From NCBI GenBank assembly GCA_017481595.1, contig JAFUOY010000034.1:1-40516 (forward strand): a DNA stretch of 40,516 bases, written 5' to 3'. Below the pieces are notes generated by a model. The model searched no databases. It was not told the origin of the DNA and saw only the letters and a program-made list of their open reading frames with translations. The translations under genes and the position numbers were made by a program. Positions 1-40,516 of this stretch are shown here, one piece after another. The DNA comes from Clostridia bacterium. GTDB lineage: Bacteria; Bacillota; Clostridia; Oscillospirales; CAG-272. Positions within the stretch are counted from its first letter, which is position 1. Every line of letters begins with the position of its first letter.

Positions 1-248
1 AAATCATTATATACAAGGTCGGTAAGACCACTCTGGCTTATAATAACGGGGATATGAACGCTTTCGTTCTTTGTGCCGGGCTTAACGATAATATCAATGC
101 CCTGCTTGTCCTCTTTTGTAACTATATCAATGTTTGCTGTTGTATTTCTGCCACCTAATGCACCGTTTGAGCGAATGTTATACGCACCCTCGGGTGTGCC
201 GTGAAGGTCAGCAATCTTTTCAAGTAAATCCTTCTGTATTTTATCCAT
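1..248 (-). CDS. SufB/SufD-like Fe-S cluster scaffold protein (partial; 3' end outside window)
   Basis: The first 82 residues run off the left edge. The N-terminus reads MDKIQKDLLEKIADLH, followed by EGAYNIRSNG, a GGRNTTANIDIV block and a KPGTKNESVHIP block, which I recognise from the short SufB/SufD-type proteins of Clostridia. These act with the SufC ATPase as a scaffold for Fe-S cluster assembly in the cytoplasm. It starts 11 bp downstream of the sufC stop with GGTGA-type SD sequence, so the two form an operon. Because the C-terminus is missing I cannot decide between a SufB-like and a SufD-like assignment. In many anaerobes a single such protein pairs with SufC as a two-gene minimal system, which is the likeliest reading here. 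Confidence 0.8.
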   Translation of the reverse strand, partial: MDKIQKDLLEKIADLHGTPEGAYNIRSNGALGGRNTTANIDIVTKEDKQGIDIIVKPGTKNESVHIPVIISQSGLTDLVYND

Positions 249-259
249 AATGTCACCTC

Positions 260-982
260 TTAACCGAATGCCTTACAGGAGCTTTCTGCAGCGCCTCTGC
301 CAAGAAGCTCAGGAAGGATATCGTTTTTAGGACCGTACTGCTTAACCTTACCGCCTGCAACTACTACAATCTTATCGGCAATGTTAAGTATTCTCTCCTG
401 ATGGGAAATGATAATAATAGAGCCTGCTGTCTTATCGTACATCTTTTCAAATACACGGATAAGGTTGTTGAAGCTCCAGAGGTCAATGCCTGCCTCAGGC
501 TCATCAAACACAGAAAGCTTAGTTCCTCTTGCCATAATCATAGCAATTTCAATTCTCTTAAGCTCACCGCCTGAGAGTGATGCGTTTACCTCTCTGTCAA
601 TGTAGTCACGTGCGCAAAGGCCTACCTCGGAAAGATATGTGCAGGCATCGGACACGTTGATTTTCTTACCTGCCGCAAGGGTGATAAGGTCCTTAACTGT
701 AAGTCCCTTAAATCTTACAGGCTGCTGAAATGCGAAGCTGATACCCATCTTCGCCCTGTCGGTAATAGACATATTTGTAATATCCACACCGTCGAAAAGT
801 ATTTTTCCTGATGTGGGCTGATATATACCTGCAATAATCTTGGCAAGGGTTGACTTACCACCACCGTTAGGACCTGTGATGGCAACGAAGCGATCGTCAA
901 TCTTAAGGCTCACATCCTTTAATATTTCTTTCTTTTCATTTTCTGTATCTACTTCAAATGAAACATTTATAAGCTCAAGCAT
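260..982 (-). CDS. sufC: Fe-S cluster assembly ATPase SufC
   Basis: This is a 240-residue ABC ATPase of the usual SufC length. Walker A GPNGGGKST is at residues 37-45, the Q-loop around Q86-Q87, the signature LSGGE at 136-140, Walker B ending in VFDEPEAGID at 158-167, and the switch histidine at H194 (ISHQER). The DEPEAGID segment and the AFQQP stretch after the Q-loop are typical of SufC rather than transport ATPases. It powers Fe-S cluster assembly on the SufB/SufD-like partner encoded immediately downstream. The start has an AAGGAG SD sequence 5-6 bp upstream. It is the first gene of the operon behind its own promoter. Confidence 0.93.
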   Translation of the reverse strand: MLELINVSFEVDTENEKKEILKDVSLKIDDRFVAITGPNGGGKSTLAKIIAGIYQPTSGKILFDGVDITNMSITDRAKMGISFAFQQPVRFKGLTVKDLITLAAGKKINVSDACTYLSEVGLCARDYIDREVNASLSGGELKRIEIAMIMARGTKLSVFDEPEAGIDLWSFNNLIRVFEKMYDKTAGSIIIISHQERILNIADKIVVVAGGKVKQYGPKNDILPELLGRGAAESSCKAFG

Positions 983-1014
983 AATTTCTCCTTATACTTA
1001 GATATATTTATTAA

Positions 1015-1036
1015 ATGAACACTTTTTTTCGTTCAT
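1015..1036. repeat. Inverted repeat in the suf leader
   Basis: ATGAAC and GTTCAT are separated by a 10-nt A/T-rich loop, between the predicted suf promoter and the sufC start. It could be an mRNA hairpin or a small operator. The 6-bp arms are weak evidence on their own. Confidence 0.3.
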
Positions 1037-1042
1037 CATAGT

Positions 1043-1071
1043 ATTGTACCATATATTTTGTCGTATGTGAA
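1043..1071 (-). promoter_or_regulatory. Sigma-A-type promoter for the suf operon
   Basis: On the minus strand there is a -35 TTCACA, a 17-bp spacer and a -10 TACAAT, about 60 bp upstream of sufC. This is the only good match in the gap between the rpmA terminator and sufC. Confidence 0.6.
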
Positions 1072-1099
1072 GAGGTTTTTTTCATTAAAAAGAAAAAAT

Positions 1100-1128
1100 C
1101 TCCACAAAAAGTGGAGAATTTTTTCATA
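1100..1128 (-). terminator. Rho-independent terminator of the rplU-prp-rpmA operon
   Basis: The perfect stem CTCCAC/GTGGAG (1100-1105 with 1111-1116) has a 5-nt loop and is flanked by A- and T-tracts, 7 bp beyond the rpmA stop. On the minus strand the stem is followed by a run of T residues. Confidence 0.8.
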
Positions 1129-1134
1129 AAGTAA

Positions 1135-1413
1135 TTACTTTGCGTAAACGCTTACTCTCTTCTTATCCTTTGTTGCGTGCTCAAACTTTACAACACCGTC
1201 AACCAAAGCAAAGAGTGTATCGTCAGATCCGATACCTACGTTTGTACCGGGATGAATCTTTGTTCCTCTCTGTCTTACAATGATGTTACCTGCAAGAACA
1301 GATGCGCCGTCAGCCTTCTTTACACCAAGTCTCTTGGATTCGCTGTCACGGCCGTTCTTTGTAGAACCAACACCTTTTTTGTGTGCGAAGAACTGTAAAC
1401 CAAGTCTTAACAT
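1135..1413 (-). CDS. rpmA: 50S ribosomal protein L27 with Prp-cleaved N-terminal extension
   Basis: This 92-residue protein is bL27 of the large subunit, whose N-terminus reaches the peptidyl-transferase centre. It begins [14 protein letters not shown]. The segment LRLGLQFF before AHKKG is the Firmicutes-type extension, which is known to be removed after the two phenylalanines by the cysteine protease Prp. I chose the ATG at 1413, not the in-frame ATG 19 codons upstream, because a GGAGG site lies 7-8 bp before it and the longer form overlaps the end of prp. It is third in the rplU-prp-rpmA operon, 16 bp after prp, and is followed by a terminator. Confidence 0.97.
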
Positions 1414-1429
1414 TATATGTTCCTCCGTC

Positions 1430-1810
1430 TTAATTTTTACGTTTTTTGTTACCGTCAAATTTCTTTTCAATTACTTCAACATCAAGATAATCGTAGTATT
1501 CTTCTACAAGATCTACAAGCTGATAGTAATATGCCATGATAAGTCCTGAGATAGCGTATCTCTTTCTCTCATCACTCTCGTACTCCGGCAACGCACTGCA
1601 CGAGATAACACGCACATTTGTGGTTTCTTCGTCAATATCATAATCCACGTCTGAAGCATACGCAACCTCAATTGCATTGATGACAAGCATCGTCATTGCG
1701 GAAATGGCAGAGCAAACGATATCGTTACCGCTTGATGCAAAGCCGGAATGTCCCTGCTCCTCAAAGCCCCAATATGTGTCACCTGATTTGAAAAATACGA
1801 CCTTTGTCAT
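1430..1810 (-). CDS. prp: Ribosomal-processing cysteine protease Prp
   Basis: The 126-residue protein contains the family motif [18 protein letters not shown] at residues 20-37. The catalytic dyad is H21 and C33, with D30 in the conserved GxDIVC element. Prp removes the N-terminal extension of L27 before or during 50S assembly, and in Firmicutes it lies between the L21 and L27 genes, exactly as here (12 bp after rplU, 16 bp before rpmA). The C-terminus is acidic and then ends in a lysine/arginine tail. No residue expected for activity is missing. The match is firm because the context, motif and substrate extension all agree. Confidence 0.95.
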
Positions 1811-1822
1811 AATTTCTCCGAA

Positions 1823-2134
1823 TTAACCCTCGATCTTCTCGATCTGTACCTTTGTATAAGGCTGTCTGTGACCGATCTTCTTCTTCTCGTTCTTCTTAGC
1901 CTTATATTTCATAACGTAAATTTTCTTGCCCTTACCGTTACGAACAACCTTTGCTGTTACGGAAGCACCGGAAACATAGGGAGCACCTGCTACGAAGCCG
2001 TTGTCATTGGATACTGCGAGTACCTTGTCAAACTTAACCTCATCGCCTTCTGCTACACCAAGCTTTTCAACGAAGATAACGTCGCCCTCGTTTACTTTGT
2101 ACTGCTTTCCGCCTGTTAAAATGATTGCAAACAC
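1823..2134 (-). CDS. rplU: 50S ribosomal protein L21
   Basis: This is bL21, 103 residues, with the hallmark start [13 protein letters not shown] and the C-terminal [19 protein letters not shown] place the start at the GTG at 2134 rather than the GTG three codons upstream. The SD sequence AGAGGTG overlaps the upstream codon and sits 6 bp before the downstream one, and the shorter form has the normal family length. It is the first gene of the rplU-prp-rpmA operon and lies behind a structured leader and a strong promoter. Confidence 0.95.
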
Positions 2135-2209
2135 GAAAAGCACCTCTCTTTCAACATAAACTCGCTAAGCCGGGTAGCATACGCTTTTCAGACCTCGGCA
2201 TTATGCGGC
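2135..2209 (-). ncRNA. Structured 5' leader of rplU (candidate L21 leader)
   Basis: The transcript from the predicted promoter has a leader of about 75 nt. GCCG-A-GGT (2199-2192) pairs with ACCCGGC (2175-2169) with one bulged A, enclosing a further AGC/GCT hairpin. Autoregulatory L21 leaders are known upstream of rplU in Firmicutes, and position and size fit. I cannot run a covariance model, so identity with the described L21 leader is inferred. Confidence 0.55.
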
Positions 2210-2215
2210 GTAAAG

Positions 2216-2244
2216 ATTTTAGCACAAAAGAATCCTATTGTCAA
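2216..2244 (-). promoter_or_regulatory. Strong sigma-A promoter for rplU-prp-rpmA
   Basis: On the minus strand TTGACA and TAAAAT are separated by exactly 17 bp. Predicted transcription starts near 2209, just before the leader hairpin. Confidence 0.85.
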
Positions 2245-2291
2245 TACCTTTTTTAAAATTGTTGAAATTTCTTATATATAAATGAAGAAAC

Positions 2292-3005
2292 TTAATCATT
2301 TCTCCTTGATCCTGCGGATGCAACTATCAAAACAAAGCGCAAAAGCTGAGCAAGAGTTACCGCAAGAGCCGCAACATAGGTCATAGCGGCGGCGGAAAGC
2401 ACCTTTTTTGCATCCTTAAGCTCGCCCTTTACCAGAATACCCTCGTCATCAAGAGCCCTTAATGCGCGGCGGCTGGCGTTAAACTCCGTAGGGAGTGTAA
2501 TAAGCTGAAACAATGCTACAAGGGCGAAGCAAGCAACGCCAAAATATGCAACGTAAGCAAACACCTCGGAAACGGCGGACAAAAGAACGCCGATAAAAAT
2601 AAGAGGAACAGATAAGCGAGAGCCTATGTTGGTGACGGGAACGATAGCGTTTCTTACCTTTAAGGGCACGTAGTTTTTTGCGTATTGTATTGCGTGTCCT
2701 GCCTCGTGAGCGGCAACACCGATAGCCGCCGCAGAGGTATTTCCGTAGGTGGCGTCGGACAGTCTGATAACCTTTGCCTGTGGGTCAAAATGGTCGTTAA
2801 GGTGTCCCTGTACGTATTCAATACGCACGTCGTATATACCGTTTGCAAAAAGTATTCTTCTTGCTGCCTCCGCACCCGTAAGTCCTCTTTTGGTCGGAAT
2901 AGCGCCGTATCTTTTATAGGTTAAATTTACCTTTGCGCTTGCAAAAGCGGCAAGCAATACGAAAGGAAGCACAAGAATAATGTAGGTCCAGTCAATATAA
3001 AACAT
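2292..3005 (-). CDS. YugP-type zinc-dependent membrane metallopeptidase
   Basis: The protein has 237 residues, with an N-terminal membrane segment (about residues 6-22), the zinc-binding motif HEAGH in AIGVAAHEAGHAIQYA near residue 100, and two or three hydrophobic segments in the second half. This matches the Zn_peptidase_2 / YugP family of membrane-bound gluzincin-like proteases, whose substrates are mostly unknown. I use the ATG at 3005, not the GTG three codons upstream, because the AAGGAG SD sequence ends only at the GTG and is 8 bp from the ATG. It is monocistronic, with its own promoter, between rplU and the divergent mntP. Confidence 0.87.
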   Translation of the reverse strand: MFYIDWTYIILVLPFVLLAAFASAKVNLTYKRYGAIPTKRGLTGAEAARRILFANGIYDVRIEYVQGHLNDHFDPQAKVIRLSDATYGNTSAAAIGVAAHEAGHAIQYAKNYVPLKVRNAIVPVTNIGSRLSVPLIFIGVLLSAVSEVFAYVAYFGVACFALVALFQLITLPTEFNASRRALRALDDEGILVKGELKDAKKVLSAAAMTYVAALAVTLAQLLRFVLIVASAGSRRND

Positions 3006-3026
3006 ATTTATCACTCCTTTTCATAA

Positions 3027-3055
3027 ATTTTATCACTATTATGTGTATTTTTCAA
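3027..3055 (-). promoter_or_regulatory. Promoter of the YugP-type peptidase gene
   Basis: TTGAAA and TAAAAT are 17 bp apart on the minus strand, about 22 bp upstream of the ATG. Confidence 0.65.
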
Positions 3056-3084
3056 GTTTAATAACTGTTTTTACTATGAAAATA

Positions 3085-3113
3085 TTGAAAATTACCGCAA
3101 TTTATGATATAAT
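3085..3113 (+). promoter_or_regulatory. Promoter of mntP
   Basis: TTGAAA and TATAAT are 17 bp apart. The predicted 5' leader is only about 22 nt, which leaves no room for the yybP-ykoY manganese riboswitch that often precedes Mn exporters. Confidence 0.75.
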
Positions 3114-3142
3114 AATATGAATTTTCATACAGGGAGAGTTTT

Positions 3143-3712
3143 ATGGGAGTTATTGAGCTTTTTATTCTGGCTGTCGGGCTTGCAATGGATGCCTTTGCAG
3201 TTTCTATTTGTAAGGGTCTTGCAATGAAAAAAACAGGAATCAAGGAATGTCTTATCGTTGGCATCTGGTTTGGCGGATTTCAGGCGCTGATGCCCCTTAT
3301 CGGATATTTTCTTGGAGATGCCTTTGAGGACTATATAACCAAATTCGACCATTGGATCGCATTTGTGCTTCTCTGTCTTATCGGCGGCTTGATGCTCAAG
3401 GATGCATTAAGTCACGAGGAGGAGGAAACGGACGGCTCCCTCTCCTTCAAAACCATGTTAATTATGGCAATAGCCACAAGCATTGATGCCCTTGCCGTCG
3501 GTATATCCTTTGGTATTTTGCCCGACGTAAATATTGTAGCGGCAATAAGCCTTATCGGTATAGTAACTCTTGTTCTTTGTATGCTTGGCGTAAAATTAGG
3601 CAATATTTTCGGCTCAAGATACAAATCCAAGGCGGAGCTTGCAGGCGGAATAATACTTATCCTTATAGGAACAAAGATCCTGCTTGAGCATCTTGGAGTT
3701 ATAAATTTTTAA
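3143..3712 (+). CDS. mntP: Manganese efflux pump MntP
   Basis: This is a 189-residue, six-helix inner-membrane protein of standard MntP length. It carries the two paired acidic motifs of the family, MDAFAVS at residues 15-21 (D16) and IDALAVG at 114-120 (D115), with glycine-rich helices between and a charged cytoplasmic loop (HEEEETDG) near residue 91. MntP exports Mn(II) to protect against manganese overload. A GGGAG SD sequence lies just before the ATG. It is monocistronic between its own promoter and a strong terminator. No riboswitch is visible, so any metal control would have to be at the promoter. Confidence 0.93.
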
Positions 3713-3730
3713 AGCATCTGTATTAAAACA

Positions 3731-3760
3731 AAGAGGACGGATTTCACTCCGTCCTCTTTT
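3731..3760. terminator. Bidirectional terminator between mntP and the convergent lipoprotein gene
   Basis: An 11-bp perfect stem AAGAGGACGGA / TCCGTCCTCTT with a 6-nt loop, A-rich before and T-rich after, serves mntP on the plus strand and the lacZ operon on the minus strand. Confidence 0.85.
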
Positions 3761-3771
3761 ATTCTTAATCT

Positions 3772-4125
3772 TTATTCTGCATTTTCACCTGTATACTTAC
3801 CGTCTTTCCAAGAAAGAGGGGCAACAGATTTATTTTCTGTATCAAGCTCCAATATAGCGGTACAGTTTATCACCTTGCCGTCCTTTAGCGTTATTTCACA
3901 ACAAACGTATCTTTCCGTCTTATCCGCAGAATCAATGCTTTCGCCTACTTTTTTAACGCTGTCAACCTTTCCGTATTTTTCAACAAAGTCGGGATTCCTT
4001 TTAAAGATATACTCTGCACACTGCAAGTCAGCATCCTTTGGCGTACAGCTTATCAAAGAAAGCGCAGAGCTACACATAATCACAATAAGCACGCAGCATA
4101 TTATTTTTTTAAATGTGTTTTTCAC
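3772..4125 (-). CDS. Small hypothetical lipoprotein
   Basis: The 117-residue protein has a basic start (MKNTFKK), a hydrophobic core and a lipobox LISC at residues 24-27, so it should be lipidated at C27 and anchored outside the cell. The mature part has two internal cysteines (C75 and C76 in YVCCEI) and a pattern of short beta strands ending in KDGKYTGENAE. I do not recognise a family. It is the last gene of the lacZ operon, 29 bp after the preceding gene, which weakly suggests a surface role linked to sugar use. Confidence 0.7.
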   Translation of the reverse strand: MKNTFKKIICCVLIVIMCSSALSLISCTPKDADLQCAEYIFKRNPDFVEKYGKVDSVKKVGESIDSADKTERYVCCEITLKDGKVINCTAILELDTENKSVAPLSWKDGKYTGENAE

Positions 4126-4154
4126 CTTATCATTCTCCTTTCACAGTATTGAAA

Positions 4155-4568
4155 TCATTCTATGGTTTTCGGCTTGATAAAATTATATATTTCCAGGGTG
4201 TGTGATGCATCAACGCTGTTGAAAACGAAATATTTGCCGTTTTTTAATTTTACGATAATATTTGAATCCACGTTTTTGTTTGACGCGCATTGATATTTGC
4301 CGAGCAGCTCATTTTCATAGTCCCCTCTTGTGGTTCTTATAAAATTGATGCCCGACGTTCTTTCACCGTACTCAAATTCACCCGTGTATATATTTACGGT
4401 TTCTATTTCCGAAAATGAAATTTCCTTTGAGTACCAGAAGCCCGATATTTTCACCCTTGTATCAGATACGGCGGCGCTTGTTTTCATAGTAAGCACAAAC
4501 AAAAGCACGACTATTATTGTAAGAACAAGGGCTAAAAATGCGAATAATTTCTTATTTTTGATTTTCAT
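4155..4568 (-). CDS. Single-pass membrane protein with PH-like C-terminal domain
   Basis: I start this 137-residue protein at the ATG at 4568, one base after the beta-galactosidase stop. A longer in-frame reading into lacZ exists but gives an atypical proline/serine-rich N-terminus. Residues 1-10 are basic (MKIKNKK), residues 8-28 form one membrane helix, and the rest is an all-beta region with ISEIETVNIY-like and IIVKLKNGKYFVFN-like strands. That order resembles bacterial PH-like (bPH) domains, a weak fold-level match rather than a firm one. It is translationally coupled to lacZ. Its function is unknown. Confidence 0.65.
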   Translation of the reverse strand: MKIKNKKLFAFLALVLTIIVVLLFVLTMKTSAAVSDTRVKISGFWYSKEISFSEIETVNIYTGEFEYGERTSGINFIRTTRGDYENELLGKYQCASNKNVDSNIIVKLKNGKYFVFNSVDASHTLEIYNFIKPKTIE

Positions 4569-4569
4569 A

Positions 4570-7425
<2,856 letters not shown>

Positions 7426-7435
7426 TTATAGCTTT

Positions 7436-7464
7436 ATTCTATCATAAGGCAAGATTTTTGTCAA
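7436..7464 (-). promoter_or_regulatory. Promoter of the lacZ operon
   Basis: TTGACA and TAGAAT are 17 bp apart on the minus strand. Its -35 lies 8 bp from the -35 of the divergent SDR promoter. Confidence 0.75.
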
Positions 7465-7471
7465 TAAATTG

Positions 7472-7500
7472 TTTACTTTTGGATATTGATATGATACAAT
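7472..7500 (+). promoter_or_regulatory. Promoter of the SDR gene
   Basis: TTTACT and TACAAT are 17 bp apart, divergent from the lacZ promoter and about 31 bp upstream of the SDR start. Confidence 0.65.
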
Positions 7501-7531
7501 AATGTACAAATAAGCTTGGAGGTGGACATTT

Positions 7532-8251
7532 ATGGTTAAAACTGTTTTTATAACGGGAGGAAGCCGTGGAATCGGCGCTGAATGTGTAAGAATTTTTTCA
7601 AAAAACGGATACAGGGTGGCATTTTCTTATCTTAATTCAGAAAAAGATGCCTTATCTCTTGCCCGTGAGTGCGGCGCCCTTGCCATAAGATCCGACGTAT
7701 CCGTAAGCGAGGATATTACAAGCGCGATTAAAAAAGCGACCGCTGAGCTTGGAAAAATTGACGTGCTGATCAACAACGCGGGCATCAGTCAATCCGCATT
7801 GTTTACGGATATAACCGACGAAATGTGGCAAAAAATGATAAATACCAATCTGTCGGGAGCATTTTACGCTACCCGCGCGGTTTTACCCCAGATGATTTCA
7901 AGAAAAAGCGGAGTTATCCTTAACGTTTCCTCAATGTGGGGACAGGTTGGCGCCTCCTGTGAGGTGCATTATTCCGCCGCAAAGGCGGGTCTTATCGGTA
8001 TGACAAAGGCTCTTGCAAAGGAGGTTGGACCGTCGGGAATAAGAGTAAACTGCGTTTCCCCCGGGGTAATCGACACGGATATGAACAAAAGCCTTACAAA
8101 CGAGGACCTTGATGCATTAAAATCAGACACCCCCCTCGGCAAAATCGGTACGACCAAGGATATTGCGGAGCTTCTTCTCTTCCTGGCAGATGATAAAGCA
8201 TCATTTATCACGGGGCAGGATATAGGTATAAACGGTGGATTAGTAATATAA
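7532..8251 (+). CDS. Short-chain dehydrogenase, probable elongation factor P 5-aminopentanone reductase (YmfI type)
   Basis: The 239-residue classical SDR has TGGSRGIG at residues 8-15 for the NADP(H) pocket, NNAG at 81-84, and the catalytic set S134, Y147 and K151. The segment VSSMWGQVGASCEVHYS around the active site matches what I remember of Bacillus YmfI (WGxxGASCEV), not FabG, which normally has a VxGNxGQxNY pattern. YmfI reduces the 5-aminopentanone on EF-P lysine. The neighbours do not include efp, so the assignment rests on this motif. A general 3-oxoacyl-ACP reductase is the alternative. It has a good GGAGG SD sequence, its own promoter and a terminator. Confidence 0.8.
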   Translation: MVKTVFITGGSRGIGAECVRIFSKNGYRVAFSYLNSEKDALSLARECGALAIRSDVSVSEDITSAIKKATAELGKIDVLINNAGISQSALFTDITDEMWQKMINTNLSGAFYATRAVLPQMISRKSGVILNVSSMWGQVGASCEVHYSAAKAGLIGMTKALAKEVGPSGIRVNCVSPGVIDTDMNKSLTNEDLDALKSDTPLGKIGTTKDIAELLLFLADDKASFITGQDIGINGGLVI

Positions 8252-8285
8252 AAAAATGCTTTCGCTTGATTGCGAAAGCATTTTT
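8252..8285. terminator. Bidirectional terminator between the SDR and mrp genes
   Basis: A 14-bp perfect stem (8252-8265 with 8272-8285) containing ATGCTTTCGC and flanked by A5 and T5 separates two convergent genes. Confidence 0.9.
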
Positions 8286-8291
8286 GTTTAC

Positions 8292-9119
8292 TTATTTATT
8301 AAGCTTAGCGTCGATGGTTTTGAATGCATCGGAGAGGAACTTATTATCCATTTCCTCGATCTTACCGCTGTCGCAAAGGGATGCAAGGCTTGCGTCCATA
8401 GGGAGTCTGCCGAGGATGTCAAAGCCGTAGCGCTCTGCGATCTCGTCGATCTTACCGTTACCGAAAATACGGATCTCCTTGCCGCAGTCGGGACATACGA
8501 CGTAGCTCATATTCTCAACAAGGCCAAGGACGGGAATATTCATCATATTCGCCATTTTAACCGCCTTTTCAACGATCATGGAAACGAGGTCCTGAGGAGT
8601 TGTAACTATTACGATACCGTCGATGGGGAGTGACTGGAATACAGTAAGGGGAACATCGCCTGTTCCTGGAGGCATATCAACGTACATATAATCTACGTTT
8701 TCCCAAATTGCGTCGGTCCAGAACTGCTTTACCATTCCTGCGATAACGGGTCCGCGCCATACAACGGGACGTGTCTCGTCCTCTAACATAAGGTTAATGG
8801 AAATAACGTCAACGCCGTTTTTGGAGCTTACGGGTATCATATGCTCTCCGTCGGACATAACGGAATCAGTAAGACCGAATGCGCGGGGAATGGAGGGACC
8901 TGTAATATCCGCATCAAGAATTGCGGTCTTATATCCGTTGCGCATGGACTGTACCGCAAGCATGGAGGTAACGATGGACTTACCAACGCCGCCCTTGCCG
9001 CTTACAACACCAATAACGCGCTTAACGGAGCTTTGTTCATTTAATTTTTCCTTTGGAATTGCTCTCTTGCTGCAATCCTTGGAGGAGCAGGTGGAGCAAT
9101 CGTGAGTACACTCTGACAT
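8292..9119 (-). CDS. mrp: Mrp/Nbp35-family Fe-S carrier ATPase
   Basis: The 275-residue P-loop protein has the deviant Walker A GKGGVGKS at residues 41-48, DADITGPS at 69-76, DMPPGTGD at 148-155, and the CPDC cluster-binding pair at C209 and C212. These define the Mrp/ApbC/Nbp35 family, which binds and transfers Fe-S clusters to target apoproteins as a dimer. It also has an N-terminal cysteine cluster (C4, C8, C11, C16), reminiscent of the Nbp35 type and able to hold a second cluster. It is transcribed alone from a good promoter. With the suf genes it makes two Fe-S maturation loci in this window. Confidence 0.92.
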   Translation of the reverse strand: MSECTHDCSTCSSKDCSKRAIPKEKLNEQSSVKRVIGVVSGKGGVGKSIVTSMLAVQSMRNGYKTAILDADITGPSIPRAFGLTDSVMSDGEHMIPVSSKNGVDVISINLMLEDETRPVVWRGPVIAGMVKQFWTDAIWENVDYMYVDMPPGTGDVPLTVFQSLPIDGIVIVTTPQDLVSMIVEKAVKMANMMNIPVLGLVENMSYVVCPDCGKEIRIFGNGKIDEIAERYGFDILGRLPMDASLASLCDSGKIEEMDNKFLSDAFKTIDAKLNK

Positions 9120-9161
9120 TTAAATACACTTCCTTTTCGTTTTGATTGCGCTTTACGGTAT

Positions 9162-9190
9162 ATTTTACACCAACAAAGCTCTTTTTTCAA
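9162..9190 (-). promoter_or_regulatory. Promoter of mrp
   Basis: TTGAAA and TAAAAT are 17 bp apart on the minus strand. The -35 lies at the very end of the upstream radical SAM gene's 3' flank. Confidence 0.65.
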
Positions 9191-9196
9191 TAGAAA

Positions 9197-10855
9197 TTAA
9201 AAAATACTTTCCAATTTTATTCTGTTTACCTTGTATTGCCCCGTTACAGGGTCGCACTCATCGTAATCAACGTATATGAATTCCGACGTTGTGGTAAGCA
9301 CGGTTGCCGCACGCTTTATGTTCGGCTTTCTTTTAGTTACATCATCCTTTTCGAGCCGATTCAAGGTGTTCTTTATAACAGGAGTTTTCACCTTAAGAAG
9401 CTCGGGCAAGGCGCCCATTCTGTTGGTGCTTAATCTGTCGAGGGCAAGCATATCCCGCAGCTTTTCCTTGTTTACCCCCGCCTCTGTGGAAAAGAAGCTG
9501 AAAATTTCATAGGTAAGCCTATCAAGGGTTTTGGCATCCTTATTTTCCAAATACAAGCCGAGCGCCTTGTACATTTGAAACGGACTTTCATACAATGAAT
9601 GAAGATAGCTTACCGTGTTTGGAAATCTTAACGAGTTATACGTTCTCTCAAACGTATCCTCCACCTTGTGTAACAAAAGAAGCTCTTCCCTTGAAATAGA
9701 GGGCGTAGATATTACCTCATATGGCGGTTTTTTATTAAATTCAAACACGTACTCAGGGTTTTCTCTTAATTCCGAGCCGTGAAGAAGCTTTAAAAATCCA
9801 AGCTGCAGCATATGGGGCTTTAGCTCAAGGGCGCGGTTAAAGCTACTTTCAAAGCTATCTATTCCCTCATGGGGTAAGCCCGCTATAAGATCAATATGAG
9901 TATGAATGTTTTCAAGCTGAAGTATTTTTCTTATATTCTTACATAGAAGGGGGATGTTCGTTTTACGGTTGATCGCCTTTAAGGTATCCTCATTAAAGCT
10001 TTGCAGACCTATCTCCACCTGTATCAAGCCCTTTGGCGCTTTTGACAAAAGCTCAATGGTCTCATCATCTATAAGCTCTCCCTCAAGCTCGAAATGAAAG
10101 CATACGCCTTTTGGAATATTGACGCCGTAATTGTCAATAATAAACTTAAATATTTCTCTTGCCCGCTTTCTGTCCGCGTTAAAGGTTCTGTCAACGAATT
10201 TTACCGTTTTCGTTCCGCACTTTGCAAGCTTAAGTATATTTTTCTTTGCCTCAACTATATCAAAAAATCTTACTCTGCAGCTTCTTCCCGAAAGACAAAA
10301 CGCGCAAGAAAAGGGACATCCGCGGCTTGTTTCAATATAGGATATTCTTCCCTTTAAAGCATCAAAATACTCCTCCGTGTAGGGGGATGGCAAGGGATTT
10401 TCAGACACGTATGGGGGTTTTTCTATAATCTCGGCCTTTTTTCTGTAGGATACACCGGGTATATTCTCCGCGCCCTCACCGCTGCAAAGTTTTGCAAATA
10501 TTTCTTCTCCCTCTCCCGAAATAACGTAATCCACAAAAGGGTTTTCTCTTAATATTTCGCCAGCATTGTAGCTTACCTCGGGTCCTCCAAGGACAACTGT
10601 AGCATTTCTTCTCTCCTTTATCTCTTCAGAGAGGTAAAGAACTGCTTCCTTATTCCAGATATAGGTGCAAAAGCCAATCAGATCAAATTCTGTGGAAAGG
10701 ATGTCGGACAGTATTTTTTCGGGGCTTTCATTTATGGTAGACTCATATACCCTGCATTCACAATCGGTATATTTATCTACCCCTGCCTTAAGGCACCAGG
10801 GCGCAAGGGATGAATGTACGTATTTCGTGTTTAAAGCGCATATAAGGATCTTCAT
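9197..10855 (-). CDS. B12-binding domain radical SAM protein with C-terminal DUF4080-like region
   Basis: This 552-residue protein starts MKILICALNTKYVHSS. An N-terminal cobalamin-binding-like Rossmann region (about residues 1-135, with VLGGPEVS and VISGEGEE) precedes the radical SAM motif RGCPFSCAFC, with cluster ligands C180, C184 and C187. The C-terminal part resembles DUF4080. Such proteins are predicted methyltransferases or rearrangement enzymes of unknown substrate. The canonical DxHxxG of the B12 domain is not evident, so cobalamin binding is doubtful. I use the ATG at 10855 because GGAGGGG lies 5 bp upstream. The longer TTG start would read through that SD sequence. It is monocistronic. 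Confidence 0.85.
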   Translation of the reverse strand: MKILICALNTKYVHSSLAPWCLKAGVDKYTDCECRVYESTINESPEKILSDILSTEFDLIGFCTYIWNKEAVLYLSEEIKERRNATVVLGGPEVSYNAGEILRENPFVDYVISGEGEEIFAKLCSGEGAENIPGVSYRKKAEIIEKPPYVSENPLPSPYTEEYFDALKGRISYIETSRGCPFSCAFCLSGRSCRVRFFDIVEAKKNILKLAKCGTKTVKFVDRTFNADRKRAREIFKFIIDNYGVNIPKGVCFHFELEGELIDDETIELLSKAPKGLIQVEIGLQSFNEDTLKAINRKTNIPLLCKNIRKILQLENIHTHIDLIAGLPHEGIDSFESSFNRALELKPHMLQLGFLKLLHGSELRENPEYVFEFNKKPPYEVISTPSISREELLLLHKVEDTFERTYNSLRFPNTVSYLHSLYESPFQMYKALGLYLENKDAKTLDRLTYEIFSFFSTEAGVNKEKLRDMLALDRLSTNRMGALPELLKVKTPVIKNTLNRLEKDDVTKRKPNIKRAATVLTTTSEFIYVDYDECDPVTGQYKVNRIKLESIF

Positions 10856-10892
10856 TTCATCCCCTCCATTCCGCAAAATTACGTTTTACATA

Positions 10893-10921
10893 ATTTTAGC
10901 AAACATATTTGTAAAAGTCAA
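10893..10921 (-). promoter_or_regulatory. Promoter of the radical SAM gene
   Basis: TTGACT and TAAAAT are 17 bp apart on the minus strand, divergent from the capsule cassette promoter 42 bp away. Confidence 0.7.
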
Positions 10922-10962
10922 TAGACATTATCCTCCCTTTTTCCCAATATTTCTAAAATGAC

Positions 10963-10991
10963 TTGACTTTGTTTATATTATATGATAAAAT
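10963..10991 (+). promoter_or_regulatory. Promoter of the exopolysaccharide control cassette
   Basis: TTGACT and TAAAAT are 17 bp apart, 36 bp upstream of the first gene. The same two hexamers occur in the divergent promoter at 10893-10921. Confidence 0.75.
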
Positions 10992-11027
10992 ATTAAAAAC
11001 TTTGTATGACCCCAAGGAGATGGTTTT

Positions 11028-11774
11028 TTGTTTGAAATGGCAGATATACACTGTCATATGCTTGGCGGTGTAGATGACGGTGCCAAAAATCACACCGAAA
11101 TGTACGAAATGATGGATATGGCGTACGCTGACGGAATACGTCACATATGCTTCACTCCCCATTTCAAGATATATCACTTCAAAAGTGCCTCAAGTATAGA
11201 AAGATACAATCAGGCTATTGCAATAAGCTTTGATGCGGCTGTAGAGTACGCAAGGGAAAAATATCCCGATCTTATGCTATATCTCGGTAATGAGGTTATG
11301 TATCATTCGGAGGTTATTGAATCATCGGAATCAAATCATTTCAAAAACATAAACGGAGGCTCTTATTTTCTCGTTGAATTTCAACCGGAGATTTCAGTGT
11401 ATGATATGAGAAATGCCATCCGCAACATTCTGCGTAAGGGATACCGTCCTGTTATTGCTCACGTGGAAAGATATGCGGAGCTTTATAAGAAGCCCGATTT
11501 TGTAAGGGAGCTAAGGGAGTACGGCGCGTTATTCCAGGTAAATGCGTCCTCCGTTGCCAAAATACGATTTGGTAAGACGGCCTCCTTTATAAAATCCCTG
11601 TTCAAACGGTCATACGTCGACGTAATAGCTACGGATGCGCACTCTACGGAGGTGTATACGCCCATTATGTCAGAGGCGGCTAAAAAAATTGCAAGATCCT
11701 ACGGCGATGAGGTTGCAAAAAAGGTCTGCCTTACTAACCCCCTGGCAATCATCAATGGTATTAAATTATTTTAA
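11028..11774 (+). CDS. CpsB/CapC-type tyrosine-protein phosphatase (PHP family)
   Basis: The 248-residue PHP-fold phosphatase has DIHCHMLGGVDDGAKN at residues 6-21 (metal ligands H8 and H10), TPHF near 43, GNEV near 87, VIAHVERY near 143 and ATDAHS near 204. These are the metal-binding blocks of CpsB/YwqE phosphatases, which remove phosphate from BY-kinases and so control capsule or exopolysaccharide length. The start is a TTG: AAGGAG (11014-11019) is 8 bp before it and 17 bp before the next in-frame ATG. It is the first gene of a four-gene cassette, 20 bp before the chain-length protein. Confidence 0.9.
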   Translation: MFEMADIHCHMLGGVDDGAKNHTEMYEMMDMAYADGIRHICFTPHFKIYHFKSASSIERYNQAIAISFDAAVEYAREKYPDLMLYLGNEVMYHSEVIESSESNHFKNINGGSYFLVEFQPEISVYDMRNAIRNILRKGYRPVIAHVERYAELYKKPDFVRELREYGALFQVNASSVAKIRFGKTASFIKSLFKRSYVDVIATDAHSTEVYTPIMSEAAKKIARSYGDEVAKKVCLTNPLAIINGIKLF

Positions 11775-11794
11775 CAATTAACAAGGAGTCAAAA

Positions 11795-12601
11795 ATGGAT
11801 TCTAAAAACACAACCAAAAGAGAAATTGAAATCAATTTGAAGGATACCTTTCAATATATTCTCTCCAAGGCTTGGATCGTAGCCCTTGCTACCTTACTTG
11901 CAGTAGTAGTTTCCTTCCTTTACACGTTCCTTTTTGTAGAAGAGCGCTACACGTCTGAGGCACGCGTATTCATTTACAATTCCAGCGACGTCGGCGTAAC
12001 CGATAAAAACAACGATATTGACTGGACTCTCAGCAGACAGTACGCAGTATCCAGCCCCGAGTTCGTTACAGAGGATTTCTGCCAGGTAGTAATTAACAGA
12101 TTGCTCGGCAACAACCTTGAGGAGGGTCAGACAAAGTATGATTGCTCCAAGTATCTTGGCAAAACATCATTTAAAGAGTTTTACACAAGCGTAACGGGTA
12201 AGGATACCATTACCGCCCTTCAGATGCTTAAGTATCTTACTGTTGAGTCAAACGGCAACACCTGCGTTATGATGATAACTGCAGACACAGAAGATGCTAA
12301 ATTATCCGCAATTATTGCAAATGCGGTTGCTGATTCATTTGAGGACTATCTTGCCGACGTGCTTGAAACAGACGAGGTTAAGGCAAAGGTAACAAGCTCC
12401 GGTAAGGTTCCGCTAAAGGCCTCCAACGAGCAGCTTACAAAGAACATCGCCTTGGGCGCGGTTCTCGGTTTGCTTATTTCCTGCGGTGTTTTATTCCTCG
12501 TATTTATTCTCAATGACAAGATCAGAACTCCCGAGGATATTGAAAAATTCCTTGGCATCAGTGTATTGGGCTCTATTCCCGAGCTTGAAAAGGACATTTA
12601 A
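11795..12601 (+). CDS. Polysaccharide chain-length / BY-kinase adaptor (Wzz/CapA family)
   Basis: The 268-residue membrane protein has a first helix around residues 28-48, an extracytoplasmic region of about 170 residues and a second helix around 219-240. The C-terminal cytoplasmic tail is RTPEDIEKFLGISVLGSIPELE. The RTPEDIEKxLGxxVLGxIP tail is the piece that activates the partner BY-kinase in Gram-positive split systems. It controls chain length and docks the kinase at the membrane. The kinase starts 15 bp downstream with its own AGGAGG SD sequence, and the phosphatase lies upstream, so the three regulators are together. Confidence 0.9.
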   Translation: MDSKNTTKREIEINLKDTFQYILSKAWIVALATLLAVVVSFLYTFLFVEERYTSEARVFIYNSSDVGVTDKNNDIDWTLSRQYAVSSPEFVTEDFCQVVINRLLGNNLEEGQTKYDCSKYLGKTSFKEFYTSVTGKDTITALQMLKYLTVESNGNTCVMMITADTEDAKLSAIIANAVADSFEDYLADVLETDEVKAKVTSSGKVPLKASNEQLTKNIALGAVLGLLISCGVLFLVFILNDKIRTPEDIEKFLGISVLGSIPELEKDI

Positions 12602-12616
12602 GGAGGTTTTGCGATT

Positions 12617-13372
12617 ATGAAAAAAATTGAACTTGTCGAAAGAGAAAAATTCAACTATCATACAAGAGAAGCCTTCAAGGCACTTCGTACAAATCTTCTT
12701 TTCAGCGGAAGCGACGTAAAGACCGTCGTAATTACAAGCTGTCTTAACAACGAAGGCAAAAGCACCATTTCTCTCGAGCTTTCCAAGTCCCTTGCCGCAG
12801 CGGGTAAGAAGGTGCTTATGATCGATGCGGACCTCAGAAAATCCGTGCTCGTTACACGTTATACTGAATCTACAAAGTCAATACGCGGACTTAGTGAATA
12901 TCTTTCTTCACAGGCTAATATTGACGACGTGCTTTATGAAACCAATACAGACGGACTCCATATTATCTTTGCAGGCGCGGTTCCTCCCAACCCCGTTGAG
13001 CTTCTCGGCTCAAAGAAATTTGAGGATTTTATAAGACAGATCCGTGAGCTTTACGATTACGTTATCGTTGACGCTTCTCCCTTAGGTCTTGTAATTGACG
13101 CTTCCGTTATTTCCGCAGTATGCGACGGCGCGGTTCTTATCGTTGCCGCTAACGAGATCAGCTATAAGTTCGCGCTTGAGGTTAAGGAGCAGCTTGAAAG
13201 AGCTAACTGTAAGATACTTGGCGCTGTGCTTAACCGCGTTCCCATGAATCAAGGAGCTGCTTACGGTAAATACGGTAAGTACGGAAAATACGGTAAATAT
13301 GCTAAATACGGCACCTATGGCTCATACGGACAGGAAGCCGAGGCTGACGTATCCGAAAGCGATAAAAAGTGA
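12617..13372 (+). CDS. CpsD/CapB-type bacterial tyrosine kinase with periodic tyrosine tail
   Basis: The 251-residue BY-kinase has Walker A ending NNEGKST at residues 44-50, Walker A' VLMIDADLR at 66-74 and Walker B YVIVDAS at 148-154, with an N-terminal KALRTN motif for adaptor contact. The C-terminal tail carries eight tyrosines at residues 216, 219, 222, 225, 228, 231, 234 and 237, spaced exactly three apart in a YGK-like repeat. Tail tyrosines are autophosphorylated in trans in this family and control polymer export. A longer, regular cluster than usual suggests a graded switch. It lies directly after its adaptor and is the third gene of the cassette. Confidence 0.93.
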   Translation: MKKIELVEREKFNYHTREAFKALRTNLLFSGSDVKTVVITSCLNNEGKSTISLELSKSLAAAGKKVLMIDADLRKSVLVTRYTESTKSIRGLSEYLSSQANIDDVLYETNTDGLHIIFAGAVPPNPVELLGSKKFEDFIRQIRELYDYVIVDASPLGLVIDASVISAVCDGAVLIVAANEISYKFALEVKEQLERANCKILGAVLNRVPMNQGAAYGKYGKYGKYGKYAKYGTYGSYGQEAEADVSESDKK

Positions 13373-13393
13373 TTTCAGATATCTGTTTAAAAT

Positions 13394-13411
13394 GCTAAAT
13401 AATAATTTAGC
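13394..13411 (+). repeat. Intergenic hairpin between the BY-kinase and polymerase genes
   Basis: A perfect GCTAAAT/ATTTAGC stem with an AATA loop lies in an 87-bp gap. It has no T-run, so it is not a classical terminator. It may act as an mRNA stabiliser or processing site between cassette genes. Confidence 0.4.
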
Positions 13412-13459
13412 GTAAATCAGCAAATAATATATACGGTTCTTGATTTTTTAGGAGATCTT

Positions 13460-14827
13460 ATGCTGACAACTATTAAAGACAAGCTTGCGGCTTTATTCAA
13501 TGGGTATTTATTTCCGATCTACGTTGCAATATGCGTAATTATCGGTCACGTGTTCGACCATATCAGCATCGGTATTACCCTTATAATTCTTGCTGCATCC
13601 TTAGGTTTTCTGGTTTGTAAGGACTTTAAATTCTTTATTCCCGTTCTTCTTTCGACTTATTTTATTATTTCAAAAAAGTCCATACAGGAAGAAACGCTGT
13701 ATAGCAAAAAAGCTTTGCTTCTTTACGGTATTCTTTTAGTGATTTTGTTTATTTCTTTCGTAGCCCACATTATTATCTACAGAAAGAATTTCAAAATGAA
13801 AAGATTCAGCACCTCCCGTTTGTCCCTTGGATTTGTGCTGATATCCGTTGTATTTATTTTAAACGGCGCTTTGGCGTTTGAAACCTACAATAAATTCAAC
13901 ATATTTTTTGGTACTGTCATTGCAATTTCCTTCTTCATTCCGTTCTTTTTACTCACTATAAATACGGATTTTGATAAGGATACCCTTGATTATCTCGCAT
14001 ACGTATTGGTTGTTATTTCTCTTACTCTTCTTTTTGAGATGGCGTACGCGTACAGAACCTACGTAGTGATAAAGGACGGTATAATCCAAAGAGGTACCAT
14101 CAACTTTGGATGGGGCGTAACCAATAATATAGGCGCAATGCTCGGTATGCTTATACCCGCTCATTTCTATCTGGCGTTTAATAAACGGTTTTCATTTATA
14201 TATATAGGCACGGGAATGCTGTGCTACGGCGGTGTTTTATTATCTATGAGCCGCGCTGCAATTCTTTGCTCCACCTTTACGTTCTTTATGTGTCTCATTG
14301 CGGTATACGTAATAAAGAACAAAAATAAGCTTATAAATGAAACTGCCGTTGCGGTGTGCTTGTTCGTCGTTTTGTGTGTGGTTTACAAATATCACGACAT
14401 ACTGCTTCGCCTCTTCGACGGAATAATACAACGCGGATTTGATGACAGCGGAAGATTCGAATATTACAAGGACGGACTTAAAAAGTTCCTACAGCACCCC
14501 CTCTTAGGAATGGGATTTGGCAACTCCCACGGGGTAAATAACAAATTTGTTATTCCCGCGCCGGAATATTTCCACAATACCATTGTTCAGGTGCTTGCAT
14601 CCTGCGGAATTATTGGTATGATAGCATATTTGGTTCACAGAGTGGAAACCATCGCTCTATTCTTTAAAAACAGAAGTCACGCATCCTTCTTTATGGGTAT
14701 GTCAATACTTAATCTGCTTTTGACCTCTCTGCTTGATATCCATATGTTCAATATTTTCCCTGCAATGTTCTATTCAGTTATTCTGTGCTTCTTTGAGCAG
14801 CATACAAAAACAGAAACCTTAAACTAA
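13460..14827 (+). CDS. O-antigen ligase/polymerase family membrane protein (Wzy-like)
   Basis: The 455-residue protein is strongly hydrophobic, with about 10-12 membrane helices. A TNNIGAMLGMLIPAHFYLAF segment lies near residues 220-240, and a larger extracytoplasmic loop around residues 320-370 contains GRFEYYKDGLKKFLQHPLLGMGFGNSHG. That loop and the following helices match the O-antigen ligase / Wzy_C-type domain, which polymerises lipid-linked repeat units outside the membrane. It ends the cassette behind an AGGAG SD sequence. No glycosyltransferase, flippase or sugar-nucleotide gene follows in this window, so repeat units must be made elsewhere. Confidence 0.85.
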   Translation: MLTTIKDKLAALFNGYLFPIYVAICVIIGHVFDHISIGITLIILAASLGFLVCKDFKFFIPVLLSTYFIISKKSIQEETLYSKKALLLYGILLVILFISFVAHIIIYRKNFKMKRFSTSRLSLGFVLISVVFILNGALAFETYNKFNIFFGTVIAISFFIPFFLLTINTDFDKDTLDYLAYVLVVISLTLLFEMAYAYRTYVVIKDGIIQRGTINFGWGVTNNIGAMLGMLIPAHFYLAFNKRFSFIYIGTGMLCYGGVLLSMSRAAILCSTFTFFMCLIAVYVIKNKNKLINETAVAVCLFVVLCVVYKYHDILLRLFDGIIQRGFDDSGRFEYYKDGLKKFLQHPLLGMGFGNSHGVNNKFVIPAPEYFHNTIVQVLASCGIIGMIAYLVHRVETIALFFKNRSHASFFMGMSILNLLLTSLLDIHMFNIFPAMFYSVILCFFEQHTKTETLN

Positions 14828-14828
14828 A

Positions 14829-14870
14829 AAATAAACCGAATTGCAAAAATGCAATTCGGTTTATTTTTAT
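14829..14870. terminator. Bidirectional terminator after the exopolysaccharide cassette
   Basis: A 16-bp perfect stem (14829-14844 with 14851-14866), core ACCGAATTGC, with a 6-nt AAAAAT loop, lies between two convergent genes and has A- and T-rich flanks. Confidence 0.9.
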
Positions 14871-16726
14871 TTTATAAGCTTTTGTGTGTAAGCGTTGGTT
14901 AAATTTGTATCATAGGTATAAAGACCGTCAAATCCGCTATGGTCACCTATTTGTACCGAATATTCTCCGACTGTAAGACTATCGGAAATTACGGATACGG
15001 ACATTTTTTTACTATAGGATTTTGAAAGCTTGGCAGTAAGGTTTATGCTTCCGCCATAAATCTTTACATATTTATTATATGTAGCAAGCTGTGGCTTTGA
15101 CACGGTTGCGGACACTTTACTTACAGAATTTGTGGGTAAAGAGGGGGTGTTGTTTGATGAAATTACGACAACGGTGCCGTTATTTACCACAAATCTACCG
15201 TTTAAGCCCGTATCAACCTTTTCAAAAAGGAGGGACTCTCCGCCGTTGATTTCAACATCGGGACAGTCTATACTGTCGCTGAAGGATACAACTATCAAGG
15301 ACTTTGCGGTAAGCTTTAAAGCCTTTACACCCTTATAGGATTTGTATACTGTTATTTTGGCATCCAAATCTGCGTAGTTTTCCGCGTGGATACCGTCCTC
15401 GTCTGTGTCAATGGAAATCTCTGCATTTTTAATTTCGCAATTCAAGGAATGGATTCCGTCCTCCATAGAGGAAATAAAGAACTCGCCGCCCTTTATGATA
15501 ATGTCCTCTGTTGCCTTTATACCCTTGCAGCTGAGCAAAAGATCGTAGTAGGTTTCATTGGGATAATCAAGAGGATTAACTTTAATATATTTGTCGCCGC
15601 GAAGGATGTAGTCACCTATTACGGACTCAACGTATTCACTTCTTGTGGTTATAAAGATCTGACCGCTTATATCAATGGTTGAATTCAATGATACGATTCC
15701 GTCACCCTTTGAATATATTTTTATATCGGTTTTGCCCGTAATTTCTATATTCTTATCGCTGTCAAGACCGTCTGTGCCCGAATTTAAAAGGATAAGAGTG
15801 TTCTTTGCCCTATCTCCAACCTTTATATCATCGTTTGCTTTTATTGCATTCTGGGTTGAGGTTATATCAAGTCCCGCGCCGTAAACTGTGAGAATACCGT
15901 TTATATCAAGTCCGTTATCCCCTGCGTTTACCTTGATAGCTCCGCCGTAGATATTCATATGTCCCACAACGTTTTCGGGATTTGATTCGGATGGTGAATC
16001 ACCGCTTTTAATGCCGAAGCGCTTTGCATTAAGAGTAAGATCTCCGTTAAGAACGGTAACTCCCTCTTTGCCGTAAATACAATGGTTGCCCGAATCTATA
16101 TTAAGGCTTCCGCCAAGAACTGATATTTTTTTGGTACAGTGAATTCCGTTCATATAATCAGGAGACTTGATATTGAGCTTTCCTGAGCCCTCGATAGTAA
16201 GAGAACCCTTTCTTACGGCAATCACACCGTTGTGAACGCAGTTTTCATATCCTGTCAGATTATTTACGCTATCCTTAGCAAGGACTATAGTAAGGTCTGC
16301 GTTTTCACTGTATATAACCGCAGATTTTTGGGATTGGTTCTCACCCGTTACGTTTACGTTATCAAGAATAATAACGACCTTATTATCAGACGCGCCATCA
16401 GATAGCTGCACCTTGATAATGTATTTATCCGTGCTTCCCGTTATACGGTATGTTCCCGCCTCCTTAATTTCAACGGAGCCTGAGCTTATATCGTAATTTT
16501 CCTTGATCGCATAGGAATTTTCTGAATACGTACTTATATAATTATCTAAAGAAGAAAATCGTGTGTTATCAACAAGGGAGCTTATTTCGTATTCGGGGTG
16601 TACCACGGGTATTTCATTGTCGTCTATGGGAGGAAGATCAGTAGTTGTGGTACTGTCATCTCCACCGCAGGACACAGCCGAAGCAAGCATTATTAAAATA
16701 AGAATAAAGCAAATTATTTTTTTCAT
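14867..16726 (-). CDS. Carbohydrate-binding lipoprotein, Cthe_2159-like beta-helix
   Basis: The 619-residue lipoprotein has a signal segment with a cysteine at residue 20 (ASAVSC), then a Thr/Pro-rich linker and a long repetitive all-beta region from about residue 75 to the end. Recurring units such as GSLNIDSGNHCIYGKEGV, INGILTVYGAGL and SLTIEGSGKL are the ladder of a right-handed beta-helix. DGASDNKVVIILDNVNVTGE near 110 is the signature of the Cthe_2159 (carbohydrate-binding) family, described as binding cellulose and polygalacturonate with metal. A surface polysaccharide-binding role is likely. No catalytic residues are apparent. The gene is monocistronic with its own promoter. Confidence 0.85.
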   Translation of the reverse strand: MKKIICFILILIMLASAVSCGGDDSTTTTDLPPIDDNEIPVVHPEYEISSLVDNTRFSSLDNYISTYSENSYAIKENYDISSGSVEIKEAGTYRITGSTDKYIIKVQLSDGASDNKVVIILDNVNVTGENQSQKSAVIYSENADLTIVLAKDSVNNLTGYENCVHNGVIAVRKGSLTIEGSGKLNIKSPDYMNGIHCTKKISVLGGSLNIDSGNHCIYGKEGVTVLNGDLTLNAKRFGIKSGDSPSESNPENVVGHMNIYGGAIKVNAGDNGLDINGILTVYGAGLDITSTQNAIKANDDIKVGDRAKNTLILLNSGTDGLDSDKNIEITGKTDIKIYSKGDGIVSLNSTIDISGQIFITTRSEYVESVIGDYILRGDKYIKVNPLDYPNETYYDLLLSCKGIKATEDIIIKGGEFFISSMEDGIHSLNCEIKNAEISIDTDEDGIHAENYADLDAKITVYKSYKGVKALKLTAKSLIVVSFSDSIDCPDVEINGGESLLFEKVDTGLNGRFVVNNGTVVVISSNNTPSLPTNSVSKVSATVSKPQLATYNKYVKIYGGSINLTAKLSKSYSKKMSVSVISDSLTVGEYSVQIGDHSGFDGLYTYDTNLTNAYTQKLIK

Positions 16727-16744
16727 ATCATCACCTCTTCAATA

Positions 16745-16773
16745 ATTTTATCACACTTTTAATAGATATGCAA
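16745..16773 (-). promoter_or_regulatory. Promoter of the carbohydrate-binding lipoprotein gene
   Basis: TTGCAT and TAAAAT are 17 bp apart on the minus strand, 19 bp upstream of the start. Confidence 0.65.
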
Positions 16774-16915
16774 CAAAATTTTTATTATTTTTATATATGA
16801 TATATGCACATATTTGCATTTATACATTCATTAAATATCCACTTTACAGACAAACACATTGATATGTCTTTGATTTACGTACAAAAAGTAATTTAAAATA
16901 AATAATTCTATTTTG

Positions 16916-16944
16916 TTGACAAAAGGGATGCGTAGTGCTATAAT
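16916..16944 (+). promoter_or_regulatory. Consensus promoter of thrH
   Basis: This is a perfect TTGACA - 17 bp - TATAAT, the only full consensus among the promoters I found, so strong constitutive expression is expected. The predicted 5' leader is about 24 nt. Confidence 0.9.
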
Positions 16945-16974
16945 AATTGAAAACAAATATCGGAGGATATATAA

Positions 16975-17583
16975 ATGAGTAATATGAATATAGTATGCCT
17001 TGACCTTGAAGGCGTTTTAGTACCTGAAATCTGGATAGCATTTGCTGACGCAAGCGGAATTCCCGAATTGAGACGAACAACAAGAGATGAGCCCGATTAC
17101 GATAAGCTTATGAAGTACCGTCTTGCTATTCTCAAGGAGCACGGACTTGGCCTTAAGGAGATCCAGGATACTATTGCTAAAATAGATCCCTTGCCCGGCG
17201 CTAAGGAATTTCTTGATGAGCTTCGCTCCCTTTCCCAGGTAATAATTATCAGCGATACATTTACACAGTTTGCCGCTCCCCTTATGAAGAAGCTTGGTAT
17301 GCCCACTATTTTCTGCAATACCCTTGAGGTTGCCGATAGCGGCGAGATCACAGGCTTCAGAATGAGAATCAAGGATTCCAAGCTTTCTACAGTAAGAGCC
17401 CTTCAGTCCGTAGGCTACGAAACTATAGCAAGCGGTGATAGCTACAACGATCTTGCTATGATCAAGGCAAGTAAGGCAGGCTTCCTTTTCAGAAGCACCG
17501 ATAAGATCAAGGCTGACAATCCTGAGCTTCCCGCGTTTGAGGAGTTTGGCGATCTTCTTAACGCCATCAAAAACGCGCTTTAA
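16975..17583 (+). CDS. thrH: ThrH-type phosphoserine phosphatase / homoserine phosphotransferase
   Basis: The 202-residue HAD-superfamily protein starts with motif I CLDLEGVLVPEIW (residues 8-20), where the second acidic residue is a glutamate (DLEG), as in ThrH rather than SerB. Motif II is ISDTF near residue 92 and the acidic pair GDSYND near 159-164. ThrH proteins remove phosphate from phosphoserine and can transfer it to homoserine, which links serine and threonine synthesis. Length and motifs match. The full-consensus promoter and GGAGG SD sequence 8 bp before the ATG suggest high expression. It is a single-gene unit ended by a terminator. Confidence 0.9.
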   Translation: MSNMNIVCLDLEGVLVPEIWIAFADASGIPELRRTTRDEPDYDKLMKYRLAILKEHGLGLKEIQDTIAKIDPLPGAKEFLDELRSLSQVIIISDTFTQFAAPLMKKLGMPTIFCNTLEVADSGEITGFRMRIKDSKLSTVRALQSVGYETIASGDSYNDLAMIKASKAGFLFRSTDKIKADNPELPAFEEFGDLLNAIKNAL

Positions 17584-17590
17584 TAAAACA

Positions 17591-17627
17591 AAAGGTTGAG
17601 ATTTCATTAAAATCTCAACCTTTTTTT
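17591..17627. terminator. Bidirectional terminator between thrH and the GH5-like gene
   Basis: A 14-bp perfect stem (17591-17604 with 17610-17623), core GGTTGAGATT, with a 5-nt loop, is followed by a T-run and preceded by an A-run. Confidence 0.9.
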
Positions 17628-17629
17628 AA

Positions 17630-18730
17630 TCATTTGTTACTTCTTATTTTAAAATCCCTGTCTGCCAGGTCACAGAATTTTCTTATAAGCTCCGTTTCCC
17701 TTGGGTCATAGGGGCGAAGGCTCGGTCTGTACAGATCGTGAAACCACTTTGTAAAATCCACAGGGGCGTTTTTGTCATTTTTGTACCAATCCCAATGGGC
17801 TTCATATGGCTCGTAGGTCTGATATTTTCCCGCAACGAAGCCCCAGTTGTAGCAGCCTATATTTTCAAGATAAAAAAGGGGAAAATTGTCAAAAACCGTA
17901 TTTCCGTTACATCTGCCAAGCCATTCCGTATTCATAATGGGTCTATCCAAGCTCTTAAGGTATTTTATAACCTGCACGTGCTCAACGTATGGGCTATAAT
18001 TATGATATGTAATTATATCGGAGTTATCAAGGGCGTACTGATTTACCTCGCTTGTGTGGAAATCGTCAAGGTCAAACCACCAGGCAGCAACCGTAAGAGG
18101 CTGGGATGGATCTATTTTACGTACCGTTTCAAACATACGCACAAGATAAGGCATTGTAATGCTCTCTCTTCGGCTGTTACCGGGCTCATTAAAAAGATCC
18201 CACATAAGAATGCGCCCATCATCCTTATATTTGGTAACGATTTCCTCCACCATTTTAAAATAGTCATCTGCGCTTTCCTTATCATCAAGGTAGAAATGGG
18301 GCGCGGGACCGTTGTGGGAGCCGTGTTGAGAATGCTTTCTTCCTCCGTGGTATCCCCAATCATAGCTTTGTTCACCGATATAGGGCATTTTCCAAAGCTC
18401 TGTTTTTGGCGGCATACAATCGTTTGCCAAAACTATCATACAGGAAATGCCGTATTTATCGCAAAGAGAAATATATCTTTCAAATCTTTCAAGGAAGGAA
18501 TCGTGCTCCTCCTTCCAGACAACGTATTCAAGAATCAGACGCACGGAGTTAAAACCAAGCTCCTGCATCACCTTAAGCTCCTCCTCCGTTGTTTTGATAC
18601 GTTCTTCAAAATGCAGGGCCTGCCATTGGTCAACTCTGTTTACACAGTCGGCGCTCATATAATTGCATCCGCGTATCCAGGGGCGGCTATTATACCATTC
18701 CCAAGCTTTTTCCTTGCTCCATCTTTCCAT
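17630..18730 (-). CDS. GH5-like glycoside hydrolase (cellulase-fold), cytoplasmic
   Basis: The 366-residue single-domain TIM-barrel hydrolase has no signal peptide. The likely acid/base is E182 in MWDLFNEPGN and the nucleophile E269 in PIMNTEWLGR, and LGFNSVRLILEY around residue 58 is a clan-A barrel strand. The two glutamates after strands 4 and 7 fit the GH5-like clan. Substrate cannot be read from sequence; relatives are often labelled 1,4-beta-xylanase or cellulase. Lack of export implies it acts on imported oligosaccharides. It has its own promoter and converges on thrH. Confidence 0.85.
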   Translation of the reverse strand: MERWSKEKAWEWYNSRPWIRGCNYMSADCVNRVDQWQALHFEERIKTTEEELKVMQELGFNSVRLILEYVVWKEEHDSFLERFERYISLCDKYGISCMIVLANDCMPPKTELWKMPYIGEQSYDWGYHGGRKHSQHGSHNGPAPHFYLDDKESADDYFKMVEEIVTKYKDDGRILMWDLFNEPGNSRRESITMPYLVRMFETVRKIDPSQPLTVAAWWFDLDDFHTSEVNQYALDNSDIITYHNYSPYVEHVQVIKYLKSLDRPIMNTEWLGRCNGNTVFDNFPLFYLENIGCYNWGFVAGKYQTYEPYEAHWDWYKNDKNAPVDFTKWFHDLYRPSLRPYDPRETELIRKFCDLADRDFKIRSNK

Positions 18731-18768
18731 AAAATTACTACCTTTCGGGATGAATAAATTACATTTTC

Positions 18769-18797
18769 ATTTTACCATACAGAGAAATTAAAATCAA
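18769..18797 (-). promoter_or_regulatory. Promoter of the GH5-like gene
   Basis: TTGATT and TAAAAT are 17 bp apart on the minus strand, about 39 bp upstream of the start. Confidence 0.6.
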
Positions 18798-18877
18798 CAA
18801 AAAAAGCGTCCAATAATTGAGCTTTTATAGCCTTAAATATTTTTTATTGATAGCAATCATCTTTTTTTGTCAAAATA

Positions 18878-18906
18878 TTGCATTTGCTCCTATACTATGA
18901 TAAAAT
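18878..18906 (+). promoter_or_regulatory. Promoter of the VanZ/Ig-like gene
   Basis: TTGCAT and TAAAAT are 17 bp apart. An overlapping alternative is TTGTCA (18867) with TATACT (18891) at an 18-bp spacing. Confidence 0.5.
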
Positions 18907-18948
18907 GTAAGTGTATGCCTTGTTTTAAAAATATTGGGAGGAATTTAT

Positions 18949-20583
18949 ATGAAAATTTTTAAGATCGTTGTAAAATCTGCAATAATTGCAACGTATATCG
19001 GTATGATCGCGATACTTATTCTCCTTGCCCTTACTCCCGGAGAAAAATCCTCAGATATAAGTAATAGCGTCGGTGATAAGTTCAACGAGGTTACCCCTGA
19101 CGTAATCGAGCCTGAGGTTCCCGTCGTCAACGTGGAAAGCGTAGAAATAAAATACCTTACCGTTGGCAGTACAAAATATACAGAAAACATTTCCATTTTT
19201 GCAGGTCAGTCTGGTGAGCTCACCTGTAAGGTGCTTCCCAATGATGCAACAAATCCGTCCTTAAATTATTCCTCCTCTGACGATAAGGTTGTCAAGGTAT
19301 ATTCCTACGGTAAGATCGTTGCAACGGGCGAGGGTACCGCTACTATTACGGTTACCTCCGCGGAAAACGGTGAAATTATGGATACCATTACCATTAGCGT
19401 GTCAAAGATCTTTGCCGAGGGTGTTGAATTGGATAATATTCCCGACGATTTTCACGTTGGTGAATCTCACAAGCTTGATGTAAAGTTTACTCCGTCAAAC
19501 ACATCTGACAAATCAGTTACATGGACTTCCTCCGATCCGTCGGTGGTTACTGTTAATGCAAACGGCTCCCTTTCCGCAAAAAAGGAGGGTACTGCTATAA
19601 TTACTGTTACCTCAAAGGAAAATCCTGCTCTTACCGACAGTGTGGAAATAACCGTGCTTCCTAAGATTATTGTTCCCGTTATTCCTGTTGAATCCGTAAG
19701 CATTTCGGGCAGCAACGGTATCGGATATATCGGCTCCGATATTAAGCTTACCGCAAAGCTCTTCCCTGCCAATTCCGTTGGTAAGGTGGAATGGTCCAGC
19801 TCAAACAACAGCATTGCTACCGTTTCACAGAAGGGTGTTGTAACCTGTCTTTCCGCAGGTGAGGTTACTATAACCGTAAAATGCGGAAGCGCTCCCGCAA
19901 GCAGCATCAATATCGTTGTAAAAGAGGTTCTTTCAAAGAATATTAACCTTGAATTCAAGGATATCAACACCACCGAGGACGGCGAATACACTCTTAAGCA
20001 GGGTAATTCGGGTAAGGTAATTGCTACACTTGATGAAAACGCAACTGTACTTACCATCACCTACTCCTCCTCTGATGAAGAGGTTGCAATAATCCGCGCA
20101 GACGGTGTAATCGAAGCATTGAAGGGCGGAACTACTACCATTACAATTTCAACGTCCTACGATGGCGAAACAACAGAGGTTTCCTTTGATCTTAATATTG
20201 AACGTATTACTCTTAAGGACACCATTGAAAATTACTATTCCGTATTCAGAAAGTCCTTTGGACATTACGGCGCGTTCCTTATGCTTGGTATTTTCGGCTC
20301 GCTTACCTATTACATAATCTTCAAGAAGGATATAATCGGAAGACTTATTGCTTTTGGAGTTAATATGGCGGCAGGATTTGGCGTTGCAGGACTTACTGAA
20401 ATTTTGCAGCTCCCCTACTTTACAGAGGGAAGATATTGCAGCTGGAAGGATGTAATGCTGGACTTCAAGGGATATTGCACGTCATCAATTCCGTTGTACG
20501 CAATAATTATCGGCGTATATATTCTTGAAATAATTATAAAAAGAGAGATAGAAAGAAGAAAGAACAGCTCTGATAATAAATAA
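18949..20583 (+). CDS. VanZ-like membrane protein with inserted bacterial Ig-like (BIG2) domains
   Basis: I start this 544-residue protein at the ATG at 18949, 7 bp after GGGAGG. A TTG five codons upstream would include that SD sequence. Residues 1-30 form one membrane helix ending in LALTPGEKSSDISNS, like the first helix of VanZ. Residues 62-417 hold about four Ig-like beta repeats, each with WSSS/YSSSD and GTATITVT-type strands. The C-terminus (about 438-530) returns to membrane helices with FGHYGAFLMLGIFG, TEILQLPYFTEGRYCSWKDVMLDFKG, the remaining VanZ motifs (E484, R495, D501). The domains therefore interrupt VanZ between helices 1 and 2. Its role is unknown; it may be wall or peptidoglycan linked. 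Confidence 0.85.
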   Translation: MKIFKIVVKSAIIATYIGMIAILILLALTPGEKSSDISNSVGDKFNEVTPDVIEPEVPVVNVESVEIKYLTVGSTKYTENISIFAGQSGELTCKVLPNDATNPSLNYSSSDDKVVKVYSYGKIVATGEGTATITVTSAENGEIMDTITISVSKIFAEGVELDNIPDDFHVGESHKLDVKFTPSNTSDKSVTWTSSDPSVVTVNANGSLSAKKEGTAIITVTSKENPALTDSVEITVLPKIIVPVIPVESVSISGSNGIGYIGSDIKLTAKLFPANSVGKVEWSSSNNSIATVSQKGVVTCLSAGEVTITVKCGSAPASSINIVVKEVLSKNINLEFKDINTTEDGEYTLKQGNSGKVIATLDENATVLTITYSSSDEEVAIIRADGVIEALKGGTTTITISTSYDGETTEVSFDLNIERITLKDTIENYYSVFRKSFGHYGAFLMLGIFGSLTYYIIFKKDIIGRLIAFGVNMAAGFGVAGLTEILQLPYFTEGRYCSWKDVMLDFKGYCTSSIPLYAIIIGVYILEIIIKREIERRKNSSDNK

Positions 20584-20600
20584 ATTTTATAGTCTGTATA

Positions 20601-20617
20601 CCAAGCCTGTGGTTTGG
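20601..20617. repeat. Isolated hairpin unit related to the last unit of palindromic array 1
   Basis: CCAAGCCTGTGGTTTGG differs from the unit at 20923-20939 (CCAAGCCTGCGGCTTGG) at two positions and still pairs through a G-U pair. Both copies are followed by ATAAA and then a terminator hairpin, so the unit-plus-terminator arrangement occurs twice. Confidence 0.6.
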
Positions 20618-20621
20618 ATAA

Positions 20622-20652
20622 AAAAGTCGTATCGGTAAGATACGACTTTTTT
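20622..20652 (+). terminator. Terminator of the VanZ/Ig-like gene
   Basis: A 12-bp perfect stem AAAAGTCGTATC / GATACGACTTTT with a GGTAA loop is followed by further T residues. Confidence 0.85.
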
Positions 20653-20673
20653 GGTTGATGAAGGGGGTGTTGT

Positions 20674-20718
20674 TATCCAAGGGGAGTCTCCTTATTATCC
20701 GAGGAGAGTCTCCTCTTG
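20674..20718. repeat. Two degenerate tandem copies of the tmRNA 3'-end sequence
   Basis: ATCCGAGGAGAGTC at 20697-20710 is identical over 14 nt to the tmRNA 3' end at 20991-21004. A weaker copy, ATCCAAGGGGAGTC, lies just before it at 20675-20688. These copies and the real tmRNA end enclose palindromic array 1, the arrangement expected of an attachment-site duplication. Confidence 0.6.
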
Positions 20719-20765
20719 TATTTTGTAAGGCAATTCAAGAGCTTTCCACCAACTCGCATCCCAAT

Positions 20766-20939
20766 CACGCCGGAGGCGTGTATATCATCCGCAACTTGTT
20801 GCGGCATATCATCAATGCGAAGCATTGTATATCATCAAGCCGCAGGAAGATGCACGCAGGCGCGTGATGAGATGCACGGCGTTGCCGTGATGATATCCAG
20901 CCCCGCAGGGGCTGATGATATGCCAAGCCTGCGGCTTGG
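20766..20939. repeat. Palindromic array 1: variable hairpins with ATATCATC/GATGATAT linkers
   Basis: Seven clear hairpins are strung together: CACGCC-GGA-GGCGTG (20766-20780), CGCAACTTGTTGCG (20790-20803), AATGC-GAA-GCATT (20814-20826), CACGC-AGGC-GCGTG (20853-20866), CACGGC-GTT-GCCGTG (20875-20889), CAGCCCC-GCA-GGGGCTG (20898-20914) and CCAAGCC-TGC-GGCTTGG (20923-20939). The first three are followed by the linker ATATCATC (20782, 20806, 20829). The fifth and sixth are followed by its reverse complement GATGATAT (20889, 20914). The linker therefore flips direction mid-array, around the degenerate ATGAGATG at 20867. No open reading frame is credible here. I know no named family. Confidence 0.9.
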
Positions 20940-20945
20940 ATAAAC

Positions 20946-20982
20946 AAAAAAGGAACTTTTGGTAGACAAAAGTTCCTTTTTT
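20946..20982 (-). terminator. Terminator of tmRNA
   Basis: A 16-bp perfect stem (20946-20961 with 20967-20982), core GGAACTTTTG, with loop GTAGA and A6/T6 ends, begins 2 bp beyond the tmRNA CCA end on the minus strand. Confidence 0.9.
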
Positions 20983-20984
20983 GT

Positions 20985-21374
20985 TGGTGGATCCGAGGAG
21001 AGTCGAACTCCTGTCCGAAAATCCGTTGATACAACCTTCTACGTGGGTAGTTACTCTTTTATTTTTCTCCTACGAAACGCCGAGCAACAGGCTTTTTTTC
21101 AGATAGTCTTTTAATGCTTGACCGATACAAAGACTAAATCTCGGTTCAAGTTCACCGTTTGATCACGCCCCATCCGAGGTCACGGTACTCCTCGGCGGGA
21201 CGGGTGGCATTATATGCCACAGCACTGCCGCTAATCACCCCGAAGGGTAATTAGTTAGGCAGCCATAGCAACTTTATTGTTGTCGTTTATTATTTAAGTT
21301 AGCCATTATACGGGATTAGCCAGCCCGCCACGCTTATCATATCTCAAAATCCCCGTCGAAACCATTACGGACCC
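20985..21374 (-). ncRNA. ssrA: Transfer-messenger RNA (tmRNA)
   Basis: The 390-nt RNA starts GGGTCCGTAATGGTTTCGAC at 21374, the usual tmRNA 5' signature, and ends CGGATCC-A-CCA at 20985. The 5' GGGTCCG pairs with CGGATCC to form the acceptor stem, and the T-arm GGAGTTCGACTCTCC is intact. The tag reading frame ends in NDNNKVAMAA followed by TAA (21257-21255). Working upstream, the codons before AAC are ATA ATA and then TAA, so the usual alanine resume codon is not apparent in this frame. It rescues stalled ribosomes with SmpB, which is encoded two genes upstream on the same strand. Confidence 0.95.
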
Positions 21375-21379
21375 ATATA

Positions 21380-21399
21380 AACGGTGCAAAAGCACCGTT
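21380..21399 (-). terminator. Hairpin between the acyltransferase gene and tmRNA
   Basis: A perfect AACGGTGC / GCACCGTT stem with an AAAA loop fills the 28-bp gap. The following T-tract is poor, so it may be a weak terminator or a processing site separating tmRNA from the smpB transcript. Confidence 0.5.
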
Positions 21400-21402
21400 A
21401 TT

Positions 21403-22293
21403 TTATGCAAAGAAAATGCCGTAACCCTCGCCCGTTTTACCGCCGTTTTTAAGGTGAGTCTTAAATGCGCGGCGAAGCGATGAATCCTCGGGATAATCGT
21501 CAAAATTACCTGTGTAATCCATATCGAAAAGACGCCACATATCCGCATATTCACCTGGTTTATCATCAAACTTGTTTATAATATCAAATTCAAGCATAAA
21601 CTTTCTTACGTTGGACTTTTCGGGAAGGATGTCAATATTATCGGGATAAAGGAGCCAGCTGCAGCAGGTAAACGCCATAGGAGCACCGTTCATTTTATCC
21701 TTAAAGAATTCTCTTGCCATATCGAAAGCCGCATCGTAGGAGGGCTTATCAAGGGGAGTCAAGGTTCTTGGAATATGTACGCCGATAACTGTGTCGCCCT
21801 TCTTTACTGTCTTACCGTCCTTGGTATAATCTGCCTGATCGTAAGCATTGGTTTCAAACTGCAATCTGCCAAGGGCAAATCTGTTAAGCTGGAAAAATCC
21901 CGGGAACCACCAAGCAACGAAGGAGCCCCACATATTTTTAACAGCCTTACATTCAAAAAGCTTATATTTAAGGTCAAGCATACTGTTAAACCAAATGCTC
22001 TCGTCAATACCCTCAGCCTTATAAAGAGCCTTCAAGTGCTTTGAAAGAAGGATAAACACAATAAGCTCCGATTTATAGTGGTGAACGCCGCATTTTTTCT
22101 CCATTTCGGGAGTCTTTTTAAATATAATGCCGTAATCGAATTTAATATCCGCCTCATAAAGCTTCATTATCTCATCAAGCTCACCCTTGCAAAAATCGTC
22201 GGAAGCCAATATATCGTAAGCCTCGATAAGCTCCTTTTTAGCCTCCTCGGGGTAATCAAAATCATTCAAAAAATTAACAACGTACTCTCTCAT
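21403..22293 (-). CDS. Acyltransferase domain protein (GNAT-like C-terminal domain family)
   Basis: The 296-residue protein has a helical first half, then VIGVHIPRTLTPLDKPSYDAAFDMAREFF (about residues 173-203) and a FTCCSWLLYPDNIDILPEKSNVRKFM block near 217-242. This pair of conserved segments is what I know from the acyltransferase family with a GNAT-like C-terminal domain. Substrate and physiological role are unknown. Its ATG overlaps the smpB TGA by one base (TGATG), so translation is coupled to smpB, and it ends just before tmRNA. I do not know why it lies between the two trans-translation genes; it may simply be a passenger of the operon. Confidence 0.7.
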   Translation of the reverse strand: MREYVVNFLNDFDYPEEAKKELIEAYDILASDDFCKGELDEIMKLYEADIKFDYGIIFKKTPEMEKKCGVHHYKSELIVFILLSKHLKALYKAEGIDESIWFNSMLDLKYKLFECKAVKNMWGSFVAWWFPGFFQLNRFALGRLQFETNAYDQADYTKDGKTVKKGDTVIGVHIPRTLTPLDKPSYDAAFDMAREFFKDKMNGAPMAFTCCSWLLYPDNIDILPEKSNVRKFMLEFDIINKFDDKPGEYADMWRLFDMDYTGNFDDYPEDSSLRRAFKTHLKNGGKTGEGYGIFFA

Positions 22294-22763
22294 CAGTATT
22301 CTCCTCCCGATCCCTTAGTAACTCTTTCTATTGTCCTCTCGGCTGAGCGCTTAGCGTCGCTTTCTCGCTTGTCATAAAGCTTTTTACCCTTACAAAGGCC
22401 AAGCTCCACCTTTACCTTAGAGCCTGAAAAATAAAGGGAAAGAGGTATCAGTGAATACCCGTCGCGCATTACGCTGCCGTTTAATTTCATTATTTCCTTT
22501 TTATGCATAAGAAGCTTTCTTTCACGCAGGGCGTCACGGTTAAAGGTATTACCCTTTTCATAGGGGCTGATATGTATACCCATAGCGTAAAGCTCTCCGT
22601 TGTAAACTCTGCAATAGGAATCCTTTAAATTGACCTGTCCAAGTCGCAAGGACTTAACCTCAGTACCGAAAAGAGCTATGCCCGCTTCATATTTTTCAAT
22701 TATAAAATAATCGTGAAAGGCCTTTCTGTTCTGCGCTATTGCGCGTTGCGCCTTTTTTTCCAT
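22293..22763 (-). CDS. smpB: SsrA-binding protein SmpB
   Basis: The 156-residue protein contains the SmpB core: [28 protein letters not shown] at about residues 13-40, then HISPYEKGN, and KKLYDKRE near residue 127. SmpB binds the tRNA-like domain of tmRNA and carries it to stalled ribosomes, its C-terminal tail entering the empty mRNA channel. It is first in a minus-strand unit of smpB, acyltransferase and ssrA. The SD sequence GGAGAG lies 5-8 bp before the ATG. The start and length are normal. Confidence 0.95.
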
Positions 22764-22799
22764 AGTTCTCTCCTTCCTTTGGTAATTACTGCGAAATAT

Positions 22800-22828
22800 A
22801 GTATAACATATCTTTTATAATTTTGCAA
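22800..22828 (-). promoter_or_regulatory. Promoter of smpB
   Basis: TTGCAA and TATACT are 17 bp apart on the minus strand, about 36 bp upstream of the start. Confidence 0.6.
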
Positions 22829-22848
22829 TAGTATAATTTATACTTATA

Positions 22849-22877
22849 TTGACAAAAATCCCCCCGTATGTTAGAAT
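22849..22877 (+). promoter_or_regulatory. Promoter of the YgjP-like peptidase gene
   Basis: TTGACA and TAGAAT are 17 bp apart. The predicted transcription start is only about 9 nt before the ATG, so the mRNA would be almost leaderless. Confidence 0.65.
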
Positions 22878-22892
22878 ATTTACGGTGATGAA

Positions 22893-23402
22893 ATGGAAAT
22901 TAAGGTTAAGTATTCAAAAAGAAAAACTCTCGCCCTTGAAATAACGAGGGATGCGCAGGTTCTGGTACGCGCTCCCATAGGGACAAGCAAAAAAAGAATA
23001 GACGAATTTACAAAAAGTCATTGGGAGTGGATGATTTCTCATTTGGAAAAGAGAAAAAGCACTAACAAAAGACATCCCGAGCCAAGTGCAGAGGAGCTTG
23101 ATATTTTAAAGGCACAGGCGTGGGAGATTATCCCCAAAAAGGTGGAAAAGTACGCGGCGATAATGGGCGTTTTTCCCGAGCACGTGTCGATAAATTCCGC
23201 AAAAACAAGATTTGGCAGTTGCTCATCAAAAAAGCGGCTCAACTTCTCCTGCAGGCTTATGGCATATGACGAAAGGGCTATTGATTACGTCGTTGTACAC
23301 GAGCTTGCCCACCTTAAGCACCTTAACCATTCAAAAAGCTTCTGGGCTTACGTTGAAAAATTTATGCCCGATTATAAAGAAAGAAAAAAGCTTCTAAAAT
23401 AG
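22893..23402 (+). CDS. YgjP-like (M48-type) metallopeptidase domain protein
   Basis: The 169-residue protein of the YgjP/DUF45 family has the zinc motif VVHELAHLKHLNHSKSFW, with H136 and H140 as ligands, E137 as catalytic base and H146 as probable third ligand. TRFGSCSSKKRLNFSCRL, conserved in the family, is at residues 105-122. The function of these small soluble putative proteases is not well established. The start follows only a weak GGTGA SD sequence and an unusually short predicted leader. The downstream dehydrogenase begins 9 bp after the stop with AGGAGG, so the two form an operon. Confidence 0.85.
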   Translation: MEIKVKYSKRKTLALEITRDAQVLVRAPIGTSKKRIDEFTKSHWEWMISHLEKRKSTNKRHPEPSAEELDILKAQAWEIIPKKVEKYAAIMGVFPEHVSINSAKTRFGSCSSKKRLNFSCRLMAYDERAIDYVVVHELAHLKHLNHSKSFWAYVEKFMPDYKERKKLLK

Positions 23403-23411
23403 GAGGAAAAT

Positions 23412-24362
23412 ATGCATATAGTTATACTCGATTACGCAACCCTTGGGTACGATCTTGATTTAAGCGGAGCGGAAAAGTTCGGTACGGTGACAAAATATGA
23501 AAACAGCACCAAGGAGGAAGCGGCGCAAAGAATAAAACATGCCGACGCCATAATCGTAAATAAGATAAAAATGACGAGGGACGTGTTGGAAAATGCGTCC
23601 AAGCTTAAGATAATTTGCGAGACGGCAACGGGATATGACAATATAGACATTGAATACTGTAAGGAGCGTGGAATACTCGTTTCCAATACTCCCGGTTATT
23701 CAAGCTCCTGTGTTGCGCAGGTAACAGTTTCTATGGTATGCTCCCTTTTTACTCACCTTAAGGAATACAGAGAATGTGTTGACTCGGGCAGATATACAAA
23801 AAACGGAGTACCTAATAGTCTTGTGCCTATTTACAACGAGCTTTACGGCAAGACCTGGGGTATAATCGGGTACGGAAATATAGGAAAAGCCGTGGGACGT
23901 GTCGCAGAAGCCTTCGGTTGCAGGGTGATCGTCAACAAGCGCACACCCGAGGAGGGATGCGTATGCGTGGACCTTGATACCATACTTAAGGAGTCGGATA
24001 TTATATCCATCCATTGCCCTCTTACAACTCAAACGAAAAATATGATAGACGAAAGAGCCATCTCCCTTATGAAAAAGGACGTGGTCCTCGTAAACGTAGC
24101 CCGTGGCGGCGTTTGGGACGAGGAGGCTATTGCCAAGGCGGTTGAGGATGGCAGAATCGGCGGTATCGGTTGCGACGTATTTACAAAGGAGCCCTTTGGT
24201 ACGGACCACCCCTTCTATCGACTTCTCGGCAAGGATAACGTATGCTTGACTCCCCATATGGCGTGGGGTTCGTTTGAGTCAAGAACAAGATGCTTTAATA
24301 TAATTCTTTCCAACATTGAAGCATACTTAAACGGTAATCCCATCAATATAGTAAATAAATAA
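23412..24362 (+). CDS. D-2-hydroxyacid dehydrogenase (glycerate/lactate dehydrogenase-like)
   Basis: The 316-residue NAD(H)-dependent enzyme has the Rossmann motif GYGNIG at residues 153-158 and the catalytic set R231 (in ARGG), E260 and H282 (in TPHMAWG). ATGYDNID near residue 73 is in the substrate domain. The family reduces 2-keto acids such as hydroxypyruvate, phosphohydroxypyruvate or pyruvate. The PHMAWGSxExR ending resembles glycerate dehydrogenases of the HprA type more than SerA, but the substrate is a guess. Its promoter lies before the upstream peptidase gene, and a terminator follows. Confidence 0.85.
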   Translation: MHIVILDYATLGYDLDLSGAEKFGTVTKYENSTKEEAAQRIKHADAIIVNKIKMTRDVLENASKLKIICETATGYDNIDIEYCKERGILVSNTPGYSSSCVAQVTVSMVCSLFTHLKEYRECVDSGRYTKNGVPNSLVPIYNELYGKTWGIIGYGNIGKAVGRVAEAFGCRVIVNKRTPEEGCVCVDLDTILKESDIISIHCPLTTQTKNMIDERAISLMKKDVVLVNVARGGVWDEEAIAKAVEDGRIGGIGCDVFTKEPFGTDHPFYRLLGKDNVCLTPHMAWGSFESRTRCFNIILSNIEAYLNGNPINIVNK

Positions 24363-24364
24363 AG

Positions 24365-24395
24365 AAGAGGTTGTCCGCGCGACAACCTCTTTTAC
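24365..24395. terminator. Bidirectional terminator after the dehydrogenase gene
   Basis: An 11-bp perfect stem AAGAGGTTGTC / GACAACCTCTT (24365-24375 with 24381-24391) has a CGCGC loop and a following T-rich stretch. Confidence 0.85.
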
Positions 24396-24396
24396 T

Positions 24397-24825
24397 TTAA
24401 TCTTTTGCCTTAATAATCTTTACAGGCTTAATTGCCTTTATCTTTATCATTGGGATAATAAGAGAAGCAAGTGCAAGGATAAATATAAGTATACAATTTT
24501 CCACCGCTATTTCAGGCTTGAAGGTAAGGAAATCAAGGTCAAGCACCACGCTGCTTGGGTTAAAGCGCATAAGTGACTCAACCAGCACCGTGTTGGCAAG
24601 GTCGATAAAATAGTAGTAACCCACGGTGGAAAGCACGCAGGTAAGAATGGCAATAAGCACTACCTGTAAGCCAAAAACTGCGCCTATGGTACTGTTATTC
24701 GTACCCAATGCCTTTAAAATACCGATCTCGTGCATTTTGCTCTTTATCATCTTTGTGCTAAAGCTCATAAGAATAAACACCGCCGCCGCGCAAAGGAAAA
24801 GGGCAATAATTTCAAATATCGGCAC
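24397..24825 (-). pseudogene. C-terminal remnant of an FtsX-like ABC transporter permease
   Basis: The 142 residues comprise only the last three or four membrane helices of a MacB/FtsX-type permease, with IKSKMHEIGILKALG around residues 27-41 and LIIPMIKIKAIKPVKIIKAKD at the end. A normal permease has a large extracytoplasmic domain and an extra helix before this point, and both are absent. The same frame continues a few codons upstream (SHFFVPIFEII) and then meets an in-frame TAG. The GTG start is therefore probably not a genuine start. No ABC ATPase gene adjoins it. I read it as a gene truncated by the foreign-looking sequence on its right. Confidence 0.8.
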
Positions 24826-25097
24826 AAAAAAGTGCGACTACCGAAGTAATCGCACAAAAAACGCAAACTCCGATAGTCGCCAAACCAGTCTAATATCAGG
24901 TATGCTTACACCCTCCATAGATGGAATTTGCATTTTTATCAAACTCAAATATGGAGGTATGGCAAAAAAGGTATACTTTCCCTATACGAAAACACACCTA
25001 AAAATAATATTAAACTGATTTGGCTCTTATATTTTACCACGTTTTAGCGCAAATGTAAAGAGCCCCCAAAAAAATTCCTTTTTAGAAATAAAAAAAA
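24826..25097. other. Non-coding junction with probable mobile-element remnant
   Basis: Between the permease remnant and the next terminator lie two structures: GTGCGA/TCGCAC arms (24832-24855) enclosing 12 nt, and CCTCCATA (24912-24919) matched by TATGGAGG (24951-24958). On the plus strand GGAGG sits in that second arm, just before ATG GCA AAA AAG, which opens a 19-codon frame (24962-25018) beginning MAKKVYFPYTKTH. I cannot identify its source. Part of a lost insertion sequence or recombinase gene is plausible but unproven. Confidence 0.45.
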
Positions 25098-25136
25098 GAA
25101 TGCTTTATTCAGTCACGAACAAAGCATTCATTTTTA
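25098..25136. terminator. Terminator of the ADP-ribosylglycohydrolase operon
   Basis: GAATGCTTT / AAAGCATTC arms (25098-25106 with 25121-25129) with a partly paired interior, an A-run to the left and T5 to the right. On the minus strand it follows the 25137 gene's stop directly. Confidence 0.75.
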
Positions 25137-26486
25137 TTAGTTTACTTTATTTTTAGCGGCGATTATTCTTTCGCAAATGTCGGAGATCTTACATTCGCCA
25201 ACGGAGGCAACCACGCTCTTGATAGTATCGTTCAAGGGCTCGTACCAGCGCTTCTCTATTCCGTCAATACCCACAGCCGCGCCGACTATAGAGCCGACAG
25301 TACCCGCGTTACAGTCAGTATCAAGACCGCACATTGTCGCAATGGTAATGCTCTTTGTATAGTCAAGCTCACCTGCGATAATACCGAGGGCAACTACTGC
25401 CATATTGTTGATAGTTCCCTCGCAGGGGATCTCCTTATATTCCTCAAGAAGCTTGTCTGCGGTGTACTGCCAATCCTTTGACTCGTTGTACCAATTACGA
25501 ACATTTGTAATTGCCTCAAAAAGTCTTGATTTTTCGGGAATGGAGGCAAGACCTGCGTCTATAATTCTGTCAACGGTGGGGTTTTCCGCCAAGGCGCAGG
25601 AAAGTGCGCCCGCTACGAACATACCGCCGTAAATACCGTTTTTGGTAAGGCTGAATGAGGTGTCAAGATGGGAATATTTACAAGCCTCGTAGTGCTTTGC
25701 AGGGAAAATATATCCCCAGATATCCGTTCTTATCTGTCCGTCAATGCACTCACGCCAGGGGTTAATGGTGTAGGGTATCTTATCAACGGGAAGAGTGCCG
25801 TTTACAAGATGATAGTAAGCAACACGGGATGCGCACCAGCACCAGCAGTAAGGAATATTATTGATCCAGTTGTCGCCAACCATCCACTTTTCAATATCAA
25901 GCCCGTACTTTTCAACGAGTAAAAGACCAAGGAGCGTGTAGTTTATATCGTCGTCGGACTGAGCGAATTTTATGTTGTCCTTCGTGCTGTAAACACAGTC
26001 CTCACGAAGGGTGAAATCAAGCTTTTCGGAGCGGGGAGAAACGAAATCGTTAAGAGGATATTCCCCTACGCTTTCAAGATATTCCTTAATAAACTCCTTG
26101 GTAAGTCCCATTTCAAGAGGCTTACCGAGGATCACCGCCGCGCATCTGCCAAAGAATGCGCCGTATAGTCTTTTCTTGTACTCCTCGTCGGACAGTGGCT
26201 TCATTTCGGGAGCCTTGATTGCCGCCTTCATAATAGAGTCAAAATCATTTGGCTCAACGTAGGGATAGCCCTCTCTTATGGGCGTATCCATAACCTTACA
26301 AAGATTTTCGTAAGGAAGCTTCCAAAAGTCATCCCCTGCGGGATAATTATCCGCATTTTTGGGATCGGGACAGAATTCGTTGCTTTTCTGATCCTCATTT
26401 ATGTACTTATCGGGAGAATATCCCTCCCACAAAAGAGTTTTATATTCCTCTTGAAACAATTTTTTATAATCTGCGTATCCCGGCAT
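25137..26486 (-). CDS. ADP-ribosylglycohydrolase family protein
   Basis: The 449-residue protein carries the two metal-binding blocks of the ADP-ribosyl-glycohydrolase (DraG/ARH) family: QSDDDINYT at residues 176-184 and GLDTDCNAGTVG at 387-398, plus GAFFGRCAAVILGKPLEMG around 109-127. The fold binds two Mg ions and removes ADP-ribose from proteins or related substrates. This version has an N-terminal extension of about 100 residues with many aromatics and no recognised domain. It starts 16 bp after an FAD-dependent oxidoreductase, so a joint metabolic role (for example on sugar or nucleoside derivatives) is possible, as ARH-like proteins in such operons are often not true ADP-ribosylhydrolases. 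Confidence 0.85.
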   Translation of the reverse strand: MPGYADYKKLFQEEYKTLLWEGYSPDKYINEDQKSNEFCPDPKNADNYPAGDDFWKLPYENLCKVMDTPIREGYPYVEPNDFDSIMKAAIKAPEMKPLSDEEYKKRLYGAFFGRCAAVILGKPLEMGLTKEFIKEYLESVGEYPLNDFVSPRSEKLDFTLREDCVYSTKDNIKFAQSDDDINYTLLGLLLVEKYGLDIEKWMVGDNWINNIPYCWCWCASRVAYYHLVNGTLPVDKIPYTINPWRECIDGQIRTDIWGYIFPAKHYEACKYSHLDTSFSLTKNGIYGGMFVAGALSCALAENPTVDRIIDAGLASIPEKSRLFEAITNVRNWYNESKDWQYTADKLLEEYKEIPCEGTINNMAVVALGIIAGELDYTKSITIATMCGLDTDCNAGTVGSIVGAAVGIDGIEKRWYEPLNDTIKSVVASVGECKISDICERIIAAKNKVN

Positions 26487-26502
26487 TGCGTTTTCCTCCC
26501 AA

Positions 26503-27774
26503 TTAAAGATACATCTGAATTTCTTTTGCCGTAATATTGCGTACGTCCGTGTTTTTTCTTACGCTAAGCGCCGCCGCAACTCCTCCAGCCTCTCCTATTG
26601 CAAAGCAAATAGGCATAACACGGAAGCTTGAATGAGCCTTATGGGTACCCGAAATGTTTCTGCCCGAAAGCAAAAGACCGTCGATTTTTTCAGGCACTAA
26701 GCATCCGTAGGGAATTGTATATCCGTCCATCTGATGAAAATGATGCTGACATCCCCTGGGGTCAAGCCCGAAGCCGTCAAGATTATGGATATCAAAGTTG
26801 AAATGAGCGTCCCTTACTACCCAGTCCTCAAACTGCTCCGCCTGCTCAATGCTTCGGGAGTGCAAGGTCTTTACACCCTTGAAGTGTCTTGTTTCTCTTA
26901 TACCGATAAGGGAAGCCGCGCTGATGATATAACAATTTTCATACCCGGGCGCGTACTTACGAAGGAAGGCAACGATGGGCTCCATCTGGGCTCTGCAGGT
27001 AAGCTCCGCCCTTGTAAGGTCCTCCGCCTTGGTGCCGTCAATGTCTATTGCGTTTGTCATATTTACGGTAACTACACCGGGTAATGTAGAGCCGTACAAA
27101 AGAACGTGACCCGCAGGAAAAGGAAGATTCTTCTTTCCAAGGTCCTGTATCTCTCCCATAGGAACGTCCACCGTGGTTTCAAAGGAGGGAGGGAAGATCG
27201 CCCTCTCATAGTCAACTCCGCCTACCTTGAACATAAGAGTGGCGGGCTGCATCCTGCCGTCGTCCTCTCTGCCCATATAGTATTCCGCCCCCGCCTTATA
27301 GGCTACGTCACCGTCGCCTGTGCAGTCGATAACCACCTTTGCAAGGTAAGCCGTTCTTCCGCTTTTGCTCTCGCATATTACACCCTTAAGTCTGTTGCCG
27401 TCCATAATAACGTCGCATACGAAGGTGTAAAGAAGCAGGTCCACGTTTGCCAGCTTCAAGACCTCGTAATAGGTTATCTTAAGCATTTCGGGATCTATTG
27501 TAACGGTTTTAAGTCCCCGCTTGAATGTATTGTGAAGCGCCGCTCTGCGAAGCAGCTCCTGATATAAATTACTTTGTACGTGTCCCGTAAAATGGCTCAT
27601 AAGTCCCGAGGTTGAAATTCCGCCAACGGATCCCTGACTCTCTATAAGCAAAGTTTTTGCGCCGTGCATACCTGCGGACAATGAGGCGCCGATACCCGAC
27701 GGGCCCGAGCCAACCACGATAACGTCGTAGTCGGTATTTACGGGTATTTGTCTTTCTTTTTCCGTGTAAAACAT
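26503..27774 (-). CDS. FAD-dependent oxidoreductase (FAD_oxidored family)
   Basis: The 423-residue protein has the dinucleotide-binding motif VVGSGPSGIGAS at residues 20-31, IES acidic end of the second strand near 43-46, a GGISTSGLMSHF block, CTGDGDVAYKAG in the middle and GRNISGTHKAHSSFRVMP near the C-terminus. This is the layout of the FAD_oxidored (PF12831) family, found next to glycoside hydrolases and sugar-processing genes in gut bacteria. Substrate is unknown. It is the first gene of a two-gene minus operon with the ADP-ribosylglycohydrolase-family gene. The start has AAGGAG 6-7 bp upstream. Confidence 0.87.
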   Translation of the reverse strand: MFYTEKERQIPVNTDYDVIVVGSGPSGIGASLSAGMHGAKTLLIESQGSVGGISTSGLMSHFTGHVQSNLYQELLRRAALHNTFKRGLKTVTIDPEMLKITYYEVLKLANVDLLLYTFVCDVIMDGNRLKGVICESKSGRTAYLAKVVIDCTGDGDVAYKAGAEYYMGREDDGRMQPATLMFKVGGVDYERAIFPPSFETTVDVPMGEIQDLGKKNLPFPAGHVLLYGSTLPGVVTVNMTNAIDIDGTKAEDLTRAELTCRAQMEPIVAFLRKYAPGYENCYIISAASLIGIRETRHFKGVKTLHSRSIEQAEQFEDWVVRDAHFNFDIHNLDGFGLDPRGCQHHFHQMDGYTIPYGCLVPEKIDGLLLSGRNISGTHKAHSSFRVMPICFAIGEAGGVAAALSVRKNTDVRNITAKEIQMYL

Positions 27775-27804
27775 AAAAATCTCCTTAAAACAGATCTTTG
27801 TTTA

Positions 27805-27833
27805 ATTTTATCACAAACGCAGATAAAAATAAA
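27805..27833 (-). promoter_or_regulatory. Promoter of the FAD oxidoreductase operon
   Basis: TTTATT and TAAAAT are 17 bp apart on the minus strand. The -35 is a weak match, so an activator may be needed. Confidence 0.4.
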
Positions 27834-27881
27834 GAGCCTTTATACAAAAAAACAAAATTTCAACGATGGGAAAAATCTCTC

Positions 27882-27910
27882 TTGACAAAAAAACGTTAAT
27901 GTGGTATAGT
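27882..27910 (+). promoter_or_regulatory. Promoter of the pfl operon
   Basis: TTGACA and TATAGT are 17 bp apart, ending about 20 nt before the first paired base of the ZTP riboswitch. Confidence 0.85.
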
Positions 27911-27929
27911 ATTAGTATAAATGAATAAA

Positions 27930-28011
27930 GAACTTCTGGCGGAAAACAAGAGTTGCTTGTTGTGAGATACACGGTGAAGTTCGTTAAAGCATAGCCGACC
28001 GTCTGGGCAAC
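27930..28011 (+). promoter_or_regulatory. ZTP (pfl motif) riboswitch
   Basis: GAACTTC (27930-27936) pairs with GAAGTTC (27976-27982). The conserved CTGGCGGAAA follows the first arm, a small internal hairpin lies between, and the 3' half GCCGACCGTCTGGGCAAC (27994-28011) has the diagnostic CCGNCTGGGC. ZTP riboswitches sense the purine intermediates ZMP/ZTP, which rise when 10-formyl-tetrahydrofolate is short, and are classically found before pfl, as here. Confidence 0.9.
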
Positions 28012-28044
28012 ACTTTTCCTATATGGATCAGTGTTGCCTTTTTT
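28006..28044 (+). terminator. Expression-platform terminator of the ZTP riboswitch
   Basis: GGCAACACT (28006-28014) pairs with AGTGTTGCC (28030-28038), followed by T6. The left arm shares GGCAA with the 3' end of the aptamer, so ligand-stabilised aptamer should prevent termination: an ON switch, inferred. A further TGCCCA at 28051-28056 complements TGGGCA at 28004-28009. Confidence 0.85.
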
Positions 28045-28088
28045 GAGCCGTGCCCAACCGTCAGATGTATTACAGAAAGGAGAAAATT

Positions 28089-30317
28089 ATGTTTGAACAG
28101 TGGAATGGATTTGTAACAGGTAAGTGGCAGGATGAAATAAACGTAAGAGATTTTATTCAGCTTAACTACACTCCTTACGAAGGCGATGAAAGCTTTCTTT
28201 GCGGTCCTACGGAAAGGACCAAGGCCCTTAATGAAAAATTTGAGGCTCGTTTAGCGACAGAATTAAGCCGCGGAGGAGTTTATTCAATAGATACGGAAAC
28301 CGTAACGGGACTTACAGCCTTTGCCCCCGGATACCTTGACAAGGATAATGAAATTATCGTCGGTCTTCAGACGGATAAGGCTCTTCGCCGCGCGGTTAAC
28401 CCCTTTGGCGGTCTTAACATGACAAGAAAGGCGTGCGAGGCGTACGGTTATCACCTCTCTCACAAGGTTGAGAATGAATTTCAGTACAGAACTACGCACA
28501 ACGACGGCGTATTCTCCGTATATTCCAAGGATATAAGAAAGGCAAGACACACAGGTATTATCACAGGTCTTCCCGATGCTTACGGCAGAGGAAGAATCAT
28601 CGGTGACTACCGCCGTGTTGCCCTTTACGGTGTTGACCGTCTTATTGCCGAAAAGATGAAGGACAAAAACGCTATTGCGGACGCAGACGTTTCTCAAGAC
28701 GATATCCGTAATATCGAGGAGCTTTATTGGCAGCTTAAGTCTCTTAACGAGCTTAAGGAAATGGCAAGCTCCTACGGATATGATATTTCCGAGCCTGCAA
28801 AGGACTCAAAAGAGGCGGTACAGTGGTTGTATTTTGGTTACCTTGGCGCAATCAAGGAGCAAAACGGAGCCGCAATGTCCCTTGGAAGAACATCCACCTT
28901 CCTTGATATATACTTTGAGCGTGACCTTAAAAACGGTGTTTACACCGAAAGCGAGATACAGGAGTTTATTGACGACTTCGTAATGAAGCTTCGTATGGCG
29001 CGTCACCTCCGCACACCCGAATACAACGATCTTTTTGCGGGCGACCCTATGTGGATAACAGAATCCATCGGCGGTATGGGTGAGGACGGAAGAACTCTCG
29101 TTACCAAAAACTCATTCCGTATTCTTAATACGTTGTACAATCTTAATCCTTCCGCAGAGCCTAACCTTACTGTTCTCTGGTCTCAGAGGCTTCCTAAGTG
29201 CTTCAAGAGATTTGCGGCTAAAGTTTCCTGCGATACGGACTCCATCCAGTATGAAAACGACGACGTAATGCGTCCCATATACGGTGACGATTACGCTATT
29301 GCCTGCTGTGTATCCGCTATGAGAGTTGGTAAGGATATGCAGTTCTTCGGCGCAAGAGCCAACCTTGTTAAGCTCCTTCTTATGAGCTTGAACGGCGGCC
29401 GCGACGAAAAGAGCGGTGAGCAGGTTGCTCCCGCAGGTAACCGCTTCGACGGTGAATACCTTGACTACGATACTGTATTGAAGCTTATGGACGAATACCG
29501 TCCCTGGCTTGCAAAGACATATGTTAAGGCAATGAATATGATCCACTTTATGCACGATAAGTACGCGTACGAAAAGATCCAGATGGCTCTCCACGATACG
29601 ACGGTACACCGTTATATGGCGTTTGGTATTGCGGGTCTTTCAGTTCTTGCCGACTCCCTCTCCGCTATCAAGCACGCAAAGGTAAAGGTAGTTCGTGACG
29701 AGACGGGTCTTATCACCGACTATGAGGTTGAGGGTGAGTTCCCCAAATACGGTAACGATGACGACCGCGCTGACCTTATCGCTAAGGAGCAGGTTGAAAA
29801 GTTCTATAACGAGCTTAAGAAGATCCCCACCTACAGAGATGCTGAGCATACTCTTTCCATTCTTACAATTACGTCAAATGTTGTATATGGTAAAAAGACA
29901 GGTAACACTCCCGACGGCAGACGCTTGGGCGAGCCCTTTGCTCCAGGAGCTAATCCTATGCACGGCAGAGACTGCTGCGGCGCTTTGGCTTCCCTTAACT
30001 CCGTTGCAAAGCTTTCTTATGACGTATGTAAGGACGGTATTTCAAATACATTCTGTATAGTTCCCTCTGCTCTCGGTAACAGTGACGAGGACAGATACGC
30101 AAACCTCTGCTCCATTATCGACGGATACTTCGGACAGAAGGCGCAGCACATCAACGTAAACGTATTCCACCGTGAAATGCTTCTTGACGCTGTTGCCCAT
30201 CCCGAAAAATATCCTAATCTTACCATTCGTGTTTCAGGATATGCAGTAAACTTCCATAAGCTTTCAAAGGCTCAGCAGGATGAGGTTATTGCAAGAACCT
30301 TCCATAACGAGATGTAA
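28089..30317 (+). CDS. pflB: Formate C-acetyltransferase (pyruvate formate-lyase)
   Basis: The 742-residue enzyme has the catalytic pair C406-C407 in AIACCVSAM and the glycyl-radical motif [10 protein letters not shown] with G717, close to the C-terminus as expected. It converts pyruvate and CoA to acetyl-CoA and formate under anaerobic conditions. I use the ATG at 28089, preceded by AAAGGAG, rather than the upstream in-frame ATG, which lies in the riboswitch leader. The operon continues with its activase 1 bp after the stop. The ZTP riboswitch links expression to demand for one-carbon units from formate. Confidence 0.96.
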
Positions 30318-30318
30318 G

Positions 30319-31026
30319 ATGCAGAAGAATATAAAAGGATTTATACATTCGTTTAACAGCTTAGGCGCGGTGGACGGCCCCGGCATAAGATATATCGTTT
30401 TTATGCAAGGCTGCCCCTACCGTTGTCCCTACTGTCATAATCCCGACACCCGCGCTTTCTCAGGCGGTATTCCCTATTCTCCCATTGATGTGGTTGAAAA
30501 GGCGGTTAAATACCGCAGCTATTTCGGTGAAACGGGCGGTGTTACGGTTTCGGGCGGTGAGCCCCTTTGCCAGGGCGAATTCGTGGCGGAGCTTTTTAAG
30601 CTGCTTCATAACCGCGGCATAAATACCTGTCTTGATACGGCGGGGGTAAAGCCCGATAATGTTATTGCAAGAGTGCTTGACCACACGGATACAGTCTTGT
30701 GCGATATAAAGTTTCCCACTGAGGAAATGTATCTTAAAAGAGTGGGCGGCAGTCTTAACAGCACACTTGAATTCCTGCGCTTGTGCAATGAAAAGGGCGT
30801 AAAGGTCATTATCCGCCACGTTGTCGTACCGGGTATGACCGATTCGGAGGAAAGTATTCTTGCTATAAAGGAGCTGCTTCGTGATATTGAGTACGAAAGG
30901 ATCGAGCTTCTTCCCTTCCGTAAGCTCTGTCAGCAAAAGTACGACAAGCTCGGTATGGAATTCCCTCTCAAGGACACTCCCGAATGTACAAAAGCTACAA
31001 TATCAAATTTAAATAAATTGCTTTAA
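30319..31026 (+). CDS. pflA: Pyruvate formate-lyase activating enzyme
   Basis: The 235-residue radical SAM enzyme has the cluster motif CPYRCPYC with C32, C36 and C39, GGVTVSGGEPL near residues 73-83 and HVVVPGMTDSEES near residues 168-180. It abstracts hydrogen from G717 of PflB to create the glycyl radical. I place the start at the ATG one base after the pflB stop (TAAG-ATG). An upstream in-frame ATG would overlap pflB by 38 nt and its N-terminus would be atypical. The SD sequence is weak, so translation is probably coupled to pflB. A terminator follows. Confidence 0.95.
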   Translation: MQKNIKGFIHSFNSLGAVDGPGIRYIVFMQGCPYRCPYCHNPDTRAFSGGIPYSPIDVVEKAVKYRSYFGETGGVTVSGGEPLCQGEFVAELFKLLHNRGINTCLDTAGVKPDNVIARVLDHTDTVLCDIKFPTEEMYLKRVGGSLNSTLEFLRLCNEKGVKVIIRHVVVPGMTDSEESILAIKELLRDIEYERIELLPFRKLCQQKYDKLGMEFPLKDTPECTKATISNLNKLL

Positions 31027-31034
31027 ACAAACAG

Positions 31035-31064
31035 AGGGTGTCGCAATGCGGCACCCTATTTTTT
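31035..31064 (+). terminator. Terminator of the pfl operon
   Basis: AGGGTGTCGC (31035-31044) pairs with GCGGCACCCT (31048-31057) over ten positions with one G-T pair, a 3-nt loop and T6 after it. Confidence 0.85.
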
Positions 31065-31081
31065 AAGGAGAATTATATTGT

Positions 31082-31831
31082 ATGAAGTTTATATCATGGA
31101 ACGTAAACGGATTCCGCTCCGTTTTAACAAAGGGCTTCGAAGCATTCTTCAAGGAAGCCGACGCGGATTTTTTCTGTCTGCAGGAGACCAAGATGCAGGT
31201 GGGACAGGCGGATTTTAGTCCTGAGGGCTATTTTTCCTACTTTTTCAGCGCTGAGAAGCGTGGCTACTCAGGTACGGCAATTTTCTGCAAAAAGGAGCCT
31301 TTACGCGTCTTATACGGCATTTCAGGTAAGCATACTGATGAAGGAAGAGTCATTACCCTTGAATATGATAATTTCTATCTTGTTTGCGCCTACGTGCCAA
31401 ACGCGCAAAACGAGCTTAAGCGCATAGATTACCGTATGGAATTTGAGGACGATATGCGTGAGTACCTTTGTGGGCTTAATGAATTGAAGCCCGTAATTTA
31501 CTGCGGCGACTTAAACGTGGCTCACAATGAGATCGATTTAAAAAATCCCAAGACGAATATAGGTAACGCAGGCTTCTCCTATGAGGAAAGAGGCAAAATG
31601 ACGGAGCTGCTTGATAGCGGATTTACGGACTCCTACCGTTACCTTCATCCCGACACGGTAAAATACTCCTGGTGGAGCTATATGTTCCAGGCGCGTGCAA
31701 AAAATGCGGGATGGCGTATCGATTATTTTATCGTTTCCGACAGGATCAAGGACGATATCATCTCCGCCGAGATCTTAAACGACGTCTTCGGCAGCGACCA
31801 TTGTCCTGTGGAATTGACTATTGAAATTTAA
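31082..31831 (+). CDS. xth: Exodeoxyribonuclease III
   Basis: The 249-residue enzyme of the ExoIII/AP-endonuclease family contains WNVNGFRS at residues 6-13, CLQETK at about 32-37, YVPNAQ near 105, GDLNVAH near 141-147, WRIDYF near 209 and GSDHCPV near 237-243, the full catalytic set including the terminal histidine. It removes abasic sites and 3' blocking groups in base-excision repair. AAGGAG lies 11 bp before the ATG, directly after the pfl terminator, so it may be expressed from residual readthrough or an unrecognised promoter. I found no good promoter in the gap. Confidence 0.95.
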   Translation: MKFISWNVNGFRSVLTKGFEAFFKEADADFFCLQETKMQVGQADFSPEGYFSYFFSAEKRGYSGTAIFCKKEPLRVLYGISGKHTDEGRVITLEYDNFYLVCAYVPNAQNELKRIDYRMEFEDDMREYLCGLNELKPVIYCGDLNVAHNEIDLKNPKTNIGNAGFSYEERGKMTELLDSGFTDSYRYLHPDTVKYSWWSYMFQARAKNAGWRIDYFIVSDRIKDDIISAEILNDVFGSDHCPVELTIEI

Positions 31832-31842
31832 ATTTGTAAACT

Positions 31843-31888
31843 GAATAAAACAGGAAGGGGACGATACAGACCCCTTCCTGTTTTATTC
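31843..31888. terminator. Bidirectional terminator after exonuclease III
   Basis: An 18-bp perfect stem (31843-31860 with 31871-31888), core CAGGAAGGGG, with a 10-nt loop, lies between convergent genes. It is the longest perfect stem in the window. Confidence 0.9.
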
Positions 31889-31939
31889 ATAAGAAATCAA
31901 ATGAAGACCACAAACGTTTTTCATATCATTTAAAATATG

Positions 31940-33532
31940 TTACCAAACTATGTTACCAAACCCTAAAACGTTAAAGGCGGTAATGGTACCCTCTCCAACG
32001 AATTTAATATACCCTACCCCGTCAAGTGAATATGTGTTATTATTCGACTCAGAGCTTTGAACAGATATCAAGTTGCCATCAAAATCATAGAATTTAATCG
32101 TAACCGGTTCTAAGGTTGTGCATTCAAGTCTGAAATCTTGAAGCTCATCATTCTTATACTCGGTGATATATTTACAAAACTCGGTTATATTTAGGGTTAT
32201 ATCCTTATATTTAAAGCCGTTGAACACAGAGCTGTTCAGATCGTGCCAATAGCTTGGATATATATTCGTATATTCCAGTTCTGTTCTGTCTGTGATAATA
32301 GAACTGATGGATATATCGAAAAAGCTTCTGTTTTCTTTTAACCATGAGTAGAAATTTTTCTCAACGTCACGACCATAAGCATCCGGAAGAACCCTTAAGA
32401 CCTCGTTGATATCCAAGCTGTCGGATTTATTATAATCATATGGATTTTTTTCCTGATATTTAGTAAACCATAAGGAATAATCACCGTATACCAGCTCCAG
32501 ATAACGCATCAATCTGAATCCTACGGCATAATCTTCGTTAAATGCATAATCGAATGGAAATCCTTTTTTATACCAATATGACAATGGCTTGGAATATAAA
32601 TGCTCATAACCCTCATCCGAAATTCTCATATTGGTTATTGTCCGTTCGGCGCCTTTAAGATGATAGGCTATCTCAGGATAATTCTCTTCTAAATATTTTA
32701 CTGTCTTGTATGTGTTATACTCTGCAAAGCCCTCTTGCAACGTCTTACAAAAATACCAACCGCTATTATGATTTTGCAGCACATGGCTTAATTCGTGGGC
32801 TATGGCATACCCTCCTGAGATAAACAAATCACCCGTACTGACACTAATTCCATCGAAATATGCATACGCTTCATGAGTTTCTGAAACGTAGCCGTTTTCG
32901 TTTGGTTCCTTCGTCTTTACCTCAATTATAATTTTTCCAATCTCATCTGTATTAAAATTTAGGCCGGAAGCAATTTGAAGCGCGTCGTAAAGTGTTTCCA
33001 AATAATACTCAAGATCGGCTATTACATACGTATGGGCATCCAGCTTACAAATAAAATGCTCCGTTTCTATTTCCGTATATTCCGTCGTTATGTATCCGGA
33101 CTTAAAGTGGGACGTATCCATCGTTTCAAAATCGCAATTTACGCATTTATTCGTTGCCGTATCCATATTGTGCTTTTCGGAAAACTTATATCCACATTCC
33201 GAACAAGAATAAAAATGGTTTTCAATGTCAAAGGTCTTTTCTATATCATGCTTTTCAACAAGCTCTAATTCACATTCGGAGCAAGCGTAAACGTGGGCTT
33301 CGGAATTAAAAGTACATTCCAAGATATGTCCTTTTCTGACAATTTCCTTTTGCTCTACCAAAACCGCGTTGCATTTTGAGCAGTGGCTTCCCTCGGTCAA
33401 GCCTGTTTCGGTACACGTTGCCGGCTTTGCTTTGTCAACAACGATTTCATGCTCGCACTGACACGAGCTTAACGTAATTACAACAAGCAGCAAAGCTACC
33501 AAAGCTACGATAATACTGAATCTTTTTTTCAT
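31940..33532 (-). CDS. Extracytoplasmic lipoprotein with Cys-rich repeats and gluzincin-like metallopeptidase domain
   Basis: The 530-residue protein, started at the ATG at 33532 behind GGAGGTG, has a lipobox LSSC with C24. Four CxxC pairs follow at C51/C54, C84/C87, C110/C113 and C130/C133, in repeats resembling zinc ribbons. The catalytic part has HELSH at 246-250 within AIAHELSHVLQNH and a likely third ligand in EGFAEY (E267 or E271). That is the gluzincin arrangement, so a surface zinc protease is likely. C-terminal residues 425-530 look like a beta-sandwich. Substrate is unknown. It is transcribed alone and has higher A+T than the neighbouring pfl genes. Confidence 0.78.
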   Translation of the reverse strand: MKKRFSIIVALVALLLVVITLSSCQCEHEIVVDKAKPATCTETGLTEGSHCSKCNAVLVEQKEIVRKGHILECTFNSEAHVYACSECELELVEKHDIEKTFDIENHFYSCSECGYKFSEKHNMDTATNKCVNCDFETMDTSHFKSGYITTEYTEIETEHFICKLDAHTYVIADLEYYLETLYDALQIASGLNFNTDEIGKIIIEVKTKEPNENGYVSETHEAYAYFDGISVSTGDLFISGGYAIAHELSHVLQNHNSGWYFCKTLQEGFAEYNTYKTVKYLEENYPEIAYHLKGAERTITNMRISDEGYEHLYSKPLSYWYKKGFPFDYAFNEDYAVGFRLMRYLELVYGDYSLWFTKYQEKNPYDYNKSDSLDINEVLRVLPDAYGRDVEKNFYSWLKENRSFFDISISSIITDRTELEYTNIYPSYWHDLNSSVFNGFKYKDITLNITEFCKYITEYKNDELQDFRLECTTLEPVTIKFYDFDGNLISVQSSESNNNTYSLDGVGYIKFVGEGTITAFNVLGFGNIVW

Positions 33533-33552
33533 GCACTCACCTCCGTGAATAA

Positions 33553-33581
33553 AGTATAGCATAAATCACAAAGAAAATCAA
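33553..33581 (-). promoter_or_regulatory. Promoter of the metallopeptidase lipoprotein gene
   Basis: TTGATT and TATACT are 17 bp apart on the minus strand, about 20 bp upstream of the start. Confidence 0.6.
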
Positions 33582-33730
33582 GATAGATCCTCCAAAAAAA
33601 GTGGGCGAGTCAACCTTACAAATGAAAACAAATCGACTCTGTCAGGTTACTTTGATTTGTGAAGTGTGTAATGATAAATCCGAACCATTATAGCGATGTA
33701 AGCTCGGGGAGGATATATTTTTATACGGGA

Positions 33731-33759
33731 TTGCAAAATGTTAAATAATGTGATACAAT
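33731..33759 (+). promoter_or_regulatory. Promoter of pepT
   Basis: TTGCAA and TACAAT are 17 bp apart, 38 bp upstream of pepT. I see no other conserved structure in the 265-bp gap. Confidence 0.6.
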
Positions 33760-33797
33760 TATAAAAAACCTTTATGGATTCATAAAATGGAGATACT

Positions 33798-35009
33798 ATG
33801 AAAGCATACGAAAGATTTTTAAAATACGCAAAGATGTATACGACAAGCGACGAGCGAAGCGGAACACATCCGTCTTCCTCTATCCAATTTGACTTGGCGC
33901 ATTGTTTAGTTGATGAGCTGAAAAATATGGGAATATCTGCTGAGTGCGATGAATATTGCTACGTTTACGCAACCATCCCCGCTACCGAGGGCTGTGAGAA
34001 TGTGCCTGCTATTGGATTTATAGCGCATATGGACACATCTCCCGATTTTTGCGGAGAAAACGTTTCTCCCCGTATCATTGAAAATTATGATGGCGAGGAT
34101 GTGGAGTTGGGAGAAGGACGAGTTCTTAAGCGCGCCGATTTCCCCCATCTTGCGGAGCTTAAGGGAAGAACCTTGATCGTTACCGACGGAAAGACACTTC
34201 TTGGAGCTGACGACAAGGCGGGAATTGCCGAGATCATGACATTTGCGGATACGTTGATCAAGAATAAGCTGCCTCATGGAAAGATCTGTATTGCTTTTAC
34301 TCCCGACGAGGAGATAGGAGAGGGCGCGGATCATTTTGACGTAAAGCGCTTCGGAGCCGATTTTGCTTATACTGCAGACGGTGACGTAGAGGGCGGAATT
34401 GAATATGAAAATTTCAATGCCGCAGGCGCTACCTTTGAGATAAATGGCTTTAATATTCATCCGGGCTCTGCAAAGGATAAGATGGTCAACGCTTCCTTAA
34501 TAGCAATGGAGATAAATTCTCTTTTGCCCGCCGACGAAATACCGTCTAAAACTGAGGGTTATGAGGGATTCTTCCATTTGACAGACATGGAGGGATGCGT
34601 GGAGCGCGCGACTATCAGATATATCATTCGCGACCACTCCGCAGAATCATTTGCAAAGCGCTGTGAGTTGGCTCGTCAGATTGAAAAGCAGATCAATGAA
34701 GCCTACGGCGAGGGAACTGTTGTTCTTACACTTAAGGAACAGTACAGAAATATGGAAGAAAAGATCCGTCCCTGCTTCCACGTTGTGGAGACGGCAAAAC
34801 GCGCAATACTTGCGGCAGGACTTGAGCCCATCATCAAGCCCATCAGAGGAGGAACGGACGGCGCAAGACTTTCCTTTGAGGGTCTGCCCTGCCCCAATCT
34901 CGGTACGGGCGGCTATGCCTTCCACGGTCCGTATGAGCATATTACCGTTGAGGGAATGGATAAAGCGGTTGAGATCCTGCTCGGAATCGTCAGATTATAT
35001 CAGGAATAA
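33798..35009 (+). CDS. pepT: Peptidase T (aminotripeptidase)
   Basis: The 403-residue M20-family enzyme has the first zinc ligand region HMDTSPD at residues 77-83, LLGADDKAGIAEI at 134-146 (bridging D138) and the TPDEEIGEG segment at 168-176, which carries the catalytic glutamate E171. GGTDGARLSFEGLPCPNLGTGG near residues 350-370 and FHGPYEH near 375 complete the PepT pattern. It removes the N-terminal residue from tripeptides in the cytoplasm. GGAGA lies 6 bp before the ATG. It is monocistronic. Codon use resembles the neighbouring core genes. Confidence 0.95.
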   Translation: MKAYERFLKYAKMYTTSDERSGTHPSSSIQFDLAHCLVDELKNMGISAECDEYCYVYATIPATEGCENVPAIGFIAHMDTSPDFCGENVSPRIIENYDGEDVELGEGRVLKRADFPHLAELKGRTLIVTDGKTLLGADDKAGIAEIMTFADTLIKNKLPHGKICIAFTPDEEIGEGADHFDVKRFGADFAYTADGDVEGGIEYENFNAAGATFEINGFNIHPGSAKDKMVNASLIAMEINSLLPADEIPSKTEGYEGFFHLTDMEGCVERATIRYIIRDHSAESFAKRCELARQIEKQINEAYGEGTVVLTLKEQYRNMEEKIRPCFHVVETAKRAILAAGLEPIIKPIRGGTDGARLSFEGLPCPNLGTGGYAFHGPYEHITVEGMDKAVEILLGIVRLYQE

Positions 35010-35034
35010 CTGACAATCACCGTATAGCAAAAAA

Positions 35035-35053
35035 GGAGCAGAAAGCCTGCTCC
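35035..35053. repeat. Small hairpin downstream of pepT
   Basis: GGAGCAG / CTGCTCC with an AAAGC loop follows an A5 run. It lacks a T-run on the plus strand but on the minus strand is followed by T5, so it may act as a terminator for the GH30 gene. Confidence 0.5.
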
Positions 35054-35078
35054 AAATAAGAATTTACAGTAAAAAATA

Positions 35079-35117
35079 TCGAGTGTTCAACGCTTCATTG
35101 TGAACACTCGATTTTTT
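35079..35117. terminator. Bidirectional terminator between pepT and the GH30 gene
   Basis: TCGAGTGTTCA (35079-35089) pairs with TGAACACTCGA (35101-35111). An A-run precedes and T6 follows. Confidence 0.85.
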
Positions 35118-35126
35118 GTAATAGTT

Positions 35127-36509
35127 TTAATCCTTCAACCCTTCAAAGACAAAAGTGGAAACGGAATCAGGTAACACCTCTGCATAATACCATTCATCGT
35201 TTTCAAAAATTTGTATTTGCTGCTTTTCCTTATTTGAGTTAATTATGAAATAACAAACCGTACCGTCGGGATTTTTTATACAACTCACCTCAAGCGGAAT
35301 AGAATTGTTGTCGGGAAAGCCGAACATCCCGCTTTGCTTAGCCTCCTTTTCCACCGTCACTTCATATATTTCCGCGCCCCTTTGCATAAACATCGAAATA
35401 TGCTTAAAGGCTTTATATTGGCCGCTGTATGAAAGCTCACCGCTTACGCTGCTCCGAGTAACCAAGCCACCGCAAAAGAACGGTCCCACGTTTGGTCCGC
35501 CATATTCGTCTAACATTAAATTCCAACCTGTAAACGAGCTATATCTCGAGTTAAGCGCCTTGGATATCATAATTCCCCATTTACACCAGTCAGTCCCGTA
35601 GTTATCATATAAGCGAGGACCACCCTCTGTGAAATGCAGTGCTAAATCAGGATATGCCTTCCTTAAAGCAAGAGTTTCCTCTATTGCGCCGTCGTAGTAA
35701 TGGAAAGCGATTCCGTTGCAAGCGCTTGGAAGCTCCTTGTGTTCATCTAACATCCATTGCACACGTTTCCAACCGCTGAAATTATGATCAAACAACCAAA
35801 TTTTTACATCCAGATTATTTTGACGCAATTTTTGGCGCAATGAGATAACAAATTCCGCTTCAATGTCAGGATGCCATATACACGCGGGCATAAGTCCGTT
35901 TTGATTTGCTTCAGGCTCGTTTTGCGGTGTGAGGGCAGAAATTTTAATTCCGTATTTTGCATATTCCTTAATGAAACGGACGATATATTCCGCATAACAG
36001 TCAACAAACTCTCTGCGCATAAATCCTCCGCCTATATTTCCGCCTGTTTTCATCCATGCAGGCGGGCTCCACGGCGATGCATAGAGATAAAGCTCGGGAT
36101 TGATTTTTAAAATTTCCTTTATCATAGGAATTATATATGCTTCATCCTTCTCAACGGAAAAATACTTCAGCTCGGTATCACCCTCTACGTCATCGTAAGA
36201 ATATACCTGTGGTGAATAGTCACTTGATGCAATGGATAATCTTCCTATGCTAAGTCCCAATCCATCTTTTCCGTATATACTTTGCAAAAATGAGTCTCTT
36301 TGCTCCTTATCCATTTGCGCCAAATTGTAGCAAGAGCTTCCTGTTATGGCAACACCAAAGCCTAAAAAATCGCTGGAGACCACATCAGAAGCGCGTCTTA
36401 TTGCTCTTACACCGCACAACGGCTGTGAAGCAAACACAGGTCTTTCTAAAAATACCGATTGCGATAAAGAGTCTGTCCCTTTGACTGTAAAATATTGCGT
36501 AGCCTTCAT
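35127..36509 (-). CDS. GH30 glycoside hydrolase (glucosylceramidase/beta-glucosidase-like), cytoplasmic
   Basis: The 460-residue enzyme has GFGVAITGSSCYNL at about residues 50-63, ASPWSPPAWMKTGG near 144-157, the acid/base E198 in LTPQNEPEAN and the nucleophile E295 in LHFTEGGPR. Those segments define the GH30 family. Residues from about 390 onward form the usual side beta-sandwich. There is no signal peptide, so it acts on imported glycosides. Activity may be beta-1,6- or beta-1,3-glucosidase, beta-xylosidase or glucosylceramidase; sequence alone does not decide. It is monocistronic, with two possible promoters and a palindrome upstream. Confidence 0.9.
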   Translation of the reverse strand: MKATQYFTVKGTDSLSQSVFLERPVFASQPLCGVRAIRRASDVVSSDFLGFGVAITGSSCYNLAQMDKEQRDSFLQSIYGKDGLGLSIGRLSIASSDYSPQVYSYDDVEGDTELKYFSVEKDEAYIIPMIKEILKINPELYLYASPWSPPAWMKTGGNIGGGFMRREFVDCYAEYIVRFIKEYAKYGIKISALTPQNEPEANQNGLMPACIWHPDIEAEFVISLRQKLRQNNLDVKIWLFDHNFSGWKRVQWMLDEHKELPSACNGIAFHYYDGAIEETLALRKAYPDLALHFTEGGPRLYDNYGTDWCKWGIMISKALNSRYSSFTGWNLMLDEYGGPNVGPFFCGGLVTRSSVSGELSYSGQYKAFKHISMFMQRGAEIYEVTVEKEAKQSGMFGFPDNNSIPLEVSCIKNPDGTVCYFIINSNKEKQQIQIFENDEWYYAEVLPDSVSTFVFEGLKD

Positions 36510-36556
36510 TTCTCTCCTCCAGCCGTTTTGCTTTTATGATTGATGTGTATAAGCAT

Positions 36557-36585
36557 ATTATATATGGCTAATCTCAAAATGTAAA
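36557..36585 (-). promoter_or_regulatory. Proximal promoter of the GH30 gene
   Basis: TTTACA and TATAAT are 17 bp apart on the minus strand, about 48 bp upstream of the start. Confidence 0.65.
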
Positions 36586-36641
36586 TAATCTTTTATTTTG
36601 TTGCACATTTTGATAACTTTTATCGCAAGATCGGTTGATAA

Positions 36642-36658
36642 ATTCCAAAGTTTGGAAT
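36642..36658. promoter_or_regulatory. Perfect 17-bp palindrome upstream of the GH30 gene (candidate operator)
   Basis: ATTCCAAA-G-TTTGGAAT lies about 57 bp upstream of the proximal -35 and downstream of the distal promoter. Size and symmetry suit a dimeric sugar-responsive regulator, which is inference. No regulator gene adjoins it. Confidence 0.5.
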
Positions 36659-36688
36659 CTGCCACAATAACACCGCCTTTCTGAAGAT

Positions 36689-36717
36689 ATAATAGCATAA
36701 ATTTGCAAGATTTTCAA
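36689..36717 (-). promoter_or_regulatory. Distal promoter of the GH30 gene
   Basis: TTGAAA and TATTAT are 17 bp apart on the minus strand. The -35 directly abuts the first linker of palindromic array 2 at 36718. Confidence 0.5.
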
Positions 36718-36923
36718 GTGAAATATTCGGCGTTGCCGAATGTGAAATAATGTGCTAACGCACATTGTGAAATATTGCTCCCTATGGTCACAATGTGAAA
36801 TATTGCTCCCTATGGTCACAATGTGAAATGAAATTTGCCCACATTCGCGTCAGCGAATATTTCACATTTGCAATGCAAATATTTCACAGCGAAGCTATTT
36901 CACTTACCCGCAGGGCAAATTTC
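36718..36923. repeat. Palindromic array 2: variable hairpins with GTGAAAT/ATTTCAC linkers
   Basis: The linker GTGAAAT occurs at 36718, 36742, 36767, 36795 and 36823, and its reverse complement ATTTCAC at 36859, 36881 and 36897. Between them lie hairpins ATTCGGC-GTT-GCCGAAT (36725), AATGTGC-TAAC-GCACATT (36749), ATTCGC-GTCA-GCGAAT (36843), ATTTGC-AAT-GCAAAT (36866) and AGC-GAA-GCT (36888). A 28-bp unit is repeated exactly in tandem (36767-36794 and 36795-36822). An outer pair GAAATTTGCCC (36830-36840) and GGGCAAATTTC (36913-36923) encloses the reversed half. No credible coding frame exists. Confidence 0.9.
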
Positions 36924-36926
36924 GTT

Positions 36927-36967
36927 AAAAAAAGGCACCTTTGTCGGTAGACAAAAGTGACTTTTTT
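36927..36967. terminator. Terminator-like hairpin bordering palindromic array 2
   Basis: Arms at 36927-36945 and 36950-36967 pair imperfectly, with A7 and T6 ends. The loop-side GGTAGACAAAAGT is identical to that in the tmRNA terminator at 20961-20973. Beyond it the sequence is CA-TGGTGC, matching the offset at which tmRNA has its CCA end, but I cannot identify a tRNA here. Confidence 0.6.
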
Positions 36968-37049
36968 CATGGTGCACCACTTTGAGTCAAAGTTGAACCA
37001 TCGACTTAGACTCTTTTTTATTGGAATTTGCATATGTTCATGCAAAAAG

Positions 37050-37080
37050 GGTGGGACACCAAATCCCACCATGATTTTAT
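37050..37080. terminator. Hairpin downstream of the DUF952/GNAT operon
   Basis: GGTGGGA / TCCCACC (37050-37056 with 37064-37070) is preceded by A5 and followed by a T-rich stretch. It is about 95 bp beyond the DUF952 stop. I see no other gene between 36968 and 37165. Confidence 0.5.
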
Positions 37081-37165
37081 TTGTATTGGAATTGATTTCA
37101 ACCCTCCCAATTGAAGAAAGATTCATAGTCTTTGATGTAAGATTAACGTAAATCAAAAATAGTAC

Positions 37166-37510
37166 TTATCTTTTTAGTTCTTCATTTGGTATCCATTCCT
37201 TTGTATCACTCCAAAGGTGTGGAAGAACGTCAACAATAGCGTTTTTATTGAGAAGTCCGTATATGTGAGGGAAAGCAACGCCACCATTTCTTAAATCTTC
37301 CCAAACAATTTTTGGTGTAACCTTGCTTGTATCAATGACAAGAAGCACCATTTCATCCGCTTCGTTTTTGAAATTAGGTGCTACAAGATGATATGTATCT
37401 ATATCAGAACAATGAATAAAACCAAATTTTTCAAGAGAAGCTTCGCCATAAAAATCTTTATTTTTATATGTGTTCCAAAGTGTTTTAGTTAGTGCATGTA
37501 AAATTATCAT
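37166..37510 (-). CDS. DUF952 family protein
   Basis: The 114-residue protein matches what I know of DUF952: a short N-terminal beta strand followed by FIHCSD (residues 31-36), and FPHIYGLLNKNAIVDV near the C-terminus, where most members have a YPHIYGPLN-type block. Function is not established. It starts 20 bp after the GNAT gene, so they form an operon. The pair is A+T-richer than the core genes in this window, in line with horizontal transfer, though this is a visual impression. Confidence 0.85.
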   Translation of the reverse strand: MIILHALTKTLWNTYKNKDFYGEASLEKFGFIHCSDIDTYHLVAPNFKNEADEMVLLVIDTSKVTPKIVWEDLRNGGVAFPHIYGLLNKNAIVDVLPHLWSDTKEWIPNEELKR

Positions 37511-37530
37511 ATTGTACCTCCTATGTGTAA

Positions 37531-38283
37531 TTATATAAGCAAATACGCACCCTTAAACTTGAAGCCACACGCTTTGGCTGTGTTTACAGATGCAATGTTG
37601 GATTTTACGCAACTATAACAATAAATTACATCTTTTTCCGTTGCGCAAACAGAAGAAAGCAATCGTTTTGCGTAGCCTTTATTTCTATACTTTCTGTTCA
37701 CAAATATATTTATTGTGGACAATTTTAAATCGTCTTCTAAAAAAGACTGTGCAAAACCTATCAATACGCCATTTTCAAACAGCCCAAGATTTACAACTTT
37801 AGAATCATTAATGTAGTTTTTATAGTTAAGCAGAAATTCTTCCGATATGTCTTTCCCAATGTTATTGTCTTCAGAATCTATTTCACAACATTCTTCAATA
37901 TACTTGGCATCTTCGATTGTTAAATTCCGAACTGATGAATCATTATACGCCATATAGCCACGAGCAAATTTAAAAGAGCCGTTTTTATTTGCCAATTCTT
38001 CGGGAACGCAATTCCAAGTAAACACCATAAGCATTTCAGAATCAACACTTATCAACATCTTAACCGTTTGAATTGCAGAAATGATATCGGATTTTTCGTT
38101 CAATGCGTGTATATGCCAAATTGTATTATTTTTAACTACAAGACATTCGTTTGTGTAATAGGTATCAATATCAATTAAACCTGAAAAATTATCATAGTAT
38201 ATAGTTATCTGCTCTTGCGCAACATATTTAGCTTCGGATGCGTAAATAATGTTTTTTGCTTCGTCAATGGAAATTTTATCCAC
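37531..38283 (-). CDS. GNAT family N-acetyltransferase
   Basis: The 250-residue protein has a C-terminal GNAT domain with the acetyl-CoA motif A region INIFVNRKYRNKGYAKRLL at about residues 190-208 and a typical final VNTAKACGFKFKGAYLLI. The first 120 residues resemble no domain I know. The start is a GTG: AAAGGTGGG lies 7 bp upstream. Substrate is unknown. It leads a two-gene unit with DUF952 from a good promoter. Membership in an accessory region beside tRNA-Leu is suggestive of recent acquisition. Confidence 0.85.
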   Translation of the reverse strand: MDKISIDEAKNIIYASEAKYVAQEQITIYYDNFSGLIDIDTYYTNECLVVKNNTIWHIHALNEKSDIISAIQTVKMLISVDSEMLMVFTWNCVPEELANKNGSFKFARGYMAYNDSSVRNLTIEDAKYIEECCEIDSEDNNIGKDISEEFLLNYKNYINDSKVVNLGLFENGVLIGFAQSFLEDDLKLSTINIFVNRKYRNKGYAKRLLSSVCATEKDVIYCYSCVKSNIASVNTAKACGFKFKGAYLLI

Positions 38284-38317
38284 TAATTATCCCACCTTTA
38301 ATTCAAATATCAGTATG

Positions 38318-38346
38318 ATTATACCATAAGTGAAAAATGAATACAA
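38318..38346 (-). promoter_or_regulatory. Promoter of the GNAT-DUF952 operon
   Basis: TTGTAT and TATAAT are 17 bp apart on the minus strand, about 35 bp upstream of the GTG start. Confidence 0.65.
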
Positions 38347-38555
38347 CAGTTTAAAGTGAGAAATAAATTCTCATTATGGTTGAGTAAAAATGATAATTCG
38401 TGTCGCAAGGATGCACAGTTGTCGTTGCCGCATCCCACTACCCTCGACGGAGTTCGGTTAGGATAATATAATTATCGGCTATTTATTCCACGGAACAATT
38501 GATAAGAGCCTCGTAGGAATGTGGATAAAAGGCGTAAAGTCGCCACCCTTATAAA
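38347..38555. other. Non-coding spacer beside the tRNA-Leu locus
   Basis: No credible gene lies here. A frame beginning with many prolines and histidines runs through 38479-38748 on the minus strand, but it crosses two terminators and the duplicated tRNA end, so I treat it as spurious. G+C is uneven and short inverted repeats occur. I recognise nothing further. Confidence 0.5.
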
Positions 38556-38589
38556 CCAAATCAACCCGACAAACGTCGGGTTGATTTGG
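38556..38589. terminator. 15-bp hairpin next to the duplicated tRNA-Leu 3' end
   Basis: CCAAATCAACCCGAC pairs with GTCGGGTTGATTTGG around AAAC. On the minus strand it follows the duplicated tRNA end directly, just as the real tRNA terminator follows the real end, so end-plus-hairpin seems to be duplicated as a unit, though hairpin sequences differ. Confidence 0.7.
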
Positions 38590-38590
38590 T

Positions 38591-38609
38591 TGGTGCGGAT
38601 GACAGGACT
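38591..38609 (-). repeat. Duplicate of the tRNA-Leu 3' end
   Basis: TGGTGCGGATGACAGGACT at 38591-38609 is identical to 38760-38778, the CCA end, acceptor strand and part of the T-arm of tRNA-Leu. The two copies lie 169 bp apart in the same orientation. Such direct repeats normally mark attachment sites of tRNA-targeting elements. No integrase gene is present. Confidence 0.8.
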
Positions 38610-38721
38610 CCGACTCGCTACGCGTCGCTGGATAATTCGTTTTAGCCAATCGCACTGCGCGAGGCTTGTGTTCTTGGAAACTCATTATTGAACCTCGGTT
38701 CGCGTCCTTTTTATTATCACA

Positions 38722-38762
38722 CCAAAAGAAAAAGGGTGGACGAGCCACCCTTTTTCTTTTGG
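38722..38762 (-). terminator. Terminator of tRNA-Leu
   Basis: An 18-bp perfect stem (38722-38739 with 38745-38762), core AAAAAGGGTGG, with loop ACGAG. The right arm includes the CCA end of the tRNA, so terminator and mature 3' end overlap by three bases. Confidence 0.9.
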
Positions 38763-38843
38763 TGCGGATGACAGGACTTGAACCTGCACATCGGAGATAC
38801 CAGATCCTAAGTCTGGCGCGTCTGCCAATTCCGCCACATCCGC
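38760..38843 (-). tRNA. tRNA-Leu (anticodon UAG)
   Basis: The 84-nt tRNA including encoded CCA has acceptor strands GCGGATG and CATCCGC, a D-arm with GGCAGA, anticodon stem CCAGA / TCTGG with loop CTTAGGA (anticodon TAG), a long class II variable arm and T-arm with GTTCAAGTC. The long variable arm and the anticodon identify leucine. A TTGACA-17-TATTAT promoter lies just upstream. Confidence 0.97.
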
Positions 38844-38860
38844 TTATTTCGTACCACTAT

Positions 38861-38889
38861 ATAATACTATAAAATTGTCTGTTTGTCAA
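38861..38889 (-). promoter_or_regulatory. Promoter of tRNA-Leu
   Basis: TTGACA and TATTAT are 17 bp apart on the minus strand, about 18 bp before the mature 5' end. Confidence 0.75.
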
Positions 38890-38969
38890 GATGAATTTAA
38901 AAAGCGAAGATAATTCTCTGAATACATCGGCCCATTTACTGTCTATTTGCTTTTATGGTCATATAGCTA

Positions 38970-38998
38970 TTGCTTTTTCCAAAGGTCTTTAGTATAAT
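38970..38998 (+). promoter_or_regulatory. Promoter of the 39036 gene
   Basis: TTGCTT and TATAAT are 17 bp apart, about 37 bp upstream of the start. Confidence 0.6.
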
Positions 38999-39035
38999 AT
39001 AGTTGAATAAATAGTTTTTTAAAACAAGGTGAACT

Positions 39036-39785
39036 ATGAAAATAACAAAATTCTATAACCCCGAAATACCGTATAGCCTTCACGATATGAACGTGATCGA
39101 ATTTGAGATAAGCGGCGACAACCTCATAATGAGAACTCAATCCGGTATGGTGAGAACCGCGCCGAACTTCGATCAAGTGGACGGATACCTCGAATTTCTC
39201 GATGTGAATTGGAAATATTGCTATGCTACCGTGTGTGAAGGATACTACGGTAATCTCGGCACTTATGAGGGCAAGACATTTAAGAAAATGTATCTCAAGG
39301 ATTTTATTGCCGAGTTTCAGAACGCAGGCTTCTCCATCACGGACGAATTCTACGGTCAAGACCGTGCCCTCTATACGGGATATTTCCACAAGGGCGGTAT
39401 TATGGGCGAGTGTACCATTGAGATATACCATAACAATATTGTGTTCTATGAGCAGACCGATGACACCCGTGAAATGAAAGAGGTCGTATTGAGTGCAGAT
39501 GGAGATCTGTCACTATATTTAGTGCCTGCCGACGTTGCGGATAATCTCGCTACGGTTGCAAATGAGTTTGCATCGGGCTACGTATGGCACGGTGAGAAAA
39601 GCGGTAAGTTCTTGCAGCTCTGCGGAGAACAGTACGGCGCGGTGTTTGATGAAACGGATTTTATCGAATATCTGAACACGGTACTGTATCCCGATAAGCC
39701 GTCTAAAAAGCTCAAAACTTTCAAGGCGTCCGATGACGAGGACGTGCCGGAGGAATATCGGAAATATCCGTACTATAACTTTTAA
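39036..39785 (+). CDS. Hypothetical protein, cytoplasmic
   Basis: The 249-residue protein is acidic, has no signal or membrane segment, and starts MKITKFYNPEIPYSLHDMNV with an AAGGTGA SD sequence. The N-terminal half has alternating strands (VIEFEISGDNLIMRT, then DGYLEFLDVNWKYCYATV) and the middle has a second set (GECTIEIYHNNIVFYE), suggesting two related beta-rich modules. I do not recognise a family. Such proteins are common beside polymorphic-toxin immunity genes, but there is no toxin here, so I offer no function. It is the first gene of a plus-strand group that runs to the right edge. Confidence 0.75.
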   Translation: MKITKFYNPEIPYSLHDMNVIEFEISGDNLIMRTQSGMVRTAPNFDQVDGYLEFLDVNWKYCYATVCEGYYGNLGTYEGKTFKKMYLKDFIAEFQNAGFSITDEFYGQDRALYTGYFHKGGIMGECTIEIYHNNIVFYEQTDDTREMKEVVLSADGDLSLYLVPADVADNLATVANEFASGYVWHGEKSGKFLQLCGEQYGAVFDETDFIEYLNTVLYPDKPSKKLKTFKASDDEDVPEEYRKYPYYNF

Positions 39786-39796
39786 GGAAGTTCACT

Positions 39797-39829
39797 ATGA
39801 AAAAGAAAAAATCATTTAAAGTGAGGTAA
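39797..39829 (+). CDS. Ten-residue Lys-rich mini-ORF between two genes
   Basis: ATG AAA AAG AAA AAA TCA TTT AAA GTG AGG TAA encodes MKKKKSFKVR. AAGGAAG lies 6 bp before its ATG, and its stop is 8 bp before the next start at 39838, whose own SD sequence is weak. It may be a leader peptide coupling translation, or a remnant of a deleted gene. Translation is not demonstrated. Confidence 0.4.
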   Translation: MKKKKSFKVR

Positions 39830-39837
39830 GCGGTATA

Positions 39838-40362
39838 ATGACAAACTTTGAGAAAAAAGAGTTGTTAGAAAATACGCTTAGAAAGCAGCTAATCAAAAAA
39901 CGCATCATACAAGCCTTTGTTTTCTTTGGCTTTCTCGCTATCGGTATTCTGTTTTGGGCATTAAGAGAAGCAAGTAAAGAGGTAATCGTTCACGGTGATG
40001 AGTTTTTGAATGGTGCATTTGCGTGGGAAACGGTTAAGTATAATGAGAACTATGTTGTAGGAATGATAATCGGCTTTGTCGGTGCCTCAATGGCGATGGT
40101 GTTCTTGTTGACCGATATGATTTTTTGCAGGTTTGATACGGCAGAAGCCAACGGTCATTACATAACTGCTTATCGTGAGATGACCAAAAACGTAGTCTAT
40201 GTAAATGGCGAAGAAAAGGACAGCGTAGGTATATTTAGCTTTACATACGTATTGGAAACCAAATTGCCCGATGGCGTTAAAATTAGTGTGACGTTTGCCC
40301 GAGGTGCTTTTCTGCTTGCTCACATAACATTTTCTGATAATAACCCATCGGTAGATCTATAA
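39838..40362 (+). CDS. Hypothetical membrane protein with two transmembrane helices
   Basis: The 174-residue protein has helices at about residues 24-42 (AFVFFGFLAIGILFWAL) and 73-93 (VVGMIIGFVGASMAMVFLLT). A short extracytoplasmic loop and a cytoplasmic C-terminal beta-rich part with YVNGEEKDS are the other visible pieces. I know no family. The start is followed by charged residues and is preceded by only a weak SD sequence, but by the mini-ORF stop. It is likely cotranscribed with the gene at 39036 and followed, 31 bp later, by a zinc-ribbon gene. Confidence 0.7.
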   Translation: MTNFEKKELLENTLRKQLIKKRIIQAFVFFGFLAIGILFWALREASKEVIVHGDEFLNGAFAWETVKYNENYVVGMIIGFVGASMAMVFLLTDMIFCRFDTAEANGHYITAYREMTKNVVYVNGEEKDSVGIFSFTYVLETKLPDGVKISVTFARGAFLLAHITFSDNNPSVDL

Positions 40363-40393
40363 GATTATTTTGATTTTGCAAGGAGAATACAAA

Positions 40394-40516
40394 ATGAACT
40401 GTCCTTATTGCAACAATGAAATGATAAAAGGACTTATTCATAGTCCGCAAGAGTTGAATTGGATAAAAGGAGAAAAACGCAAGTTTTTCACTCGCGCTTT
40501 TCTACATAAAGACTCG
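40394..40516 (+). CDS. Zinc-ribbon-like protein, DUF6487 type (partial; 3' end outside window)
   Basis: The first 41 residues start MNCPYCNNEMIKGLIHS, a CxxC knuckle followed by an EMxKG pattern, and then NWIKGEKR. I associate CPYCxxEMxKGxIxS with the short DUF6487 proteins of Firmicutes, of unknown function. The AAGGAG SD sequence ends 9-10 bp before the ATG. The frame remains open at the right edge. Confidence 0.75.
   Translation, partial: MNCPYCNNEMIKGLIHSPQELNWIKGEKRKFFTRAFLHKDS

Follow-up and report, generated by a model that had tools for sequence, protein, structure and literature searches.

The array of small hairpins at positions 20764–20939 of the DNA analysed here (40,516 nucleotides of a contig from a Clostridia bacterium, hereafter the window) has, in our judgement, an even chance of belonging to a family of mobile, non-coding DNA that is assembled from oriented hairpin-linker modules and acts as single-stranded DNA. 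The first-pass annotation of this stretch had described seven short hairpins on a constant 8-mer linker that turns round mid-array, and the array as such is real. The longest stems of the seven segments add up to 39 bp, against a mean of 19.1 and a maximum of 28 in within-segment shuffles (n = 2000); six of the seven segments reach p values of 0.0015–0.0175 each, uncorrected for seven tests, and the middle segment (20847–20865) is weak, with p = 0.11. The reversal is equally plain, as the plus strand reads ATATCATC three times (20782, 20806 and 20829), then the variant GATGAGAT as sixth linker (20866–20873), and then GATGATAT twice (20889 and 20914). Exact ATATCATC occurs 10 times in the window on both strands, with 1.74 expected, and the spaced pair ATATCATC-N10..24-ATATCATC occurs 3 times, compared with 0.00 over 100 shuffles. 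The folding check that had been proposed was also passed: the segment 20755–20945 has a z score of -4.64 when folded as DNA and of -3.97 and -4.25 when its two strands are folded as RNA, and none of 200 shuffles folded as well. Two objections had been raised in advance. Degraded coding sequence is unsupported, with no Pfam family found at E 0.001 in the three short ORFs that cross the array, and the pairing exceeds that of shuffles of the same composition, so that neither objection refutes the observation of the array.

Read on the minus strand, the unit begins with the intrinsic terminator of a tmRNA gene (RF00023, 20985–21374, minus strand, placed by Rfam search), which lies directly upstream of the array, with smpB farther upstream. 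This terminator (20943–20985, minus strand, inverted repeat I2) consists of two perfectly complementary 19-nt arms and serves as the first module of the element; a terminator is likewise included in a stretch that another copy shares across genera (see below). On the same strand follow the end hairpin K0 (20923–20939, CCAAGCC-GCA-GGCTTGG), linker L1 (20914–20921), the segment of hairpin H1 (20897–20913), linker L2 (20889–20896), hairpin H2 (20876–20888), linker L3 or its equivalent (20866–20873), which is a variant, ATCTCATC, that other copies carry at the same place, and hairpin H3 (20854–20865), the weak one of this copy. The centre strand K0' (20837–20846, CCTGCGGCTT on the minus strand) complements one arm and the loop of K0, as judged from inverted repeat I14 and from covariation. 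Beyond it the modules lie on the plus strand, namely linker R1 (20829–20836) with hairpin H4 (20814–20826, containing GCGAAGC), R2 (20806–20813) with H5 (20790–20804), and R3 (20782–20789) with the segment of H6 (20764–20781), the distal end of the array. Linkers L1, L2 and R1 to R3 were located by exact match to ATATCATC, H1 and H2 by folding and stem shuffles, H3 by stem shuffles, and K0 and H4 to H6 by sequence reading and stem shuffles. The earlier description of the linker as an 8-mer thus holds in part: the linker is there, but the constant part between hairpins is about 10 nt long, G(T/C/G)ATATCATC, the adjoining terminator is part of the unit, and the half hairpin at 20837–20846, which complements the last hairpin, had been missed.

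The surroundings of the array hold further repeats. A likely remnant at 20597–20652 (minus strand, repeats D1 and I4) consists, by eye, of a terminator, a K0-like hairpin and TATA, and ends where the first linker would start. Just past the far end of the array, at 20675–20710, the tmRNA 3' end recurs twice in partial form (ATCCGAGGAGAGTC, 86% and 100%, repeat D2), and the array looks as if placed between an intact and a broken tmRNA gene end. The region 18934–20583 encodes a protein that carries repeats of the bacterial Ig-like type (Big_2) and resembles VanZ in its C-terminal part, with a VanZ score of 29.1 bits (cut-off 30.1).

A search of related genomes, as the first-pass annotation had proposed, was successful. 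In the array's own genome (1.87 Mb, 62% complete) the pattern ATATCATC-N10..24-ATATCATC has 34 matches, of which two places, on contig C3, are a different tandem repeat, and the reversed pattern has 0. Thirteen copies of the array were read in this genome, one of them cut short, and their alignment with K0 first yields a single plan: terminator, TATCC, K0 hairpin, L1 H1 L2 H2 L3 H3, K0', R1 H4 R2 H5 R3 H6, in which L stands for ATATCATC and R for its reverse complement. Among 59 copies parsed by script, a number of distinct sequences rather than of independent events, which includes two false copies (L225 and L240, chance or hybrid) and three in the wrong direction (L048, L296 and L304), 42 have the layout of three L and three R linkers. 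The linker pair was found in 21 of 29 genomes of the genus, the array's own included (G009 with only a non-palindromic match), and in 102 of 295 genomes and 45 of 71 genera of the family, where the reversed-pattern control gave 4 matches, and therefore some of the single matches are due to chance. A strict pattern for class A, that of the ATATCATC array, matched 29 of 245 genomes of the order and 0 controls. The distribution is patchy, with 0 to over 30 linker-pair matches among species within one genus (g19, g23), and an identical 46-nt stretch, from L2 through H3, is present in genomes of the three families f1, f10 and f17. No publication on the ATATCATC array was found in the open-access library searched.

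Some loci depart from the plan. Three own-genome copies, L026/L039, L033 (C8:46898-47217) and L032, have a second palindrome (GGGGTTCCCCGAAGC...) in place of the K0 loop, giving a hairpin within a hairpin, and locus L042 (G000:C3:16600-17700) is a tandem of a different hairpin repeat that uses GATGATAT and GATGAAATCC. In G012 (L227-L241), arrays on TATGGAATC and GTGATAT linkers lie together with ATATCATC arrays inside larger nested dispersed repeats; a reading of these as a clean burst that would define the ends of the element was rejected on account of that nesting.

The stems vary and the linkers are constant across copies, as had been noted for the single array, and the pairing is kept by compensating changes. 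Covariation was assessed in 40 distinct 3+3 copies (L225, L240, L048, L296 and the non-3+3 copies, among them L304, were left out), in which stem pairs are nearly always Watson-Crick despite up to four pair types at a position. Pair 2 of H2 is Watson-Crick in all 40 copies (CG 22, GC 11, AT 7), against a shuffle maximum of 24, and pair 7 between K0 and the centre, which involves a K0 loop position, is so in 39 of 39 (one K0, that of L134, was unreadable) with three pair types, against a shuffle maximum of 27; in both cases the shuffles ignore shared descent. K0 and K0' change together, as in AAGCCGCAGG/CCTGCGGCTT, ATTGCGAAAG/CTTTCGCAAT, ATTACGGAGT/ACTCCGTAAT and AAGCCGATAG/CTATCGGCTT. Several other pairs vary little in these 40 copies and stay within the shuffle range, e.g. 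H1 pair 1, H4 pairs 1–2 and K0:centre pairs 1, 5, 6 and 8. Because K0' covaries with K0, K0 can either fold locally on itself or pair over a distance in a stem that encloses H1–H3. The earlier suggestion of selection on structure, or of a copying mechanism that acts on it, survives as an idea, with the modification that the data point to the oriented hairpin-linker module as the unit and not to the hairpin alone.

The view that no named family has this layout did not survive, as the Rfam family Gut-1 (RF01706) is a sibling of the array, and one of its copies lies in the same window. The Gut-1 match (58.2 bits, 36854–36927) and a right half that is outside the model make up a class B element at 36718–36927 on the minus strand, in which layout reading identifies a K0 (GAAATTTGCCC...), three GTGAAAT linkers with hairpins, the centre GGGCAAATTTC and five ATTTCAC linkers with hairpins, i.e. 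a 3+5 layout, with a promoter-like sequence after it. The Rfam model covers three hairpins and their linkers, one half only. At E 0.001, Gut-1 was found in 28 of the 29 genus genomes (24 above the cut-off) and in 64 of 147 genomes sampled from the order (52 above the cut-off); in both surveys 1 of 14 control genomes, that of E. coli, gave a match, which was below the cut-off. The ATATCATC array itself, searched permissively against the Gut-1 covariance model, reached at best 16.1 bits (E 1.4; cut-off 50 bits), and the regular Rfam search of the window listed no Gut-1 match at 20.7–20.9 kb. By eye, in a layout scan and in site surveys, the same plan was seen with the linkers ATGAAAT, GTGATGT, TGATGTT, GTGATAT and ATGAAGC, and in a hybrid with ATGTAAT; since the sequence-independent scan drew on the loose-linker loci among the matches listed, the number of linker classes is a lower bound. 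Most linkers resemble AYWTCAY in the direction of the linker strand, i.e. the strand reading ATATCATC, ATTTCAC, ATTTCAT, ACATCAC or AACATCA.

Arrays of different classes occupy the same chromosomal sites in different species. In 25 genus genomes, the position behind the tmRNA gene carries class A in four (G000, G003, G016, G017), class C in one (G020) and class E in two (G005, G009), and no array was seen in 18 within the roughly 120–430 nt covered (about 120 nt in G001 and G018). Behind tRNA-Trp, also in 25 genomes, we found class A in four (G000, G001, G017, G018), the Gut-1 type (B) in two (G008, G010), C in one (G019), an E-like array in one (G028) and other linkers in one each (G009, G013); none was seen over the same range of lengths in 13, and the contig ends there in two (G011, G022). 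The class A arrays of G017 and G018 follow a second copy of the tRNA-Trp 3' end. At these two loci (L365 and L356), as well as in L025 (1650–1890), an element of about 150 bp, with a reversed T-arm copy by eye, duplicates tRNA 3' ends, and the arrays stand behind the duplicate. Two tmRNA matches each, 950–976 bp apart, were noted on G014:C23, G015:C20, G025:C17 and G026:C29.

Copies in different genera can be nearly identical. Locus L344 of G228 (genus g9) shares 94.5% identity over 236 bp, terminator included, with L035 of the array's own genome, and the shared stretch starts at the last bases of different tRNAs; the background divergence of the two genomes is far larger, with tmRNA 72% identical over 101 bp and SmpB 72% of residues. 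L338 (G208) and L058 (G018) are 90.9% identical over 275 bp. Only 2 of 20 loci from other genera exceed 90%, the best long matches of the other 18 lying at 67–87%, and all these comparisons are between metagenome bins, which can be mixed. The two copies at L242 have the same right half and differ in H1 and H2. Because different classes, or no array, are seen at the same sites in sister species, the distribution is patchy and 236 bp are nearly identical across genera, this kind of array appears to be mobile DNA, and on the sequences at hand its history can be read as horizontal spread with module exchange. No clean empty-site pair was found among the compared sites, which come from species with tmRNA 72–90% identical, and no target duplication was recognised by eye in the copies inspected.

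Genomic context was scored in 73 of 75 class A copies (two with too little upstream sequence were dropped; L240 is among the 75, and the tmRNA-linked copy L255 entered via the tmRNA search). A tRNA or tmRNA gene of the same strand lies at most 110 nt before K0 in 43 of the 73, K0 is immediately preceded by a terminator-like hairpin and its T-run in 60, and a TATAAT-like box follows within 160 nt downstream in 28, all three counts being without control positions.

The hairpin loops obey a strand rule. On the linker strand, the 115 triloops include 50 of the form GNA and 2 of the form TNC, with a C-G closing pair in 107 of the 115, and the 39 tetraloops include 22 GNNA and 0 TNNC. Within class A, the K0 half holds 16 G..A and 3 T..C loops and the distal half 0 and 31; within the Gut-1 class the K0 half holds 0 G..A and 9 T..C and the distal half 11 and 0 (Fisher's test between the K0 halves of classes A and B, p = 3e-5), many other loops being of neither type. 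Four class A copies that were parsed in the opposite arrangement, in an uninspected parse, also obey their linker (2 and 2 loops). Since both classes were taken K0 first, what the rule tracks is the linker, whichever way this runs from the terminator. Which strand to call the linker strand was decided with the class A and class B loops already in view, and the flip between halves therefore weighs more as evidence than the agreement between classes. Mini-hairpins of DNA with a GNA or GNNA loop on a G-C stem are described as ultra-stable in PMC4686876, which cites Hirao and Yoshizawa, and the loop rule favours single-stranded DNA, though ancestral modules could also have passed the loop bias on. 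In predicted energy the linker strand is favoured both with RNA parameters (163 vs 34) and with DNA parameters (71 vs 39), and we rejected this comparison as a discriminator between DNA and RNA, since both sets favour the same strand, RNA more clearly.

The strongest competitor is a structured non-coding RNA or 3' UTR RNA, as published for Gut-1, whose left half would be a three-hairpin junction closed by K0:K0' and which would be transcribed by read-through of the tRNA or tmRNA terminator or from a promoter of its own. It would account for hairpins and a long-range closing stem that covary, for folding as RNA that beats shuffles and for the preference of RNA parameters for the linker strand, and Weinberg et al. 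2010 (PMC2864571), the only publication on Gut-1 found in the open-access library searched, list this motif among those most likely expressed as ncRNAs. We nevertheless regard an RNA as unlikely. A single transcript would not explain the flip of the loop rule between halves, which points to opposite strands within one array and, as K0 is on the terminator side in both classes, makes class A and Gut-1 run in opposing directions; the terminator-like hairpin and T-run stand directly before K0 in most copies (60/73); and among the tetraloops UNCG is absent (0/39) and GNRA makes up only 10 of the 22 GNNA loops.

Two further explanations seem to us improbable, and about equally so. Arrays might have no function at all, if template switching during replication repairs quasi-palindromes and the linkers provide microhomology for exchange and fold-back, which would yield the mid-array inversion. 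Stems that covary with differing loops, the differing H1 and H2 of the two L242 copies, and long, terminator-like hairpins at module places (L066, L284, L187) are what such a process could leave behind, but a 3+3 layout in 42 of 59 copies, one plan shared across linker classes and a K0' that matches K0 together with its loop exceed what drift would be expected to produce, and the presence of arrays at many tRNA sites is left unexplained. Alternatively, the array could insulate transcription or supercoiling between operons, with a terminator on one side, the next promoter on the other and cruciform-prone DNA between them. The frequent terminator-like hairpin (60/73) and the downstream TATAAT-like box (28/73, without control positions) fit this arrangement, whereas the 18 of 25 sister-species genomes with no array seen at tmRNA and the patchy match numbers do not, and insulation alone does not need variable stems on a constant, oriented linker.

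Under the mobile-element explanation, the unit would start with a terminator and K0, continue with three modules of linker + hairpin on one strand and a centre able to pair with K0, and close with three modules on the other strand. Copies would spread horizontally and settle preferentially behind tRNA and tmRNA genes with their terminator, and the working form would be folded single-stranded DNA. From the strand rule we infer a trans-acting enzyme, a putative nuclease or recombinase, that would read the linker where it adjoins the foot of a hairpin, whichever hairpin this is, and need that foot to be paired; the linker would be constant, and the stems free to drift as long as they pair, because the putative enzyme reads the linker at the hairpin foot. 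Modules would be exchanged at linkers, and the element is most likely non-autonomous. A RAYT/Y1 transposase as the mover is not supported, as its presence does not track array load: Y1 (PF01797) occurs in 12 of 29 genus genomes and was not found in the array-bearing G000 (incomplete), G001, G008 and G012, and a search for exact linkers at 20 Y1 loci revealed no full array, the closest being two ATGAAAT 29 bp apart (L223) and three class E linkers within 25 bp (L225). Carriage by phages was considered as well. An 18-mer spanning K0'-R1 matched two IMG/VR contigs (L327 inside a long ORF, L328 in no listed ORF), neither with an array, and was judged chance; the strict class A pattern gave 13 IMG/VR matches, three of them arrays by eye (L386 and L390, of the same sequence and beside an apparent tRNA end, and L391) and the other ten not arrays. 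The three arrays are probably host flank of proviruses.

More tentatively, and with somewhat less confidence than a coin toss would warrant, Gut-1 and the ATATCATC array may form one large, unnamed superfamily of mobile DNA, with at least seven linker classes in this gut-bacterial order, which would move and recombine as folded single-stranded DNA through an enzyme that recognises the linker and the hairpin shape and not the stem sequence, and in which K0/K0' would act as a switch, K0 either folding locally or closing the array through a long-range stem. For the orphan Rfam family Gut-1, the analysis supplies a complete anatomy, numerous relatives and a hypothesis at the DNA level that can be tested. 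If true, the proposal points to a gut-bacterial enzyme that recognises a shape together with a short linker at the 3' ends of tRNAs. If the DNA reading holds, the loop strand rule offers a simple test by which hairpin arrays of mobile single-stranded DNA can be told from RNA genes, and it cautions that covariation, however strong, is by itself no proof of RNA.

Several known systems resemble the array in part. Like CRISPR, it combines constant and variable parts, but its constant part is a linker of 8–10 nt, its variable parts are palindromic and its orientation reverses, whereas CRISPR repeats measure 20–40 nt and the spacers are unique and non-palindromic. Double-hairpin elements and GC clusters of fungal mitochondria are also mobile hairpin elements, whose mechanism is not established; they are organellar and have one or two hairpins without an array on a constant linker. 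The array shares with MITEs that it is short, non-coding, multi-copy, patchy and common to several genera; in the copies inspected, neither terminal inverted repeats nor a target duplication turned up, and no parent transposon was found. REP/REPIN (BIME) sequences, the partners of RAYT transposases, are described in PMC3116915 as small dispersed intergenic hairpin DNAs in inverted pairs with compensatory changes, predicted to form single-stranded DNA hairpins and non-autonomous, and the array matches them in its inverted halves and strand-oriented hairpins. No RAYT link was found for it in 29 genus genomes and at 20 Y1 loci, and REPs keep the sequence of the palindrome, whereas the array keeps the linker and its palindromes vary across copies and positions. 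Closest of all is Gut-1, in which different hairpins are likewise arrayed on one constant short linker, copies stand behind terminators and tRNAs and occur in the same genomes, and the plan, with its unmodelled right half, is again K0, linkers, K0' and reverse-complement linkers. The two differ in the linker, GTGAAAT in Gut-1 and ATATCATC in the array, and, seen from the terminator, in the strand that carries the GNA loops, which is opposite. The ATATCATC array thus adds a new linker class to the Gut-1 kind, and the comparison of sequences provides evidence that this kind is mobile and perhaps not an RNA.
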